Below are positions 1 to 56,725 of a stretch of DNA of 56,725 bases, piece by piece; the stretch's first letter is position 1; every line of letters begins with the position of its first letter. This stretch comes from a virus. The translations under genes and the position numbers were made by a program. The notes below the pieces were generated by a model. The model did not search any database and was not told the origin of the DNA. It was given only the letters and a program-made list of their open reading frames with translations. Where the stretch lies: positions 1 through 56,725 of the IMG/VR virus record IMGVR_UViG_3300020468_000008. One strand, written 5' to 3'.

Positions 1-1
1 T

Positions 2-52
2 CTCGATGAGGTAGAACATTGGAAAGAAAAATACTTTAGTCATCTACCCTAG
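2..52 (+). CDS. C-terminal tail of an upstream gene (partial, uncertain)
   Basis: From base 2 one frame stays open for 16 codons and stops with TAG at 50-52; it reads LDEVEHWKEKYFSHLP. The composition (charged, aromatic) looks like a genuine protein end. The 23 bases after it contain an AGAGAAG ribosome-binding-like stretch before the next ATG. The start lies outside the window and no family can be named from 16 residues. Confidence 0.3.
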   Translation, partial: LDEVEHWKEKYFSHLP

Positions 53-75
53 ACGCGAAAGCGCAGAGAAGTAAT

Positions 76-222
76 ATGGCATATCATATGGGAAAGAAAA
101 AGAAGAAGAAAAAGAATGGTAAGAAGAAAAAGTCAATGGGAGGCTTAACTGCTAAGCAGAAGAAGTTGCCGCCTGCTTTGAGAGCTGCAATTCTTAAGAA
201 AAAGAAGCGCGGTAAAAAGTAA
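76..222 (+). CDS. 48-residue lysine-rich basic protein
   Basis: ATG at 76 follows a purine-rich AGAGAAG stretch and opens a 48-codon frame. The product is about half lysine, with a run of seven lysines at residues 7-13 and further K clusters at both ends of a short hydrophobic core (residues 30-40, KLPPALRAAIL). Its stop overlaps the next start (TAATG). Such peptides are common next to structural genes in marine phages and have no assigned function. The charge suggests nucleic-acid binding, which is inference. The basic composition makes a long phenylalanine-rich frame appear on the opposite strand; that frame is a shadow. Confidence 0.75.
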   Translation: MAYHMGKKKKKKKNGKKKKSMGGLTAKQKKLPPALRAAILKKKKRGKK

Positions 223-353
223 TGAAAGGACGCAAAACTTACAGGGGTAAACGAGCACCAAAAGGCTATCATTATATGCCTGGCGGCAAGTTAATGAAAG
301 ACTCTGCCCATAGGAAGAAACGTGGCCGCAAGAAAGCGAAGAAAAAGTACTAA
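222..353 (+). CDS. 43-residue basic protein
   Basis: The ATG at 222 overlaps the upstream stop (TAATG), a translational-coupling arrangement. The 43-residue product starts MKGRKTYRGKRAPKGYHYMP and ends in a lysine/arginine tail (KKRGRKKAKKKY). There is no TM segment or cysteine. No family is recognised. The overlap on both sides (the next gene starts 32 bases before this stop) supports real co-translated genes. DNA or RNA binding is plausible from charge only. Confidence 0.7.
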   Translation: MKGRKTYRGKRAPKGYHYMPGGKLMKDSAHRKKRGRKKAKKKY

Positions 354-507
354 AAGTAAAAGCCGTAATATTCCTACAAATAAAAAGCTATATGCCAGAA
401 TAAAGGCAAAAACGAAGAGAAAGTTTGCAGTTTATCCCAGTGCATATGCAAATGCTTATTTAGTACGAGAGTACAAAAAAGCAGGAGGGAGATACCGTCG
501 TGGCTAG
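322..507 (+). CDS. 61-residue basic protein with YPSAYAN motif
   Basis: A GTG start at 322 lies inside the previous gene in another frame. The product is 61 residues with a basic N-terminus (AARKRRKSTKSKSRN) and a conserved-looking C-terminal part, KFAVYPSAYANAYLVREYKK. I recognise the VYPSAYANA..V..YK core from small proteins of cyanophages and other marine phages that neighbour DUF5872-like genes. Function is unknown. It overlaps the next gene by 8 bases. The GTG start is the only one near the overlap; ATG alternatives are lacking upstream. Confidence 0.75.
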   Translation: MAARKRRKSTKSKSRNIPTNKKLYARIKAKTKRKFAVYPSAYANAYLVREYKKAGGRYRRG

Positions 508-802
508 ACGAGGTGGCTTAACAAAATGGTTCAAAGAAAACTGGGTAGATATTAGTCGTCCAAAAAAAGGTGGCGGGTATAAAAAGTGTGGGCGTAAAAA
601 AGCTAAAACAAGTAGAAAAAAGTATCCTAAATGTGTTCCCGCTTCGAAAGCTGCCAGAATGACCGCTAGCCAAAAAAGGTCCGCAATAAAACGAAAAAGA
701 AGCAAAGCTCAAGGCGTTCGTGGTAAACCCACAAATGTTAGAACTTTTGCTAAGAGGAGAAAGAGAAAAGTAACACGTTCATCTCGAAAGAGACGGAAGT
801 AG
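500..802 (+). CDS. DUF5872-like basic protein
   Basis: A GTG start at 500 gives a 100-residue protein beginning MARRGGLTKWFKENWVDISR, then a CGR...KYPKCVPA section (residues 31-51) and a strongly basic tail (KRRKRKVTRSSRKRRK). The GLTKWF.E.WVDI start and YPKCVPA..A..M motif match what I remember of DUF5872, a marine-phage family of unknown role. Two cysteines (in KKCGR and PKCVP) could form a zinc site only with other ligands, which are not obvious. It is co-directional and overlapping with the gene before it. Confidence 0.85.
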   Translation: MARRGGLTKWFKENWVDISRPKKGGGYKKCGRKKAKTSRKKYPKCVPASKAARMTASQKRSAIKRKRSKAQGVRGKPTNVRTFAKRRKRKVTRSSRKRRK

Positions 803-847
803 GGATTCCCGAAGGAACGCACAAAAAGTGTTTTTAAGGAGAATATT

Positions 848-904
848 ATGTCTTGCCAAACGTTCATCTATCGTGGTGTCAAGTATACTAAGCCAAAGAA
901 ATAA
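848..904 (+). CDS. 18-residue micro-protein
   Basis: ATG at 848 is preceded by AAGGAG (837-842) at ideal spacing. It opens 18 codons, MSCQTFIYRGVKYTKPKK, ending TAA at 902-904, one base before the next start at 906. The YRGVKY core resembles the very short DUF4278-type peptides (pattern YRGVSY) that I know from cyanobacteria and their phages. The strong ribosome-binding site has no other good client: the longer frame covering this region from 828 has no such site. It could be a leader for the following gene rather than a working peptide. Confidence 0.6.
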   Translation: MSCQTFIYRGVKYTKPKK

Positions 905-905
905 T

Positions 906-1109
906 ATGGAAATAGATACACAACCAATAATAGTACCCCCGAGGCCCACTATCATAACATCTACCGAGAAAGTTCGGTATGAGGTCTATAGTGGGCCTCA
1001 ACCAGGTACTTATCAAGTTACAAAAGATGTATGGGAATTAACCATGTATAATCGAGCGGGAGTAATAAAAACAAGTACAAATAGAACCTCCCTAGACTTT
1101 ATGATATGA
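906..1109 (+). CDS. 67-residue protein of unknown function
   Basis: The preferred start is the ATG at 906, one base after the stop of the 18-residue micro-gene, giving MEIDTQPIIVPPRPTIITST at the N-terminus. An extension to 828 would run through the micro-gene and lacks a ribosome-binding site. The product has a proline-rich start and a likely beta-rich C-terminal half (residues 20-60). The stop overlaps the next ATG (ATGA). No family is recognised. Confidence 0.65.
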   Translation: MEIDTQPIIVPPRPTIITSTEKVRYEVYSGPQPGTYQVTKDVWELTMYNRAGVIKTSTNRTSLDFMI

Positions 1110-1402
1110 GAAAACGTAAAAAGAGAGACTCAAGATTAAAGAGGGCAGGAGTATCCGGCTTTAATAAGCCAAAGCGTACTCCTAGTCATCCTAAAAAATC
1201 CCATATTGTGGTAGCAAAGGTGGGTGCCAAAGTTAAGACGATCCGCTTTGGTCAACAAGGAGCAAAAACGGCAGGAAAGCCAAAAGCGGGTGAAAGTGCA
1301 CGCATGAAAAAGAAGCGTGCTTCATTTAAGGCTCGACACCGCAGAAACATTGCTCGAGGTAAAATGAGTGCGGCATACTGGGCCAACAAAGTAAAATGGT
1401 AG
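1106..1402 (+). CDS. DUF6321-like basic protein
   Basis: This is a 98-residue basic protein. The middle and end (SHIVVAKVGAKVKTIRFGQQ, then GESARMKKKRASFKARH and KMSAAYWANKVKW) match my memory of DUF6321, a small phage family found with DUF5872-like proteins. The function is not known. The K..IRFGQQG and SFKARH.RNI..GKMSAAYWAN..KW blocks look conserved rather than low complexity. It starts with an ATGA overlap, and its last codons sit just before the ribosome-binding site of the next gene. Confidence 0.85.
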   Translation: MRKRKKRDSRLKRAGVSGFNKPKRTPSHPKKSHIVVAKVGAKVKTIRFGQQGAKTAGKPKAGESARMKKKRASFKARHRRNIARGKMSAAYWANKVKW

Positions 1403-1410
1403 GAGGTACC

Positions 1411-1797
1411 ATGAAACGTTTATTAGCATTAATCGCGCTAACTTCTCTTACGTCCGCCGCAATGGGTGTAACAGTAGTTAATTACGACGATGGATCAACA
1501 TACACGCTCACTGATGGGCAAGAAGTTTATATTAGTAACAAAAACAGTACATTATTTAAACGCAGAGTTATGAAAACTAAGGATACTTATTTTTATGCTC
1601 AAGATCCTTGGACCGCAAGAGACTATGTATCTGGGCCCACGGATGGATTACAAGTTGGATCTCATGCTTGGTGTGAAGTTTATGACCCTTGGCATGAAGG
1701 CTTAACCTTTGACATGATCTCATGGCAAAGAGCTTGTGACACCAATAATGATGGTGTATATAATGAAGAGGACGCAAACTGGCCTCCAGGCGAATAG
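1411..1797 (+). CDS. Exported protein with an EF-hand-like loop
   Basis: ATG at 1411 has AGGAGG directly upstream (1402-1407) and gives 128 residues; an in-frame ATG at 1396 would put the signal peptide inside the protein and is rejected. Residues 1-19 form a signal peptide (MKRLLALIALTSLTSAAMG). Residues 110-121 (DTNNDGVYNEED) match the EF-hand/dockerin-type calcium loop, with D1, N3, D5, G6 and D12 in place. Cysteines 88 and 109 could pair after export. The position, just before a holin candidate and the spanins, suggests an envelope role during lysis, but no enzymatic motif is visible. It is not a recognisable endolysin. Confidence 0.8.
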   Translation: MKRLLALIALTSLTSAAMGVTVVNYDDGSTYTLTDGQEVYISNKNSTLFKRRVMKTKDTYFYAQDPWTARDYVSGPTDGLQVGSHAWCEVYDPWHEGLTFDMISWQRACDTNNDGVYNEEDANWPPGE

Positions 1798-1806
1798 AGA
1801 AGTACT

Positions 1807-2142
1807 ATGGCAGATGACGAGATAGTAACAGTTGACAAAGCTGTATCTGATAGAATGGATATAAATGGTGATGGTCATATATCTCAGCGAGAAATGGAGT
1901 TAGACCTTGAGTTTAAAAGAAAAGAGTATGAAGATGCTGATGCGATGCGCGATGCCCAAAGAAATATGGCTTGGTTTGCTCTTCTTGGTATGTTGGTCTA
2001 TCCTTTTGCTGTGGTTGCAGCTCAAGTTGCAGGATACGAACATGCTGCCGATGTACTCGGCGATATGGCTCCCACCTATTTTGTAGCTGTTGCTGGTCTC
2101 GTTGCTGCCTTCTTTGGAGCTACGGCATGGAGTAAAAAGTGA
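1807..2142 (+). CDS. Two-TM EF-hand membrane protein, holin candidate
   Basis: This 111-residue protein has a canonical EF-hand loop at residues 18-29 (DINGDGHISQRE; acidic or amide ligands at 1, 3, 5 and 12, glycine at 6). A charged helix (30-50) and two hydrophobic segments, about 53-76 and 88-108, follow, ending in a lysine pair. A two-TM small protein immediately before spanin-like genes is the usual form of a class II holin, so lysis is the likely role. That call rests on topology and context. Similar EF-hand/two-TM proteins occur in other marine phages as I recall. Its stop overlaps the next GTG start. Confidence 0.7.
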   Translation: MADDEIVTVDKAVSDRMDINGDGHISQREMELDLEFKRKEYEDADAMRDAQRNMAWFALLGMLVYPFAVVAAQVAGYEHAADVLGDMAPTYFVAVAGLVAAFFGATAWSKK

Positions 2143-2705
2143 TTGATTTACTTCTTGAGCTTGCCATAACTTTTTGGCAGGCTGTTGTAGTTGGTATATT
2201 AATAATTTTTGGTTTCATTGTTACTTTATTTGATGGCCAAGGAGAAGAACGAGTAAACTTTACTTATCCTGAAATGCCATTAATGAAACCAGTAAAAATA
2301 GAAACCGCAGACAAAGGTTTTTGGAAAGCTATTTGGATGTGGTTAACTGGTACTCGTCAGTGGGAAGTTTGCGAAGATTTTTATTTCTGCTTAGGAGATA
2401 CAGAATATGTTATTGAAAAAGGGTTTGAGTTTGATGGAGCATCAGTACCTAAGTTTCTTGCAATGTGGCTTTCGCCCGTTGGAGTCCTTCTTATGGGTGG
2501 TCTTGTTCATGACTATGGGTACAAATACGCTGAGCTTATAACTAGCGATAATAAAGTTTATAAGAAAACTCAAAAAGAGATGGATTTACTTTTTAGGGAT
2601 ATTTGCATTGAACAAAACGGATTTAAAATTCTTAATTACTTGGCCTATTGGTCTTTACGAATATTTGGTTTTGTTGCTTGGAAAAGGCATAGGAAAAATG
2701 ACTAA
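2139..2705 (+). CDS. DUF1353 family protein with N-terminal membrane anchor
   Basis: A GTG start at 2139, overlapping the previous TGA, gives 188 residues. Residues 7-31 are a strong TM segment (ITFWQAVVVGILIIFGFIVT). The DUF1353 signature follows: GFEFDGASVP at 95-104 and LVHDYGY at 122-128, with a hydrophobic C-terminal region near 164-181. DUF1353 is a phage family without a settled activity; the conserved His-Asp pair could be catalytic or metal-binding. The location inside the presumed lysis cassette makes a cell-wall or membrane role possible. The N-terminal anchor is not a feature I associate with the whole family. Confidence 0.8.
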   Translation: MIDLLLELAITFWQAVVVGILIIFGFIVTLFDGQGEERVNFTYPEMPLMKPVKIETADKGFWKAIWMWLTGTRQWEVCEDFYFCLGDTEYVIEKGFEFDGASVPKFLAMWLSPVGVLLMGGLVHDYGYKYAELITSDNKVYKKTQKEMDLLFRDICIEQNGFKILNYLAYWSLRIFGFVAWKRHRKND

Positions 2706-2919
2706 ATTTTGGAGATGGTTAAAATCTTTATTTATTAAAGAATATCAAGTTATAATATGGGTTGATCCTTTAAAAAAGACAGAGTACTTTTTTCGTTCAA
2801 TTAATAAAGTTTCTCCGACCCATATAAAAGGAACGCTTGCATCTGGAGAGCTTTTTGAGCTTCATACGCAAGACAAATTCAATTATCAAATTGTGGAAAA
2901 AGAACCATGTTGGGATTAA
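2698..2919 (+). CDS. 73-residue protein of unknown function
   Basis: ATG at 2698 overlaps the end of the DUF1353 gene by 8 bases; the alternative start at 2608 would overlap it by about 100 bases and is less likely. The product begins with an amphipathic stretch (MTKFWRWLKSLFIKEYQVII), then a beta-rich domain of about 50 residues. No TM segment is certain and no family is recognised. It overlaps the i-spanin start by 13 bases, so it is translated as part of the cassette. Confidence 0.65.
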   Translation: MTKFWRWLKSLFIKEYQVIIWVDPLKKTEYFFRSINKVSPTHIKGTLASGELFELHTQDKFNYQIVEKEPCWD

Positions 2920-3329
2920 TTAAAGCGCTCCCACTATTAGCAGTCGTAGGTGCAGGAGCATACGGATATCATACCCTAGAAATAGGCAAAAGAGAAACAA
3001 CCATTGCTCAGCTAGAAAGAAATAATACTACTTTAGCAGAGAATGCTCTTCGTCTCGAAACTGCGTTAGAAACAGAAACAACATCTAGGGAGCTAGCAGA
3101 AAATAACTTAAAGGTACAACTAGAAGCGGTAGGAAAGCTCACCGAAAAGAATAGTGAAATGCAAGCAGAAATGGATGATTATTTATCTATTTTTAAAAGG
3201 CATGATCTTACTCGATTAGCAAGAGCAAAACCGGGACTTGTTGAACCTAGAATTAACAATGGTACAAAAAAAGTTTTTGAACAAATAGAAAAAGACAGTG
3301 AAGAGGTGGAAAATGCGGATACTAACTAG
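2907..3329 (+). CDS. Rz-like inner-membrane spanin candidate
   Basis: A 140-residue protein. Residues 3-21 form an N-terminal TM segment (GLIKALPLLAVVGAGAYGY), followed by a long alpha-helical coiled coil (about 28-95, rich in E, L and K heptads) and a charged C-terminus. This is the layout of an i-spanin, which sits in the inner membrane and joins an outer-membrane lipoprotein across the periplasm to fuse the two membranes at lysis. The next gene starts inside its 3' end and encodes a lipoprotein, exactly the Rz/Rz1 arrangement. The assignment rests on topology and context, since spanin sequences diverge quickly. Confidence 0.8.
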   Translation: MLGLIKALPLLAVVGAGAYGYHTLEIGKRETTIAQLERNNTTLAENALRLETALETETTSRELAENNLKVQLEAVGKLTEKNSEMQAEMDDYLSIFKRHDLTRLARAKPGLVEPRINNGTKKVFEQIEKDSEEVENADTN

Positions 3330-3684
3330 TTTTTTAACTATACTATTTTTATCTGGCTGTTCTTTTATGCAAACTGACCCTCTGGTAACCCCCGAGCCAG
3401 TCATAAAAACTGTGACAGAGTATAAAACACTGGAAATTTATCAGCCTCAACTCCCTAGAAAAATAGATTTGCAAGATGTAGAATTTTTTGTAGTTACGGA
3501 AAAAAATCTGGAAGAACAAATCGCTCGTATCAGTAAAATGCAAGATGGTACTTTTGTTATATTTGGAATGACTCCACAAGATTACGAAAATATGGCGTTC
3601 AACTTACAAGAACTTCGTAGGTATATACGCCAGCAAAAAGAAATAATTATCTACTATAGAGATGCAACAAAAGTAGAGCAGTAA
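3313..3684 (+). CDS. Rz1-like outer-membrane lipoprotein (o-spanin candidate)
   Basis: ATG at 3313 is preceded by GAGGTGG (3304-3310) and gives 123 residues; the upstream in-frame GTG at 3298 adds only five residues. Residues 1-16 (MRILTSFLTILFLSGC) are a lipoprotein signal with lipobox LSGC and lipidated Cys16. A proline-containing stretch follows, then a FFVVTEKNLEEQI segment and a final helix ending RRYIRQQKEIIIYYRDA. The gene overlaps the i-spanin candidate by 17 bases. At 123 residues it is longer than the classic lambda Rz1. The C-terminal RYI.QQK.II.YYR motif recurs in marine-phage lipoproteins as I recall. Confidence 0.75.
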   Translation: MRILTSFLTILFLSGCSFMQTDPLVTPEPVIKTVTEYKTLEIYQPQLPRKIDLQDVEFFVVTEKNLEEQIARISKMQDGTFVIFGMTPQDYENMAFNLQELRRYIRQQKEIIIYYRDATKVEQ

Positions 3685-3686
3685 TT

Positions 3687-4991
3687 ATGACAGTACAAAT
3701 AAGCAGAGCAGACATCACTGGAGATGCTCTGCTAAATTTACAATCTGAGACACGCTTCCTCAAGCTTCCAGTAGACCCATATTTGGAGCTACTCGGCATC
3801 ACACCGCTACCTTCTCAGGTAGCAATCATAAATGCGATCAACAATCCTAAGTACAGATTTGTATGTGCCGCAGTGAGTCGCAGACAGGGCAAAACATACA
3901 TCGCAAACATTATTGGGCAATTAGTATCACTAGTTCCCAATTCAAACATTCTTATTATGTCTCCAAACTACGCGTTGTCTCAGATTTCTTTTGACTTACA
4001 AAGAAATCTTATTAAGCATTTTGACTTGGAAGTAGTAAAAGACAATGCAAAAGATAAAGTTATTGAGTTGAGTAACGGTTCAACTGTAAGAATGGGCTCA
4101 GTAAACCAAGTTGATTCCTGTGTTGGTCGTAGCTATGATTTAATTATATTTGACGAAGCGGCGTTGGCAGACGGACGTGATGCGTTTAATGTAGCACTTC
4201 GACCGACATTGGATAAAGATAATTCAAAAGCAATTTTTGTTTCAACCCCAAGGGGCAGGAACAACTGGTTTGCCGAGTTTTTTGATAGAGGATTTAATGA
4301 TGAGTTTGCTGAGTGGTGTTCTATAAGAGCAACTTATGTAGATAACCCTAGAATGAGCCCCTCAGATATAGATGAAGCTCGTAAAAGTATGTCAGACGCA
4401 GAATTTAAACAAGAATACGAAGCAGATTTTAATACTTATGAAGGACAAATTTGGAATTTTAATCATGAAACATGTATAAGTAATAATGAAGCCTTGGATA
4501 CCGTTAATATGGATATATTTGCGGGTCTTGATGTTGGTTATCGTGATCCTACTGCTTTTTGTGTAATTGGTTATGATTGGGAAGAAGAGTTATATTATAT
4601 TCTAGATGAATACTTGGATTCTGAAAAAACAACGGAACAACACGCGTTAGAAATACAGCGTTTAAGTGAGAAATGGGATATCGATTTTATATTCATTGAT
4701 TCTGCAGCACAGCAAACACGATATGATTTCGCACTGCAATACGATATTTCAACTAGTAACGCAAAAAAGTCTGTGCTTGATGGCATCGCACACGTAGCAG
4801 GAATAGTAGACAATGATAAGTTATTTGTCGATCAGAGATGTGATGAAACTTTGTCGTGCTTAGATCAATATCAGTGGGATCCCAATCCAAATTTAGCAAA
4901 AGAAAAACCAAAACATAATCGAGCCTCGCACATGGCAGACGCATTAAGGTATGCATTGTATTCATTTGAAACAACTCAGAGCGGCTTTTAA
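3687..4991 (+). CDS. terL: Terminase large subunit (packaging ATPase-nuclease)
   Basis: The 434-residue large terminase pumps DNA into the prohead and cuts it. The ATPase half shows Walker A SRRQGKT at 64-70, Walker B LIIFDEA at 152-158 with catalytic Glu157, and the coupling motif STPRG at 186-190. The RNase H-like nuclease half shows GLDVGYRDPTAF (Asp282), FIFIDSAA (Asp338) and HMADALRYAL (Asp418), the three acidic residues expected to bind metal. The length and motif set fit the T4/HK97-like group. It starts two bases after the o-spanin gene and leads the head module. No small terminase is recognisable next to it. Confidence 0.97.
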   Translation: MTVQISRADITGDALLNLQSETRFLKLPVDPYLELLGITPLPSQVAIINAINNPKYRFVCAAVSRRQGKTYIANIIGQLVSLVPNSNILIMSPNYALSQISFDLQRNLIKHFDLEVVKDNAKDKVIELSNGSTVRMGSVNQVDSCVGRSYDLIIFDEAALADGRDAFNVALRPTLDKDNSKAIFVSTPRGRNNWFAEFFDRGFNDEFAEWCSIRATYVDNPRMSPSDIDEARKSMSDAEFKQEYEADFNTYEGQIWNFNHETCISNNEALDTVNMDIFAGLDVGYRDPTAFCVIGYDWEEELYYILDEYLDSEKTTEQHALEIQRLSEKWDIDFIFIDSAAQQTRYDFALQYDISTSNAKKSVLDGIAHVAGIVDNDKLFVDQRCDETLSCLDQYQWDPNPNLAKEKPKHNRASHMADALRYALYSFETTQSGF

Positions 4992-5013
4992 TAACCCCTA
5001 GCAAAAATAATGT

Positions 5014-5042
5014 TTGACAATTTATCTTCCAGAGGTTAAAAT
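5014..5042 (+). promoter_or_regulatory. Possible sigma70 promoter overlapping the HNH gene start
   Basis: TTGACA at 5014-5019 is separated by exactly 17 bases from TAAAAT at 5037-5042, in the short gap after terL. If used, transcription would begin near 5049, at the second in-frame ATG of the HNH gene (5050), giving a nearly leaderless message or mainly serving the portal and capsid genes. The TTGACAATTTA stretch resembles the two stronger promoters at 13198 and 30440. The -10 is imperfect. Confidence 0.4.
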
Positions 5043-5433
5043 GGCAATAATGAAAAAGCTCAAGAGAGACCCAGTAAAGTATATACGGGATCGAGCAAAG
5101 TCAAAATACAAAAAAGACAATGAATGTTTTATTTGTGGAACAGAAAAACAATTAGACTTTCACCATTTTTATTCTCTTGCACCTCTACTAAGGCTCTGGC
5201 TACAGAAAAAAACAAAAGAAAGACCAGAGCATTACACAAATGAGTATATTACTATTTGGCGAGATGAGTTTATAGAAGATAATTGGGCTAAGTTATACGA
5301 ACACACAGTGACTATCTGTCATGCACATCACCGGGAGTTACACAAAATTTACGGAAGAAATCCAGGACTTGGAACAGCGAATAAACAAATGCGCTGGGTA
5401 GACATTCAAAGAGAAAAGCATGGCATGGTATAA
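5041..5433 (+). CDS. HNH endonuclease
   Basis: ATG at 5041 follows AGAGG (5031-5035) and gives 130 residues. It shows the zinc and catalytic pattern of an HNH nuclease: CFIC at 29-32, DFHHFYSL at 39-46 (His41/His42) and TICHAHHRELH at 91-101. HNH proteins beside the terminase genes, as in HK97 gp74, nick DNA and are needed with the terminase for cos cleavage and packaging. The neighbours here (terL before, portal overlapping after) support that role. A free-standing homing nuclease is less likely because the gene is tightly packed and overlaps the portal start. Confidence 0.88.
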   Translation: MAIMKKLKRDPVKYIRDRAKSKYKKDNECFICGTEKQLDFHHFYSLAPLLRLWLQKKTKERPEHYTNEYITIWRDEFIEDNWAKLYEHTVTICHAHHRELHKIYGRNPGLGTANKQMRWVDIQREKHGMV

Positions 5434-6607
5434 TTTTTGGCAGAATAGAAAAGAAGTGGAGGAAAAACTCAATCCTGCACAAATTCTAGACGGTCAAGTT
5501 TCGGAGCACTCAAGAGAGTTTACAACTTCATATGAGCGAATGTATGAACAGCTCGAAGTTGTAAATCGAGGCGTAAATTTAATTGTAGATGATTGTGCAG
5601 AAATACCTGCTACAATTAGTACTCAAGGTGCTTTTAGAGGTGTAGTAACAGGAGTCAAAAGAGGAAAAGTAGAAGAACTACTAAATCGTACTCCAAACCC
5701 TTTTCAAGACATTAACAGTTTTAAACGAAATCTAATTACAGATTTTCTTTTAGATGGAAATATATTTATATACTTTGATGGGGCTCACTTATATCATCTT
5801 CCTGCAGATAAAGTAGCTGTAAAAGCAGACTCAGAAACTTTTGTAGAAAAGTATACCTTACAAGATATTGATTATAAAGTTAATGAGATTATTCATATAA
5901 AAGAAAACTCATTTTATTCTATTTATAGAGGAGTTTCTCGTCTTAAACCTGCTATGAGAACAATGCAGCTTATGAAAGATATGAGAGATTTTCAAGATAA
6001 CTTTTTTCGTAATGGTGCAGTTCCTGGATTAGTACTTAAATCCCCAAATACACTATCAGAAAAAATTAAAGAAAGAATGATACAGTCTTGGACATTACGA
6101 TATCGTCCAGACTCCGGAGGTAGACGTCCTTTAATTTTAGATGGAGGTCTAGAGATAGATAGTTTTTCTAATGTTAATTTTAAAGAAATGGACTTTCAAA
6201 ATGCGTGTTTAGAACATGAAAAGATAATATTAAAAGCATTAGGAGTACCACCAATATTATTGGACTCTGGAAATAATGCTAATATTCGTCCTAACTTAAG
6301 ACTATATTATTTAGAAACTATACTACCCATAGTGCGAAAAATGAATTTTGCATTTTCAAGATATTTTGGATTTAATATTACTGAAAATGTTACAGATATT
6401 CCAGCCCTCCAACCAGAACTTAGAGATTCTGCAGCATATTATACTGCATTAGTTAATGGCGGAATTATAACTATAAATGAAGCTAGAGATCAACTTGGCT
6501 ACGAAACTATAGAAGGGCAAGATGAAATTAGGGTACCTGCAAATATAGCAGGTAGCGCAGCAAATCCTGATCTAGGCGGTCGGCCCGTAGAATCCGAAGG
6601 AGATTAA
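5420..6607 (+). CDS. Portal protein (HK97-type)
   Basis: A 395-residue portal protein, forming the ring at the capsid vertex through which DNA passes and to which the tail joins. The HK97/Phage_portal features are NLITDFLLDGNIFIY (about residues 104-118), HLPADKV, IIHIKENS, RDFQDNFFRNGAVPG (about 190-204), RPLILDGG and LGVPPILLD (about 275-283). The size fits this family. The start overlaps the HNH gene by 14 bases. The C-terminal 20 residues are glycine/proline rich and likely disordered. Confidence 0.93.
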   Translation: MAWYNFWQNRKEVEEKLNPAQILDGQVSEHSREFTTSYERMYEQLEVVNRGVNLIVDDCAEIPATISTQGAFRGVVTGVKRGKVEELLNRTPNPFQDINSFKRNLITDFLLDGNIFIYFDGAHLYHLPADKVAVKADSETFVEKYTLQDIDYKVNEIIHIKENSFYSIYRGVSRLKPAMRTMQLMKDMRDFQDNFFRNGAVPGLVLKSPNTLSEKIKERMIQSWTLRYRPDSGGRRPLILDGGLEIDSFSNVNFKEMDFQNACLEHEKIILKALGVPPILLDSGNNANIRPNLRLYYLETILPIVRKMNFAFSRYFGFNITENVTDIPALQPELRDSAAYYTALVNGGIITINEARDQLGYETIEGQDEIRVPANIAGSAANPDLGGRPVESEGD

Positions 6608-6608
6608 A

Positions 6609-6893
6609 ATGCCAGTTATTAATAAAAGAAAGAAAGTTTTAGCTGCAAAACAGCTAGCTGAATACTTTCGAAAGGTAGGAAAAATTTTAACTTGGGAAGA
6701 GTATTGTGCACGAGAAGATTTAGTTATTCGTGCAAATACTGTTGTAAAATACTTTAGAGGTTATCATGTTATGTTAAAGTGGCTTCCTATTGTAGATAGT
6801 ACTATCGAGGCGGATCTCACGCCCAAGCCAAAGGCTGCACCTAAGCCTAAGACAGCGCCGAAGGTGAAAACAAATGATTCAAAAAACGTTTAA
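6609..6893 (+). CDS. 94-residue small protein with possible HTH and KPK tail
   Basis: This gene lies between the portal and the protease-capsid fusion, which it overlaps by 20 bases. Residues 1-60 are predicted mostly helical (QLAEYFRKVGKILTWEEYCA, then a VVKYFRGYH segment) and could be a small helix-turn-helix. Residues 70-90 are a low-complexity KPK/APK repeat. The role is unknown. A small-terminase-like DNA-binding role is conceivable, but the place (after the portal) and the size make this only a guess. Confidence 0.7.
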   Translation: MPVINKRKKVLAAKQLAEYFRKVGKILTWEEYCAREDLVIRANTVVKYFRGYHVMLKWLPIVDSTIEADLTPKPKAAPKPKTAPKVKTNDSKNV

Positions 6894-8916
6894 TTTAACT
6901 TCGACATTCAAAAGCGAAACACAAGAAGACGGTTCTGTAATGGTTCGTGGAATGGCAAGTACAAAAGATTTTGATCGTGTTGGCGACAGTATTATGTCTG
7001 AAGCATGGACAAAAGGGGGTCTTGGAAATTTTGAAAAAAATCCCATAATTTTATTTAATCACGATTACAATAAGCCGATTGGACGAGCAACAAAAGTTAC
7101 TCCGACAGCGGACGGCTTGCATATGGAGGCAAAAATTAGTAAACATGCCGAGTGTGCAGATTTAATCAAAGATGGTGTCCTTGGAGCGTTTTCTGTCGGT
7201 TTCAAAGTCAAGGATGCTGATTACCTTGAGGAAACCGATGGATTACAGATAAAGGACGCTGAATTGTTCGAAGTATCAGTTGTATCGGTACCTTGTAACC
7301 AAGCAGCAACTTTTTCTCTGGCGAAGTCATTCGACTCCCCACAGGATTACGAAGACTTTAAGAAAACTTTTAAAAGCGAGGAAGATTCCTCTTCAATGGA
7401 GACAGATATGTCGGAAGAAACAAAAACTCCCGAAGTCGACTTGGAAGCTTTTGCTAAAAAAGTAGCAGAGGAGACTGCTGCTAAAATTGCAATGAAGCAA
7501 GCCGAGCAAAAAGCCGCGGAAGCTGAAGCTGCAAAAGCAGCCGAAGAAGTCGAAGCGCAAAAAGCAACTGATGAAGCTGATGCTCAAAAAGCTGCTCAAG
7601 AGCAGCAAGAGAAAGTTCAGTCAGTAATTAAAACTGGTATTGAAACTGGGGCTGAGCGCCTTATGGAAGACCTCCGTAAAGAGTTCGAAGCAGATCAAGC
7701 CAATACTCAAGAAATTCTTGCTAAGTACAAGAAGGAGCTTGAAGAGAAAGGCGAAGAAATTCAAGCCATTCAAAACAGCAAAAAGCAATTTGCTGATCGT
7801 GGTCGAGCAGATTCTCTTGTAAAAGAAGGTGCTCAAGATCTACTTGATACTAAAATCTTCAACACTCTTACCCGAAAAGGTTGGGATAGCGGACGTTCTG
7901 CAGAAGTATTTCAAAAGTACGGCGCAGATATCGATGCTCTTGCTAACTCCGGTGCAGGTGCAAACTTGCAGGGTGTTAAACTCGATCTCATCGTAGAAAC
8001 TCAATTTGAGAAGGAGCTTCAGCAAGAACTTCGTGCTGCTTCTTTCTTCCGTGAGATTCCAGTTCAAACCAAGCAGACCATTCTACCCATCATGCCAGAT
8101 TCTGTAGCTGCTACATTTAATAGTGGTTCAGAGTCGGACGAGTCTAACACTCCTGCAAATCTGAATGATAATACTCGTGGTACTGCCGCAACAAATAATA
8201 AGTTCTCTACTGGTCAAAAAGTTCTTATCGCTGGTCGATTGAGCTCTACAACCTATATCGACAATGATACTGACGAACTTACTCTTGTTGCCCTGCTTCC
8301 CATGATTCGAGAAGCAATGGTACGCGCTCATGCTCGCGCACTTGATACTATGGTATTAAGTGGAACTGCTGCTTCTGGCGGCGCGGCTGAGTTTGGTGTA
8401 CTTGATAAGGACTCAGGAACTTCTCAAACTGTAACTGGCGGTAACGCTGCTACTGATACAGAGAAGCTTGTAGGTGATGATATTCTTGCTGCTCGAGCAG
8501 CTATGAAGAAGTATGGTATGAACCCTCAGGATCTTGTTCTGATTTGTTCTTACAGCGCTTACAATGATCTTCTTCAAGAGCCCGGGTTCCAAGATATCAC
8601 TGATGTAGGCTCTGATCTTGCAACTAAGCTCAGTGGCGTAATGGGTTCAATCTTTGCAACTCCTATTGTTGTAACTGATCACTCTGCCTCTACTGGTCTT
8701 CCTGCGGTTCGCGGTTCTGCAAGTGACTGTGCTGTTCTTGTTAACCACAGAAACTTCGTTATTCCTCGACTCCGTGGTGTTTCGATCGAAAGTGAGTACC
8801 AAATTGGTAATCAGCGCAATGCACTTGTTGCTAGTCAATCTCTTGGCTTCGAGCAACTGGTTGAAGGACATGCCAATACTGGCTTTGCTTCAGTCGTTTT
8901 TGCATACGCAGCTTAA
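6874..8916 (+). CDS. Prohead protease-scaffold-major capsid fusion protein
   Basis: One 680-residue frame encodes three head functions. Residues 1-150 are an S78/HK97-type prohead protease: FNHD with His63, GAFSVGF with Ser107, and ELFEVSVVSVP with an acidic residue near 133. Residues about 165-310 are a charged Ala/Glu/Lys coiled coil typical of the HK97 delta/scaffold region. Residues about 315-680 are an HK97-fold major capsid protein (FFREIPVQTKQTILPIMPDS, EAMVRAHARALD, GSIFATPIVVTD and a hydrophobic end). In HK97 the protease is a separate gene, so here it must be fused in cis and cleaved off, presumably near residue 310-365. A terminator follows directly. Confidence 0.92.
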   Translation: MIQKTFNLTSTFKSETQEDGSVMVRGMASTKDFDRVGDSIMSEAWTKGGLGNFEKNPIILFNHDYNKPIGRATKVTPTADGLHMEAKISKHAECADLIKDGVLGAFSVGFKVKDADYLEETDGLQIKDAELFEVSVVSVPCNQAATFSLAKSFDSPQDYEDFKKTFKSEEDSSSMETDMSEETKTPEVDLEAFAKKVAEETAAKIAMKQAEQKAAEAEAAKAAEEVEAQKATDEADAQKAAQEQQEKVQSVIKTGIETGAERLMEDLRKEFEADQANTQEILAKYKKELEEKGEEIQAIQNSKKQFADRGRADSLVKEGAQDLLDTKIFNTLTRKGWDSGRSAEVFQKYGADIDALANSGAGANLQGVKLDLIVETQFEKELQQELRAASFFREIPVQTKQTILPIMPDSVAATFNSGSESDESNTPANLNDNTRGTAATNNKFSTGQKVLIAGRLSSTTYIDNDTDELTLVALLPMIREAMVRAHARALDTMVLSGTAASGGAAEFGVLDKDSGTSQTVTGGNAATDTEKLVGDDILAARAAMKKYGMNPQDLVLICSYSAYNDLLQEPGFQDITDVGSDLATKLSGVMGSIFATPIVVTDHSASTGLPAVRGSASDCAVLVNHRNFVIPRLRGVSIESEYQIGNQRNALVASQSLGFEQLVEGHANTGFASVVFAYAA

Positions 8917-8930
8917 TACCTGTTATAAAC

Positions 8931-8957
8931 TGGGGTGGTTCGCCGCCCCAAGTTTTT
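8931..8957 (+). terminator. Rho-independent terminator after the capsid gene
   Basis: An 8-bp stem (8931-8938 with 8943-8950, one G-U pair) closed by a TTCG loop is followed by AGTTTTT. It lies 15 bases after the capsid stop and would limit or attenuate transcription into the neck and tail genes, helping capsid protein to be made in excess. Confidence 0.85.
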
Positions 8958-8968
8958 ACTAATTGACT

Positions 8969-9541
8969 ATGGCTAATCTAATTACTTTACAGCAATTTAA
9001 AGACGCGGAAGGAATTACGAACCCTCGTGATGACTATAAGCTCAGCCGTATTATTGATTCTGTTAGCCAATTAGTAAAAACTTATTGTGGTAATAGTTTT
9101 GTAGACTTTTTTAGCGTAGATAAGGTTGAAAAATTTACATTGAACTGGTCTACTCATGCTTTACAGTTAACAGAAAGTCCTGTCAATTCCATTTCTGGAG
9201 TTGAAAAAAGAGCTTCTATGGCTTCAAGCTATGAGACTGTTACTTCTGCAAATTATTATTTGGAAGAAACGACCGACACCCTTTATTATGTAGATGGTGC
9301 TCGATATCAGGCTTGGCCAACTGGTCCCGGGTCTGTAAAAGTTAGTTACAAAGCAGGATATACTACTATTCCTGCAGATTTAAATATAGCAGTTATTGAC
9401 TTGATAAATTATTATTTTAAAGACGAGCACAAAGCTCGAAGAACTCTACAAGGAGCAACAATGGAAAATGCTCCAAGTGGCGATGGAAAAGGATTCCCAG
9501 ATCACATAAAAAGAGTTCTAGATATGTATAAAAATTTCTAA
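8969..9541 (+). CDS. Head-tail connector (gp6-like adaptor)
   Basis: The ATG at 8969 is chosen over a TTG two codons upstream; 190 residues. The helical start (LITLQQFKDAEGI...LSRIIDSVSQLVKTYCG), a central beta part and VKVSYKAGYTTIPADLNIAV (about 117-136) before a final helix match the HK97 gp6-type DNA-packaging adaptor family, in which the KV.Y.AGY..IP.DL..A motif is typical. It forms the ring beneath the portal. The position right after the capsid gene is the expected one. Its stop overlaps the next start (TAATG). Confidence 0.82.
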   Translation: MANLITLQQFKDAEGITNPRDDYKLSRIIDSVSQLVKTYCGNSFVDFFSVDKVEKFTLNWSTHALQLTESPVNSISGVEKRASMASSYETVTSANYYLEETTDTLYYVDGARYQAWPTGPGSVKVSYKAGYTTIPADLNIAVIDLINYYFKDEHKARRTLQGATMENAPSGDGKGFPDHIKRVLDMYKNF

Positions 9542-10968
9542 TGGCCAAAAAAGATATAGACGAATTAGCAGCTTTATTTGAAGCTCAACTTCTAAAAACT
9601 TCCGAGGTATATAGAGCGGAAGTTTCTGATTATTTACCGCATGAAATTCATATAAGTATAAATAGTGTTAAAGCAGAGACAAGAACACAGCTTAGAAAGA
9701 TATTTCAAATTAAAGGTAGAAAAGCTCTCCCAAAGAAGTATGAAAACGTAATAAAAAGAGAAGTGCCTAAATTATGTGCTTATTTATATAATACTTTTAA
9801 TCCTGATAACTGGAAAGGAAAAGGTTATGTTGTAAGTGATTTGATAGGAACAAAAAAAGATTTTACTTTTTTACTTGCAGCAAAACCCGGAACAAGAGCA
9901 AACGTTTTTAGCAGGTTTCGCAAGGCAAAGCAAGAAGCTCAAAAAGGGTTGATAGATGCCTTAGATGCTGTAATGAAGGAAGATGGTGGTGCTGAAGGTA
10001 AAAGACTCAAAGAGGTAAAAAAGTATAAAGGTAAAGATGTAATAAATGATATTACAAAAGAACCTGTTATGATTCGTTCTTCTTTCCTAGCAATAGGACA
10101 CGCAGATACAAAAGCAGTCGCTACTCAAAGAGCTTTAAAATCTCAACAAATTTATTCAGAGTGGTTTAATCATAGTGGTCGAAGTGAAAAAGTAAAAGAG
10201 CTTATGACTAATACTTTTGGAAATCAATTTGTACAAGTAAATAAAGTCCCAGGCAAGGGAGAAGTAATCACAACAGTAGAAGTAAGTTTAGAATCAGATT
10301 TAGGAAACAAAGCAAAAGCAGCATCAGATTCAAAACGGGCAGGACATTTACAGGAAAAACTCGAACAATTAGCTAAACTTAAGAGCTCTAAAGAATATGC
10401 AGAATTAGAAGGATCTGATAGTCCTATAGCCGTTGTAGAAAAAAGAATGTTAAACCAATTGCGAGATATAAGCAAGGGAAGACGTGCATCAACTAATATT
10501 CGCAAACAAAAAATTAATAATTCAAAAACAAAAGGAGCTTCTAAAAAGTCTTCTGCCAAACAAAAAACGTCTTCTAAATTTATAGATAAAGGAGTAAAAA
10601 TTGGTGGAGCTGCAAAAGGACCAAAAAAAGCAGCTCGTGAAAATAAATCATCGCTTCCAAATGTTGTACAGTTAGTAGGTTTTTTAAATGAAAAATTGCC
10701 CGGGGCTGTAGAAAGAAATATGTCTCCTCCTAGATTACAAAGTAGAACAGGAAGGTTTGCAGCATCTACAAAAATTATAGATGTTTTAGCCACCCCAAAA
10801 GGACTTCCAAGTATTGGATATACATATCAAAAAAATCCTTATCAAACATTTGAAGTTGGATATAAACGAGGAGATTCTGAAAGAGATCCCCGTAAGCTAA
10901 TTGATCAGTCAATTCGAGAGATAATGGCTCAATTCGCAATAGGAAGATTTTATACTAGGAGAGTGTAA
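9541..10968 (+). CDS. Large neck/head-tail joining protein (uncertain)
   Basis: A 475-residue protein occupying the place where siphoviruses usually have one or two small head-closure and tail-completion proteins of 100-150 residues. The N-terminal 130 residues are helical with a conserved look. The middle (about 295-385) is Lys/Ser-rich and probably flexible. The last 90 residues (RLQSRTGRFAASTKIIDVLA, then PYQTFEVGYKRGD and DQSIREIMAQF) resemble tail-completion domains. No family is identified with certainty. The overlap with both neighbours argues for a structural role in the neck. Confidence 0.65.
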   Translation: MAKKDIDELAALFEAQLLKTSEVYRAEVSDYLPHEIHISINSVKAETRTQLRKIFQIKGRKALPKKYENVIKREVPKLCAYLYNTFNPDNWKGKGYVVSDLIGTKKDFTFLLAAKPGTRANVFSRFRKAKQEAQKGLIDALDAVMKEDGGAEGKRLKEVKKYKGKDVINDITKEPVMIRSSFLAIGHADTKAVATQRALKSQQIYSEWFNHSGRSEKVKELMTNTFGNQFVQVNKVPGKGEVITTVEVSLESDLGNKAKAASDSKRAGHLQEKLEQLAKLKSSKEYAELEGSDSPIAVVEKRMLNQLRDISKGRRASTNIRKQKINNSKTKGASKKSSAKQKTSSKFIDKGVKIGGAAKGPKKAARENKSSLPNVVQLVGFLNEKLPGAVERNMSPPRLQSRTGRFAASTKIIDVLATPKGLPSIGYTYQKNPYQTFEVGYKRGDSERDPRKLIDQSIREIMAQFAIGRFYTRRV

Positions 10969-11426
10969 TGTCTATAACAGCTAGAACTTATACTTCTCGA
11001 AGAGCTTCAATTGTAGATGCTTTAGTTGCAGAATTAAAAAAGATAAATCAAACAGGTAGTTTTTTGAGTGATGTATATGATAATGTACATCCTCGTTTAA
11101 AATTTTGGGACGAAGTAGACACCTTTCCTGCTATACATTTAAATGCAGGTTCAGAAACAAGAGAATACCAAGGAGCAGGTTATAAAGACAGATTTTTAAA
11201 TATTACAGTTCGTTGCTATGTAAAAGAAACGGACGCAGTAATCGCACTCGATAAGCTACTAGAAGATATCGAAACAGTCATCGAGGGAAATGGAAGATTA
11301 GCCTATGTAGATAGGCAAGGAGTAACACAAACAACTCACGATATTATTATAGTCAGTATTGATACTGACGAAGGCGTTCTTGAACCGTTCGGTGTAGCAG
11401 AGCTACAGCTCTCGGTTCATTACTAG
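10968..11426 (+). CDS. Tail terminator / tail completion protein
   Basis: This 152-residue protein begins with a helix (RRASIVDALVAELKKIN), has FPAIHLNAGSE and a strand (LNITVRCYVKETD), then a helix (AVIALDKLLEDIETVI) and ends in strands (LEPFGVAELQLSVHY). This alpha-beta pattern and the position just before the tail tube gene match the lambda gpU/tail-terminator family, which caps the tail tube and sets the joining surface to the head. The start overlaps the previous gene; 61 bases separate it from the tail tube gene. Confidence 0.78.
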   Translation: MSITARTYTSRRASIVDALVAELKKINQTGSFLSDVYDNVHPRLKFWDEVDTFPAIHLNAGSETREYQGAGYKDRFLNITVRCYVKETDAVIALDKLLEDIETVIEGNGRLAYVDRQGVTQTTHDIIIVSIDTDEGVLEPFGVAELQLSVHY

Positions 11427-11487
11427 AAACGGCAGGCACGAGCAAAGGCTCACGTCCTAGCCCTTTCAATCTCAAGGAGATAATGCT

Positions 11488-13134
11488 ATGGCAGAACAAT
11501 TATATTTTAGCAGAGACTCGAAACTGTACTTGGAATTTGATTCTCAAGTATGGGAAATTCCTGTGTTGGACGGTTTCAGTTTCTCCCAGGCTACAAACCA
11601 ATCGGAGATCTCTCTTTCAGAAATGCAAGGTTCCGATGGTTTGAGTCGACGAGGTAACAGAGTGTTTACAGACTCTCTGGCACCCGCAGAATTTTCATTC
11701 AGCAGCTATGTAAGACCTTACACAAAAAGCTCAGGAAATGAGCATCACGCAGTAGAAGAAGCACTCTGGGCAGTAATGGCAGGTGCGGATCAACATTTAA
11801 TTGGTACTACTGGAGGGGGTCTTGTAACAACAGGATTAACTGTTGGCGGAAACCTTTCCAATGCGCTAGTTAAAACTTATACAATTGATGATACAACTCC
11901 CGGAATTACTTATTCTTCTGGCGGCACAGCCGGTGAAGGTTGGGAAATTGATATTATTGTAGCTTCGGGCGGTGCTGTAGGTAATACTACTGTTGACGTA
12001 AAATCAGCAGGACAAGGCTTCGCAGCAGGCAATGTTATTAATGTTCCTACTAGTGTATTTAGCTCCGCGTCTGGACAAACTGTAGCTGGAAACATTACAC
12101 TTACTGTGGGTTCTAGTGCCAGCCACTTAACTGCAACGGGTGCAAGTTTTTATCGCGGAACAGATGCAGATACTAATTCAAGTTTTGGCCCTGCGGTAAT
12201 GATTCCTTCTGACGCAACAACCGGCTCTACAATTAACTTTGGACAGTCAAACCGTGCGGTACTTGGTACTTGTAACCTTTATTTTGTAATGGAAACTTCC
12301 TCTACAAATCCAATGGTATATAAACTAGAAAGTGCTGCAATTAATGAAGCATCAATTGACTTTGAAGTAGACGGTATTGCAACAATTAACTGGTCTGGCT
12401 TTGCAAAGCAAGTTAAAGACTTCCAGAGTTCTAGTACTGCAGGCTCAAGTGTTACTGTTCAAGGAGGCAAAACTATATCAGGAAATTCTTCTACTGGTAG
12501 TGCTTTTGCCGCCGGAGATGTAGTTCTTGATGAGAATGACGGCTTAAAGTTAGGCGTATGTACATCTTCAAGCGCCGCCGCTTTTGCAACCGATACAGGT
12601 GTAAATGCTACTACTACCTTTATTCGAAATCGATTGACTCAGCTTCTTGTAGTTGGTACGGATGCTAATGCATTCCCTTCAGGTACTTATAATCTTACTT
12701 TGACAGGTGGAAATATTACTATTTCAAACAATATTTCATACCTTGTACCAGAAGAACTCGGTGCTGTTAACGTTCCAATCGAGCACGTAACGGGTGGGCG
12801 CACAACATCCGGTAGTTTTACTTGTTATCTAACTCTGGATACTGATCCAGGAAATAATGGAACTTCTGTAGAACTCTTTAATGACATGACTACTACAGGA
12901 AAAGGCTTGGATAAAGTTGTAAACGACTTTGATGTAACATTCCAAATTGGTGGTAACGTTGCAGGTACTCCTCGTCTTGAGGTTAAAGTACCTAAGTGTC
13001 ATATTGACGTGCCTACTCACTCAATTGAAGATGTTATTTCTGTTGAAACAAACTTTGCTGCGTACACAACTGAGTTCAATATTGCAGACGAAGTACGTCT
13101 TGCTTATCATGGAGATACTTCTAACAAGTTGTAA
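11488..13134 (+). CDS. Major tail tube protein with inserted domain
   Basis: A 548-residue protein with a strong AAGGAG site at 11474-11479, consistent with high expression. The N-terminal 105 residues (FSRDSKLYLEFDSQVWEIPV, then DGFSFSQATNQSEISLSEM) are the tube-fold start seen in marine-phage tail tubes, and tube-like strands resume after residue 215. Residues about 110-210 form an extra domain carrying AGQGFAAGNVINVPTSVF, which recurs in the gpL homologue at 19316. The C-terminus (about 425-548) has further beta structure and may be decoration. It is much longer than lambda gpV, so part of it must be exposed on the tail surface. A terminator follows. Confidence 0.85.
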   Translation: MAEQLYFSRDSKLYLEFDSQVWEIPVLDGFSFSQATNQSEISLSEMQGSDGLSRRGNRVFTDSLAPAEFSFSSYVRPYTKSSGNEHHAVEEALWAVMAGADQHLIGTTGGGLVTTGLTVGGNLSNALVKTYTIDDTTPGITYSSGGTAGEGWEIDIIVASGGAVGNTTVDVKSAGQGFAAGNVINVPTSVFSSASGQTVAGNITLTVGSSASHLTATGASFYRGTDADTNSSFGPAVMIPSDATTGSTINFGQSNRAVLGTCNLYFVMETSSTNPMVYKLESAAINEASIDFEVDGIATINWSGFAKQVKDFQSSSTAGSSVTVQGGKTISGNSSTGSAFAAGDVVLDENDGLKLGVCTSSSAAAFATDTGVNATTTFIRNRLTQLLVVGTDANAFPSGTYNLTLTGGNITISNNISYLVPEELGAVNVPIEHVTGGRTTSGSFTCYLTLDTDPGNNGTSVELFNDMTTTGKGLDKVVNDFDVTFQIGGNVAGTPRLEVKVPKCHIDVPTHSIEDVISVETNFAAYTTEFNIADEVRLAYHGDTSNKL

Positions 13135-13150
13135 TTTTTATACTCTCATT

Positions 13151-13179
13151 AAAACCCGCTTCGGCGGGTTTTTTCTTTT
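13151..13179 (+). terminator. Rho-independent terminator after the tail tube gene
   Basis: A 9-bp stem (13151-13159 with 13164-13172) with a canonical C(TTCG)G loop runs into TTTTTTCTTTT. It ends the neck and tail-tube transcript 16 bases after the stop, immediately before the promoter at 13198. Confidence 0.93.
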
Positions 13180-13197
13180 ATGTAACAAAAATAATTC

Positions 13198-13226
13198 TTG
13201 ACTTTTTAGCTCCTCTCCCTTATAAT
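13198..13226 (+). promoter_or_regulatory. Strong sigma70-type promoter for the tail module
   Basis: TTGACT at 13198-13203 and TATAAT at 13221-13226 are separated by exactly 17 bases, within a 131-base gap. Transcription would start near 13233 and serve the G/GT chaperone, tape measure and tail-tip genes. It directly follows a terminator, so the tail block is an independent unit. The CTTGAC-TTTTA context is shared with the promoter at 30440. Confidence 0.85.
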
Positions 13227-13265
13227 TACAAAATATAAATTTTCATTTAATAAAAGGAACCATAT

Positions 13266-13697
13266 ATGTCTGATTCACCTATCTCACTCGCAAGTCTAAT
13301 GACTGCAAGCAAAACCGTCGCTATTGACTTTCCTGGCTATAATGGAATGACAGTTTCTCTCTGCTATCTAGGACGAGAAGAACTAGTTAAACTTCGAAAG
13401 CGCTGTGTATCAACTAAATTTGATAGAAAAACACGGCAGCCAGAAGAAACTCTTGACGAAGAAAAATTTATTGTTGAATACTGCAAAGCCGTCATAAAAG
13501 GCTGGTCAGGTTTCAAGTATCGTTACCTAGAAGAGCTTCTTTTGGTAGATATATCAAACCTCGATGCTGAAGATGATCTTCCATATACTCAGGATAATGC
13601 CGAATTGTTGATGAAAAACTCAAATACATTTGACACTTGGGTTACGGAGGCAGTTGGAGACCTCGAAAATTTTACTGGGAACAACTTACCCGAATAG
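13266..13697 (+). CDS. Tail assembly chaperone (gpG analogue)
   Basis: ATG at 13266 has AAGGA at 13254-13258. The 143-residue product is close to the 140 residues of lambda gpG and sits between the tail tube and the tape measure genes, the usual place. It has a beta start (KTVAIDFPGYNGMTVSLCYL), a basic middle and a helical acidic end. It coats the tape measure protein during tail assembly and is absent from the virion in lambda. Near its end, at 13667-13673, is a slippery heptamer that shifts some ribosomes to the -1 frame to make the longer G-T form. Confidence 0.85.
   Translation: MSDSPISLASLMTASKTVAIDFPGYNGMTVSLCYLGREELVKLRKRCVSTKFDRKTRQPEETLDEEKFIVEYCKAVIKGWSGFKYRYLEELLLVDISNLDAEDDLPYTQDNAELLMKNSNTFDTWVTEAVGDLENFTGNNLPE
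13667..13673 (+). promoter_or_regulatory. Programmed -1 frameshift slippery site
   Basis: The bases read A AAT TTT in the zero frame, a perfect X XXY YYZ heptamer: after slipping, the Asn and Phe tRNAs re-pair as AAA and TTT. It lies eight codons before the zero-frame stop. Shifting gives ...DLENF followed by YWEQLTRIES from the -1 frame and a fusion of about 278 residues, the same size as lambda gpGT. Confidence 0.88.
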
Positions 13698-14101
13698 AGT
13701 CTCTGCTAGAAAGATCTATTCGGGAAGCAGACTCTAAGTTCGATGTAGAGAAATATCTTCTCGTCTGCGAACAATTAGGACAAGATCCCGACCCCACCAA
13801 AATGCCGCTCGAATCTTCGGATTTTCCCGAAGAAGTTCAAGTGGCATTTTTTATGTTTAGCTTATTACCAGATCACTGGGAAGGAATGAGTGGAACATAT
13901 ATGGGAAAATACTGGGATGGTATTGAATACTTTTTTAACCTGTATGAAGTTTCAGATAGAAAAACTGTTCTTTTTATTATGAAAAAATATGAAAGTCTTC
14001 TTGTATCGTATAGAGCAGAACAAGCAGACAGAAAACGAAAAGCACAAGAGCGCAAAACAAAAAGCGGTGGAAAAAACTACACCCATAATGTAAAAGGCTA
14101 A
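13673..14101 (+). CDS. Tail assembly chaperone frameshift extension (gpT analogue)
   Basis: This frame is reached only by -1 frameshifting: it has no ATG and no ribosome-binding site upstream (a TTG at 13637 is the only start-like codon). It adds 142 residues, YWEQLTRIESLLERSIREAD onward, to residues 1-136 of the G analogue. The extension is helical with a DHWEGMSGTYMGKYWDGIEY block and a basic tail (RKRKAQERKTKSGGK). In lambda the T part recruits tail tube subunits to the tape measure-chaperone complex. The stop overlaps the tape measure start (TAATG). Confidence 0.85.
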   Translation, partial: YWEQLTRIESLLERSIREADSKFDVEKYLLVCEQLGQDPDPTKMPLESSDFPEEVQVAFFMFSLLPDHWEGMSGTYMGKYWDGIEYFFNLYEVSDRKTVLFIMKKYESLLVSYRAEQADRKRKAQERKTKSGGKNYTHNVKG

Positions 14102-17100
14102 TGGCAAAGAAAATTGAAATCGACATTGTAGTTAATGGAAAAATGCAGAAAGCTACTGTGTCTGCAAAAAAACTACGCTCTGCCTTGGATGGAGTAGATG
14201 GTTCTACCCAAAGTACTGATAGAAGTACTCGTACCCTTGATCGAAATTTAAAAGGCGCTGCTAAAACTACGTCAAATAGTACAAAAGAATTTTCTAAAAT
14301 GTCTCAAGGAATGGGTGGCTTGGTTGGTGCTTACGCGACTGTTGCTGCAAGTGTCTTTGCTCTCTCTGCTGCTTTTGAGTTCTTAAAAAATGCGGCAGAT
14401 ATGGCAGCTCTTATAAGAGGACAAGAATTACTTTCTTCTAGTACTGGGGTCTCAATGAAGTTGATGACCTCAAACATTCAAGATGCCACGGCGGGAATGG
14501 TTGCATTTAAAGAAGCAGCCCAAGCTGCAGCAATTGGTCAGGCCGCAGGATTAAATGCAGATCAGCTAGAAAGACTTGGTAGAGTTGCAAAAAATGCTGG
14601 TACAATTCTTGGTAGAGATGTTACTGATTCATTTAATCGACTTACTCGTGGTGCAATCAAAGCAGAACCAGAACTACTTGATGAATTAGGTATTATTATT
14701 CGTTTGGAGAGAGCAACTGCTGATTATGCTGATGCTATAAATAAAAATGTAAAAGACTTAACACAATTTGAGAAAACTCAAGCTGTAGTAAATGCAGTAC
14801 TAGACCAAGGTGAGGCTAAATTTCAAGATGTTGGTGATGCTGTAAATAATGTTACTCAGTTTGGCGCCGCATTTAGAGACACATTTAAAGAATTATCTGA
14901 GCCCATAGCTTTTGTAGCTAATTTTATAGCAGGAGCATTTAAAGACAATATAATGGCTGTAGGCGCAGTAATGGGAATTCTTGGTCTTAATATTATAAAA
15001 GCTGTTGCCCCTGCAGGGCCTATGTTAATGAATACTGCGAAAGAAGGAGCAGCAGCAAGAAAGAGATTAATGAAAGCTGCAGAGACTCAACATGGTAGTG
15101 AAATAGCAGGAGAGGTAAAAAAAGGACGATTTACAAAACAAATTTTAAAAGAAATAGAAATAGATGCCAGGAAAAAGACTGGAAAAATTATAAATATGTC
15201 AAAAATGGAAACACAAGCAATACTGGCAGATTTAGCACAAATAAAAGCTCAAACTATTCGAATGGAAGCAGCAGGTAAAAATGCTTTTATGAGAATGTTT
15301 GCTTCTTGGCATGCACAACTCGCTTTCTTTGTAGTTCAGTACGGCGTAGCTATGGGCACACTAAAAGCATTGACTATGGCGGTAATGGCGGTAATTAATA
15401 AACTAATAGGCGCTATCGCAATAGCAGGTCTTATTGTAATGGTAGTAGAGCTGGGTAAACAGTTTCGAAAAACTTTTTTAATTACAGAACAATTAAAAGA
15501 CGCAGAAGAAAGTACAGAGAGTTTAACAAAAAAGTTTGAAAAACAACGAGATGCTATTGTTGAAGTAAATGCCAGTTTTGTAGAAACAGATAATGTTTTA
15601 ACAAATATAAATAGATCAATGAGTTTACTTTCGAATATAAATCTAACTCCTTTAATTACTCATACAAATAAATTTGGCGATGCTATAGAAAGACTTTCTT
15701 ACGTTGAAGAACAAAGAGCAAAAATGCGAGAAAAAGCTGGAAGAGACCAAATAGCTAATATTGGGGACGCAGGAGAACTTCTTGGTGGAACTACAGCTCA
15801 GGCAGGTAGGCGTACTAGAGATTTTCAAGTTTATATGCCACAAACTGCAGCGTTGAGAGAAGACGAATCTTTCGGTAAGCGTGCCATAAAAACTATGGCG
15901 GACCTTAATCAAGAAACAGTAGCAACTAGTGCGGCTCTTAGAGCACAAACAAAACAGATGATCGAAAATATCGATAAAGGCCTGAGCCCTTTGCAAGCAG
16001 GTATTGAAAGAGCAAGAATTCAGTATGAGCAGATGAACAGTCCTTTGGCTAAACACGCTAAACGTCTTGAGATTATTGCAGATAAAAGTAATGCACTTGC
16101 AATATCTACAACAGACGTTGGAAAACAAAATATGGCCTATGCAAAAGGCCTTGAAAGTTCCATTCCTCATTTAAGAAAGACACTAGAATTAATTGGAAAT
16201 ACAGGACTAGCAACAGATGCTAGTGAGGAAGCAATTAATAAGCTAGCGGACGACATAGCAAATTATCAAGCTCTTCTAGATGGTTTTGATGTAGACGCAG
16301 CACAAGAAGCCGGGCGAAAGTTACAAGAGTCTTTACTCGAACAAGTAAAAGCTATGCAAAAAACACAAGGAGAAGCTGCTCGTTTAGGAAATGCTTATGA
16401 TGCAATAACAAAAGCAGCATTAGCTTTTGGAGAGGCTTCTAGAAATTTTGTGCCAAAAAGTAGTAATTTTCAAGGGTTTTTTAGTGCTCTAGATGAAATA
16501 GATAGAAATTTAAATAATATAAATACTACATTTGAAAAAGTGGCAAATACTCAGTTCGGAACTTTAGCAGGCGAGAAACAACCGTATGGCCCGGATGACA
16601 AAGAAATTGCAGCTATGAAAAGAGCTGCCAAGTTGACGGGCGACTTTACCGATGCACAATTTGATGCTCTTACTCCTGCCGAATTACAAAAAAGGCTACA
16701 GATATTCCGAAACGCTTTAGCAAATGAGCATAATATAATAGAAGATAAAGGATTAGAAATACAAATACAAAGAGTAGGACAAAAAGAAAAAGCTTTAAGT
16801 TTTGAAAGACAAGCCTTAAACGCACAATTTGCTGCAGAAGATGCTCAATTAAAAGTATATCAAATAGAAGCAGACTTACTTGTATTAAAGATGTCTCAAA
16901 CAGCGCAAGACGATATACAAAAGAAACAAACAGAAGACAAGTTAAGGCTGGCAAAAGAAGAGTATGAACTTACATTAAGACAGTTAATGTTGGAAGAAAG
17001 ACTAAAACCTTTAAGAGAAGCTATATTTAATGATCAAATGGCTGCAGACTTAGCTTCTGCCAATAAAGCACTAAACACAGAATTCTCAAAACAAATAAAG

Positions 17101-18813
17101 TTACAGCAAGACATATTAAATATGCAAGAACGAAGGCTAATTACAGAAGATAATTTACGGATAAAAAGACAGGAAACATTAAATCCTTTTTTTGATGCAC
17201 AAAGAGCTACTGCTGACGCTACTTTAGCTAGAGAAGCAGCTTTTGAAGATGCTAAGAAAGTCTTGATTGAAGACGAATTTAAAAAGAAAGTACATGCAAT
17301 TAATTTAGAATATGAATTACTTCGTTTAAAATCACAAATTGCTGCAGAAGAGGCCGCAGTAAAAGCAACAGAAGCTAGAAATACAGGTGATGTTAAAGGA
17401 AAGGCGCTTGCGGCCCAGTATGATAAATTAGCAGCAGTGCATTTAGCAATGGGGGAGCAGTATAATGAGTCTGAAAAGCACGCACTTGTTCTTGCTAAAC
17501 TAACAAAAGATCAAGCTATGTCTGAGATTGATTTAAGACTACAATCAGCAGAGCTAGCAGTAACCGCGTTAGAGCCTAGTATACAAGTTATGAAAAAAGC
17601 TGGAGAAGCTTTTTCAGATGGGCTAGGAGACGCAGTTAATGGAGTAATTGATTCTTTAGGAGACTCTACGGTAAAAGCTGCAGATGTTTTAAAAAATGCT
17701 GCAAAAGGAGTTTTAGGCAGTATTCGAGATGAAATGACTGCTCGGTTTATTATTGACCCCTTAAAAGCAAAATTATCTAAATTTTTTGGTGAAGAAGAAG
17801 CAAAGCCTATTACTAAAGAGGATATTGAGACAACTTATAAAACAATTTTGGCAGAAGCAGAGAACGCATTAAAAAACGCAAAAGACACACAAACTTCTGC
17901 TATAGATCAAGCTTCTACAGCGATGCTTGATAAGCTTAAAGAAGCTGGAGAATTCCATGCAAACCTAGTAGCGGCTGCAATGCGCGGGGACGATGCCACC
18001 GTGGCAGATAGAAGAGCCCAAGCTATGAATAATCTTAATGCAAATCAAGCTGTTTTACCAGAGGACTACGTTAAGCCAGAAGTAGAAAATGCCAATAACG
18101 TGGAGGCTCAAGCTACTGCTGCTGCTTCGACCAAGCTTGCCTCCTGTGTGGCAGCTAATAGTGCCCTAAATGTAAATGTTATAAGTACTCCAGAAGGTAC
18201 TACTGCTACACGGGTTAGCAGTGGTCGAGGTCACGGTGCGACAGCAAATAAACCTAAGGAATCCACCACAGTAGCAGATGACATAAAAGAGGGAAGTCAA
18301 GCAGGAAGCACTATACTCAAAGAAGGATTAACAACAGCAGGAAATCAAGTAGCAAATGTTATTTCTTCCAATTTTGAATGGTCAGGGCGGCAAGTAGTTG
18401 CGAGTCTTGTTAGTTCTTTAGCAGGATCAGCTTTTAATTCATTTTTAGGCGCTGTATTTCCTGGTATGGGGGCTGGACTAACAGGCAGATATGGAGGAGT
18501 ATTCGAGTCGTACGGAGGCGGAGGAATTGCACGAGGACGAGAAGCAGGATATCCTGCTATGTTACACGGAACAGAAGCAGTTGTGCCTCTTCCAAATAAT
18601 CGTGCAATTCCTGTAGACTTAAACGGTGCAGGAAGCCAACAAAATAATGTAACTGTAAATGTAAATATGGAAGGAGGTACTTCGTCTGTACAGAATCAAG
18701 GAGCGGATCAACAAGGAGCAGAACTTGGCTCAGTAGTAGCAGCCGCAGTGCAGGCAGAATTACAAAATCAGAAAAGATCTGGCGGAATTTTAAATCCGTA
18801 TGGAGTATCATAA
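14101..18813 (+). CDS. Tape measure protein
   Basis: A 1570-residue protein, the longest in the shaft part of the tail module, directly after the G/GT pair. It sets tail length and is ejected at infection. The N-terminus is soluble, hydrophobic segments occur near residues 75-100, 285-305 and most strongly 400-455 (two TM helices), and long coiled coil covers about 470-1180. The C-terminal region has the glycine-rich RYGGVFESYGGGGIARGREA block with LHGTEAVVPLP, the typical tape-measure end motif. With lambda gpH's ratio (853 residues for about 150 nm), the tail would be clearly longer than lambda's. No lytic transglycosylase or peptidase motif was noticed. Confidence 0.95.
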   Translation: MAKKIEIDIVVNGKMQKATVSAKKLRSALDGVDGSTQSTDRSTRTLDRNLKGAAKTTSNSTKEFSKMSQGMGGLVGAYATVAASVFALSAAFEFLKNAADMAALIRGQELLSSSTGVSMKLMTSNIQDATAGMVAFKEAAQAAAIGQAAGLNADQLERLGRVAKNAGTILGRDVTDSFNRLTRGAIKAEPELLDELGIIIRLERATADYADAINKNVKDLTQFEKTQAVVNAVLDQGEAKFQDVGDAVNNVTQFGAAFRDTFKELSEPIAFVANFIAGAFKDNIMAVGAVMGILGLNIIKAVAPAGPMLMNTAKEGAAARKRLMKAAETQHGSEIAGEVKKGRFTKQILKEIEIDARKKTGKIINMSKMETQAILADLAQIKAQTIRMEAAGKNAFMRMFASWHAQLAFFVVQYGVAMGTLKALTMAVMAVINKLIGAIAIAGLIVMVVELGKQFRKTFLITEQLKDAEESTESLTKKFEKQRDAIVEVNASFVETDNVLTNINRSMSLLSNINLTPLITHTNKFGDAIERLSYVEEQRAKMREKAGRDQIANIGDAGELLGGTTAQAGRRTRDFQVYMPQTAALREDESFGKRAIKTMADLNQETVATSAALRAQTKQMIENIDKGLSPLQAGIERARIQYEQMNSPLAKHAKRLEIIADKSNALAISTTDVGKQNMAYAKGLESSIPHLRKTLELIGNTGLATDASEEAINKLADDIANYQALLDGFDVDAAQEAGRKLQESLLEQVKAMQKTQGEAARLGNAYDAITKAALAFGEASRNFVPKSSNFQGFFSALDEIDRNLNNINTTFEKVANTQFGTLAGEKQPYGPDDKEIAAMKRAAKLTGDFTDAQFDALTPAELQKRLQIFRNALANEHNIIEDKGLEIQIQRVGQKEKALSFERQALNAQFAAEDAQLKVYQIEADLLVLKMSQTAQDDIQKKQTEDKLRLAKEEYELTLRQLMLEERLKPLREAIFNDQMAADLASANKALNTEFSKQIKLQQDILNMQERRLITEDNLRIKRQETLNPFFDAQRATADATLAREAAFEDAKKVLIEDEFKKKVHAINLEYELLRLKSQIAAEEAAVKATEARNTGDVKGKALAAQYDKLAAVHLAMGEQYNESEKHALVLAKLTKDQAMSEIDLRLQSAELAVTALEPSIQVMKKAGEAFSDGLGDAVNGVIDSLGDSTVKAADVLKNAAKGVLGSIRDEMTARFIIDPLKAKLSKFFGEEEAKPITKEDIETTYKTILAEAENALKNAKDTQTSAIDQASTAMLDKLKEAGEFHANLVAAAMRGDDATVADRRAQAMNNLNANQAVLPEDYVKPEVENANNVEAQATAAASTKLASCVAANSALNVNVISTPEGTTATRVSSGRGHGATANKPKESTTVADDIKEGSQAGSTILKEGLTTAGNQVANVISSNFEWSGRQVVASLVSSLAGSAFNSFLGAVFPGMGAGLTGRYGGVFESYGGGGIARGREAGYPAMLHGTEAVVPLPNNRAIPVDLNGAGSQQNNVTVNVNMEGGTSSVQNQGADQQGAELGSVVAAAVQAELQNQKRSGGILNPYGVS

Positions 18814-19319
18814 TGGCTCGTAAGTTCAGTTTTACAATACCAAAACCTGTTGAAAATACTTCTGCAAGTACAGAAGCAGATAAGTTTGCAGATGCATTGT
18901 TTGACGAATTAGTATTACGATTTCCTACTTCAGGTGCGGGGTCTGATGATGCCTATAATAATATTATTTCTGTTTTATTTCCAAGCTCTGCTACAGAAAA
19001 AGAAATAACTTTTGATCGAGGCTTTTCAAAAGAATCAGAACAAAGAGTTCTTACTGCACAGTTTGGGGATGGATATGAACAAAGAATAAAAGATGGTATA
19101 AATACAAAAGTAGAAAAGTTTTCAATGAATATAAATAATCGAACATGGGAAGAAATTGAACTGATTTCTGCATTTTTAGATGTAAAAACTCCAAAAAGTT
19201 TTTCAATTACCTTACAGAGAGAGCCCATTAATGTAGTTTGCGACTCTTATAGTTTAACAGCCGCACAATCTTCAATTCATTCAATAAGTGCAGAACTAAG
19301 ACGAGTTTATGAGCCATGA
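18813..19319 (+). CDS. Minor tail protein, gpM-like
   Basis: The start overlaps the tape measure stop (TAATG); 168 residues. It has an acidic helical lead (residues 1-65) and then the gpM domain: QRVLTAQFGDGYEQRIKDGI and NINNRTWEEIELISAFL, followed by FSITLQREPINVVCDSY. In lambda gpM is part of the distal tail/tip assembly. The extra N-terminal 60 residues make it longer than lambda gpM (109). It overlaps the gpL-like gene by 4 bases. Confidence 0.88.
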   Translation: MARKFSFTIPKPVENTSASTEADKFADALFDELVLRFPTSGAGSDDAYNNIISVLFPSSATEKEITFDRGFSKESEQRVLTAQFGDGYEQRIKDGINTKVEKFSMNINNRTWEEIELISAFLDVKTPKSFSITLQREPINVVCDSYSLTAAQSSIHSISAELRRVYEP

Positions 19320-20983
19320 GTATAACAAATACTACCCATCTTATAGCAAAAGAAGCTCAAGATCTTTCAATGGAAAGCGACGAAGCTTTAATTACTCTCT
19401 TTGAACTTGAGTATAATAGTACAACTTATAGATTTCATTCAGAAAATTCTAGTGAAGCCATACAGTTTGGTGGAAATAGTTATTTGGCTTTTCCTATGGA
19501 AGTAAGCGGAATTGAAACTACAAGTGAAGGAGCATCAAATAGACCTAATTTATCTCTTCCAAATGTAAACTCTTTGTTAAGATCAGATTCTGAAATCCCC
19601 TTAAACAATTTAGAAGACTTATTAGGGTCAAGACTTACTTTGAGAAAAACTTTATTTAAGTATATTACTCTTGGAAGTGGATCTTCTCCCTCAAATTCAT
19701 ATGAATTTAAAAAATCTATTTATGTTTTAGATAGAATAACCTCTAAAAATCAATTAATGGTTGTTTTTGAACTAGCCTCTCCTTTTGACTTAGCGGGAGC
19801 AAGAATTCCTGCTCGACAAGTAACAGGAAAATATTGTCCTTGGTATTATAGAGGATATGCAACAGGTAATTTAGAAACTCGAAGTGCATGTGACTGGGAT
19901 ACTCTTGTAAGAGAAGATAAAATAAGCACTATTAGCGCTACTGATCCAGTTAGAGGCATGCAGACGTCAAGTGGTACTATGGGGCTTTCTTTTAATTCTA
20001 GCTATGATGGACAAGGAACCAATGCTGATGGAAGTCAAGAACAATTTGAGGCAAATAGACATTTTAATCTACCTGCTACTACAGTTATAACAAATGTACT
20101 ACTTACAGATCCAAATACGGCCTTAGCAGATCCGGCTAAATTTACAATTAGTTTATCAAAAGGAGCCGCACAACAAGCTAACTCACACCCGAATGGGTAT
20201 GCAATTACTAATATAACTGTAACTCATCCCGGCTCTGGTTATTCTGTAGGAAATGTTATTACATTACCAAGTCGTTTATGGCATTCAGGCACAGACACAA
20301 GTAAAGATACTGTAAGCTATCTTCGAATGAGTGTAACAGCAGTAACTACAGTTAGTGCTGAAGTTTATTTTTCAATTGATGATGAACCTTTTGTTCCCGA
20401 GACTTATTTAAATAGTTTAAGCTTGTCAACTCATAATTCTAGTCAGCAATTTGCAGAGGGAGTTTTTGCAAAAGATAGTAATGGAGAATTTTATTTATCC
20501 ACTGCAGCTGTTCCTGCAAATAATCCTTTACAGGAAGTAAGTGTCTATTGGAAGAAAGTACGTCCTTTCACTATTTGGAATACTGATGCAGTCGGTAAAA
20601 CATATAGTGTAAATTCACTAGATGATAGAAAGAGTTCTTATGTTTATTATACGTTTAATGACCCAATTACGAATACAGTTAAAGGGAATATATGGAAAGC
20701 AATTCAACCACATAATCGGGCTGCTGATGCTTCGGATGGATCTAAAATCAATCCTCCTGGATTGAATTCTCTTTTTTGGGTATCAGCAGATGTTTGTGGA
20801 AAATTATTATCTTCTTGTAAAGCTCGTTATCAGTCTAGAATGATAGGGAATACTTCTATTGTAACAGATACTTCAACAACTCCGAATACAACTGTTCAGC
20901 TTGGCTGGGGAAGTGTCGGTAGGTTTGATACTAAAATTGGCTTGCCTTTTGGAGGGTTCCCAGGAACACGTAAGTTTAGATGA
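19316..20983 (+). CDS. Minor tail protein, gpL-like, with large insertion
   Basis: A 555-residue homologue of lambda gpL (232 residues), the tail-tip protein that in lambda binds a [4Fe-4S] cluster through four C-terminal cysteines. Residues 1-195 match the family start (NRPNLSLPNVN, LLGSRLTLRKTLF, ELASPFDLAGARIPARQV). The protein has exactly four cysteines, 174 and 192 before and 494 and 501 after an insertion of about 300 residues, and the second pair has the CX6C spacing of lambda. It ends with the family-typical LPFGGFPGTRKFR. The insertion contains PGSGYSVGNVITLPSRLW, related to a segment of the tail tube. It overlaps the genes on both sides. Confidence 0.9.
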   Translation: MSITNTTHLIAKEAQDLSMESDEALITLFELEYNSTTYRFHSENSSEAIQFGGNSYLAFPMEVSGIETTSEGASNRPNLSLPNVNSLLRSDSEIPLNNLEDLLGSRLTLRKTLFKYITLGSGSSPSNSYEFKKSIYVLDRITSKNQLMVVFELASPFDLAGARIPARQVTGKYCPWYYRGYATGNLETRSACDWDTLVREDKISTISATDPVRGMQTSSGTMGLSFNSSYDGQGTNADGSQEQFEANRHFNLPATTVITNVLLTDPNTALADPAKFTISLSKGAAQQANSHPNGYAITNITVTHPGSGYSVGNVITLPSRLWHSGTDTSKDTVSYLRMSVTAVTTVSAEVYFSIDDEPFVPETYLNSLSLSTHNSSQQFAEGVFAKDSNGEFYLSTAAVPANNPLQEVSVYWKKVRPFTIWNTDAVGKTYSVNSLDDRKSSYVYYTFNDPITNTVKGNIWKAIQPHNRAADASDGSKINPPGLNSLFWVSADVCGKLLSSCKARYQSRMIGNTSIVTDTSTTPNTTVQLGWGSVGRFDTKIGLPFGGFPGTRKFR

Positions 20984-21684
20984 TTGATTTATTTTTTCAC
21001 GAAATAGAACGTCACTTTTTTAGAGAGTATCCAAAAGAAGCGTGTGGAATACTTGCTGTTCAAAAGGGAAAGCCTCAATGGTTTCCATGTACAAATATCG
21101 CAGAAGAAAATGAAAATTTTGTAATTGATTCTGCAGAATATCTAAAAATACATCGAACTTCAGATATTATAGGAATTATACATAATCATCCAGATAGTGA
21201 CTCAAAAGCTAGCGAAGCAGATATAGCACACTGCAATACTTTAGGAATTCCGTATTATATATTCTCATACCCCGGGATGGAATTAAATACTTTACAACCA
21301 GAAAAAAACTTAGTAGACTTATACGGTAGAGAATATTCTTTTGGAGTTTATGATTGTTTTGAAGCTTCACGAGATTATTTAAAAAGCGTAGGAATAAAAA
21401 TAAAATCTAGAGTATTGTTTGAAGACAACTGGTGGAAAAAAGGAATAGATTATTTTTGCACTGAAATGATGGAAGAGTGGGGATTTAGAGAAGTAAATCT
21501 TGAAAATATTGCTCCAAATGATGCAATTACTTTTTCAGTGCACTCAGATATACCAAATCACTGTGGTATTTATTTAGGTAATGATATATTTTATCATCAT
21601 GCAGAAAGTCGATTGTCATGCCGTGAAAATTTATTTCCGAGTTGGGCAAAATATATAAATAGGGTATATAGATATGCAGCGTAA
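20980..21684 (+). CDS. Tail assembly peptidase, gpK-like (JAMM + NlpC/P60)
   Basis: A 234-residue two-domain protein like lambda gpK. The N-terminal JAB1/MPN (JAMM) metalloprotease has Glu20 in KEACG and HNHPDSDSKASEAD at 68-81 (His68, His70, Ser78, Asp81), all zinc and catalytic residues in place. The C-terminal NlpC/P60 cysteine peptidase has Cys126 in YDCFE, His195 in NHCGIYL and His206/207. It probably processes a tail component or opens peptidoglycan at infection. The order M-L-K-I-J is the lambda order. It overlaps both neighbours by 4 and 11 bases. Confidence 0.92.
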   Translation: MIDLFFHEIERHFFREYPKEACGILAVQKGKPQWFPCTNIAEENENFVIDSAEYLKIHRTSDIIGIIHNHPDSDSKASEADIAHCNTLGIPYYIFSYPGMELNTLQPEKNLVDLYGREYSFGVYDCFEASRDYLKSVGIKIKSRVLFEDNWWKKGIDYFCTEMMEEWGFREVNLENIAPNDAITFSVHSDIPNHCGIYLGNDIFYHHAESRLSCRENLFPSWAKYINRVYRYAA

Positions 21685-22408
21685 TGTTTATTTAGAAGGA
21701 GAATTAGGGGATAGATTTATTCCTCATTTAAATATCGACTGTACTTCTATACCTGAGATATTTTCTTGTCTAGATGCTAATTTTTCAAATTTTCGAGAAT
21801 ATTTAGTAGAAAAACACGAACAAAATATAGGTTTTGAAATAGATATTGCAGGAGAAAAACTAGAATACGAACGTGAGTTATTAATGACTATAAATGAAGG
21901 GGATATTACAATAACTCCTCTTCCTGTAGGATCAAAAAGCGGTCCTGCTAAAATTTTAGCAGCTCTTGCAATTGCTTCTCTTTTTCTAATTCCTGGAATG
22001 CAAACTGGAGCCTTAGCGTTAACAGAATCAGCTACTCTTGCATCAGGAGCAACAACAACAGTTCTTACAGGATTTGGAAAATTTGTAGCTATGTTGAGCG
22101 TAAATTTAGCTACTATGGGACTTCAACAAATGATGGCGCCTGATCCTTCTACAGATGCAGACCAAGAGGAGTCTTATTTATTTAATGGTGCAGAACAAAA
22201 TATTATTGAAGGGGATCCTGTACCTGTTCTTTATGGAAAATTAAGAGTTCCCGGCCAACCTATTAGTTTTGAAGTAGCAGGGGCTTCACATAGTAGAAAC
22301 TGGTCTAATGGAGTTACTTCAGGAAGTGGCAATACTGATAGTGCAAATGGTAACGCTACCACTAATGCAAATGAATCACGAGTGCGCACGGTGCGGAGAG
22401 ATAGATAA
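21674..22408 (+). CDS. Tail assembly protein, gpI-like
   Basis: This 244-residue protein has an N-terminal ubiquitin-like domain (RNVYLEGELGDRF, FSCLDANFSNFREYL, TINEGDITITPLP), a hydrophobic helical stretch at about 96-155, then the conserved IIEGDPVPVLYGKLRVPG segment (about 175-192) and a Asn/Ser/Thr-rich flexible tail. This is the lambda gpI layout. It works in tail-tip assembly with K and J. The stop overlaps the J start. Confidence 0.88.
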   Translation: MQRNVYLEGELGDRFIPHLNIDCTSIPEIFSCLDANFSNFREYLVEKHEQNIGFEIDIAGEKLEYERELLMTINEGDITITPLPVGSKSGPAKILAALAIASLFLIPGMQTGALALTESATLASGATTTVLTGFGKFVAMLSVNLATMGLQQMMAPDPSTDADQEESYLFNGAEQNIIEGDPVPVLYGKLRVPGQPISFEVAGASHSRNWSNGVTSGSGNTDSANGNATTNANESRVRTVRRDR

Positions 22409-25400
22409 TGCCGTTTAGTATTTTAGGAAGAGACAGACGAAAAGCTTACCCAGGCAATAATAGCTTGCGTAGAGTTGTGGGTAGAGGATTTACTGAGCAA
22501 CAAATCTCTCTAACTGATATGATTTCAGAAGGCCCTATTCAAGGATTGGTTCGAGGCGGCGCAAGCATATATCTAAACAATGATAGTATGTTTAATTTTG
22601 ATACTTCTGCATATTATTCAGAACCAGGAGAAAGTATTAAATATCAAAGTCCCTCTAATATTACAGCCAATGCTAAAAAAGGTTTAGCTGAAAATGGAAC
22701 TACCGAAATTGGACATACATTAAATGTTTCCGAGTTTGGAGCAGGATTTATATGGAAAACTGATTCAGATTTAGGACAAAGATTTTTAACTATTTTTGAT
22801 ATATTTTCCATGGAAGGGTCTCTTTGGTCAGATATTACTAAAGAAACAGGATGGGGAAGTTCTTATGGGTATAAAGAAGCAAAATTTAATTGGGATGCTT
22901 CTAATTCTACTGCAACTCCAAATAATTTTCCCGTAGCAGCAAATACTAAAACAAATGCCAATAGATTACTTGGTATGCAAACTCCAGAATCTTCCCTAGG
23001 AAGCGGAATAGATGGCTATCGAAATCTAATAACCAAGGTCACAGTTACAGGAAAAAATGATAGAGTTGTAGATGGAATGCTGACAGAGATAGGTGCGAAT
23101 TATTTTATTGTAAGATTTTATAATTCTAGAGCAAATTTTGTTGTAAATCAAGATAAATCTGAGATAGACGTTTCTTTTTCGCAAGTATATGAAATTAAAA
23201 CTATAGATACTACAGCAAAGACTATAACTATAATCGCGGACCCTCGTAACTCTGCTCCGTATAATGTTGATAACAGACCAGGATTTGACTTTGAAAATAA
23301 AAAATTCAATATTAGTGCTTCAAGAAATCAAGCTGCAGAATCAAAACATAGGTCTTCTGGGTATCAATTTAGAAATGGTAATGTAGAACAAGAAGCAATT
23401 ACAGGATTATATGGTGTAGGAACTACTTCAGTATCTATAGATCCTCCCGGCGAACTTCATGCTGGAGTTTCTAAAACAGTTTCTTTTTCTGGGGCGCAAT
23501 CTTCAGAAATAGATACTGTACTAATAATGTTTAACTATCCTTCGGGTCTTTATGAAATTTTTACAGGAAACGGCGATAAACATAATGCAGGAGCAGGTTA
23601 TGTTATACAAGGAAGATTTTACTATGAATATGGAGCAGATGCTCTTCAAGTAGACAATAGTACCGATGGTAGAGACGGCAAGTTAGTTACTTTTGAAGGA
23701 AATCATGCAATAGAAGCACAAGCGGCTAGTGACTGTAATGAAGCAATGGGGCCAAATAGACCTTTTAGTGTAGTAGAAGGACAAAACGTTTTTGGTCACG
23801 GAGGAAAACATCTAACTGATGTTAGTTTTAGTCATGAAATAAGTTTAGAGCAGTATCAACCCTTTGTAAAATTTGATCTTATTATAACAAGAATTACTAA
23901 TTCTGAAAGTATGACAGATAAAGATAATGGTAGAGCACATACTTGGGGAAATAGCTCTGGACAGAATGATATTCATACGGGACAAAATTTAGCGTGGAAA
24001 TCTAAAGTCGCAAATCAAGCTATGCAGAGTGGTCGCTGCAATCAAATATTTGGAGTTGTACAAGACAAACTAACATACCCTTATACAGCCGTAGCAAATG
24101 TTAATTTTAGCTCACAAAGTTTTGATTCTCCCCCTGAAAGAGGATATGAATGTTATGGAATGAAAGTTCTTATTCCTGATAATTATCAAACAAGAGAACA
24201 AAAAGGACTACTAGCTAATAATACTTTTCCAGATGTAAAAGACTTATACTCAGGAATCTGGACAGGAACTTTTAAAAAAAATAAAGTATATACAGATAAT
24301 CCAGCTTGGATTTTTTATGATTTTATATCAAATAATAGATATGGACTGGGAGAGTTTGTAAAATCTTTAGATATTAATAAGTATTCTCTTTATAAAATTG
24401 CAAGATACTGTGATGAATTAGTTCCTGATGGAAGAGGTGGATTAGAACCTCGTTTTCGAGGTAATTTTTACTTTCAAAAAGCTACTGATGCTTATAAAAT
24501 TCTTAAAGATATAGCAACTAACTTTCGAGCCATGCTTTACTGGATGGAAGGAGAGCTAAGTCCTGTAATTGATGAAAAGAAAACTCCTGTATATGCTTTT
24601 AATAGATCCAATGTAATCGACGGAAGATTTGAATATCAATCATCAGGATCAAAAACTCGTACAAATCAAATTACTGTAAGTTGGAATAATCCTGACGCTG
24701 ACTATAAATTAGAGCCTTTAATAATAGAGGACAGGCAAAATATTCTTAATACAGGAACTTTAGTAAAAGAAGAGGCTACGGCTTTTGGATGCACTTCCGA
24801 AGGACAAGCAATTCGATATGGTAGATGGAAACTGTGGACAGCTATTAATCAAACAGAGGTAGTAAGTTTTCAATCATCTTTAAACTCAGCTTTTTTAACT
24901 GTTGGCGATATAATTACTGTTCAAGATAATCATGACTTTGGAGTATCTTTTAGCGGGCGTGTTTCAGAAGCACAAGCTGGCACAGTTAGTAGTGGGCAGC
25001 GCACTCAGACATTTACAATTGATAGAGAGGTAACAACAAAAGATGGTAATTTATTTGGACTAACAGATAAACAAATTTCATTTTTAGTTGTTGATAGTAG
25101 TGTTATTCTTTCTCAATCAACTTCTGTAACAATAGATAGTGTTGTCTATAATCAAGGGGATAAATTACCTAAAGCATATAACGAAGCAGGTACTTTATTT
25201 ACTTTTACGGGATCCGATAGTGATATTCAAAAATTAGTAAATAATTCATATGATGCGAATGGAAACACTATTTCGGTAGAGTACTTTCCAGAAACTAGAG
25301 TAATTACTGCAGAGATAAATAATAATTGGGTTGGTATTACTCCTAAAGATATTACTGTAACATACCCAGAATCAGAAGATGCAATTGATTTAATAGAAAA

Positions 25401-28400
25401 AGGAACAATTTGGGGTATAAAAGATAATCCTATTACTAAAGAAAGTCCAAAAGAGTACAAAATTATTAGCATCGCGGAAGAAGAAAATAGTGTTTATAAT
25501 TTTACGGGAATAGAATATTATGAAGGTAAGTTTGATACAATAGAATCAAATTTCAACCTAGCTATTCCAGATCCTCTTAATTCTCAAGTCAGTGAAGAAG
25601 TTCCTCCCCCTACTAATTTAAGAATTTTAAGAATCCCTGACTTTAATAAAAATGGGGAAGAAATAATTGTTTCTTGGGATCGTCCAACTAGTGGTCTTTA
25701 TAAAGAATTTGAATTAGAGGATACAACTAAAAATCCTCCTGAATTAGTGCGCTTAGACCAAACTAGCTATCCAATAGATGGCGTACAAAGCGGCTCTTAT
25801 GTATTTACAGTTTATTCCGTAGATGACATTGGAAATAGATCAGTTCCAGTTAGTGCAGAAGTTATTATTGAAGATTTTTACGAAGGAACGCATGAAAGAT
25901 TTAAAGGATTGTTAAAAGGAGGGAAAATAAATTCTAAAGAGCTTATTGTACATGATAGCACTACAACTCCTGGTATTTTTACTGCAGGACTAGAATCTTC
26001 TTCGCCTTTGTTTTATTCTCCGACAGATACAGATGCTATTTCAACTGCTATAACTAATAATACTCATAAAACGGCTGATTGGTATGCTTTGGCCTTAAAA
26101 TTTGCGGAAAACGGACAACCTCATCCATGGTGGGGCCCAAATACTGATGCGAATGACCCTCGTGACTATCCATATGCAAGTGAGGAAGCTTTTCTTGCAA
26201 TTATAGGATATAACACAAGTAGTCCTCGTTTAAGATTAATTAATTTTGTTCAAGACCCTGTATTAAATGTTGATTATTGGTATGATCAAACATATTTAAA
26301 TAAACTTAAATACAATGAAAACTTTCCAAATACATTTTTTGCACAAGGTGAAAAGAATCATATTTGGGGAAATGGAAGAACTAACGGTAGTCATATTACT
26401 CCCACAGAACAAGGACTAGCAACATCAGAACAAGGAACAAATAAAGTAACCCTTAGCACGTCTACCCCATTATCTCTGACAGATATAATTTGGTTTTTTG
26501 GAAATATGGCCGCAAGAATTACCGGAATAGAGGGGTATGATTCGAGCAATAGTACTCAAACTATTTTTCTAGATCGTACTTTTAATACTGTTAGTTCAGA
26601 TATTTCTGTAGCTCAACAACATTCAACTTCTGCATTTATTGATAGTTTTAACCTTCAAGGTACAGATTCAAATTTAAATGGAAAAACACGATTTACAGTT
26701 GCAGATGCTTCAGCTTTCCAAGTGGGTGATTATGTTCGTACTCATTCAGGGGAGTCAACTTCTCACCAAGATAATTCTGTAAGATTTAGAAAATATAGAA
26801 AGATACTCCATATTTTTGACAATGAAATTATAGTAGATGTTGCTTATAGTACAAGTGATGCGTATTCAGGTTGGATAGCCGGAGATAGATTAACAACTGA
26901 GATTACAAATCAACCTTTCATTCTTCCTGAGCTTCGTCCTGATCCTACAGCTGATTTTCTTCTTGGAAAATTAAAGTATACAGGCGGAACTCCTTCCTTT
27001 ACCTATGAAAGTTTTTGTAATGTGCGAACTGATCTCACTAATGAAAAAGCAATTATTGCAGAGGCAAATGTAGCATTTATTCGATATGGGGGAGAAACAA
27101 CTCCGATTCAGTTATCTGACTCAGGAGGAGGGCCTCTGTATCAAAATTTAACTGTCAATATTACAGCGATTGGATATGCAAATCCAGAATTTAATATTGC
27201 AGGTGATAATAGTACATGGACACAACTAACTTCAGCTCCGGGCGATGGAATTATTCCAGCAAACAATACAGCTTTTGTAGCCGGTAGCGCAACAGGAGTA
27301 AAATCTTTTCAAGTTGATACAGGCGCAGGTCTTATTGCATTTGGAGATGGAACTCCGTTAGAATTTACTGTAACTGTAAGAGATGCTAGTGATCCTACAA
27401 ATACTGCTAAAACTATAAGTAATACTGTACTGATAGAAAAAATAAAAGATGGGGCGATTGGTCTCGATGGAAAAACTGCTAGAATAGTTGCAGGTGATAG
27501 TAGTATTTTATATGATAATGTGGGAACAAACCCGAAGTTCCTAGACCCTGATGGTGATGGTTTCATTGATTTTAGTTTATTTTTCAATGGTTTTGTAGCT
27601 CCTCTTTATAGAATAACACTTACAGAGGGAACAGGAAGTCCCGGAACTTTGGCCAATTATGACTGGCGACAAGCGAGTTCTGCTGATACGGATAGTTTTG
27701 AGTTCGAAATTCCTACTACTTTTGTAGCAAATACATATCCAAAAGTATTTAAGGTAGAAGTCGCAGAAAAACCAGATGGATGGACAACTGGAACTGCAGT
27801 AGCTAGTTCAGATATAAAAGCTACTGATGTTACTTCTGTTATTGGTCAAAAAGCAGGCTCAGATGGAGTCAGTATTAGTATACCGAATAGTACTCACCCC
27901 TATAATACAGATAAGTTTGGAAATATAGGCTCAAATGCTACAGAAGTTATTCCAGACTCAGGAACAACAATAGAAGTATTACTTGGAGGCACTCCAGCTA
28001 TTTATGTAGGTAATTCTACTGCTGTGGGTAAGCCGAGCAGTACAACTTTACAAGATAATCAATGGTATTTTGAAAGTATAACAAATAGTGGAGCTGATTT
28101 AACTATTGGAGGTATATCTATAGATTCTTCAGCTACTCCTGCGAATAGTGTAATTAATATTGGTAATCACACTATGTTTAATTTACACTCAAGCAATACT
28201 AATCCTACTGATGATAGAGAAGTAATTACTTATTTAATAAGAGCAAAAATAAACGGGGTTGAAACAGTTAGAAAAGGACTTCAAACTTTAAGTAAATCAA
28301 TTGAAGGTATTGAAGGTTCAGAAATTGTAAATCTTCATAGAATAAATAATAGTCAAAGCTCTCCTGGAACTTTACCCACAGCAAGATATAATTTTACTGA

Positions 28401-30414
28401 TGGAACAGTAGACCAAATTTCGGACAGTGCTTGGACAGTATCAGCTCAATCTCCAACTGCAAGCAATCGTTATTTGTGGCAAATTTCAAAGAGAGTTTTT
28501 CCTCCAACAAGGACTACAAGCACAGATGCTTCTCAGTTTGTTACCGTTCCAGATTCAGATTCAACAGATAGTATTACAGAAACTTGGACTACTCCTGTAA
28601 TTATTGGAATTTTTGGAGATGTTGGTAGAAATGCACGAGCGATTAAGTTGATACCAAATTTTCAATTCATGCCTAAAGACGATCTTACCCAGTCGGGTGC
28701 AGATTCAACTGTTACATGTAAAGTTGATATTCAGCCATTCGAGGATGATGCAGGTACAGCAATAGCGGCTTCTAACTGGAAAGTAGAGTTTTTGGTTGAT
28801 AAAAATGATGGTAATGGTTTTGTTTCTAAACAGGGTCCGGCCAATCCTACTAATCCATATCTTAGTTCTAATGCTAATGAATTTACACTTGCGGATGCAG
28901 ATGAGCCTGTAGGAGGTAATGATACTGTACTGATTAGAGTTCAGTTGACTGAGACAGATGATAATTTTGCAAGTATAGTAGCTCAAGATACTGTTACAAT
29001 TACAAGACTTAGTGAGGGAATTTCGAGTAATCTTACAAACTATTCTCATATTGAGCCTGCAAATGTCCTAGGACACTTAACAGATCCACTTGTAAACGGA
29101 AGAATAGCTGGTGCAGGCGGAGGATTCCAAGTTTTTAGAAATGGAACTGAAATAAGCACTGCAACTGAAAATGCAAACAATAGTCAACTTACTTTCGAAG
29201 TAGTAGGAGGATCTGATGGCGGGTCATATAGTACTAAAACACAAGGTGGATTGGAATTTAGAATAGATGAAATTACTGGAAGTTATACAGTAAGACCATA
29301 TAACGGTGCCGTGAGCAATTGGACCTCTGATAGAGAAAGTTTTGACGTAAAAGCTACTTTTTCAGGACAGGATCCTCACGCACCAATAACTTATACTTAT
29401 GTTATTACTAAATCAAGAGAAGGACTGGCTGGAGCAAGTATAGCTACTTCTTCTTCTACTGTTTTATTTACAAAACTATTAGCCACTTTAACTACCCTTA
29501 GTCCAAGTAATAGTGGAAATAGTACTCAACAAGTAACTTTTGATGACTCAATATCAATAAATAGTGCAATTGCATTTGAAGCCGGACAATCTGAAAGCGC
29601 AGGGGCTGTAAATGTAAATGGTAGTATTCAAAGTATAGGTACTCCTACTATCAATAACAATACGGGGAGCAAAAGCATAACTGTTGTTACACAGTTAAAA
29701 GATAATAGATCAGTAGCTCAAATCTCCTCTGATATAAAAATTATTATAAAAGCAAATGTTACTCAAGACGGCGGTACCGCAAAAAATTTGAAAATTCCTG
29801 TAGTTGTTAATACAGGTATTAACGGAGAGGATGGCTCAGGATCGAATGGATTCAGAACTGCAGAAGGCTATGTATACTACAATGTAGCTACTGCTTCGGC
29901 TCCTTCTGCCCCTACATCAGGCGGTATAGTAACATATACTTGGGGAGCTGCCAATCCATTCGTTAGCGGAGGTTCTAGCACACTTGCAAGCGGGTGGCAA
30001 TTAAGTCCTCCAGAGATGAAGCCCGGGCAGCAAGGACAGTATTACTATGCTCGTTATTCTGTTGAGGAAATAGATTCTGATAGTGATGGAACTCCAAATG
30101 CAACAAGTACATCAGGTGGCGGAGGATTAACTTTTGGAGCCGCAACTCTCGGACATAATTTTACAGGTCTTGTTACTTTTCATAGTACGTCAGGTATAAA
30201 TGGAAGCGGAGCATTTTCTGATGACGGAGGACAAAATTTCACCACAATTGATGGTGGAAATATATCAACAGATTCAATAGCAGCAAACAAGTTGAATATT
30301 GGTAAGACAGGGCTGAGTACTAGTAGAATGCTTTTACTAGAAAATTCTCTTAAAATTTTCGAAGGAAACAACTTAAGAGTGCATCTAGGAGATCTTACCA
30401 ATACTACTGAGTAA
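22408..30414 (+). CDS. Tail-tip central protein, gpJ-like, very large
   Basis: A 2668-residue homologue of lambda gpJ (1132 residues), the tail-tip hub that contacts the host. The N-terminus has the family signature (LTDMISEGPIQGLVRGG, residues about 37-53). Residues about 630-730 hold the tail-tip domain (WIFYDFISNNRYGLGEF, RGNFYFQKATDAYKILKDIA). A fibronectin type III domain covers about 1066-1156. After it come many beta-rich repeats separated by short DG.IG or EG.EG linkers, with calcium-loop-like DPDGDGFIDFSL at 1713 and DSDSDGTPNATS at 2556. The C-terminus has TTIDGGNISTDSIAANKLNI, common in J proteins. The extra length is exposed repeats, probably a central fibre. Confidence 0.93.
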   Translation: MPFSILGRDRRKAYPGNNSLRRVVGRGFTEQQISLTDMISEGPIQGLVRGGASIYLNNDSMFNFDTSAYYSEPGESIKYQSPSNITANAKKGLAENGTTEIGHTLNVSEFGAGFIWKTDSDLGQRFLTIFDIFSMEGSLWSDITKETGWGSSYGYKEAKFNWDASNSTATPNNFPVAANTKTNANRLLGMQTPESSLGSGIDGYRNLITKVTVTGKNDRVVDGMLTEIGANYFIVRFYNSRANFVVNQDKSEIDVSFSQVYEIKTIDTTAKTITIIADPRNSAPYNVDNRPGFDFENKKFNISASRNQAAESKHRSSGYQFRNGNVEQEAITGLYGVGTTSVSIDPPGELHAGVSKTVSFSGAQSSEIDTVLIMFNYPSGLYEIFTGNGDKHNAGAGYVIQGRFYYEYGADALQVDNSTDGRDGKLVTFEGNHAIEAQAASDCNEAMGPNRPFSVVEGQNVFGHGGKHLTDVSFSHEISLEQYQPFVKFDLIITRITNSESMTDKDNGRAHTWGNSSGQNDIHTGQNLAWKSKVANQAMQSGRCNQIFGVVQDKLTYPYTAVANVNFSSQSFDSPPERGYECYGMKVLIPDNYQTREQKGLLANNTFPDVKDLYSGIWTGTFKKNKVYTDNPAWIFYDFISNNRYGLGEFVKSLDINKYSLYKIARYCDELVPDGRGGLEPRFRGNFYFQKATDAYKILKDIATNFRAMLYWMEGELSPVIDEKKTPVYAFNRSNVIDGRFEYQSSGSKTRTNQITVSWNNPDADYKLEPLIIEDRQNILNTGTLVKEEATAFGCTSEGQAIRYGRWKLWTAINQTEVVSFQSSLNSAFLTVGDIITVQDNHDFGVSFSGRVSEAQAGTVSSGQRTQTFTIDREVTTKDGNLFGLTDKQISFLVVDSSVILSQSTSVTIDSVVYNQGDKLPKAYNEAGTLFTFTGSDSDIQKLVNNSYDANGNTISVEYFPETRVITAEINNNWVGITPKDITVTYPESEDAIDLIEKGTIWGIKDNPITKESPKEYKIISIAEEENSVYNFTGIEYYEGKFDTIESNFNLAIPDPLNSQVSEEVPPPTNLRILRIPDFNKNGEEIIVSWDRPTSGLYKEFELEDTTKNPPELVRLDQTSYPIDGVQSGSYVFTVYSVDDIGNRSVPVSAEVIIEDFYEGTHERFKGLLKGGKINSKELIVHDSTTTPGIFTAGLESSSPLFYSPTDTDAISTAITNNTHKTADWYALALKFAENGQPHPWWGPNTDANDPRDYPYASEEAFLAIIGYNTSSPRLRLINFVQDPVLNVDYWYDQTYLNKLKYNENFPNTFFAQGEKNHIWGNGRTNGSHITPTEQGLATSEQGTNKVTLSTSTPLSLTDIIWFFGNMAARITGIEGYDSSNSTQTIFLDRTFNTVSSDISVAQQHSTSAFIDSFNLQGTDSNLNGKTRFTVADASAFQVGDYVRTHSGESTSHQDNSVRFRKYRKILHIFDNEIIVDVAYSTSDAYSGWIAGDRLTTEITNQPFILPELRPDPTADFLLGKLKYTGGTPSFTYESFCNVRTDLTNEKAIIAEANVAFIRYGGETTPIQLSDSGGGPLYQNLTVNITAIGYANPEFNIAGDNSTWTQLTSAPGDGIIPANNTAFVAGSATGVKSFQVDTGAGLIAFGDGTPLEFTVTVRDASDPTNTAKTISNTVLIEKIKDGAIGLDGKTARIVAGDSSILYDNVGTNPKFLDPDGDGFIDFSLFFNGFVAPLYRITLTEGTGSPGTLANYDWRQASSADTDSFEFEIPTTFVANTYPKVFKVEVAEKPDGWTTGTAVASSDIKATDVTSVIGQKAGSDGVSISIPNSTHPYNTDKFGNIGSNATEVIPDSGTTIEVLLGGTPAIYVGNSTAVGKPSSTTLQDNQWYFESITNSGADLTIGGISIDSSATPANSVINIGNHTMFNLHSSNTNPTDDREVITYLIRAKINGVETVRKGLQTLSKSIEGIEGSEIVNLHRINNSQSSPGTLPTARYNFTDGTVDQISDSAWTVSAQSPTASNRYLWQISKRVFPPTRTTSTDASQFVTVPDSDSTDSITETWTTPVIIGIFGDVGRNARAIKLIPNFQFMPKDDLTQSGADSTVTCKVDIQPFEDDAGTAIAASNWKVEFLVDKNDGNGFVSKQGPANPTNPYLSSNANEFTLADADEPVGGNDTVLIRVQLTETDDNFASIVAQDTVTITRLSEGISSNLTNYSHIEPANVLGHLTDPLVNGRIAGAGGGFQVFRNGTEISTATENANNSQLTFEVVGGSDGGSYSTKTQGGLEFRIDEITGSYTVRPYNGAVSNWTSDRESFDVKATFSGQDPHAPITYTYVITKSREGLAGASIATSSSTVLFTKLLATLTTLSPSNSGNSTQQVTFDDSISINSAIAFEAGQSESAGAVNVNGSIQSIGTPTINNNTGSKSITVVTQLKDNRSVAQISSDIKIIIKANVTQDGGTAKNLKIPVVVNTGINGEDGSGSNGFRTAEGYVYYNVATASAPSAPTSGGIVTYTWGAANPFVSGGSSTLASGWQLSPPEMKPGQQGQYYYARYSVEEIDSDSDGTPNATSTSGGGGLTFGAATLGHNFTGLVTFHSTSGINGSGAFSDDGGQNFTTIDGGNISTDSIAANKLNIGKTGLSTSRMLLLENSLKIFEGNNLRVHLGDLTNTTE

Positions 30415-30439
30415 ATATGAGACTAGCTAAAAATAAATC

Positions 30440-30468
30440 TTGACATTTTATGTTACGGTTGATATAAT
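30440..30468 (+). promoter_or_regulatory. Strong sigma70-type promoter for the fibre genes
   Basis: TTGACA (30440-30445) and TATAAT (30463-30468) with a 17-base spacer lie in the 102-base gap after the J-like gene. The start would be near 30475, about 42 bases before the next ATG. No terminator is visible between J and this promoter, so it adds to read-through. It would drive the following adhesin block, which shows no other clear promoter. Confidence 0.85.
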
Positions 30469-30516
30469 CATCTTAATTGTACTAAAAGCCTCCTCTAGGA
30501 GTAAGTCGAAAAACAA

Positions 30517-30855
30517 ATGGATATAATTCAAGTAGTAAAAGGCGATACCGGACCCCAGCTAAAAGCGACTGTAACTCGCTCTGATACTGGAGAGGCTTTT
30601 GTAGGTTCTGGAAGTATAAATTTACGTATTCGTAAAAAAGGTACTACAGCCATAATTTCAACTATTGCTTTGGATACGAGTGCTTCTACTCTGTCTAATG
30701 GTATACTTGTTTTTCCTCTGTCCGCTTTCTTGACAAACAATAGTACGGAAGAAGGCTTTTATGAAGGAGAAATTGAATTCACTCTTGGAGATGGATCAAT
30801 TATGAGTGTGTTTGAATTAATTGATTTCAAAGTTCGAGATGATTTTGGAACATGA
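30517..30855 (+). CDS. BppU-like N-terminal domain protein
   Basis: A 112-residue all-beta protein beginning MDIIQVVKGDTGPQLKATVT. The VKGDTGP.L start, the central INLRIRKKGTTAIIS and the end (GEIEFTLGDGSIMSVFELID) match the Ig-like N-terminal domain of baseplate upper proteins (BppU_N), which attaches receptor-binding proteins to the tail tip. AGGAG at 30497-30501 lies 15 bases before the ATG, further than ideal. It is the first gene under the 30440 promoter. Confidence 0.78.
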   Translation: MDIIQVVKGDTGPQLKATVTRSDTGEAFVGSGSINLRIRKKGTTAIISTIALDTSASTLSNGILVFPLSAFLTNNSTEEGFYEGEIEFTLGDGSIMSVFELIDFKVRDDFGT

Positions 30856-31037
30856 AAAAGACTCTTATTTTTACTATGGAGCCTATATTACATAACTCTC
30901 CAAGGTTAAAGAGAGCAAAGTCTACACTTCCAGATTTAAGGCAACGTACTTCAAATACTGCACAGTTTTTTGGATTAATTGAAAATACTCCAAAATTAAA
31001 AGCAGCGGAGGTTTTAGAAATATTAGTGGCGGTGTAA
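30852..31037 (+). CDS. 61-residue protein of unknown function
   Basis: The start overlaps the previous stop (ATGA) and the next gene begins one base after its stop. The product begins MKKTLIFTMEPILHNSPRLK and is basic in the first half, with a helical hydrophobic end (KLKAAEVLEILVAV). No family is recognised. Tight coupling suggests it works with the BppU-like protein or the large repeat protein that follows. Confidence 0.65.
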   Translation: MKKTLIFTMEPILHNSPRLKRAKSTLPDLRQRTSNTAQFFGLIENTPKLKAAEVLEILVAV

Positions 31038-31038
31038 A

Positions 31039-33675
31039 ATGTCTTTAGAATCTAAAATTAATTTATTGCTTTCGCAGGCAAAAGATGATCCTAGATTTAA
31101 AGAGATTTCTTCAACCAGCCTTAGAATGGGCACGACTTCTGTATCGAATGAGCCTTTATTAGAGGGGTTTAATATAGGAGTCAGCCCTTTAATATCTGGA
31201 ACATCAGCAAATACACCACAATTTTTAGATTTAAGATTAGAGTTATTTGTAGTACTGAAAGTAAATATTGATAATGTAAAAGTAGCTGTTAGTGATGTAT
31301 TTAAAGAAATCAAAATATCAAAAGAATTTATTGATGCTCTTGATATTGCTGAAAAAGTTACAAAAGAAGTATTTAAGCCCTTTAAAGAAAGTTTAACTTT
31401 ACATACAGAAATAAAATTTGCACAAAAATCTTCTTTAAAAGATATTTTTAACATACAAGACTTTGCTGAACATTTACAAACCAAAAGTCTTTTATCAAAT
31501 GTAGAAACTCGGCAGCAAGTATCTAAGTTTCTTAAAGAAGAATTTTTACGAAGACAATTTCGTAAAGAATATCCGCTTTATGAGTTAGCAAATAGACTGT
31601 CAAAAGATCATGGTGTAGTTGGAGGGTTTGGAAGAGATTTTGGCTTCGGAGGAGCCCAAGAAGATCAGTATTACTGGTTAGATAGCACTGCGTGGCTTGG
31701 ATTCAGTGCAATTAATAGGCACCCAAAGTATGGTATAATAAATATAGGAGGATCTGGGTCTGCAGAAATACCCCCTTTAGCACCAATATTTGTTTCTGGA
31801 ATAAGCAATCCTCCCTTTTGGTATGGAAATACAGGAGGTTGGATTTATTGGTGGATGCCCGGCTATGGATTACAGTCCGGAGCAAACGTATTTGAGGATG
31901 AAGCTTACACAGGAGTACCCAACTCATCCGGGTATACAAATAGAAGAAATAATATATATGTATGGAATTTAACTAACTCTAATCCTTACATCCCCAATTT
32001 TTTTACTAACCCTACAGATTCTAACTATTGGAAAAAACATCCGCAAGAAATTATAAATGCTCAGACTTTGCCCGCAAGCAGTGAAATTATTAATGAGCCA
32101 GGAGAATTAGCTCAGTTTGTAAATGAAATAGTACAAATTCTTAGAGAGATAAAAGAAAAACCAACAGATACTATAACAGCTAGAACTTCTACTTTAGTGC
32201 CTAAAGCAAAAGTAACAAAAGAAACATTAAACTCTCTTTCTGCCTCTAGTTTTTTACTGAATAGAATAACAGAAAGCACAAATGCAAAAACAGTTAGTGA
32301 TCTAAATAAAATACAATTAGATAAAACTCTTAGAGAGATTGCAAGTATTAGGGCTTCTTCAATATTACCAAGTAAAGGAAAGATAAAAGTAGATCAAGTG
32401 TCTGCAAAAGATGAAGAGCTCAAAAAATTACTAAGAACTATTACTGTAAAAGCAGAACTTGATGATAGAAGCAAATTAAAAGTAACTAAATCAAAAGGCG
32501 AAGGAGAAACTGTAGGAAAATCAAGAAGTAGTTTAGTTATAAATCCTGCTTTTTTTGAACTTTCCACTGATAAGTTTTCAAGCATCATAGAAAAAAGATT
32601 TAAAGTTTCTAAAGAAACAGACAATAAAGCAAAAACATTAAGCAGTACTTCAAAAATTCCCGGTAGAGGAGAGCGAGAAGTATTTGATATTAGAGATGCA
32701 GCTCTTACGCCCTCTAAATTTTATTTTGATAGTGATAGATTTTTAAGCTCAATTACTTCTTCAATAAAACTTGACTCACCAAAAGTAGAACAAATATTAT
32801 CAAAAGCAATTGCTAAATTAAATCCTAATAAACCGGCAGAAGAAACTTTAAATTTACTAGACTCTTCTCCTCTTGTACCAAAAGCAAAATCAAATTTTGA
32901 TAGAGTCTTTGTTATTAGTGATATAGATTTTGATAGACGAATGGCGTTCGAAAGTTTTATAGGATGGGATGCAGCCAATGAATTTATTACAAAAGACTTT
33001 GAAAAAATAATTCATGGAAAAGATAAAGTAAATTTAATCAATTTAGTTTTAAGCCCAAAAGGAAAGGTGTTAGGAACTAAAATAGGAGTACAAAATAAAG
33101 ATAGAGATAGTGGATTTTTTGGAGATGTTTTCTTTTTATTCAATCGAGCAGTAACAGAGGAAACAGCAAAGACACTTTCATTTACATCAAAACTTTTCGG
33201 TAGAACTACACAAACTAAAATTAAAATTAGAGATATGTCTCTAAGTCCAAAGGCAAAAATTCTACTAGAAAGATTATTGCTTGAAGATACTCGTCATACT
33301 TTTTTAGTGGGAAAAGGACTAACTGAACAAAAACTTTTTATAAAAGATGAAACAGTAACAAAAGATGTTGTAAAAAATGTAAAAGTTTCTTTGCTTAAAA
33401 GTAATAATTTTGTACTTGTACCAAAAGCTAAATTAAATATAGATATTTTTAAAGCTTCAGATAATTTTAATCCTTGGCTTTTTAATAAAGTTAGAGATTT
33501 TATACTTGAAGTGAAAGATGAGCCCAAAAAGGGTCCAAATACTGGTATTAATAACACTCTTTCGTCCTCTATGAAAGGTTATGCTTTCATTAGGGACGAA
33601 GACTACGTAAAAGGAGCATATTTTTTACAACCATATGTTGCTACAATACCCCCTGGCAGATCACGCCAATTTTAA
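31039..33675 (+). CDS. 878-residue repeat protein, presumed tail structural
   Basis: I do not recognise a family. The N-terminal 200 residues are helical and charged. Residues about 195-350 are a Gly/Tyr/Trp/Asn-rich segment (GGFGRDFGFGGAQEDQYYW, NTGGWIYWWMPGYG). From about 387 to the end, a motif of the type L.PKAK....D recurs near residues 387, 442, 498, 555, 612, 671, 734 and 793, a spacing of about 55-63. The better units read TSK..GR......IRD..L.PKAK. The lysine-rich composition contrasts with the Ser/Thr/Gly-rich fibres beside it. Its place between a BppU-like protein and fibres suggests an elongated tail-tip component. The ending APPGRSRQF-like tail is basic. Confidence 0.75.
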   Translation: MSLESKINLLLSQAKDDPRFKEISSTSLRMGTTSVSNEPLLEGFNIGVSPLISGTSANTPQFLDLRLELFVVLKVNIDNVKVAVSDVFKEIKISKEFIDALDIAEKVTKEVFKPFKESLTLHTEIKFAQKSSLKDIFNIQDFAEHLQTKSLLSNVETRQQVSKFLKEEFLRRQFRKEYPLYELANRLSKDHGVVGGFGRDFGFGGAQEDQYYWLDSTAWLGFSAINRHPKYGIINIGGSGSAEIPPLAPIFVSGISNPPFWYGNTGGWIYWWMPGYGLQSGANVFEDEAYTGVPNSSGYTNRRNNIYVWNLTNSNPYIPNFFTNPTDSNYWKKHPQEIINAQTLPASSEIINEPGELAQFVNEIVQILREIKEKPTDTITARTSTLVPKAKVTKETLNSLSASSFLLNRITESTNAKTVSDLNKIQLDKTLREIASIRASSILPSKGKIKVDQVSAKDEELKKLLRTITVKAELDDRSKLKVTKSKGEGETVGKSRSSLVINPAFFELSTDKFSSIIEKRFKVSKETDNKAKTLSSTSKIPGRGEREVFDIRDAALTPSKFYFDSDRFLSSITSSIKLDSPKVEQILSKAIAKLNPNKPAEETLNLLDSSPLVPKAKSNFDRVFVISDIDFDRRMAFESFIGWDAANEFITKDFEKIIHGKDKVNLINLVLSPKGKVLGTKIGVQNKDRDSGFFGDVFFLFNRAVTEETAKTLSFTSKLFGRTTQTKIKIRDMSLSPKAKILLERLLLEDTRHTFLVGKGLTEQKLFIKDETVTKDVVKNVKVSLLKSNNFVLVPKAKLNIDIFKASDNFNPWLFNKVRDFILEVKDEPKKGPNTGINNTLSSSMKGYAFIRDEDYVKGAYFLQPYVATIPPGRSRQF

Positions 33676-33687
33676 AGGAGAAATTAA

Positions 33688-35796
33688 ATGTACCAAGACG
33701 ATTGTCGCTTAAAAGGTGTTGTAAACCTAGTCCTTCGTGATAAAGATGGTAAGGTAAAGCAACACAAAACAATACGAAATAAAGTAACTCGGTCGGGCAT
33801 TGCTCATATCATCGGAAGAATGATAGACGATGGCCAAGATAAGTTCGGTTTACATAAAATGCCTCGAATGATGAGCCATATGGCAATCGGAATCGGAGCC
33901 GCAGCTAGAGCCGACGCAAATGATTATACTTCTAAAACTTACGACGCTCTACCTACAAATAAGCCCGGCCAAACAGACGCTGGAGGTACTACAGGTACTT
34001 CAAGAAAAAGAGCTGCAAGCCCTCAGACATTTGATAAAATGTTACAAGATGAGAGAGGGTTTCGTGTACAGCTAATGAAAGATACTACTCTTGCTACTGA
34101 TTATGGTACGCTGGATCTTGTTCTAACAAAAGATGGAAGTAACGATTTTACTCAAAGCAGTGGCACTAAACTGACTTTTTTAACAGGAAGTACTACAAAT
34201 AGTATCTCTAGCTTAAATCAACTTCGTGTTGGTTTAAGAATTAATAAAATTGATACAAATTCTGCTTTTTCTGGAGGAAATGCAGATATTACTGCTTCAA
34301 ATATAAAAATTAGTAAAATAGAATCTGGAGTATCTCCGGGCTCTTCTGGAGGCTCTACAATTACATTTGATGGTGCAATTCCTAGTGGAGCAAGACCCGG
34401 TGCAGGAGCTGCTGGACCTGTTTATATTCAGTTAGAGTACGTAGATAGAATTAATCTTACTACCTATAGTACAAATACTGCGATGCCAAATCATCCTACT
34501 CTAACTCATGAAAAATCAGTTTTTGAGCCAAAAAATTCTGCCGCTAACAAGATGGGGCCCTTTGGAGCTGCTCTTGAACGAATAGCCGGAAGCTCGGCAG
34601 ATACATTCTCAATGAATCTTGGAGCATCAGAAGAAAGATCAACTTCTGGAACTTTAGATAAGCAAGGACCTTTTACAGAGTTAGGTCTTGGTATGCTTGG
34701 AGTTACTCGAGGACGAATTGGTGCATTTTATGAAAGGTATATGGAGTATAACGTAAAACTTATACATACTACTTCTGCAGGTTTGACCGATGCAAATAGC
34801 GCAAATCAAAACCCAGTTACAACAAACTTACACGAGCCTTCTTACGCCGTTTTAGATGGAACTGCAAATACAAATACAGATCAAGATAATAGAACGGCTC
34901 GCTTCCCTTTCTTGGGGGCAGAAGAAGATAAGCCTGCAGGACAAGCTTCTGTTGGTGTTGAAACAAATCTTTCTGCTGCATCCCTTAATAATCCAACTAC
35001 AAGTAGCGGAGGTAGTGGTAGAGGGACTGAATTTATTCAATTCGGAACAGCGGTAGATGGAATTTTTCAAGGAGAGCTTCTTGGTTCAAGTATTACTGCA
35101 GACAGCTCAAGCACTGTCCCAGAAGGTTATGCCCCTACAGAAAATGACTACGGAACTATTGGAGGATTAACTGTAGACGCTGGAGAAGGTGCAGAAAAAC
35201 TTGCTGTATATGATATATCGAGCGGAAAAGCTTTTATTTCATATGATTTCTCTGGTGCTTCTTATGCTCCAAACGCTGTTGCAGGCTCAAAGAAAAACGG
35301 TGACAGAGTTGTTTACGTTGCTACTTTCAAAGAAAATAACCCTCGTCCTGAGCTAGACTATCAACAAGTTCATGCGACTGCAACAGGAACTTTGATTCCT
35401 CCAACAAATAGAATTTATCCTATTACAGAGGCGGGAATCTTTAATAAGCATAAGAAAGATTTAGGTATTTTTGATGTAGCTAATAGAACGTACACTGGCA
35501 GTGATGCAGCAATTTCAGATATTGCACATATTGATACTAGAGTTGGGTTGTCTAAACCTACTTCCGGTACAAGTATCGTGTTGGCTGCGGGAACAGTTGC
35601 AGATGATACTAATCATCCAGAAATAGAAGGAGTACTTACTTCTGGAGGCGTAAATATTACAGCAAGCTCACATGGATTTACACAAGGCCCAATTTCACAA
35701 ACTATGCTTTGTAGAACTACTTTTGATCCAGTGAATAAAGCAACTGCAGACACTCTGCAAATTACTTGGTCTGTTCAACTTCAAGACGCTACGTAA
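33688..35796 (+). CDS. 702-residue virion protein, marine-phage fibre type
   Basis: A strong GGAG site lies just upstream. The N-terminus (MYQDDCRLKGVVNLVLRDKD, then NKVTRSGIAHIIGRMI and MSHMAIGIG) and the C-terminus (YPITEAGIF, then LCRTTFDPVNKATADTLQIT) resemble the two ends of a shorter structural protein that I have seen in many marine phages. Between them are about 500 residues of Ser/Thr/Gly/Asn-rich, beta-type sequence. The role is probably a tail fibre or fibre connector. The stop is 11 bases before the next start. Confidence 0.75.
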   Translation: MYQDDCRLKGVVNLVLRDKDGKVKQHKTIRNKVTRSGIAHIIGRMIDDGQDKFGLHKMPRMMSHMAIGIGAAARADANDYTSKTYDALPTNKPGQTDAGGTTGTSRKRAASPQTFDKMLQDERGFRVQLMKDTTLATDYGTLDLVLTKDGSNDFTQSSGTKLTFLTGSTTNSISSLNQLRVGLRINKIDTNSAFSGGNADITASNIKISKIESGVSPGSSGGSTITFDGAIPSGARPGAGAAGPVYIQLEYVDRINLTTYSTNTAMPNHPTLTHEKSVFEPKNSAANKMGPFGAALERIAGSSADTFSMNLGASEERSTSGTLDKQGPFTELGLGMLGVTRGRIGAFYERYMEYNVKLIHTTSAGLTDANSANQNPVTTNLHEPSYAVLDGTANTNTDQDNRTARFPFLGAEEDKPAGQASVGVETNLSAASLNNPTTSSGGSGRGTEFIQFGTAVDGIFQGELLGSSITADSSSTVPEGYAPTENDYGTIGGLTVDAGEGAEKLAVYDISSGKAFISYDFSGASYAPNAVAGSKKNGDRVVYVATFKENNPRPELDYQQVHATATGTLIPPTNRIYPITEAGIFNKHKKDLGIFDVANRTYTGSDAAISDIAHIDTRVGLSKPTSGTSIVLAAGTVADDTNHPEIEGVLTSGGVNITASSHGFTQGPISQTMLCRTTFDPVNKATADTLQITWSVQLQDAT

Positions 35797-35807
35797 AGAG
35801 CATTTAA

Positions 35808-37694
35808 ATGACAAACCGATCTCAGTTTCCTGTATTTGACGCGAATAATGCGGCTCATGCCCCTTATATTTTAGATGGTATAAAATATAATTATAATACC
35901 TCTACGGGGCATTGGGAAACTGAGATCGGTAAAAATGTAACAATTGTTACAAAAGATACAGATGCTACATATAAAGTTACTCCTACTGTTGATCAATTTG
36001 TAGCACATTTAGCAAACGAACAACTTTTAACAGTAACACAAGTAGACAGTAACTTTATAAACTTAAAACAAGGTATTCTTGATCTTGAAAGAGAAACAAA
36101 TTATTTTCACGATGCTCTTCAAGATGGAATAAATAATGAAGCTAGTACTAGATTAGCAGAAGATACTAGAATTGAAGGTATTCTAACAAATTCTTCTACA
36201 GGTCTTGGATCAAAAATATCTACTTCTGGAGGTACTTTTACAGGTGCAGTTTTTGGTCCAACAGGCGCTGTAAATAGTGTTAGTGCACAATTAGTTAATG
36301 AGCAATTTTTAAATAGAGAATTTGGACAGTTTAATACTTCTCTTATTCCAAAAGTAAATAGTACACAGACTATTGGATCTTCTACAAAACAGTTTTCAGG
36401 AGTACATACTGAAAGTATATTTGTAGATACTTCAATTGAGCCAAGAGTAGCAAAAGCTCCTGATATAACTTTAAATGAGCTTCGATTCAATAGTACAACT
36501 GGTCAAAATGATTTAATACAATACAAAGATGTAAATATTGGTAGTACGACAAATAGATTTAATAAGTTATTTATTAGAGATATAGATGCAGCAGGAGACA
36601 CACTAACTTTAGGTACCTCCGCGTTAAAAGGCAAATCTGGTGGGGGTCTTCTTATTCCTGCAAATAGTGCTGTAGGAACTGCAGATAATGAAATTCCTAG
36701 TAATTTTGCTAATACTTTATTAGATGAAAGATTTGCAAATTATTTATTTAATAGTGATATTTTAAGTTCAAGTTTTACTGCGGGCGGAGCAATTGCATCG
36801 GGTAAACCTGTAAAGATAAATTTTGAAGGTACAGTTACTCAAATAACATCAAGTGTAAACTCTACAGGATTTATAGGATTTGCAACAAATACTGTAGCGG
36901 ACGGAGGCACTGTATTTGTTACAGTAAGCGGAAGAATCTCTGGACAAACAAATTTAACAACTGATTCTTTAGTTTATTTAGGGGATGATGGAACTCTTAG
37001 TCATACTAAAACAGATACGAATAAAAAAATAGGAGTTGCAGTATCAACAACTACTTTATTTTTATTTTCTACTGCTCCAACTTCTGAGTATATTCTTGCT
37101 AAAACCAAACTTGGATTTGATGATTTAAGTGCAGTTACAGGTACTCCTACAGGAGATGGAAGCTTAGAATATAGCTCTCTTACTGGAAGATTTACTTTTA
37201 CTCCTCCAAATTTATCTCCTTATGCTACTCAAACATATGTAACAACTCAAATAAATAATTTAATTTCCGGGGCTCCCGATGCTCTAAACACGCTAGATGA
37301 GCTAGCATCTGCTCTTAACGATAATGCAAATTTTGCTGCAGGAGTTACTACTGCGATTGGCTTAAAAGCTCCTTTAGCTTCACCAACATTTACAGGAACT
37401 CCTACAGTACCAGCGCCAGATTCTTCAAGTAATAGTAATCAAGTAGCTACTACTGCTTTTGTAAAAAGTCAATCCGGATCTTCTAGTTTATCTGGACTAA
37501 CAGATGTAACTATATCATCGAATTTACAAGATGGACAAGTTATAGCTTACGATGCGGTGGCAGGAATATTTAAAAATAGAGTTGGAACAGGTTCTGGATC
37601 TGGATCTTCTAATATTACTTTTATTGTTGATGGTGGCACAGCAACTACAGCAGCAAGTTCAGTAGATATATTTCTTGATGGGGGCGCCGCATAA
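35808..37694 (+). CDS. Tail fibre protein (628 residues)
   Basis: Begins with a short beta domain (PVFDANNAAHAPYILDGIKY) and a helical neck (about 75-125). SGGTFTGAVFGP units follow, then a GSSTKQFSGVHTESIFVDTS-type fibre module. Near the end are the widespread phage fibre modules DALNTLDELASALNDNANF and ASPTFTGTPTVP...NQVATTAFVKSQ. These repeats form trimeric fibre shafts. No enzymatic domain is seen. The stop overlaps the next start by one base. It shares the LASPTFTG/ATTAFV module with the genes at 37694 and 42388. Confidence 0.85.
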   Translation: MTNRSQFPVFDANNAAHAPYILDGIKYNYNTSTGHWETEIGKNVTIVTKDTDATYKVTPTVDQFVAHLANEQLLTVTQVDSNFINLKQGILDLERETNYFHDALQDGINNEASTRLAEDTRIEGILTNSSTGLGSKISTSGGTFTGAVFGPTGAVNSVSAQLVNEQFLNREFGQFNTSLIPKVNSTQTIGSSTKQFSGVHTESIFVDTSIEPRVAKAPDITLNELRFNSTTGQNDLIQYKDVNIGSTTNRFNKLFIRDIDAAGDTLTLGTSALKGKSGGGLLIPANSAVGTADNEIPSNFANTLLDERFANYLFNSDILSSSFTAGGAIASGKPVKINFEGTVTQITSSVNSTGFIGFATNTVADGGTVFVTVSGRISGQTNLTTDSLVYLGDDGTLSHTKTDTNKKIGVAVSTTTLFLFSTAPTSEYILAKTKLGFDDLSAVTGTPTGDGSLEYSSLTGRFTFTPPNLSPYATQTYVTTQINNLISGAPDALNTLDELASALNDNANFAAGVTTAIGLKAPLASPTFTGTPTVPAPDSSSNSNQVATTAFVKSQSGSSSLSGLTDVTISSNLQDGQVIAYDAVAGIFKNRVGTGSGSGSSNITFIVDGGTATTAASSVDIFLDGGAA

Positions 37695-40540
37695 TGTCAG
37701 TAGCACGAATACAGCTAAGAAGAGACACTGCATCCAACTGGTCAGGAACAAATCCTATTTTAAATGCTGGAGAAATCGGTTATGAAACTGATACTGGCAA
37801 AGCAAAAATTGGAGATGGAACGGCGGCTTGGAGCACACTAGCTTATCGTATCTATACTCCTGCTTTTTCAGATTTAACATCTACTCCTACTACTATAGCA
37901 GGCTATGGAATTACAGATGCTTTTGATGGAGCATATGCAAGTCTTACGGGTAAACCTACGCTTTTTGATGGAGCTTTTACTTCTTTAACAGGTAAACCTA
38001 CTACTATAGGTGGCTATGGTATTACAGATGCTTTTAACGGTGCCTATGCAAGTCTTACAGGAAAGCCTACGCTTTTTGATGGGGCTTTTACTTCTTTAAC
38101 AGGTAAACCTACTACAATAGCAGGATACGGGATTACGGATGCTTTCAATAGTCAGTTTAGCAGTCTTCAAGGATTACCAAATACAATAGCTGGATATGGT
38201 ATTTCAGATGCATTTACAGGTAATTTTACAGATTTAACAAATGTACCAACTACTGTAGCAGGATACGGCATTACTGATGCGTTAACTTCGGTAGCTTTTG
38301 CAGATTTAACCTCTAAACCAACTACATTATCTGGGTATGGGATTACGGATGCAGCTCCTTTAGCTTCCCCTAGTCTTACAGGTGCTCCAACAGCTCCAAC
38401 AGCAAGTAGTGGAAGTAATACTACTCAATTGGCTACTACTGCTTTTGTTCAAAGTGCAATTACTCCTTTCGCAGAAACAGAAGCTTCCGGTAAACTTTAT
38501 TTTCAAGACAACGCTCCTACTATTTTAGCTCTAGGAGAGTTATGGTTAGAAACTGATACAGGAGGATTTTATAAAGCGGCTGCAGGTAGCACAACCATAC
38601 CGCTTAATAATGGAAATGTTGCAAGTTCCTCAAATACAATCACAGTTCCAGCAGCAGGAGCATCAGATACAAGATTAGTAGTAGCTACAGGACTTCCTTC
38701 TGGCTCTGTTACATTAAGAGTTGCTGTGCATTTTGAATCTTTTACTAGTACCGGAGTAAATCAACCTGAAATTGGACAAGTAACATACGAAGACAACACA
38801 ACAGCAAATATAAATTCTAATAGTTTTACTCGATCTTCGGGTAATGCTTTTGATATAAAAAAGATAAAGAGTTTTACTTTTACATCGGGAGGAACAAATA
38901 ATAGTTCTGCCTCTCATATTACTCTAACTGTTTCTTCGGCCCCAGAGTGGCAAGTAAAAGAATCTAATATACAAGCAAAAGTTGATGCAATTATTGATTC
39001 TGCTCCAGGAGCATTAAATACATTAAATGAGTTAGCAGCAGCTATAAATGATGATGCTAGTTTTAGCACAACAATTACAAATAGTATTGCTACTAAAGCA
39101 CCTTTAGCATCTCCTACATTAACAGGGGCCCCTACCGCTCCTACAGCTAGTACTAATACAAATACTACTCAAATTGCTACTACTGGATTTGTTCAGCAAG
39201 AGATTACAAATAAAACTATAAATTTATCAGATTTAAGCGTTACTCAAAATGCTGCATCTGGAACAGGCACTTTAAATTATAATAATAGTTCTGGAGTATT
39301 CTCCTATACTCCCCCCGCCGGGCTTACTTCCATAGGATTTGCTGCAGTTACTGGAAAGCCAACTACTATATCAGGGTATGGTATTACAGATGCTTTAACT
39401 ACTGGGGCAAATGCAGATATAGGAAGTAATAACTTTATCACTACTGGTAAAGTTTTATTTGCAAACATGTATGCAAATCTTAGTGATCTTCCTAGTGCTA
39501 CTACATATCATGGTATGTTTGCGCATGTTCATGCAACAGGAGCTGCCTATTTTGCACACGCCGGAAACTGGGTAGAGTTAACAAATAAATCAGATACTAA
39601 TGTAGTATCTATAAGTGATTCAGCTCCAAGTTCTCCTGCATCGGGAGATTTATGGTTTGATTCTACTAATTTAAACTTATATGTATATTATGCTGACGGC
39701 TCATCAAATCAATGGGTTCAAACTAATCCAACAGGAGGAGGGGGTGGAGGTAGTGGTAGCGGAATAAGTAGCGTAGTAGTTGATACAACTCCACAATTAG
39801 GTGGAGATTTAGATGTTAATGGAAATAGTATTGTTAGTGTAAGTAACGGCAATATCCCAATTACACCAAATGGATCAGGAAAAGTAATACTAGACGGTCT
39901 TAGCTGGCCTACTTCGGATGGCACTGCTAATCAAGTAATTAAAACTGATGGCTCTGGCAATTTAAGTTTTGTTAATCAATCCGGAGGAGGGGGAGGTAGT
40001 TATGCTAACTCCGATGTAGATACTCATTTAAATCAAAGCACTGCAGGGACAAATGAAGTACTGAGCTGGGACGGAAGTGACTATGCTTGGGTATCAAATA
40101 GTGGCGGTGGAGGCGGTAGCTATGCAAACTCTGACGTAGATACTCACCTAAATAAAAGCACTGCAGCAACAGGAGAAGTACTAAGTTGGAATGGTAGTGA
40201 TTATGATTGGGTAGCACAAGAATTCATTAAGTCTTATCGTTATGACGGGTCTTTATCTACAAATACAGGAACAAAAAGACTCTATTTACAAAAAGGATAC
40301 ACTTTAAAAAGTATTCATGCCTATGTAGATACGGCTTCTGCAGGGGCAGCAGTAAATACTCAGATAAAGAAAAATGGATCAAATTTACAAGCTGTAAGTA
40401 TAGCAGCAGGAGCTACAACAGCAAGCTCAACTTCTTTATCTCATTCTATTGCTGCAAATGATTATTTAACAATTGATATAACTCAGGTAGGCTCTTCAAC
40501 AGCGGGCGAAAATTTATACCTAGTGTTTACATTTAACTAA
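37694..40540 (+). CDS. Tail fibre protein with Mtd-like N-terminus (948 residues)
   Basis: Residues 1-55 (RIQLRRDTASNW, NPILNAGEIGYETDTGKAKI) match the N-terminal virion-anchoring domain seen in Mtd-type and many other tail fibres. Then come tandem GYGITDAF...LTGKPT repeats (about 65-220), ASP.LTGAPTAPTAS...TTAFVQ modules, a SATTYHGMFAHVHATGAAYF module, a DSAPSSPASGDLWFDS module, and two copies of SYANSDVDTHLN.ST (about 770-835). The C-terminal 110 residues form a beta domain likely to be the tip. The repeats are a trimeric shaft. No reverse transcriptase or template repeat is near, so the Mtd link is only to the anchoring domain. Confidence 0.88.
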   Translation: MSVARIQLRRDTASNWSGTNPILNAGEIGYETDTGKAKIGDGTAAWSTLAYRIYTPAFSDLTSTPTTIAGYGITDAFDGAYASLTGKPTLFDGAFTSLTGKPTTIGGYGITDAFNGAYASLTGKPTLFDGAFTSLTGKPTTIAGYGITDAFNSQFSSLQGLPNTIAGYGISDAFTGNFTDLTNVPTTVAGYGITDALTSVAFADLTSKPTTLSGYGITDAAPLASPSLTGAPTAPTASSGSNTTQLATTAFVQSAITPFAETEASGKLYFQDNAPTILALGELWLETDTGGFYKAAAGSTTIPLNNGNVASSSNTITVPAAGASDTRLVVATGLPSGSVTLRVAVHFESFTSTGVNQPEIGQVTYEDNTTANINSNSFTRSSGNAFDIKKIKSFTFTSGGTNNSSASHITLTVSSAPEWQVKESNIQAKVDAIIDSAPGALNTLNELAAAINDDASFSTTITNSIATKAPLASPTLTGAPTAPTASTNTNTTQIATTGFVQQEITNKTINLSDLSVTQNAASGTGTLNYNNSSGVFSYTPPAGLTSIGFAAVTGKPTTISGYGITDALTTGANADIGSNNFITTGKVLFANMYANLSDLPSATTYHGMFAHVHATGAAYFAHAGNWVELTNKSDTNVVSISDSAPSSPASGDLWFDSTNLNLYVYYADGSSNQWVQTNPTGGGGGGSGSGISSVVVDTTPQLGGDLDVNGNSIVSVSNGNIPITPNGSGKVILDGLSWPTSDGTANQVIKTDGSGNLSFVNQSGGGGGSYANSDVDTHLNQSTAGTNEVLSWDGSDYAWVSNSGGGGGSYANSDVDTHLNKSTAATGEVLSWNGSDYDWVAQEFIKSYRYDGSLSTNTGTKRLYLQKGYTLKSIHAYVDTASAGAAVNTQIKKNGSNLQAVSIAAGATTASSTSLSHSIAANDYLTIDITQVGSSTAGENLYLVFTFN
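37919..38140 (+). repeat. Two tandem 111-bp repeats within the fibre gene
   Basis: Two in-frame 111-bp copies (37919-38029 and 38030-38140) encode the same 37 residues with few changes (AFDGAYASLTGKPTLFDGAF and so on). They are much more alike than the flanking 23-24 residue GYGITD units, which points to recent duplication or gene conversion that can lengthen the shaft. Confidence 0.85.
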
Positions 40541-40551
40541 GGAGAAAATAT

Positions 40552-41802
40552 ATGTATGCTAAATTAGTATTCCCCGGCAACACCAAAACTGGGGAGCAAG
40601 TTAGAGACATTGTAAGACTAATTACAAGCTCTACATCAAGTACAGCAAGTCTTTCTGGGCTTGAATTTATTGACACAACAAACTCTACTGTTGCTGGTGC
40701 AAACAGTGGCTGGAGCCTACACTCAGGATCTTCGCTTCCAAGTTCGGGAACGGCTGTAAGTGCAGCAGACTCTAACTTTACAATGCAAGCAGTGTGTGCA
40801 ACAGCGAGTAAAACAAAGTATTGTAGTATTCATGTAAATGGTTCATGGACTCATGCGCTTGCAACACATACTGGAGATGATTTTGGATTTACAATGTCAA
40901 GTGTACTAGATCCTGGCGCGTCTACAGAAATGTGGAGCAATGGCTATACTGGCACTACCGCAGATATTGGAGATGCAAATTCAATTTGTGGAAATATAGA
41001 ACACTCAGATACAGGAATACATATTTTTGCAGATGCGCGTCGAATAATTATATTTGGTAAAGATGGAAATGGTTATAATATTTTACAAATGAATGGTGAG
41101 TTTACTGAAACTGATACAACTACTCGCTATACTCTTGTTCCTCAAGCTCAAATACAGTTGGCAGGTATGTATCACGGCACAGTTACAAACAATGTTAGCT
41201 ATCGCGGCGATACTTATGCAATTTGGCAACAACAAACATATTCTTGGTCTTGGATTAGTTTCTGTGAGTCTATGTACTCCTATCAGCAGGGGTGGACAGG
41301 AAAACTTCGATATACAGGATGGCATCATATTAATGATAGAGCTACCTATGATGGAAAATATCGCAGACGAAGTACACTAGATGATAGTACTCAATATGGT
41401 AGTAGTACAAATGAAGTACTCGCAGGATATGGAGCATCTCACGCAAGTTTTGAGCATGTAGATAATCCGGCTAGAATTATGTTTGGTCTAGAATCTTATA
41501 ATCAAAGCTATAATGCTACTACAGGATATGATGCAGGATATGGAAGAGCTTCAAGTGGCGCTGTTGATTATGATTCAAGTGGAAATGCTGGCCTTGCTTT
41601 GTATAAGTTATGGTGGTCTTCTCCAAGATGCTGGAATTCAGATCAACAAATTTTTTCAGATCTTTGTAATATTTGGAGATGTGCAGGAGGTCTTGGGTCA
41701 GATGGAGATACTGTAACAATTGGGTCAGATGTCTACGTTTATCTCAATGAAAACCATACCACCCCAACTAGTCTAGGTGGTTACTTAATTAAGAGAACAT
41801 AA
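40552..41802 (+). CDS. 416-residue structural protein of unknown fold
   Basis: Follows GGAG, 8-10 bases upstream. It begins MYAKLVFPGNTKTGEQVRDI, then has a Ser/Thr-rich segment and a large Gly/Tyr/Trp/Asn-rich domain with aromatic clusters (TYSWSWISFCESMYSYQQGW, LYKLWWSSPRCWNS). Composition and position suggest a receptor-binding or fibre-tip protein. The start resembles a family common in marine phages in my memory but unnamed. Five cysteines are unusual among the fibres here. It is followed one base later by a small repeat protein. Confidence 0.7.
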   Translation: MYAKLVFPGNTKTGEQVRDIVRLITSSTSSTASLSGLEFIDTTNSTVAGANSGWSLHSGSSLPSSGTAVSAADSNFTMQAVCATASKTKYCSIHVNGSWTHALATHTGDDFGFTMSSVLDPGASTEMWSNGYTGTTADIGDANSICGNIEHSDTGIHIFADARRIIIFGKDGNGYNILQMNGEFTETDTTTRYTLVPQAQIQLAGMYHGTVTNNVSYRGDTYAIWQQQTYSWSWISFCESMYSYQQGWTGKLRYTGWHHINDRATYDGKYRRRSTLDDSTQYGSSTNEVLAGYGASHASFEHVDNPARIMFGLESYNQSYNATTGYDAGYGRASSGAVDYDSSGNAGLALYKLWWSSPRCWNSDQQIFSDLCNIWRCAGGLGSDGDTVTIGSDVYVYLNENHTTPTSLGGYLIKRT

Positions 41803-41803
41803 A

Positions 41804-42127
41804 ATGGCAGCTTTACAACATACATACGGGGATCCTGCAACTTCTTATAATATAACAGCGCTACATATTGTAGATTCTGGTATGGCCGATCATACATTTT
41901 TACAAGGTGCAGGAAACTTTATAAAAGATAATATAACCGCTCTACATATTGCAGATACTGGAATAGCTGATCATACATTTTTACAGGGTGCAGGAAACTT
42001 TATAAAAGATAATATAACCGCTCTACATGTTATGGATACTGGAATAGCTGATAGTATCTTTTTGAAAGGAGGAGTTTCAAGTCAATATGCAGAAACAACA
42101 GCCGCAGATCCGGAAAGTTGGGAATAA
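41804..42127 (+). CDS. 107-residue protein made of three 27-residue repeats
   Basis: After 16 lead residues come two nearly identical 27-residue units (ITALHI.D.G.ADHTFLQGAG and NFIKDN) and a third diverged one, then a short acidic tail. The regular hydrophobic spacing suggests a small beta-solenoid or fibre shaft. It lies between the 416-residue protein and an 82-residue protein, and all are tightly spaced. No family is recognised. Confidence 0.75.
   Translation: MAALQHTYGDPATSYNITALHIVDSGMADHTFLQGAGNFIKDNITALHIADTGIADHTFLQGAGNFIKDNITALHVMDTGIADSIFLKGGVSSQYAETTAADPESWE
41852..42013 (+). repeat. 81-bp tandem repeat (two near-identical copies)
   Basis: Units at 41852-41932 and 41933-42013 are almost identical at the DNA level, with a third partial, diverged copy to about 42070. 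The near identity, including synonymous positions, indicates recent duplication within the 107-residue protein. Confidence 0.85.
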
Positions 42128-42129
42128 TT

Positions 42130-42378
42130 ATGAAACTAACAAAAACATATACAGATTCTAGTAGTAAGATAACTCATGTAGAAATTTCTATATCTGAAAC
42201 AGAAGAAGAAACAACTGTAACAGTATCAGATATATTTGCCCTCCGAGAACCAGTAGATTCTATTGATGAAAAGTCTGCAGTAAAAAGTATTGCTGTATGG
42301 TCTTCTCAAATAGGGGCACTACAACAAGCAGCCAGAACAAAATTACATATTGCCTCATTAACAGAAGCAACAGTTTAG
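42130..42378 (+). CDS. 82-residue protein of unknown function
   Basis: The ATG at 42130, two bases after the previous stop, is preferred to one at 42118 that overlaps the upstream gene. The product begins MKLTKTYTDSSSKITHVEIS, is acidic and beta-rich at first, then helical (SAVKSIAVWSSQIGALQQAA). It is soluble with no cysteine. AGGAG follows for the next gene. It might be a fibre-assembly or accessory protein by position only. Confidence 0.65.
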   Translation: MKLTKTYTDSSSKITHVEISISETEEETTVTVSDIFALREPVDSIDEKSAVKSIAVWSSQIGALQQAARTKLHIASLTEATV

Positions 42379-42387
42379 GAGTAAATC

Positions 42388-44175
42388 ATGGCGTTTAATT
42401 TTCCAAACAGCCCATCCAATGGAGATACTACTACAGTAGGAGGTATTACTTATACTTATAATTCTACATTAGGCGTTTGGAAAAGCACTCCTGCAACAGC
42501 AGCTACTCCTGCTATTACTAGTGATGGTTCTACCCCAAGTTTATCTTCTGGAATTACTGCTGCCGAAATAAAAACTTTACTTGGAGTTACTACTGATATA
42601 TCGGCTGTAGTAAATGGAGCTCCAACAGGTCTTGATACTTTAGATGAAATAGCTGCTGCTATTAATGATGATACTACTTTTCATACAACAGTAACAAATG
42701 CTTTAGCAGCAAAAGCAGCACTAGCTTCTCCTGCTTTTACAGGTGCTCCTACAGCACCAACAGCAGGGGCAAGTACAAATACTACTCAGTTAGCAACAAC
42801 TGCATTTGTACAGCAAGAAATAGGAACTCCTTTTGTAAAAACAGATTTAAGTGTAACAACTGGAAGTGCAAGCGGCGGAGGCTCTTTATCTTATAATAAC
42901 TCTACTGGAGTATTTAGTTTTACGCCTGCAGGCACTGGATTTAGTGGAGTATTTAGCGATCTTAGTAGTAAGCCAACTACTATATCTGGATATGGTATCA
43001 CAGATGCATTTGATGGTGTCTTTGCATCTCTTAGTAGTAAGCCTACTACCATATCTGGCTACGGCATTACCGATGGATATACTACAGGAGCACATATTGT
43101 TCCTGCAACAACTGATGTATATGATTTAGGCTCTTCAACTCATAGATTTCGACACTTATATCTAAAAGGAAGTAGTATATATTTAGGGGCAGGGTCTGAT
43201 CAAGTTACTTTAACTGCTAGTGGTGGAAAATTACAATCAGGTAGTAATGAATATTTAATTAAAGGCGAAAATATTGACCTAGGAAGCTATAATCTTACTA
43301 CTACTGGCAAAATTTTATTTGCAAATATGTATTCAGCGCTTTCTGATTTACCAAGCGCTACAACGTATCATGGTATGTTTGCACACGTTCACGCAACTGG
43401 AGCAGCATACTTTGCACATGCGGGAAACTGGGTAGAACTTGCAAATAAATCTTATGTAGATACACAAATTACTGGCTTAGTTGACTCTGCGCCAGGTGCA
43501 TTAGATACTTTAAATGAACTTGCAGCAGCTCTTAATGATGATGCAAGTTTTTCCACAACAGTTACAAATAGTTTAGCTGCAAAAGCGCCTTTAGCAAGTC
43601 CTACATTTACAGGAGCCCCTGCAGCACCTACAGCAGGTTCTGGAACAAATACCACTCAACTTGCAACTACTGCATTTGTAACTGCAGCTGTTGCTGCAGG
43701 AGGTGGAGGAGGAGGTGGAGCTTCTGTATCTACTTCTGATTCTGCACCAAGCAGTCCAAGTGATGGAGATCTTTGGTATAATACAAGTGTAGGTGGATTG
43801 TTTGTATACTATCAAGATGCAGACTCTTCCCAATGGGTAGAAATTGTAGGTAAAACAGGTGCTACAGGTCCTGCAGGAGCAGGAGCAGGATCTTTTGTAG
43901 AAAAAACTTCATCATATACAGCAGTTGCAGGGGATAAATTAATAGTAGATACATCTAATGCTGTTACTATAACTTTGCCTACAAGTGCAACAATAGGCGA
44001 TGAAATAAGAGTTATAGATGGTACTGGAAACGCAAATACAAATAATATTACTATTGCAAGAAATGGGCATAAAATTCAAGGTGCAGCATCAAATTTAACA
44101 GTAGGTACAGAACGAGCCGCATTTGGCCTGGTATATTATAATGCAGCCCAAGGCTGGCTGTTAACGGAGCGATAA
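42388..44175 (+). CDS. Adhesin/fibre 1 of the modular array (595 residues)
   Basis: AGGAG lies just upstream. It starts with the array's common N-terminal module (FNFPNSPSNGDTTTVGGITY, then TYNSTLGVW). Next are two LASP.FTGAPTAPTAG...TTAFV fibre modules, GYGITD repeats, GSSTHRFRHLYLKGSSIYLG, the SATTYHGMFAHVHATGAAYF module shared with the 37694 gene, DSAPSSPSDGDLWYNTS with FVYYQDADSSQWVEI, and a short collagen-like GATGPAGAGAG. The last 85 residues are a compact beta domain (GDKLIVDTSNAVTITLPTSA) like the C-terminal heads of many phage fibres. It is the first of six proteins with this N-terminal module. Confidence 0.85.
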   Translation: MAFNFPNSPSNGDTTTVGGITYTYNSTLGVWKSTPATAATPAITSDGSTPSLSSGITAAEIKTLLGVTTDISAVVNGAPTGLDTLDEIAAAINDDTTFHTTVTNALAAKAALASPAFTGAPTAPTAGASTNTTQLATTAFVQQEIGTPFVKTDLSVTTGSASGGGSLSYNNSTGVFSFTPAGTGFSGVFSDLSSKPTTISGYGITDAFDGVFASLSSKPTTISGYGITDGYTTGAHIVPATTDVYDLGSSTHRFRHLYLKGSSIYLGAGSDQVTLTASGGKLQSGSNEYLIKGENIDLGSYNLTTTGKILFANMYSALSDLPSATTYHGMFAHVHATGAAYFAHAGNWVELANKSYVDTQITGLVDSAPGALDTLNELAAALNDDASFSTTVTNSLAAKAPLASPTFTGAPAAPTAGSGTNTTQLATTAFVTAAVAAGGGGGGGASVSTSDSAPSSPSDGDLWYNTSVGGLFVYYQDADSSQWVEIVGKTGATGPAGAGAGSFVEKTSSYTAVAGDKLIVDTSNAVTITLPTSATIGDEIRVIDGTGNANTNNITIARNGHKIQGAASNLTVGTERAAFGLVYYNAAQGWLLTER

Positions 44176-45494
44176 TGGCAACTTATTCAAGCATAAGATA
44201 TGTTTCTACAGGAGGTGGGGGTGCAGGAGTAACTGTATACGCAAACTTTGCTGCATTTCCTGCAAGCCCGAGTGAAGGAGACTTAGCATACGCAAACGAT
44301 ACAGACGCTTTGTATGTGCGAAAAGGTTCTTCATGGAATAGAATTGATAGTGGCGAAGAAGCGCCTGTAATTCTTACTGAACCTCCTACAGCAACTCAAA
44401 ATTTAGCTATTGATGGAACAACAAAAGTAGTTACAATGACTGCTCAAGATCCTGAAGGATTTGGTATTACTTATGGAATTGCATATGCTACCGCAAACAA
44501 TGCTCGTCCTACTCAACTAAGTGCTGATACTACTATAAATCAAGGCACGGGAGCATATACTTTTACTCCCTCTACAACTCAAGCCCATGCAGGAAATTTT
44601 AAAGCGCGACTAAGTGCTTCAGATGGGGCAAAAACTACGACTCGACTAGTAAATTTTGGACTATCATTTAATGTAACACTTAGCTACCTTGTTGTAGCAG
44701 GAGGAGGTGCAGGAGGTAAAGGCGTATCTGGAGGTGGTGGCGGTGCTGGAGGTTTACTTTATAGCACTAGTGGAAGTTTTCCTTTAAATACAAACTTTAC
44801 AGTCGCAGTAGGGGCAGGAGGTGCATATGTTTCGGCAAATGCAGATGGTAATGCTGGAGCCAACTCTAGTATTTCGGGTTCCGGACTCACTACTATTACC
44901 GCCATAGGCGGAGGCGGTGGTGGAGGACAAAAAGCATCTACTTCTACTGCTGCAGAACTAGCGGGGGGTTCCGGTGGTGGTGGTACAGGATATAATAACA
45001 CTGGTACAGTTACAGGCCCCGGAGGTAATGCTACTAGTGGTCAGGGTAACGCAGGAGGTACTGGAAGCTATGGAACAGGTTTTGGCGGCGGGGGTGGCGG
45101 TGCCGGTCAAGCCGGAGGCAATCATAATGATTCTGGCAGTGCTCAATCGAAAGGAGGAGACGGCCTAGAGTATAGTATTAGTGGTACAGCTACTTACTAC
45201 GCAGGTGGAGGCGGTGGCGGTGGCTATAACACTTCGGGCAAGGCAGGAGGACAGGGCGGAGCTGGAAATGGCGGTTCAAGAGCTGCTATTGGAGGAGATG
45301 CTACAGCTAACACTGGTGGTGGAGGAGGTGGAGTAAGTGATGCAGGTCGAAGTGGTGCAGGCGGTAGCGGTATTGTTATTATTCGTGCTGCTAATACATA
45401 CAGTGCCAGCGGCTCTGGCTTTACAGAAACAACCTCTGGATCAGATAAAATTTGGACATTTACAGGCAACGGAACAATAACATTCTCATCATAG
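44175..45494 (+). CDS. Adhesin 2: Ig-like plus glycine-rich domain (439 residues)
   Basis: It overlaps the previous stop (TAATG). The N-terminus (MATYSSIRYVSTGGGGAGVT) lacks the common start module but carries the SEGDLAYANDTDALYVRKGS variant of the internal module. Residues about 70-165 are a cadherin/Ig-like domain (DPEGFGITYGIAYA, NFKARLSASDGAKT). Residues about 170-410 are a glycine-rich domain with YLVVAGGGAGGKG and many GGGG blocks closing with GSGIVIIRA. Such glycine-rich folds form polyglycine-II sandwiches at the tips of phage adhesins such as T-even gp38. Host-surface binding is the likely job. Confidence 0.85.
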   Translation: MATYSSIRYVSTGGGGAGVTVYANFAAFPASPSEGDLAYANDTDALYVRKGSSWNRIDSGEEAPVILTEPPTATQNLAIDGTTKVVTMTAQDPEGFGITYGIAYATANNARPTQLSADTTINQGTGAYTFTPSTTQAHAGNFKARLSASDGAKTTTRLVNFGLSFNVTLSYLVVAGGGAGGKGVSGGGGGAGGLLYSTSGSFPLNTNFTVAVGAGGAYVSANADGNAGANSSISGSGLTTITAIGGGGGGGQKASTSTAAELAGGSGGGGTGYNNTGTVTGPGGNATSGQGNAGGTGSYGTGFGGGGGGAGQAGGNHNDSGSAQSKGGDGLEYSISGTATYYAGGGGGGGYNTSGKAGGQGGAGNGGSRAAIGGDATANTGGGGGGVSDAGRSGAGGSGIVIIRAANTYSASGSGFTETTSGSDKIWTFTGNGTITFSS

Positions 45495-45503
45495 GAGTAG
45501 ATA

Positions 45504-46934
45504 ATGGCAACTAACTTTCCAAACAGTCCTTCAAATGGTGCAACTCATACTTTTGGGGGTACTACATATACCTATAGTACTTCTGTAGGTGCTTGGACTG
45601 CTCCTGCATCTGGGGGAGGGGGAGGTGCCTCCGTAACTGTATCAGAAACTGCTCCTTCTAGTGCTTCTGTAGGAGATCTATGGTTTGATCCAAGTGTATT
45701 GAAGACATTTGTCTACTATAATGATGGTACTGCAAATCAGTGGGTTCAGAATAATCCTACAGGTAGCGGAGGAGGTGGTAGTGCCGGAGCATCTGTAACA
45801 GCATCGGATACTGCTCCCTCTTCTCCAAGTGCAGGAGATTTATGGTATAAGTCAGACACAAATGCACTATATGTATACTATAACGATGGAGACTCAAGTC
45901 AATGGGTCGGAATATCTGGACCTGCTGGAGCCACGGGAGCTACGGGAGCCACGGGAGCCACGGGAGCTGCTGCTACTGGCTATGGACAAGTTCCAATTGT
46001 TTATACAGAGCCACCTACAACTCATACTTTAAATAGTGATGGTAGTACTAGCACTGTGCAGATGCAGGCAGTTGATCCTGAAGGAACCTCAATCACCTAT
46101 GCAATTGCATATGCAAATGCTACAAATGCACGCCCAAATCAACTTGCAGCAGATACAAGTATAAATCAAACTACAGGAACTTTTACTTTTGATCCTTCTA
46201 CAACTACTTCTCATGCAGGAAGTTTTAAAGCACGACTAAGTGCTTCAGATGGAATTACACACGCTACTCGTTTTGTAGATTTTACTTTGAGTTTTTATCC
46301 TATTGCGAGCAGTGCTATACTTGCACAATATCATTTTTATGACACAAATTCGTATAATCCTTCTACAAGTACGACTGCCTTGAATGATATTTCAGGAAAT
46401 AGTAATAATCAAACAATTACTAATCCTGGGACTCATACTTCAGACAGTAATCTGACTTTTAATGCTAACACTTATATTAATTTCACTGGTTTGAATGCAA
46501 CAAAAGCTTGGTTTGTATTACTGTATCCTACTACTGGATGGGATGCGACAGTTTTATGGAATGAGGGCACTGCTGGCAGTGTTTTTCACTCGACTTTCCA
46601 TTCTACCGATTCATCACATGGTTACTATAGTGGTTATTCAGCTCACTCTGGAGAAACAATTGTAGATAGAGTTAATGGTACAAATCCAACTAATAGACAG
46701 ACAGCATATAATGCTATTGATATAGGTAAAATGAATAGTGTTATAAACTCAGGAACAAATATGACACCTGGACTTCAATACGCTAATTACCCAAGTTGGG
46801 ATGATGAACACCTTGTAAGAGCAATGGTATTTTTTAATAGAGCAATTACTTTAACAGAAATGGAAGCTTTACACAATTTCTATAGAACAAATTGGCTTGC
46901 AGCAGGCGGCACAATGCCAACGTGGGGTAACTAA
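45504..46934 (+). CDS. Adhesin 3: Ig-like plus ConA-like domain (476 residues)
   Basis: GGAG lies upstream. Common N-terminal module (TNFPNSPSNGATHTFGGTTY, then YSTSVGAW), two copies of the SAPSS...GDLW....FVYY..G....W module, a collagen-like GATGATGATGATGAAATG stretch at about 145-165 and the Ig-like domain (DPEGTSITYAIAYA, FKARLSASDGITHA). The last 200 residues look like a concanavalin-type lectin domain that has lost the usual DG.W motif (STTALNDISGNSNNQTITNP, YINFTGLNATKAWFVLLYPT, MVFFNRAITLTEMEALHNFY). Carbohydrate binding is likely. The next gene begins two bases later. Confidence 0.83.
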   Translation: MATNFPNSPSNGATHTFGGTTYTYSTSVGAWTAPASGGGGGASVTVSETAPSSASVGDLWFDPSVLKTFVYYNDGTANQWVQNNPTGSGGGGSAGASVTASDTAPSSPSAGDLWYKSDTNALYVYYNDGDSSQWVGISGPAGATGATGATGATGAAATGYGQVPIVYTEPPTTHTLNSDGSTSTVQMQAVDPEGTSITYAIAYANATNARPNQLAADTSINQTTGTFTFDPSTTTSHAGSFKARLSASDGITHATRFVDFTLSFYPIASSAILAQYHFYDTNSYNPSTSTTALNDISGNSNNQTITNPGTHTSDSNLTFNANTYINFTGLNATKAWFVLLYPTTGWDATVLWNEGTAGSVFHSTFHSTDSSHGYYSGYSAHSGETIVDRVNGTNPTNRQTAYNAIDIGKMNSVINSGTNMTPGLQYANYPSWDDEHLVRAMVFFNRAITLTEMEALHNFYRTNWLAAGGTMPTWGN

Positions 46935-46935
46935 A

Positions 46936-48276
46936 ATGGCGATTAATTTTCCAAATAGCCCATCAAACGGGGCAACTCATACAGCTGCAGGCCAGACATT
47001 TACATATGATGGCACTGCAGGAGTATGGAATCCTCAAGAAGGTACTCCTGTATCTACGGGTACAAGTGCGCCTTCGAGCCCCTCTGCTGGTGATCTTTGG
47101 TTTGATACATCTTCGGGCACTCTTTACTTTTATTATGCCGATGGTTCTTCCAATCAATGGATTGGTGTAAGTGGTCCTGCTGGAGCCACTGGAGCCACTG
47201 GAGCAACAGGTGCGGCGGGAGCAAATGCTGCCCCAGTAAGCTATACGGCACAAACAAATCTTCCGAGCTCTGGAAATACTGTAGGATCTTTTGCATGGCT
47301 TACAAGTACAAATCAACTAGCAGTAGCAGAATCTACAAGTAATTGGAGTATATTCACTAGAGATACTACAACTGATTTTACTGCAACAGGAGGAACAACT
47401 TCAACATACACAGGAGATGGAACAAATGGAACAAATGGTGTTGGCTATAAAGTTCATATTTTTACTTCTTCTGGAAACTTTGTAACAAGTGCATCAAAAA
47501 GTTTTGATTATATTGTAGTTGCAGGAGGAGGTTCTGGAGGACCAAGACACTCTGGTGGTGGAGGTGCTGGAGGATATATTGCACAAACAGGAGTAACAAT
47601 TGCGGCAGGAACGCATGCAATTGTAATCGGAGGTGGCGGTGCTGGAATCGCAGCGTCTGCGGGCACTGCCGGAAATAATGGTAGTAATACGACTTTTAAC
47701 AGTCATACTGCTATAGGAGGTGGAGGTGGTGGTTATTCAACGACTGCTGCGGGTAATGGTGGGTCCGGAGGCGGTTCTTCAAGTTGGAACAGTCTTACTA
47801 GTCAAGGTAGTGGAACAACCGGACAAGGATATGCTGGCGGGGCTGGATTTTTTCAAAGTGCAGGAGATATTCGAGTCTCCGGAGGAGGTGGAGGTGCTTC
47901 CGAAGTCGGTGAAAGTGGTAGTGCAACCACAGATGGAGATGGAGGAGACGGAATACAAAATTATATAACCGGTACAGGACACTACTGGGCCGGGGGAGGT
48001 GGTGCTGGTAACTGGAACACTGGTCGAGACGGCGGAGACGGCGGAAAAGGTGGTGGAGGTGGTGGCGGAGCCACTCACGGTAGCGGAGGAACAGGAGACA
48101 CTAATGCTCTAAATGCAGGAGCTAATGGAGAAGGTTCTGGAAATCCTTCTGCAGGAGGCGCGGGAGGTGCAAATACTGGAGGAGGTTCCGGTGGCGGAGC
48201 ACAGACTTATAGCAGTTATGTAGGGGGCTCAGGTAACGGCGGTTCTGGCGTTGTAATTATAAGGTACGAGACATAA
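46936..48276 (+). CDS. Adhesin 4: collagen-like neck plus glycine-rich tip (446 residues)
   Basis: ATG at 46936 is chosen so that the protein starts with the common module (INFPNSPSNGATHTAAGQTF, YDGTAGVW); the earlier ATG at 46897 lies in the previous gene. It then has SAPSSPSAGDLWFDTSSGTL, a collagen-like GPAGATGATGATGAAGA, and a short beta domain. From about residue 190, the glycine-rich tip begins (FDYIVVAGGGSGG, many GGGGGA blocks) and ends with GSGVVIIRYET. No Ig-like domain is present, unlike its neighbours. It is the receptor-binding tip type also seen at 44175 and 53964, but the glycine-rich core sequence differs. Confidence 0.85.
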   Translation: MAINFPNSPSNGATHTAAGQTFTYDGTAGVWNPQEGTPVSTGTSAPSSPSAGDLWFDTSSGTLYFYYADGSSNQWIGVSGPAGATGATGATGAAGANAAPVSYTAQTNLPSSGNTVGSFAWLTSTNQLAVAESTSNWSIFTRDTTTDFTATGGTTSTYTGDGTNGTNGVGYKVHIFTSSGNFVTSASKSFDYIVVAGGGSGGPRHSGGGGAGGYIAQTGVTIAAGTHAIVIGGGGAGIAASAGTAGNNGSNTTFNSHTAIGGGGGGYSTTAAGNGGSGGGSSSWNSLTSQGSGTTGQGYAGGAGFFQSAGDIRVSGGGGGASEVGESGSATTDGDGGDGIQNYITGTGHYWAGGGGAGNWNTGRDGGDGGKGGGGGGGATHGSGGTGDTNALNAGANGEGSGNPSAGGAGGANTGGGSGGGAQTYSSYVGGSGNGGSGVVIIRYET

Positions 48277-48277
48277 A

Positions 48278-48589
48278 ATGGCACACTACGCAAAAGTAAA
48301 AAATGGAATAGTAGAGACTGTAATTGTAGCAGAGGCAGAGTTTTTTGAAACTTTTGTTGATAATTCTCCAGGTGAGTGGATTCAAACATCCTATAATACA
48401 CGTGGAGGAATACACTACGATCCTGTAACTGGAGAGCCTAGCGAAGATCAAAGCAAAGCTTTGCGAAAAAATTATGCAACTCCGGGAGGCTCTTATAATA
48501 AAGAAGCGGATGTATTTTATCATCCCCAGCCCGGAGCAGATTGGACACTAGATACTACTACGTACCTGTGGAAGGCCCCAGAGGAGTAA
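48278..48589 (+). CDS. Small fibre-associated protein, marine-phage family (103 residues)
   Basis: Starts one base after adhesin 4. The sequence pattern (MAHYAKVKNGIVETVIVAEA, then WIQTSYNTRGGIHYDP, LRKNYATPGGSYN and a W-rich end WTLDTTTYLWKAP) matches a small protein that I know to be widespread among cyanophages and other marine phages beside fibre genes. Its function is not established; a role in fibre assembly or as a fibre cap has been guessed. It is the only small, non-modular gene inside the adhesin array. Confidence 0.85.
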   Translation: MAHYAKVKNGIVETVIVAEAEFFETFVDNSPGEWIQTSYNTRGGIHYDPVTGEPSEDQSKALRKNYATPGGSYNKEADVFYHPQPGADWTLDTTTYLWKAPEE

Positions 48590-48592
48590 AGA

Positions 48593-51133
48593 ATGACAGC
48601 GTTAAACTTTCCAGACAGTCCTAGCAATGGTGATACATACCAAGGGTATACGTACAATAGTACAAAAACTGCTTGGGCTAAACCAGATACTCCAGATCCT
48701 GATGCAAGAACCGCAGTATACGCAAACATTGCAGCACTGCCTACAAGTGGCACTGCTGGTGATATGGCATATGTAACTGCCACAAATCGACTTTATTTGT
48801 GGAATGGTTCAGGCTGGTACAATATTGCACTTATTAATACTACCCCTTCAATCTCTGGAGTAAGTGCTACTTACAACTTGGCAATTGATGGCACTGCCAC
48901 AACTGTAACGATTACAGCTTCTGACCCAGAAGGGCTGCCAATTACATACAGCATTGTTTCTGATACTTCTGGAAATACTGCGACAGTAACGCAAGGTACG
49001 GGTGCAAGTACAAATGTATTTACAATTACTCCTTCAACAAATACGGCTCATGCAGGAACTTTCTCGCTTACTTTCCGTGCTTCAGATGGTGTAAATATTG
49101 CATCGTCGGCAGCATCGTTTACGCTTGTGTTTAGTGTACAAAATCAAAAATATACAACTGCTTTGTTTACTTCAGTAGGTGCAAATAATGCTACAAATGC
49201 CTCATTTGATGATAAGTCTACTAGCAATCATACAATTTTAGCAGGGGGAGAGGCTCATCAAACTACATTTAGTCCTTATCGACATGGAGGGCACTCTGTA
49301 TATTTAGATGGAGACGATGCAATAGGTGTAGGAGTTGGCTCCTATGCATTGGATTGGAGTAATGGACAAACTTGGACAGTTGAATTCTGGATGAAAAGAC
49401 AAGGTAGAAATCCAGACGGACACCTATTTATGAAGTATCCTGGAAGTGGTTCAAATATTAGCGGTATACGTGCGTATGTAAGCGGAAGTGAAGGAAGAAT
49501 TGGACTTCACTACAATAGTGGTACAGAGTTGACCACTGCTGGTACTAGAGCAGATATTGCAGATGGAGACTGGCATCATGTTGCAGTAACTCGTGGAAGC
49601 GGATATTTTAAAATCTGGGTGGATGGCCAACTAGATGCAACGGTCAGTAATTCAGATGCAGATGGCATGGCTAGTAGTAGTAGCTGGGCAATTGGACGGC
49701 ATGGAAGTGGAACTGCAAGTTCTTATTTAAAAGATACTCTTCTTCGAGATTTTCGAATTGTAGGAAGTGAAGTATATACATCAAACTTTACTGCTCCTAC
49801 CGAAACTTTAACAGCGATATCAGGAACTCAAGTACTTATAGCAAATAATTTGCCATACTTAAAAGATTCAAGTAGTAATGCAACTCCTTTGACTTATTAT
49901 GGGGATCCTTCGATTGAAGGAGCAGGGCCGTTTGATAAGCTAGAATACACAGCAGCAACGCATTTAGGATCTGCACATTTTGATAGTAGCGGCGATTATT
50001 TAATGGCTCCCTCTGGTACTATATCAAGTCAAAATAACAGTGCTGATTTTAATTTTTCAAGCGGAGCATGGACATGGGAGGCTTGGATATATCCTTCAAG
50101 TTTGACAAGTCCTGCATCTCCTCATGTATTTACATCTCGTTATAATGGTACTTATAGAAGCTCTTTTTACTATAATTCTAGCGCCAGTCAACTTACGTAT
50201 TGGTCAAACGGCAGTGCAAGAATATCAGGCCCTGCATTAAATCAAAATCAGTGGTACCATGTAGCTTTATCTTCTGACGGCACAACAACAACTATGTGGG
50301 TAAATGGAGAATCTAAAGGAACTACTACTCATATGCAATCAAATTATGATCAAACAATGTATGTGGGAGCTGCAGCAGGGGCGAGTCTAGAGACTGCAGG
50401 GTACTGGAACGGAAACATTACAGATGCTCGCGTAGTAAAAGGAACTCAAGTATACACAAGTAATTTTACTCCTCCAGCAGCACCTCTCACGGCAGTTACA
50501 AATACAAAACTACTTATACAAAATACTGATGGAGGTATCATTGATAGGTCTCAAGGACAACGGCGAATAAAGTTAATAGGAGATGTAAAATCTTCTACTA
50601 CTCAAAATAAATTTTTAAGCTCTTCAATAAAGTTTGATGATAACGGTGATTACATACTTTTAAAGCCTGGACAAACCTTTTGTTTTGGCACTAAAGATTT
50701 TACAGTAGAATACTGGATTTATTATAATGCGATAGGAAACTATGATTATGTATATGATGGTAGAAATAGTAGCCAAACTACAGGGTCTTGGAGTGTAGCT
50801 CATGGTTACGGTGGAGGAAATGCCACGATACTTCAGTGGGCAAGTGGAGGTGGCGCAGTTCTTACTGCCGCCAGTAATCCGTCTACAAATCAATGGGTGC
50901 ATGTTGCATTCTGCAGAAGTGGCTCAACCTTAAAACTATTCTATGATGGGACTGAAAACCAAAGTGTTACAGATACTACAAACTACTCTACAAATCTTAC
51001 TCATTCTTACTTTGGATGTAGACACAGTGTCGAACATTATTTAAATGCATACCTAAGTGATTTTCGAGTAACAAACGGCCTCGCAAGATACACAGCTAAT
51101 TTCACAGCCCCAACGGCAGCATTAAAGGGATAA
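48593..51133 (+). CDS. Adhesin 5: Ig-like plus three LamG/ConA-like domains (846 residues)
   Basis: Shortened common module (LNFPDSPSNGDTYQGYTYNS, KTAWAKP), the AALPTSGTAGDMAYVTATNR module, an Ig/cadherin-like domain (DPEGLPITYSIVSDTSG, FSLTFRASDGVNIA) and three consecutive concanavalin/LamG-type domains at roughly 185-405, 410-625 and 625-846. Each shows WT.EFW or WTWEAWIY, W.HVA..R....K...DG and a closing LRDFRI/ARVVKGTQVYTSNFTPP/FRVTNGLARYTANFTAPTA strand. LamG folds bind sugars, so glycan recognition is likely. It is a close paralogue of the next gene. Confidence 0.88.
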   Translation: MTALNFPDSPSNGDTYQGYTYNSTKTAWAKPDTPDPDARTAVYANIAALPTSGTAGDMAYVTATNRLYLWNGSGWYNIALINTTPSISGVSATYNLAIDGTATTVTITASDPEGLPITYSIVSDTSGNTATVTQGTGASTNVFTITPSTNTAHAGTFSLTFRASDGVNIASSAASFTLVFSVQNQKYTTALFTSVGANNATNASFDDKSTSNHTILAGGEAHQTTFSPYRHGGHSVYLDGDDAIGVGVGSYALDWSNGQTWTVEFWMKRQGRNPDGHLFMKYPGSGSNISGIRAYVSGSEGRIGLHYNSGTELTTAGTRADIADGDWHHVAVTRGSGYFKIWVDGQLDATVSNSDADGMASSSSWAIGRHGSGTASSYLKDTLLRDFRIVGSEVYTSNFTAPTETLTAISGTQVLIANNLPYLKDSSSNATPLTYYGDPSIEGAGPFDKLEYTAATHLGSAHFDSSGDYLMAPSGTISSQNNSADFNFSSGAWTWEAWIYPSSLTSPASPHVFTSRYNGTYRSSFYYNSSASQLTYWSNGSARISGPALNQNQWYHVALSSDGTTTTMWVNGESKGTTTHMQSNYDQTMYVGAAAGASLETAGYWNGNITDARVVKGTQVYTSNFTPPAAPLTAVTNTKLLIQNTDGGIIDRSQGQRRIKLIGDVKSSTTQNKFLSSSIKFDDNGDYILLKPGQTFCFGTKDFTVEYWIYYNAIGNYDYVYDGRNSSQTTGSWSVAHGYGGGNATILQWASGGGAVLTAASNPSTNQWVHVAFCRSGSTLKLFYDGTENQSVTDTTNYSTNLTHSYFGCRHSVEHYLNAYLSDFRVTNGLARYTANFTAPTAALKG

Positions 51134-51137
51134 TACA

Positions 51138-53960
51138 ATGGCAGTAGTAAATTTACCAGATAGTCCAGCTAACGGTACTACACAGACTGTTAATGGAATT
51201 ACTTATACTTACAACTCTAGTAAGGGATACTGGACGACCGCGAGTTCCGGCGGAGGCGGTGGAGGCGGTGCTTCGGTAACTACAAGTGATTCGGCTCCTT
51301 CTAGCCCTTCAGATGGTGACTTATGGTACGATACTGATGATGGTGGTATGTTTGTATACTACTCAGATGGAACTTCAAATCAATGGGTAGAAGTGATAGG
51401 GACGCAAGGAGCCCAAGGAACTTTAAGTACTAGTGACTCGGCCCCTTCTAGTCCTTCGGATGGAGATCTTTGGTATGATACTGATGACGGAGGATTATTT
51501 ATATACTATGCAGACGGTTCTTCAAATCAGTGGGTAGAGGTAGTGGGCCAAACTGGAGCTACAGGTCCTCAAGGCTCGGCAGGAGCCGCAGGAGCAACAA
51601 CAATTGTAGCAAATACAACAGCGCTGCTAGCAATTTCTTCTCCCTCTACAGGAGAAATGGTATATGTAACTGGAAATAGTACTCTATACTTCTACAATGG
51701 TAGCGGGTGGTATAAAATTGCACTTATCAATACAACTCCTTCTATATCAGGAGCAAACTCTACTTATAATCTTGCAACTGATGGATCAGCAACTACGGTA
51801 ACTATTGTAGCTTCGGATCCAGAAGGATTGCCAATTACTTATAGTATCGCTTCTGATACATCAGGAAATATCGCTACCGTGGCTCAAGGTACTGGAGCAA
51901 GTACAAATGTATGGACAATTACTCCTTCAACGAATACATCTCATTTTGGTACGTTTAGTCTTACGTTCCGAGCATCAGACGGTGTAAACTTTGCAACAGC
52001 AGCGTCGAGTTTTACATTAGCATTTGCTATACAGAATAGTAACTATACAACTGCATTAATTACTTCCGTAGGAGCAAATAACGCTGTAAATAATTCTTTT
52101 GATGATAAGTCCGCTTCAAACCATACACTAACCCCCGCAAATCAGGCGCATCAAACTACTTTTAGTCCTTATCGACAAGGTGGATATTCAACTTACTTTG
52201 ATGGTGCTACGGATTATTTAACAATTGCAGATTCAGCAGAACATGATTTTGGTACAGGAAATTTTACTGCAGAGTTTTGGTGGTGGCCCGAAACTGTTAC
52301 AGGAAATCCTAGTGGATATCATATTGCAATTAGTAGTCTTTCTGCGAGCGGAACTCAAATAGGATACGACGAAGGAACTAGAAAATTATATTTTTATAAC
52401 GCTACAAATATTATACAAAATACTTCTGCTACACCAAATGTCAAAGCTTGGAATCATATAGCAGTAAGTAGATCAGGAACAACTGTTAGTTTATATTTAA
52501 ACGGCACTCGAGTGGGAACAGCAACTCATAGTGCCGGAGTAGATTTTAGTACTTTAAGTATTGGAAGATATAACTCTGGTAGTTATGAAATTGATGGATA
52601 TCTTCGAGATGTACGATTTGTAAAAGGAACTGCTGTTTATGATCCTGCACAAACATCTTTAACAGTTCCAGATGAGCCTCTTACAGCGATAACAAATACA
52701 ACACTTCTTACTTGTCATCTGCCATATATAGCAGATGGCTCGACTACAGGACATACTATAACTGTAAATGGAAATGTATCTACAAAACCCTTTACTCCTT
52801 TTGACTATGAAACATATAGTGTTGCGGCTAATTCTGGATCTATGTGTTTAGATGGAACAACCGATAGAGTAAGCGCTGCTGCTAGCACAGATTTTGGTTT
52901 TGGAACAGGAGACTTTACAGTAGAATGGTGGATTTATTTTAATTCTATTACAAATTATGAATACCATATTGATATGAGATCAGCAGACAATGATACTCCA
53001 TTATCAATTTTTACAAGAACAAACTTACAAAATCAAATCGGAGTATATGTAAGTAATTCAACTATAGCGTCCGGAACATATAGCTTTAAACCTGGTATTT
53101 GGACTCATTATGCGATTTGTAAGACTGGAGGATATCTAAAAGGATATTTCGATGGTAAAGAAGACTTTTCTATATCTTGTACAAGGGACTATGGAACGAG
53201 TGAAACTATAAGTATTGGATCAGTTTATGGAAATAATAACTATTATGTAAACGGTAATATGGCAGATGTTCGTATAGTAAAAGGCACAGCAGTTTATACC
53301 TCTGCATTTACTCCACCAACTGCCCCACTCACAGCAGTTACAAATACAAAACTACTCGTACAGAGCACAGATGCAGGCATTATTGATAAGGCTCAAGTAG
53401 CCCAGCAAGTAAAGTTATTTGCAGATGCTAAGTCTTCTACAACTTATACAAAGTTTTTAACTTCTTCTATGAAATTTGATGGCACCGGAGACTACTTAGA
53501 GACAGGACCACATGATTTTCTTATGGACGGTGATTTCACTTTTGAATTTTGGATATATCCAGTTGGTACTCAAGTTGCATACTGTGCAGTAATGTGGGGC
53601 ACCACACAGAGTGACCCAGGTATTTTCTTAGCGTATGATGCGAGTGCTGCAAATTTTAGATTTACAAATTGGAGTGCAACTCCACTTACTTCTTCTGGAA
53701 TTCCAACTGCGGGGCAGTGGACTCACGTAGCAATAGTAAGAAACGGAACAGGATCAAACAATTTAAAAATATACTATGATGGTACTATGAATGCTCAAGC
53801 TACAAATACAGCTACTCATGGGCGTAATGAAAAATATCATATAGGAGCAGGTGCGGGAGGCTATGGTTTTAATGGGTACTTATCAGATTTTCGCGTAACA
53901 AAAGGTTTAGCAAGATACACAAGTAATTTCACAGCGCCGACAGCGGCTTTAGAGGGATAA
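51138..53960 (+). CDS. Adhesin 6: Ig-like plus three LamG/ConA-like domains (940 residues)
   Basis: Common start module (NLPDSPANGTTQTVNGITYT, SSKGYW), two copies of DSAPSSPSDGDLWYDTDDGG with a short collagen-like GATGPQGSAGAAGA, the SSPSTGEMVYVTGNSTLYFY module, the Ig-like domain (DPEGLPITYSIASDTSG) and three LamG/ConA-type domains (for example FTAEFWWWPETVTGN, FTVEWWIYFNSITNY, FTFEFWIYPVGTQ; W.H.A....G....Y.DG; FRVTKGLARYTSNFTAPTAAL at the end). The Ig and LamG part aligns along its length with adhesin 5 while the N-terminal half has more modules. Gene duplication followed by divergence of the sugar-binding faces is the simplest reading. Confidence 0.88.
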   Translation: MAVVNLPDSPANGTTQTVNGITYTYNSSKGYWTTASSGGGGGGGASVTTSDSAPSSPSDGDLWYDTDDGGMFVYYSDGTSNQWVEVIGTQGAQGTLSTSDSAPSSPSDGDLWYDTDDGGLFIYYADGSSNQWVEVVGQTGATGPQGSAGAAGATTIVANTTALLAISSPSTGEMVYVTGNSTLYFYNGSGWYKIALINTTPSISGANSTYNLATDGSATTVTIVASDPEGLPITYSIASDTSGNIATVAQGTGASTNVWTITPSTNTSHFGTFSLTFRASDGVNFATAASSFTLAFAIQNSNYTTALITSVGANNAVNNSFDDKSASNHTLTPANQAHQTTFSPYRQGGYSTYFDGATDYLTIADSAEHDFGTGNFTAEFWWWPETVTGNPSGYHIAISSLSASGTQIGYDEGTRKLYFYNATNIIQNTSATPNVKAWNHIAVSRSGTTVSLYLNGTRVGTATHSAGVDFSTLSIGRYNSGSYEIDGYLRDVRFVKGTAVYDPAQTSLTVPDEPLTAITNTTLLTCHLPYIADGSTTGHTITVNGNVSTKPFTPFDYETYSVAANSGSMCLDGTTDRVSAAASTDFGFGTGDFTVEWWIYFNSITNYEYHIDMRSADNDTPLSIFTRTNLQNQIGVYVSNSTIASGTYSFKPGIWTHYAICKTGGYLKGYFDGKEDFSISCTRDYGTSETISIGSVYGNNNYYVNGNMADVRIVKGTAVYTSAFTPPTAPLTAVTNTKLLVQSTDAGIIDKAQVAQQVKLFADAKSSTTYTKFLTSSMKFDGTGDYLETGPHDFLMDGDFTFEFWIYPVGTQVAYCAVMWGTTQSDPGIFLAYDASAANFRFTNWSATPLTSSGIPTAGQWTHVAIVRNGTGSNNLKIYYDGTMNAQATNTATHGRNEKYHIGAGAGGYGFNGYLSDFRVTKGLARYTSNFTAPTAALEG

Positions 53961-53963
53961 ACA

Positions 53964-55349
53964 ATGGCAACTAACTTTCCAGATAGTCCGTCAAACGGCG
54001 CCACACATACGTTTGGAGGGACTACTTATACTTACAATTCTACAAAAGGTGTGTGGACAGCTCCTGCAGGAAATACTCTAACAGGATTAACAGATACTCC
54101 TGCTAACTTTAGTGGTGCAGGAGGAAAAACTTTAAAAGTAAACTCCGGAGCGACTGCGGTTGAGTTTGTAACGGTAGGTGCTGCAGGAGCAGGAGAAACT
54201 CCAATTATTTATACGGAACCGCCTACTACTCATGCGCTAAATGTAGATGGAAGCACTAGTACAGTTCAGATGCAAGCCTATGACCCGGAAGGAACAGCCA
54301 TTACATATGGAATTGCATATGCAAATTCTACAAATGCTCGTCCTTCTCAGCTTGCGGCAGATACAACTATTAATCAGACTACGGGTACATTTACATTCGA
54401 TCCTAGTAGCACAAATTCAGATGCAGGAAGTTTTAAAGCTCGATTAAGCGCGTCGGATGGAATTACAAGTTCTACTCGTTTTGTAAATTTTAATCTTACT
54501 TTTAATCATACTTTGCACTGGCTTGTAATCGCCGGCGGGGGTGGTGGTGGTTCTACACTTCCTGCATATGCAAATGGTGGTGGTGGAGGTGCCGGGGGTT
54601 ATCGCGCTTCTTGGAACAATGAGGCTTCTGGTGGAGGAGGCTCTGCAGAGGCAGCAATCGTAGGAAGTCCTGGCAATGTATATACAATTACAGTAGGAGC
54701 AGGAGGAAACGGAGCAAGCTCTTCAGCGGTTGGAACAGATGGAGCAGATAGCTCACTAGCAAGAACTACTGGAGCATCAATGACCACAATTACATCAGTG
54801 GGAGGAGGTGCAGGAGGCTTCGCGAGTGGAAGTGCTGGACGTAATGGTGGTTCCGGTGGTGGTGCTAACCATTATCAAGGTACAGCAGGAACTGGAACTG
54901 CAAACCAAGGTTATGCCGGAGGTACTGCAGGAGGCGCGCCTTATGGAGGTGGTGGTGGTGGTGGTGCTGGAGGTGTCGGCGAAAACCAAAATTCCGGAGA
55001 TACTGTAGGCGGTGATGGTGGTGTAGGAGTGGTTTCTACAATCACTGGATCTTCTGTTGAAAGAGCTGGTGGTGGAGGTGCTGCTTCGGCAGGTACAGCT
55101 AGCGGTGGCGGTGGTGCTGGTGCAACCTCTCCAGGAAATGGTACTGCAGGTACTGCAAATACTGGAGGCGGTGGTGGTGCTGGAGGTATTACTGGAGGTC
55201 AAAGTGTTACAGGTGCTGCTGGAGGTAGCGGTGTAGTTATTATTCGAACTTCTATTGCAGCACAATCTACAACAGGTTCTCCTACTATTACTACAGTTGG
55301 TTCTGATACTGTATACCAATTTAATGCTAATGGAACAATTACTTTCTAA
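53964..55349 (+). CDS. Adhesin 7: Ig-like plus glycine-rich tip (461 residues)
   Basis: Common start module (TNFPDSPSNGATHTFGGTTY, YNSTKGVW) nearly the same as adhesin 3, then GLTDTPANFSGAGGKTLKVN, the Ig-like domain (DPEGTAITYGIAYA, FKARLSASDGITSS) and, from about residue 185, a glycine-rich tip beginning HWLVIAGGGGGGSTLP and ending GSGVVIIRTS. The order equals that of adhesin 2 but with the common start. It is the last gene of the block; the terminator follows 5 bases after its stop. Confidence 0.87.
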   Translation: MATNFPDSPSNGATHTFGGTTYTYNSTKGVWTAPAGNTLTGLTDTPANFSGAGGKTLKVNSGATAVEFVTVGAAGAGETPIIYTEPPTTHALNVDGSTSTVQMQAYDPEGTAITYGIAYANSTNARPSQLAADTTINQTTGTFTFDPSSTNSDAGSFKARLSASDGITSSTRFVNFNLTFNHTLHWLVIAGGGGGGSTLPAYANGGGGGAGGYRASWNNEASGGGGSAEAAIVGSPGNVYTITVGAGGNGASSSAVGTDGADSSLARTTGASMTTITSVGGGAGGFASGSAGRNGGSGGGANHYQGTAGTGTANQGYAGGTAGGAPYGGGGGGGAGGVGENQNSGDTVGGDGGVGVVSTITGSSVERAGGGGAASAGTASGGGGAGATSPGNGTAGTANTGGGGGAGGITGGQSVTGAAGGSGVVIIRTSIAAQSTTGSPTITTVGSDTVYQFNANGTITF

Positions 55350-55353
55350 TAAA

Positions 55354-55378
55354 AAAGGGGCTTAGAGCCCCTTTATTT
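55354..55378. terminator. Bidirectional rho-independent terminator
   Basis: A 9-bp stem (55354-55362 with 55366-55374) with a 3-base loop, preceded by AAAAAA and followed by ATTTCTT, works in both directions. It separates the plus-strand adhesin array from the minus-strand genes. The stop codon of the minus-strand gene (55362-55364) lies in the hairpin itself. Confidence 0.88.
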
Positions 55379-55601
55379 CTTCTTGAAGTGCCATTGTGAA
55401 TCCACGTATTGCCATTTCAAGTCTTTGTACTTTTAAATTTTCTTGCTCTAATTGTTCTTGTAAATCTTGAATTTGAGCAAGATAAGATATAGCATTATCT
55501 GAAAGTTCTGGAGCTTCTTCTACTGATCCTCCCTCATTCTCCCATTCATTTTCAGGCAAAAGCTCAATACTGTCATTCTTCTGATTCGGAGATTTTGTCA
55601 T
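55362..55601 (-). CDS. 79-residue coiled-coil protein (paralogue of next gene)
   Basis: The ATG (complement of 55599-55601) has a GAGG sequence upstream on the minus strand. The N-terminus is acidic; residues about 37-75 form a helix (AISYLAQIQDLQEQLEQENL, then RLEMAIRGFTMALQEEI). The same helix pattern occurs in the adjacent 87-residue protein. The family resembles DUF6447-type small phage proteins (helix with Q..DL..QL......A..GF...L..E) in my memory. Function is unknown. It overlaps the upstream gene by 29 bases. Confidence 0.75.
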   Translation of the reverse strand: MTKSPNQKNDSIELLPENEWENEGGSVEEAPELSDNAISYLAQIQDLQEQLEQENLKVQRLEMAIRGFTMALQEEIKGL

Positions 55602-55836
55602 CGCCTACCTCATCTGTTTGAACTCTATTTTGTGCTTCTATTTCAACTTTTAGTAAACTAATAAAACCTGCTCTAGCAACTTCTGCTTGATGCATTTTTG
55701 CTTTTAATTGAGTCATTTGTGCATTTAAATCCTGCACTTGATCTATATAATATTTAGAATTATAATTTAGTTTTTCAATCTCATGCTCTTCTCCGTCTAA
55801 GACAAGAGTAGGATTGTCTGGGTTAATAATTTGCAT
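55573..55836 (-). CDS. 87-residue DUF6447-like coiled-coil protein
   Basis: The minus-strand ATG is preceded by AGGAG. It starts MQIINPDNPTLVLDGEEHEI, a short beta hairpin typical of this small family (a D.GEE.E...L pattern), then a helix (YYIDQVQDLNAQMTQLKAKM, HQAEVARAGFISLLKVEIEA). It is translated from the same message as nrdB and ends with an acidic tail. Function is unknown; the family is frequent beside nucleotide-metabolism genes in marine phages as I recall. It is the fuller version of the pair. Confidence 0.75.
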   Translation of the reverse strand: MQIINPDNPTLVLDGEEHEIEKLNYNSKYYIDQVQDLNAQMTQLKAKMHQAEVARAGFISLLKVEIEAQNRVQTDEVGDDKISESEE

Positions 55837-55844
55837 TGGCTCTC

Positions 55845-56725
55845 CTATTTAAAAATATCTTGCCAGTTTCCGGTAGTGCTAGCACGAGCATACTCGGTAG
55901 CACGATTTTCAAAAAAGTTTGTATGTTCTACTGCATTTAGCATATAATCTAGCCAAGGTAATGGATTATCTTCACTATGAAAAATCTTTTTCATACCAAG
56001 ACCTAAAAGTCTTCGGTCTGCAATATATCGAATATATTCCTTAACTTCTTCGGGAGTGAGATCTGGAACATCTGCATCTTCAAAACAAAGATCAATAAAA
56101 GCATCTTCAAGTTCTACTGTACGCTCTGCTGCACAATAAATTTCATACTTAAGATCATCGTTCCATAAATCTGGATTTTCTGCAATAAATGTACGAAATA
56201 ATTGTGACATTCCTTGTACATGTAGAGTTTCATCTCGTACAGACCAAGTAACAATTTGACCCATTCCTTTCATAAGATTATGTCTTGGAAAGTTTAAAAG
56301 TATTGCAAAACTACTAAATAATTGTACGCCCTCTGTAAATCCAGAGTAAATAGCCATAGTTTTTGCAATATTCATATCAGTGTCCATACCAAAGTTTGAT
56401 AGATGTTCGTGCTTATCCATCATAGCTTTATGTTTCATGAACTTTTTATACTCATCGTCTCGAAACCCAAGAGTCTCTAATAGTAATGAGTATGCTTCTT
56501 GATGTACTGCTTCCATTGCTGCAAAAGCAGACAACATCATTCTAACTTCAGGTTGTTTAAAAGTAGGCAAGTAGTGAGTTGCATAACCACAACATACATC
56601 TACATCTGCTTGTGTAAAGAAACGAAAAATTTGATTTATAAGTTTCTTATTGCCTGGAGTTAGTTTCTCTCGATAATCTTTTAAATCATCCGCAAGATTG
56701 ACTTCATCAGGAAGCCAATGCATAT
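55845..56725 (-). CDS. nrdB: Ribonucleotide reductase beta subunit, class I (partial, 5' end outside)
   Basis: This frame encodes at least 292 residues of a class I RNR small subunit, which supplies the radical for reduction of ribonucleotides to deoxyribonucleotides. In the visible part, the di-metal ligands are all present: Asp40 (FTQADVDV), Glu71 and His74 (MEAVHQEAY), Glu131 (FTEGVQLF), Glu165 and His168 (RDETLHVQ). The radical Tyr78 stands four residues after His74, as in E. coli NrdB Tyr122. The apparent ATG at 56723 probably is an internal Met, because the family has about 40-60 further residues upstream. It is on the minus strand and reads towards the adhesin block. The alpha subunit would lie outside the window. 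Confidence 0.96.
   Translation of the reverse strand, partial: MHWLPDEVNLADDLKDYREKLTPGNKKLINQIFRFFTQADVDVCCGYATHYLPTFKQPEVRMMLSAFAAMEAVHQEAYSLLLETLGFRDDEYKKFMKHKAMMDKHEHLSNFGMDTDMNIAKTMAIYSGFTEGVQLFSSFAILLNFPRHNLMKGMGQIVTWSVRDETLHVQGMSQLFRTFIAENPDLWNDDLKYEIYCAAERTVELEDAFIDLCFEDADVPDLTPEEVKEYIRYIADRRLLGLGMKKIFHSEDNPLPWLDYMLNAVEHTNFFENRATEYARASTTGNWQDIFK

Follow-up and report, generated by a model that had tools for sequence, protein, structure and literature searches.

An array of plug-bearing fibre genes as a probable multi-fibre adsorption cassette in a marine siphovirus

A virus record in IMG/VR (IMGVR_UViG_3300020468_000008) carries a run of fibre genes that mostly open with the same short module and end in different tips, which raises the question of what one virus does with such a set. 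The window analysed here is that whole record of 56,725 bases. An earlier note on this DNA had described the locus as seven adhesins on a common adaptor, used as alternative or simultaneous binding heads or as a recombination cassette for switching hosts. We read the region as an adsorption cassette with several fibres, belonging to a marine siphovirus with a T5-like head, an explanation that, taken as a whole, we hold with a probability of roughly three in four. Six paralogous fibres would be made together, each mounted by its 33-residue N-terminal plug; after the plug, a stalk built from two related modules (SMOD and YMOD) and from collagen-like and Ig-like modules would lead to a receptor-binding tip.

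The setting is that of a tailed phage. The terminase of the window is about 50% identical to those of T5-like phages, and among the tail genes are those for a tape measure, for minor tail proteins of the lambda type and for a J-type tip protein of 2668 aa. The gene for this tip protein is followed by several fibre genes and then by the array (Table 1), whose proteins match PHROG fibre families other than T5 Ltf. The ORFs g1 to g7 are intact and collinear. The earlier count of seven genes had missed a 103-aa gene, g4b, that lies inside the array; with g4b included, all array genes are on one strand and separated by gaps of −1 to +10 nt, and most are preceded by purine-rich stretches resembling ribosome-binding sites. 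Beyond the terminator-like hairpin at the end of the array lie minus-strand genes, ribonucleotide reductase among them. A second IMG/VR record matches half of the array (positions 48238-56725) with 100% identity, and the array is therefore not an assembly artefact.

Table 1. Features of the fibre array and of one related upstream gene (positions in the window).
Feature	Position	Strand	Content	Remark
Upstream fibre gene	35808-37694	+	First ~37 residues a diverged plug	z 2.0-8.6 to the six plugs
g1, slot 1	42388-44175	+	Plug 42388-42486, fibre repeats, SMOD 43726-43845, XD2-like head 43888-44172	
g2	44175-45494	+	No plug; joint peptide MATYSSIRY 44175-44201, YMOD, Ig-like, Gly-rich tip 44670-45491	
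g3, slot 3	45504-46934	+	Plug, two SMODs, collagen-like, Ig-like, tip of unassigned fold 46293-46931	
g4, slot 4	46936-48276	+	Plug, SMOD, collagen-like, Gly-rich tip 47242-48273	
g4b	48278-48589	+	103 aa, probable tip-linked fibre chaperone	PHROG 7759
g5, slot 5	48593-51133	+	Plug, YMOD, Ig-like, three LamG/ConA domains	
g6, slot 6	51138-53960	+	Plug, two SMODs, collagen-like, YMOD, Ig-like, three LamG/ConA domains	
g7, slot 7	53964-55349	+	Plug, Ig-like, Gly-rich tip 54603-55346	
Terminator-like hairpin	55354-55374	.	End of array	9 bp stem, could serve both strands; from a consensus scan only

The N-terminal module claimed for six of the proteins is indeed shared. The segments are homologous over 33 residues in all 15 pairs (Smith-Waterman z 10.1-21.6), with 0 of 1000 shuffles attaining the observed score in each pair, so that non-homology, which the earlier note had named as refuting its view, was not borne out. 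The consensus of the six N-termini, about 33 residues long, is MAxNFPxSPSNGxTxTVxGxTYTYNSTxGxW, in which a Gly and a Trp are invariant. A profile search of viral contigs returned 327 that encode relatives, from which 73 loci were retained, and in these loci every strong match (189/189) sits at the start of an ORF, 184 times at an ATG and five times at a GTG. Plug copies from the same slot differ mostly silently (pooled pN/pS 0.25). This strict placement, together with the mostly silent divergence, supports a function of the protein at its N-terminus, most simply fibre mounting, and it is most likely that the plug docks the fibre onto the tail, either directly or via another fibre. The gene upstream of the array that starts with a diverged plug has orthologues in two related records, G001 and G047, that begin with a clear plug (MSSPTFPAGPSNGQAHTEFGITWNYNSS.GLWES), the G001 orthologue reaching z 7.1-13.5. 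That the plug is simply one more stalk repeat was rejected because it is strictly N-terminal; by hhalign it shows only weak similarity to SMOD and YMOD (P 2e-4 and 1e-4), which are related to each other (P 9.5e-8). A sequence-based search of the PDB gave no credible match for either the plug or SMOD, and we found no earlier description of the plug family in the literature.

Behind the plug, the stalks are modular. SMOD is the DSAPSS..GDLWY module of the earlier note and YMOD a module related to it, while the Ig-like label denotes a sequence pattern for which no Pfam family was matched. Both kinds of module had been assigned to every gene; their varied orders hold, but DSAPSS occurs only in g1, g3, g4 and g6, and the Ig-like domain is missing from g1 and g4. 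The seventh protein, g2, does share the inner modules as described, after a short, different N-terminus and without the plug.

Most of the tip assignments could be confirmed. Three tips are Gly-rich (PF21722; E 5e-16, 8e-12 and 7e-12), two carry triple LamG domains (PF13385; E 2e-49 and 3e-46), and a fibre head lies at the C-terminal end of g1 (PHROG 31104). The Pfam families on the array tips are Gly_rich_2 and Laminin_G_3, with no beta-helix family in the Pfam search. The tip of g3, previously called a divergent ConA domain, is unproven as such (hhalign probability 0.1 against LamG, from a weak three-row profile) and has no PDB or Pfam match. By sequence the g4 tip also finds no match in the PDB; it was matched by fold instead. 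Its AF2 model (pLDDT 88) resembles the Pam3 fibre (7ypx_A, Z 14.0) and the Bxb1 tail tip 9d93 (9d93_Qa, Z 14.8), and the tip is thus predicted to have the Gly-rich lattice fold of the Pam3/S16-gp38-type receptor-binding domain. The virus would in this way offer Gly-rich Pam3-like, triple-LamG and g3-type tips, which presumably bind receptors.

The first slot appears to be occupied by a fibre in two pieces. At its C-terminal end, g1 has a stretch of 95 residues homologous (E 3.7e-7) to residues 99-175 (chain numbering) of CBA120 TSP4, which we take to be the XD2-type docking part of TSP4-N. In CBA120, the XD2 of TSP4 binds TSP2, and the docking region of TSP4-N binds partner tailspikes (PMC8825819). 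The next gene, g2, starts with MATYSSIRY in place of the plug, and four related records (G007, G032, G034 and G047) show the same succession behind different upstream fibres: the head, a peptide of this kind (MANYSDIRY, MANYSDIK or MATYSSIRY), and after it the modules of stalk and tip. Because the g1 head is homologous to a docking domain and this layout is repeated, we propose that g1 ends in a socket of the XD2 type and that g2 is probably a detachable tip that plugs onto it by its short N-terminal peptide. Since g2 lacks a plug and follows the docking domain, it is better to count six docked fibres, one being made of two pieces, than seven equivalent heads; the idea of a set on a common adaptor stands for the six. 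The g2 gene itself looks mosaic, its YMOD and tip being closest to a second-slot gene of G003 and its Ig domain to slot 1; it may have arisen either by a split of slot 1 or by replacement of the plug of another gene.

The small gene g4b follows a particular kind of tip. Of 66 loci that carry a member of its family, many being close relatives, 64 have it directly 3' of a gene for a Gly-rich fibre, and the same order is seen among cultured phages, in those of Pelagibacter, Methylophilales, Roseobacter and Synechococcus. It comes after slot 4 in the window and in G001, and after slot 3 in G002 and G048; as it always stands behind the same Gly-rich tip type, it goes with the tip and not with the slot. 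Profile searches of Pfam and the PDB returned nothing credible for g4b. The AF2 model (pLDDT 93) has a sole match at Z of at least 2 among 114 re-aligned chains, Pam3 7ypx_a, at Z 5.3, which is middling and below a Z of 8, with an rmsd of 2.1 over 57 residues. Chain a of 7ypx has 162 residues, and on this length and the published description (PMC9608196) we take it to be the chaperone gp25. The best reading of g4b is most likely a tip-linked chaperone, which would aid the folding of Gly-rich tips and travel with one such tip.

Comparison with related genomes shows which parts of the array stay and which move. Complete arrays occupy the same place between conserved neighbours in G001 and G002, and complete or partial arrays are present in G003, G007, G032, G034 and G048; a single conserved copy in related phages, which the earlier note had set down as evidence against its view, was not seen. 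When genes of three related genomes were ranked by order, the best match in another genome fell in the same slot in 33 of 36 comparisons for the plug, 24 of 36 for the stalk and 12 of 36 for the tip, these comparisons being reciprocal and not independent. The expected C-terminal shuffling is thus present, with tips swapped and plugs staying in order. Slot 1 of G048 is about 97-100% identical to that of G001 (60-nt bins) for some 1500 nt, after which the tips are unrelated. In slot 3 of G002, the sequence changes at around nt 480-540 from slot-3-like to the slot-4 tip of G001, and the block with this tip and g4b is 93.4% identical over 1504 nt, while slot 6 of the same genome is a mosaic, at first like slot 6, next like slot 3 and finally like slot 1. 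The g3 tip of the window is found on slot 1 in G003 and G048, and the G001 orthologue of g3 has a Gly-rich tip instead. These mosaic genes support the earlier suggestion of a recombination cassette. Block ends often fall inside SMOD or the plug of the next gene, and the repeated modules are therefore likely crossover sites. On our reading, purifying selection keeps the plugs in array order while co-infecting relatives trade stalks, and tips above all, by homologous recombination between their repeated modules, which would alter the set of surface targets.

Such mobility invites the question of whether the fibres are displayed together. From the gene layout, simultaneous display on one virion is plausible. 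Of the two modes first proposed, alternative display by programmed switching (a shufflon, an invertible fibre or a DGR) is disfavoured and was rejected, with no invertase, integrase or reverse transcriptase and no long inverted repeats: six records, all possibly fragments, gave no RVT_1, resolvase or tyrosine-recombinase match, and no inverted repeats of at least 40 nt were found. One or a few fibres might nonetheless be made or mounted at a time, with the rest stored and chosen by recombination or regulation. Repeated modules could recombine within the array, and simultaneous mounting is itself presumed from the layout; the absence of such enzymes and repeats, the common strand, the tight spacing, the single terminator-like site at the end and the intact state of every ORF all argue against stored alternatives, which we regard as rather improbable. 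The plug, too, could be mainly a DNA recombination anchor, that is, a patch of homology for cassette swaps and not a protein part. Transferred blocks do stop within the plug of the next gene, as in G002 68176-69676 against G001 and in window 46005-46979 against G003. Against this, all 189 strong matches are strictly N-terminal, the plug protein is kept while its DNA drifts (the same pN/pS of 0.25), and the plugs within one genome are only about 62-79% identical in DNA, so that we consider an anchor in place of a docking element very unlikely; the two roles could also both hold.

The two inferred partnerships have competitors of their own. If g1 and g2 were independent fibres, the g1 head would be a receptor-binding tip and not a socket, as might be suspected from loci in which the head precedes an unrelated gene (L211-L215) and from the weakness of the joint motif in isolates. 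This motif, M-x(1,2)-[YLF]-x-x-[IVL]-[RK], was written post hoc, after examples had been seen; it follows the head in 9 of 20 dereplicated genes against a background of 3/97 (P 3e-6), in cultured isolates in 1/8 against 2/116 (P 0.18, not significant), and in a looser form in 6 of 8 isolates against 25/116 (P 0.003). The homology of the head to XD2, the recurrence of head, joint peptide and stalk-and-tip piece behind differing upstream fibres, and the fact that G001, G002 and G003 have these stalk and tip modules within a single chain all count against independence, which we judge unlikely; we retain the plug-in joint as an inference. That g4b is part of the virion, or caps the Gly-rich tip structurally, is likewise unlikely. 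The g4b model lacks the C-terminal helical trimerising domain of Pam3 gp25, and certain fibre assembly proteins, those of Mu and Ur-lambda, are reported to remain on the virion (cited in PMC9608196). The sole fold match of g4b, however, is to the fibre-binding domain of gp25, a chaperone that was not detected in Pam3 virions (PMC9608196), and a folding role is preferred.

The array is a variation on known modular and branched receptor-binding systems. Closest in organization are the tailspikes TSP1-4 of CBA120 and other Ackermannviridae (PMC8825819, PMC8432352, PMC11414711), which also gather several receptor-binding proteins in one locus, conserve the N-terminal parts used for assembly, swap receptor modules from one TSP to another and dock by a domain of the XD2 type. 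There, however, XD domains occur on two of four TSPs, whereas the 33-residue plug opens every docked fibre of the array; gp10-like XD2/XD3 domains are N-terminal on scaffold fibres, whereas the XD2 homologue here is C-terminal and present in g1 only; and four fibres bear beta-helix enzyme tips, compared with six fibres whose identified tips are Gly-rich or LamG. As the N-terminal XD domains that define scaffold fibres are missing, we do not file the array under the Ackermannviridae type. The LtfA-LtfB pair of DT57C/DT571-2 (PMC4728585) belongs to a T5-like siphovirus and includes a fibre that has no tail attachment of its own and is mounted via another; recombination fused this gene pair in DT530(1) (PMC4728585). 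It comprises only two fibres, with no shared N-terminal plug reported, an enterobacterial host and tips unlike those of the array. Pam3 gp24 and gp25 (PMC9608196, 7YPX) share with the array the Gly-rich tip fold (Z 14.0) and, probably, the fold of the small protein next to it (Z 5.3 to the fibre-binding domain), but Pam3 is a myophage with a single simple fibre, and its gp25 carries in addition a helical trimerising domain for which g4b has no counterpart. Klebsiella phage RaK2 (PMC10253068) has many modular fibre proteins with XD2-like domains proposed as branch points; unlike the phage of the array, it is a jumbo myovirus whose depolymerase fibres sit on gp528, a protein dedicated to scaffolding. 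The host recognition cluster of pelagimyophages and cyanomyophages is also a hypervariable marine fibre island, the structural region including ConA, collagen-like and Mtd domains, and the available part of its description presents a variable island with no shared plug, slot order or tip-linked chaperone (PMC7029224). Finally, in MA01, ACG-2014f and S-B68 several tail fibre or collar proteins start with the same plug family, but these are T4-like cyanomyophages with differing tips, and their annotation does not mark the plug as something the proteins have in common. New here are a plug common to the fibres, slots kept in order, a small partner tied to the tip and the spread across phage types.

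Retention of plug order with swapping of tips is how one virus lineage could keep changing its attachment targets. To our knowledge, how marine phages change their binding is mostly unknown, few of them being cultured. In the array, natural genomes keep a conserved plug apart from tips that can be exchanged, and a likely socket and a likely chaperone can be named.

The plug extends beyond the phage type of the window. The portal type of the window is missing from 25 of 32 plug-bearing records, many of them fragments; of the 17 plug-bearing records tested, 5 have Gp23, the capsid protein of T4-like phages; and a contig has up to nine plug matches. The surprise once attached to finding such an array in a siphovirus is accordingly weaker than claimed, given that such arrays also occur in T4-like phages and that the T5-like siphovirus DT57C already has a branched two-fibre design (PMC4728585). 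We suggest tentatively, at less than even odds, that the 33-residue plug is a general fibre-mounting element common to T5-like and T4-like marine phages, by which each virion would display six to nine different fibres together and in order, some of them bearing a detachable tip seated in a socket of the XD2 type, and that whole tip-plus-chaperone cassettes move between positions. Among cultured phages, a second plug variant used as query gave no match, whereas the first did, and no plugs were found in Melnitz and Mosig. Cultured T4-like cyanophages (Kyanoviridae) do contain them, with ten matches in MA01 and three each in ACG-2014f and S-B68, which makes virion content, plug function and tip specificity testable for the family; in the genes as read, these plugs stand at protein N-termini.

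Two features of the window precede the array of tail-fibre genes.

Features upstream of the array
Feature	Window position	Remarks
Mtd_N fibre	37694-40540	Loci compared: L379-L380, L383
107-aa protein, three tandem ~30-residue repeats	41804-42127	Immediately upstream of array

The orthologue of the Mtd_N fibre in two related viral genomes, G032 and G047, carries an XD2-like head at its end and is followed by a MATYSSIRY tip gene, the same layout as that of g1, the first fibre gene of the array. Among relatives, the C-terminal end of the Mtd_N fibre varies. The 107-aa repeat protein, which has no family match, shows 39% conservation in two other relatives, G001 and G002.

Window positions 48238-56725 are 100% identical to a second IMG/VR record, 3300020413_001650 (30.6 kb), which extends ~22 kb past the window end. 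Within 3687-30414, one marine virus has both T5-like packaging genes and tail components of lambda kind: a lambda-J-type tip protein, together with minor tail proteins of lambda type.

Cultured marine phages have genes for 2OG-Fe(II) oxygenases adjoining or close to their fibre genes (L361, L363, L375 and L376), and these enzymes possibly serve in fibre modification. In Pontimonas phage phiPsal1, the annotated gene preceding the homologue of g4b, the probable fibre chaperone, resembles a Gly-rich fibre gene read in the wrong frame (L373, 2808-2987).
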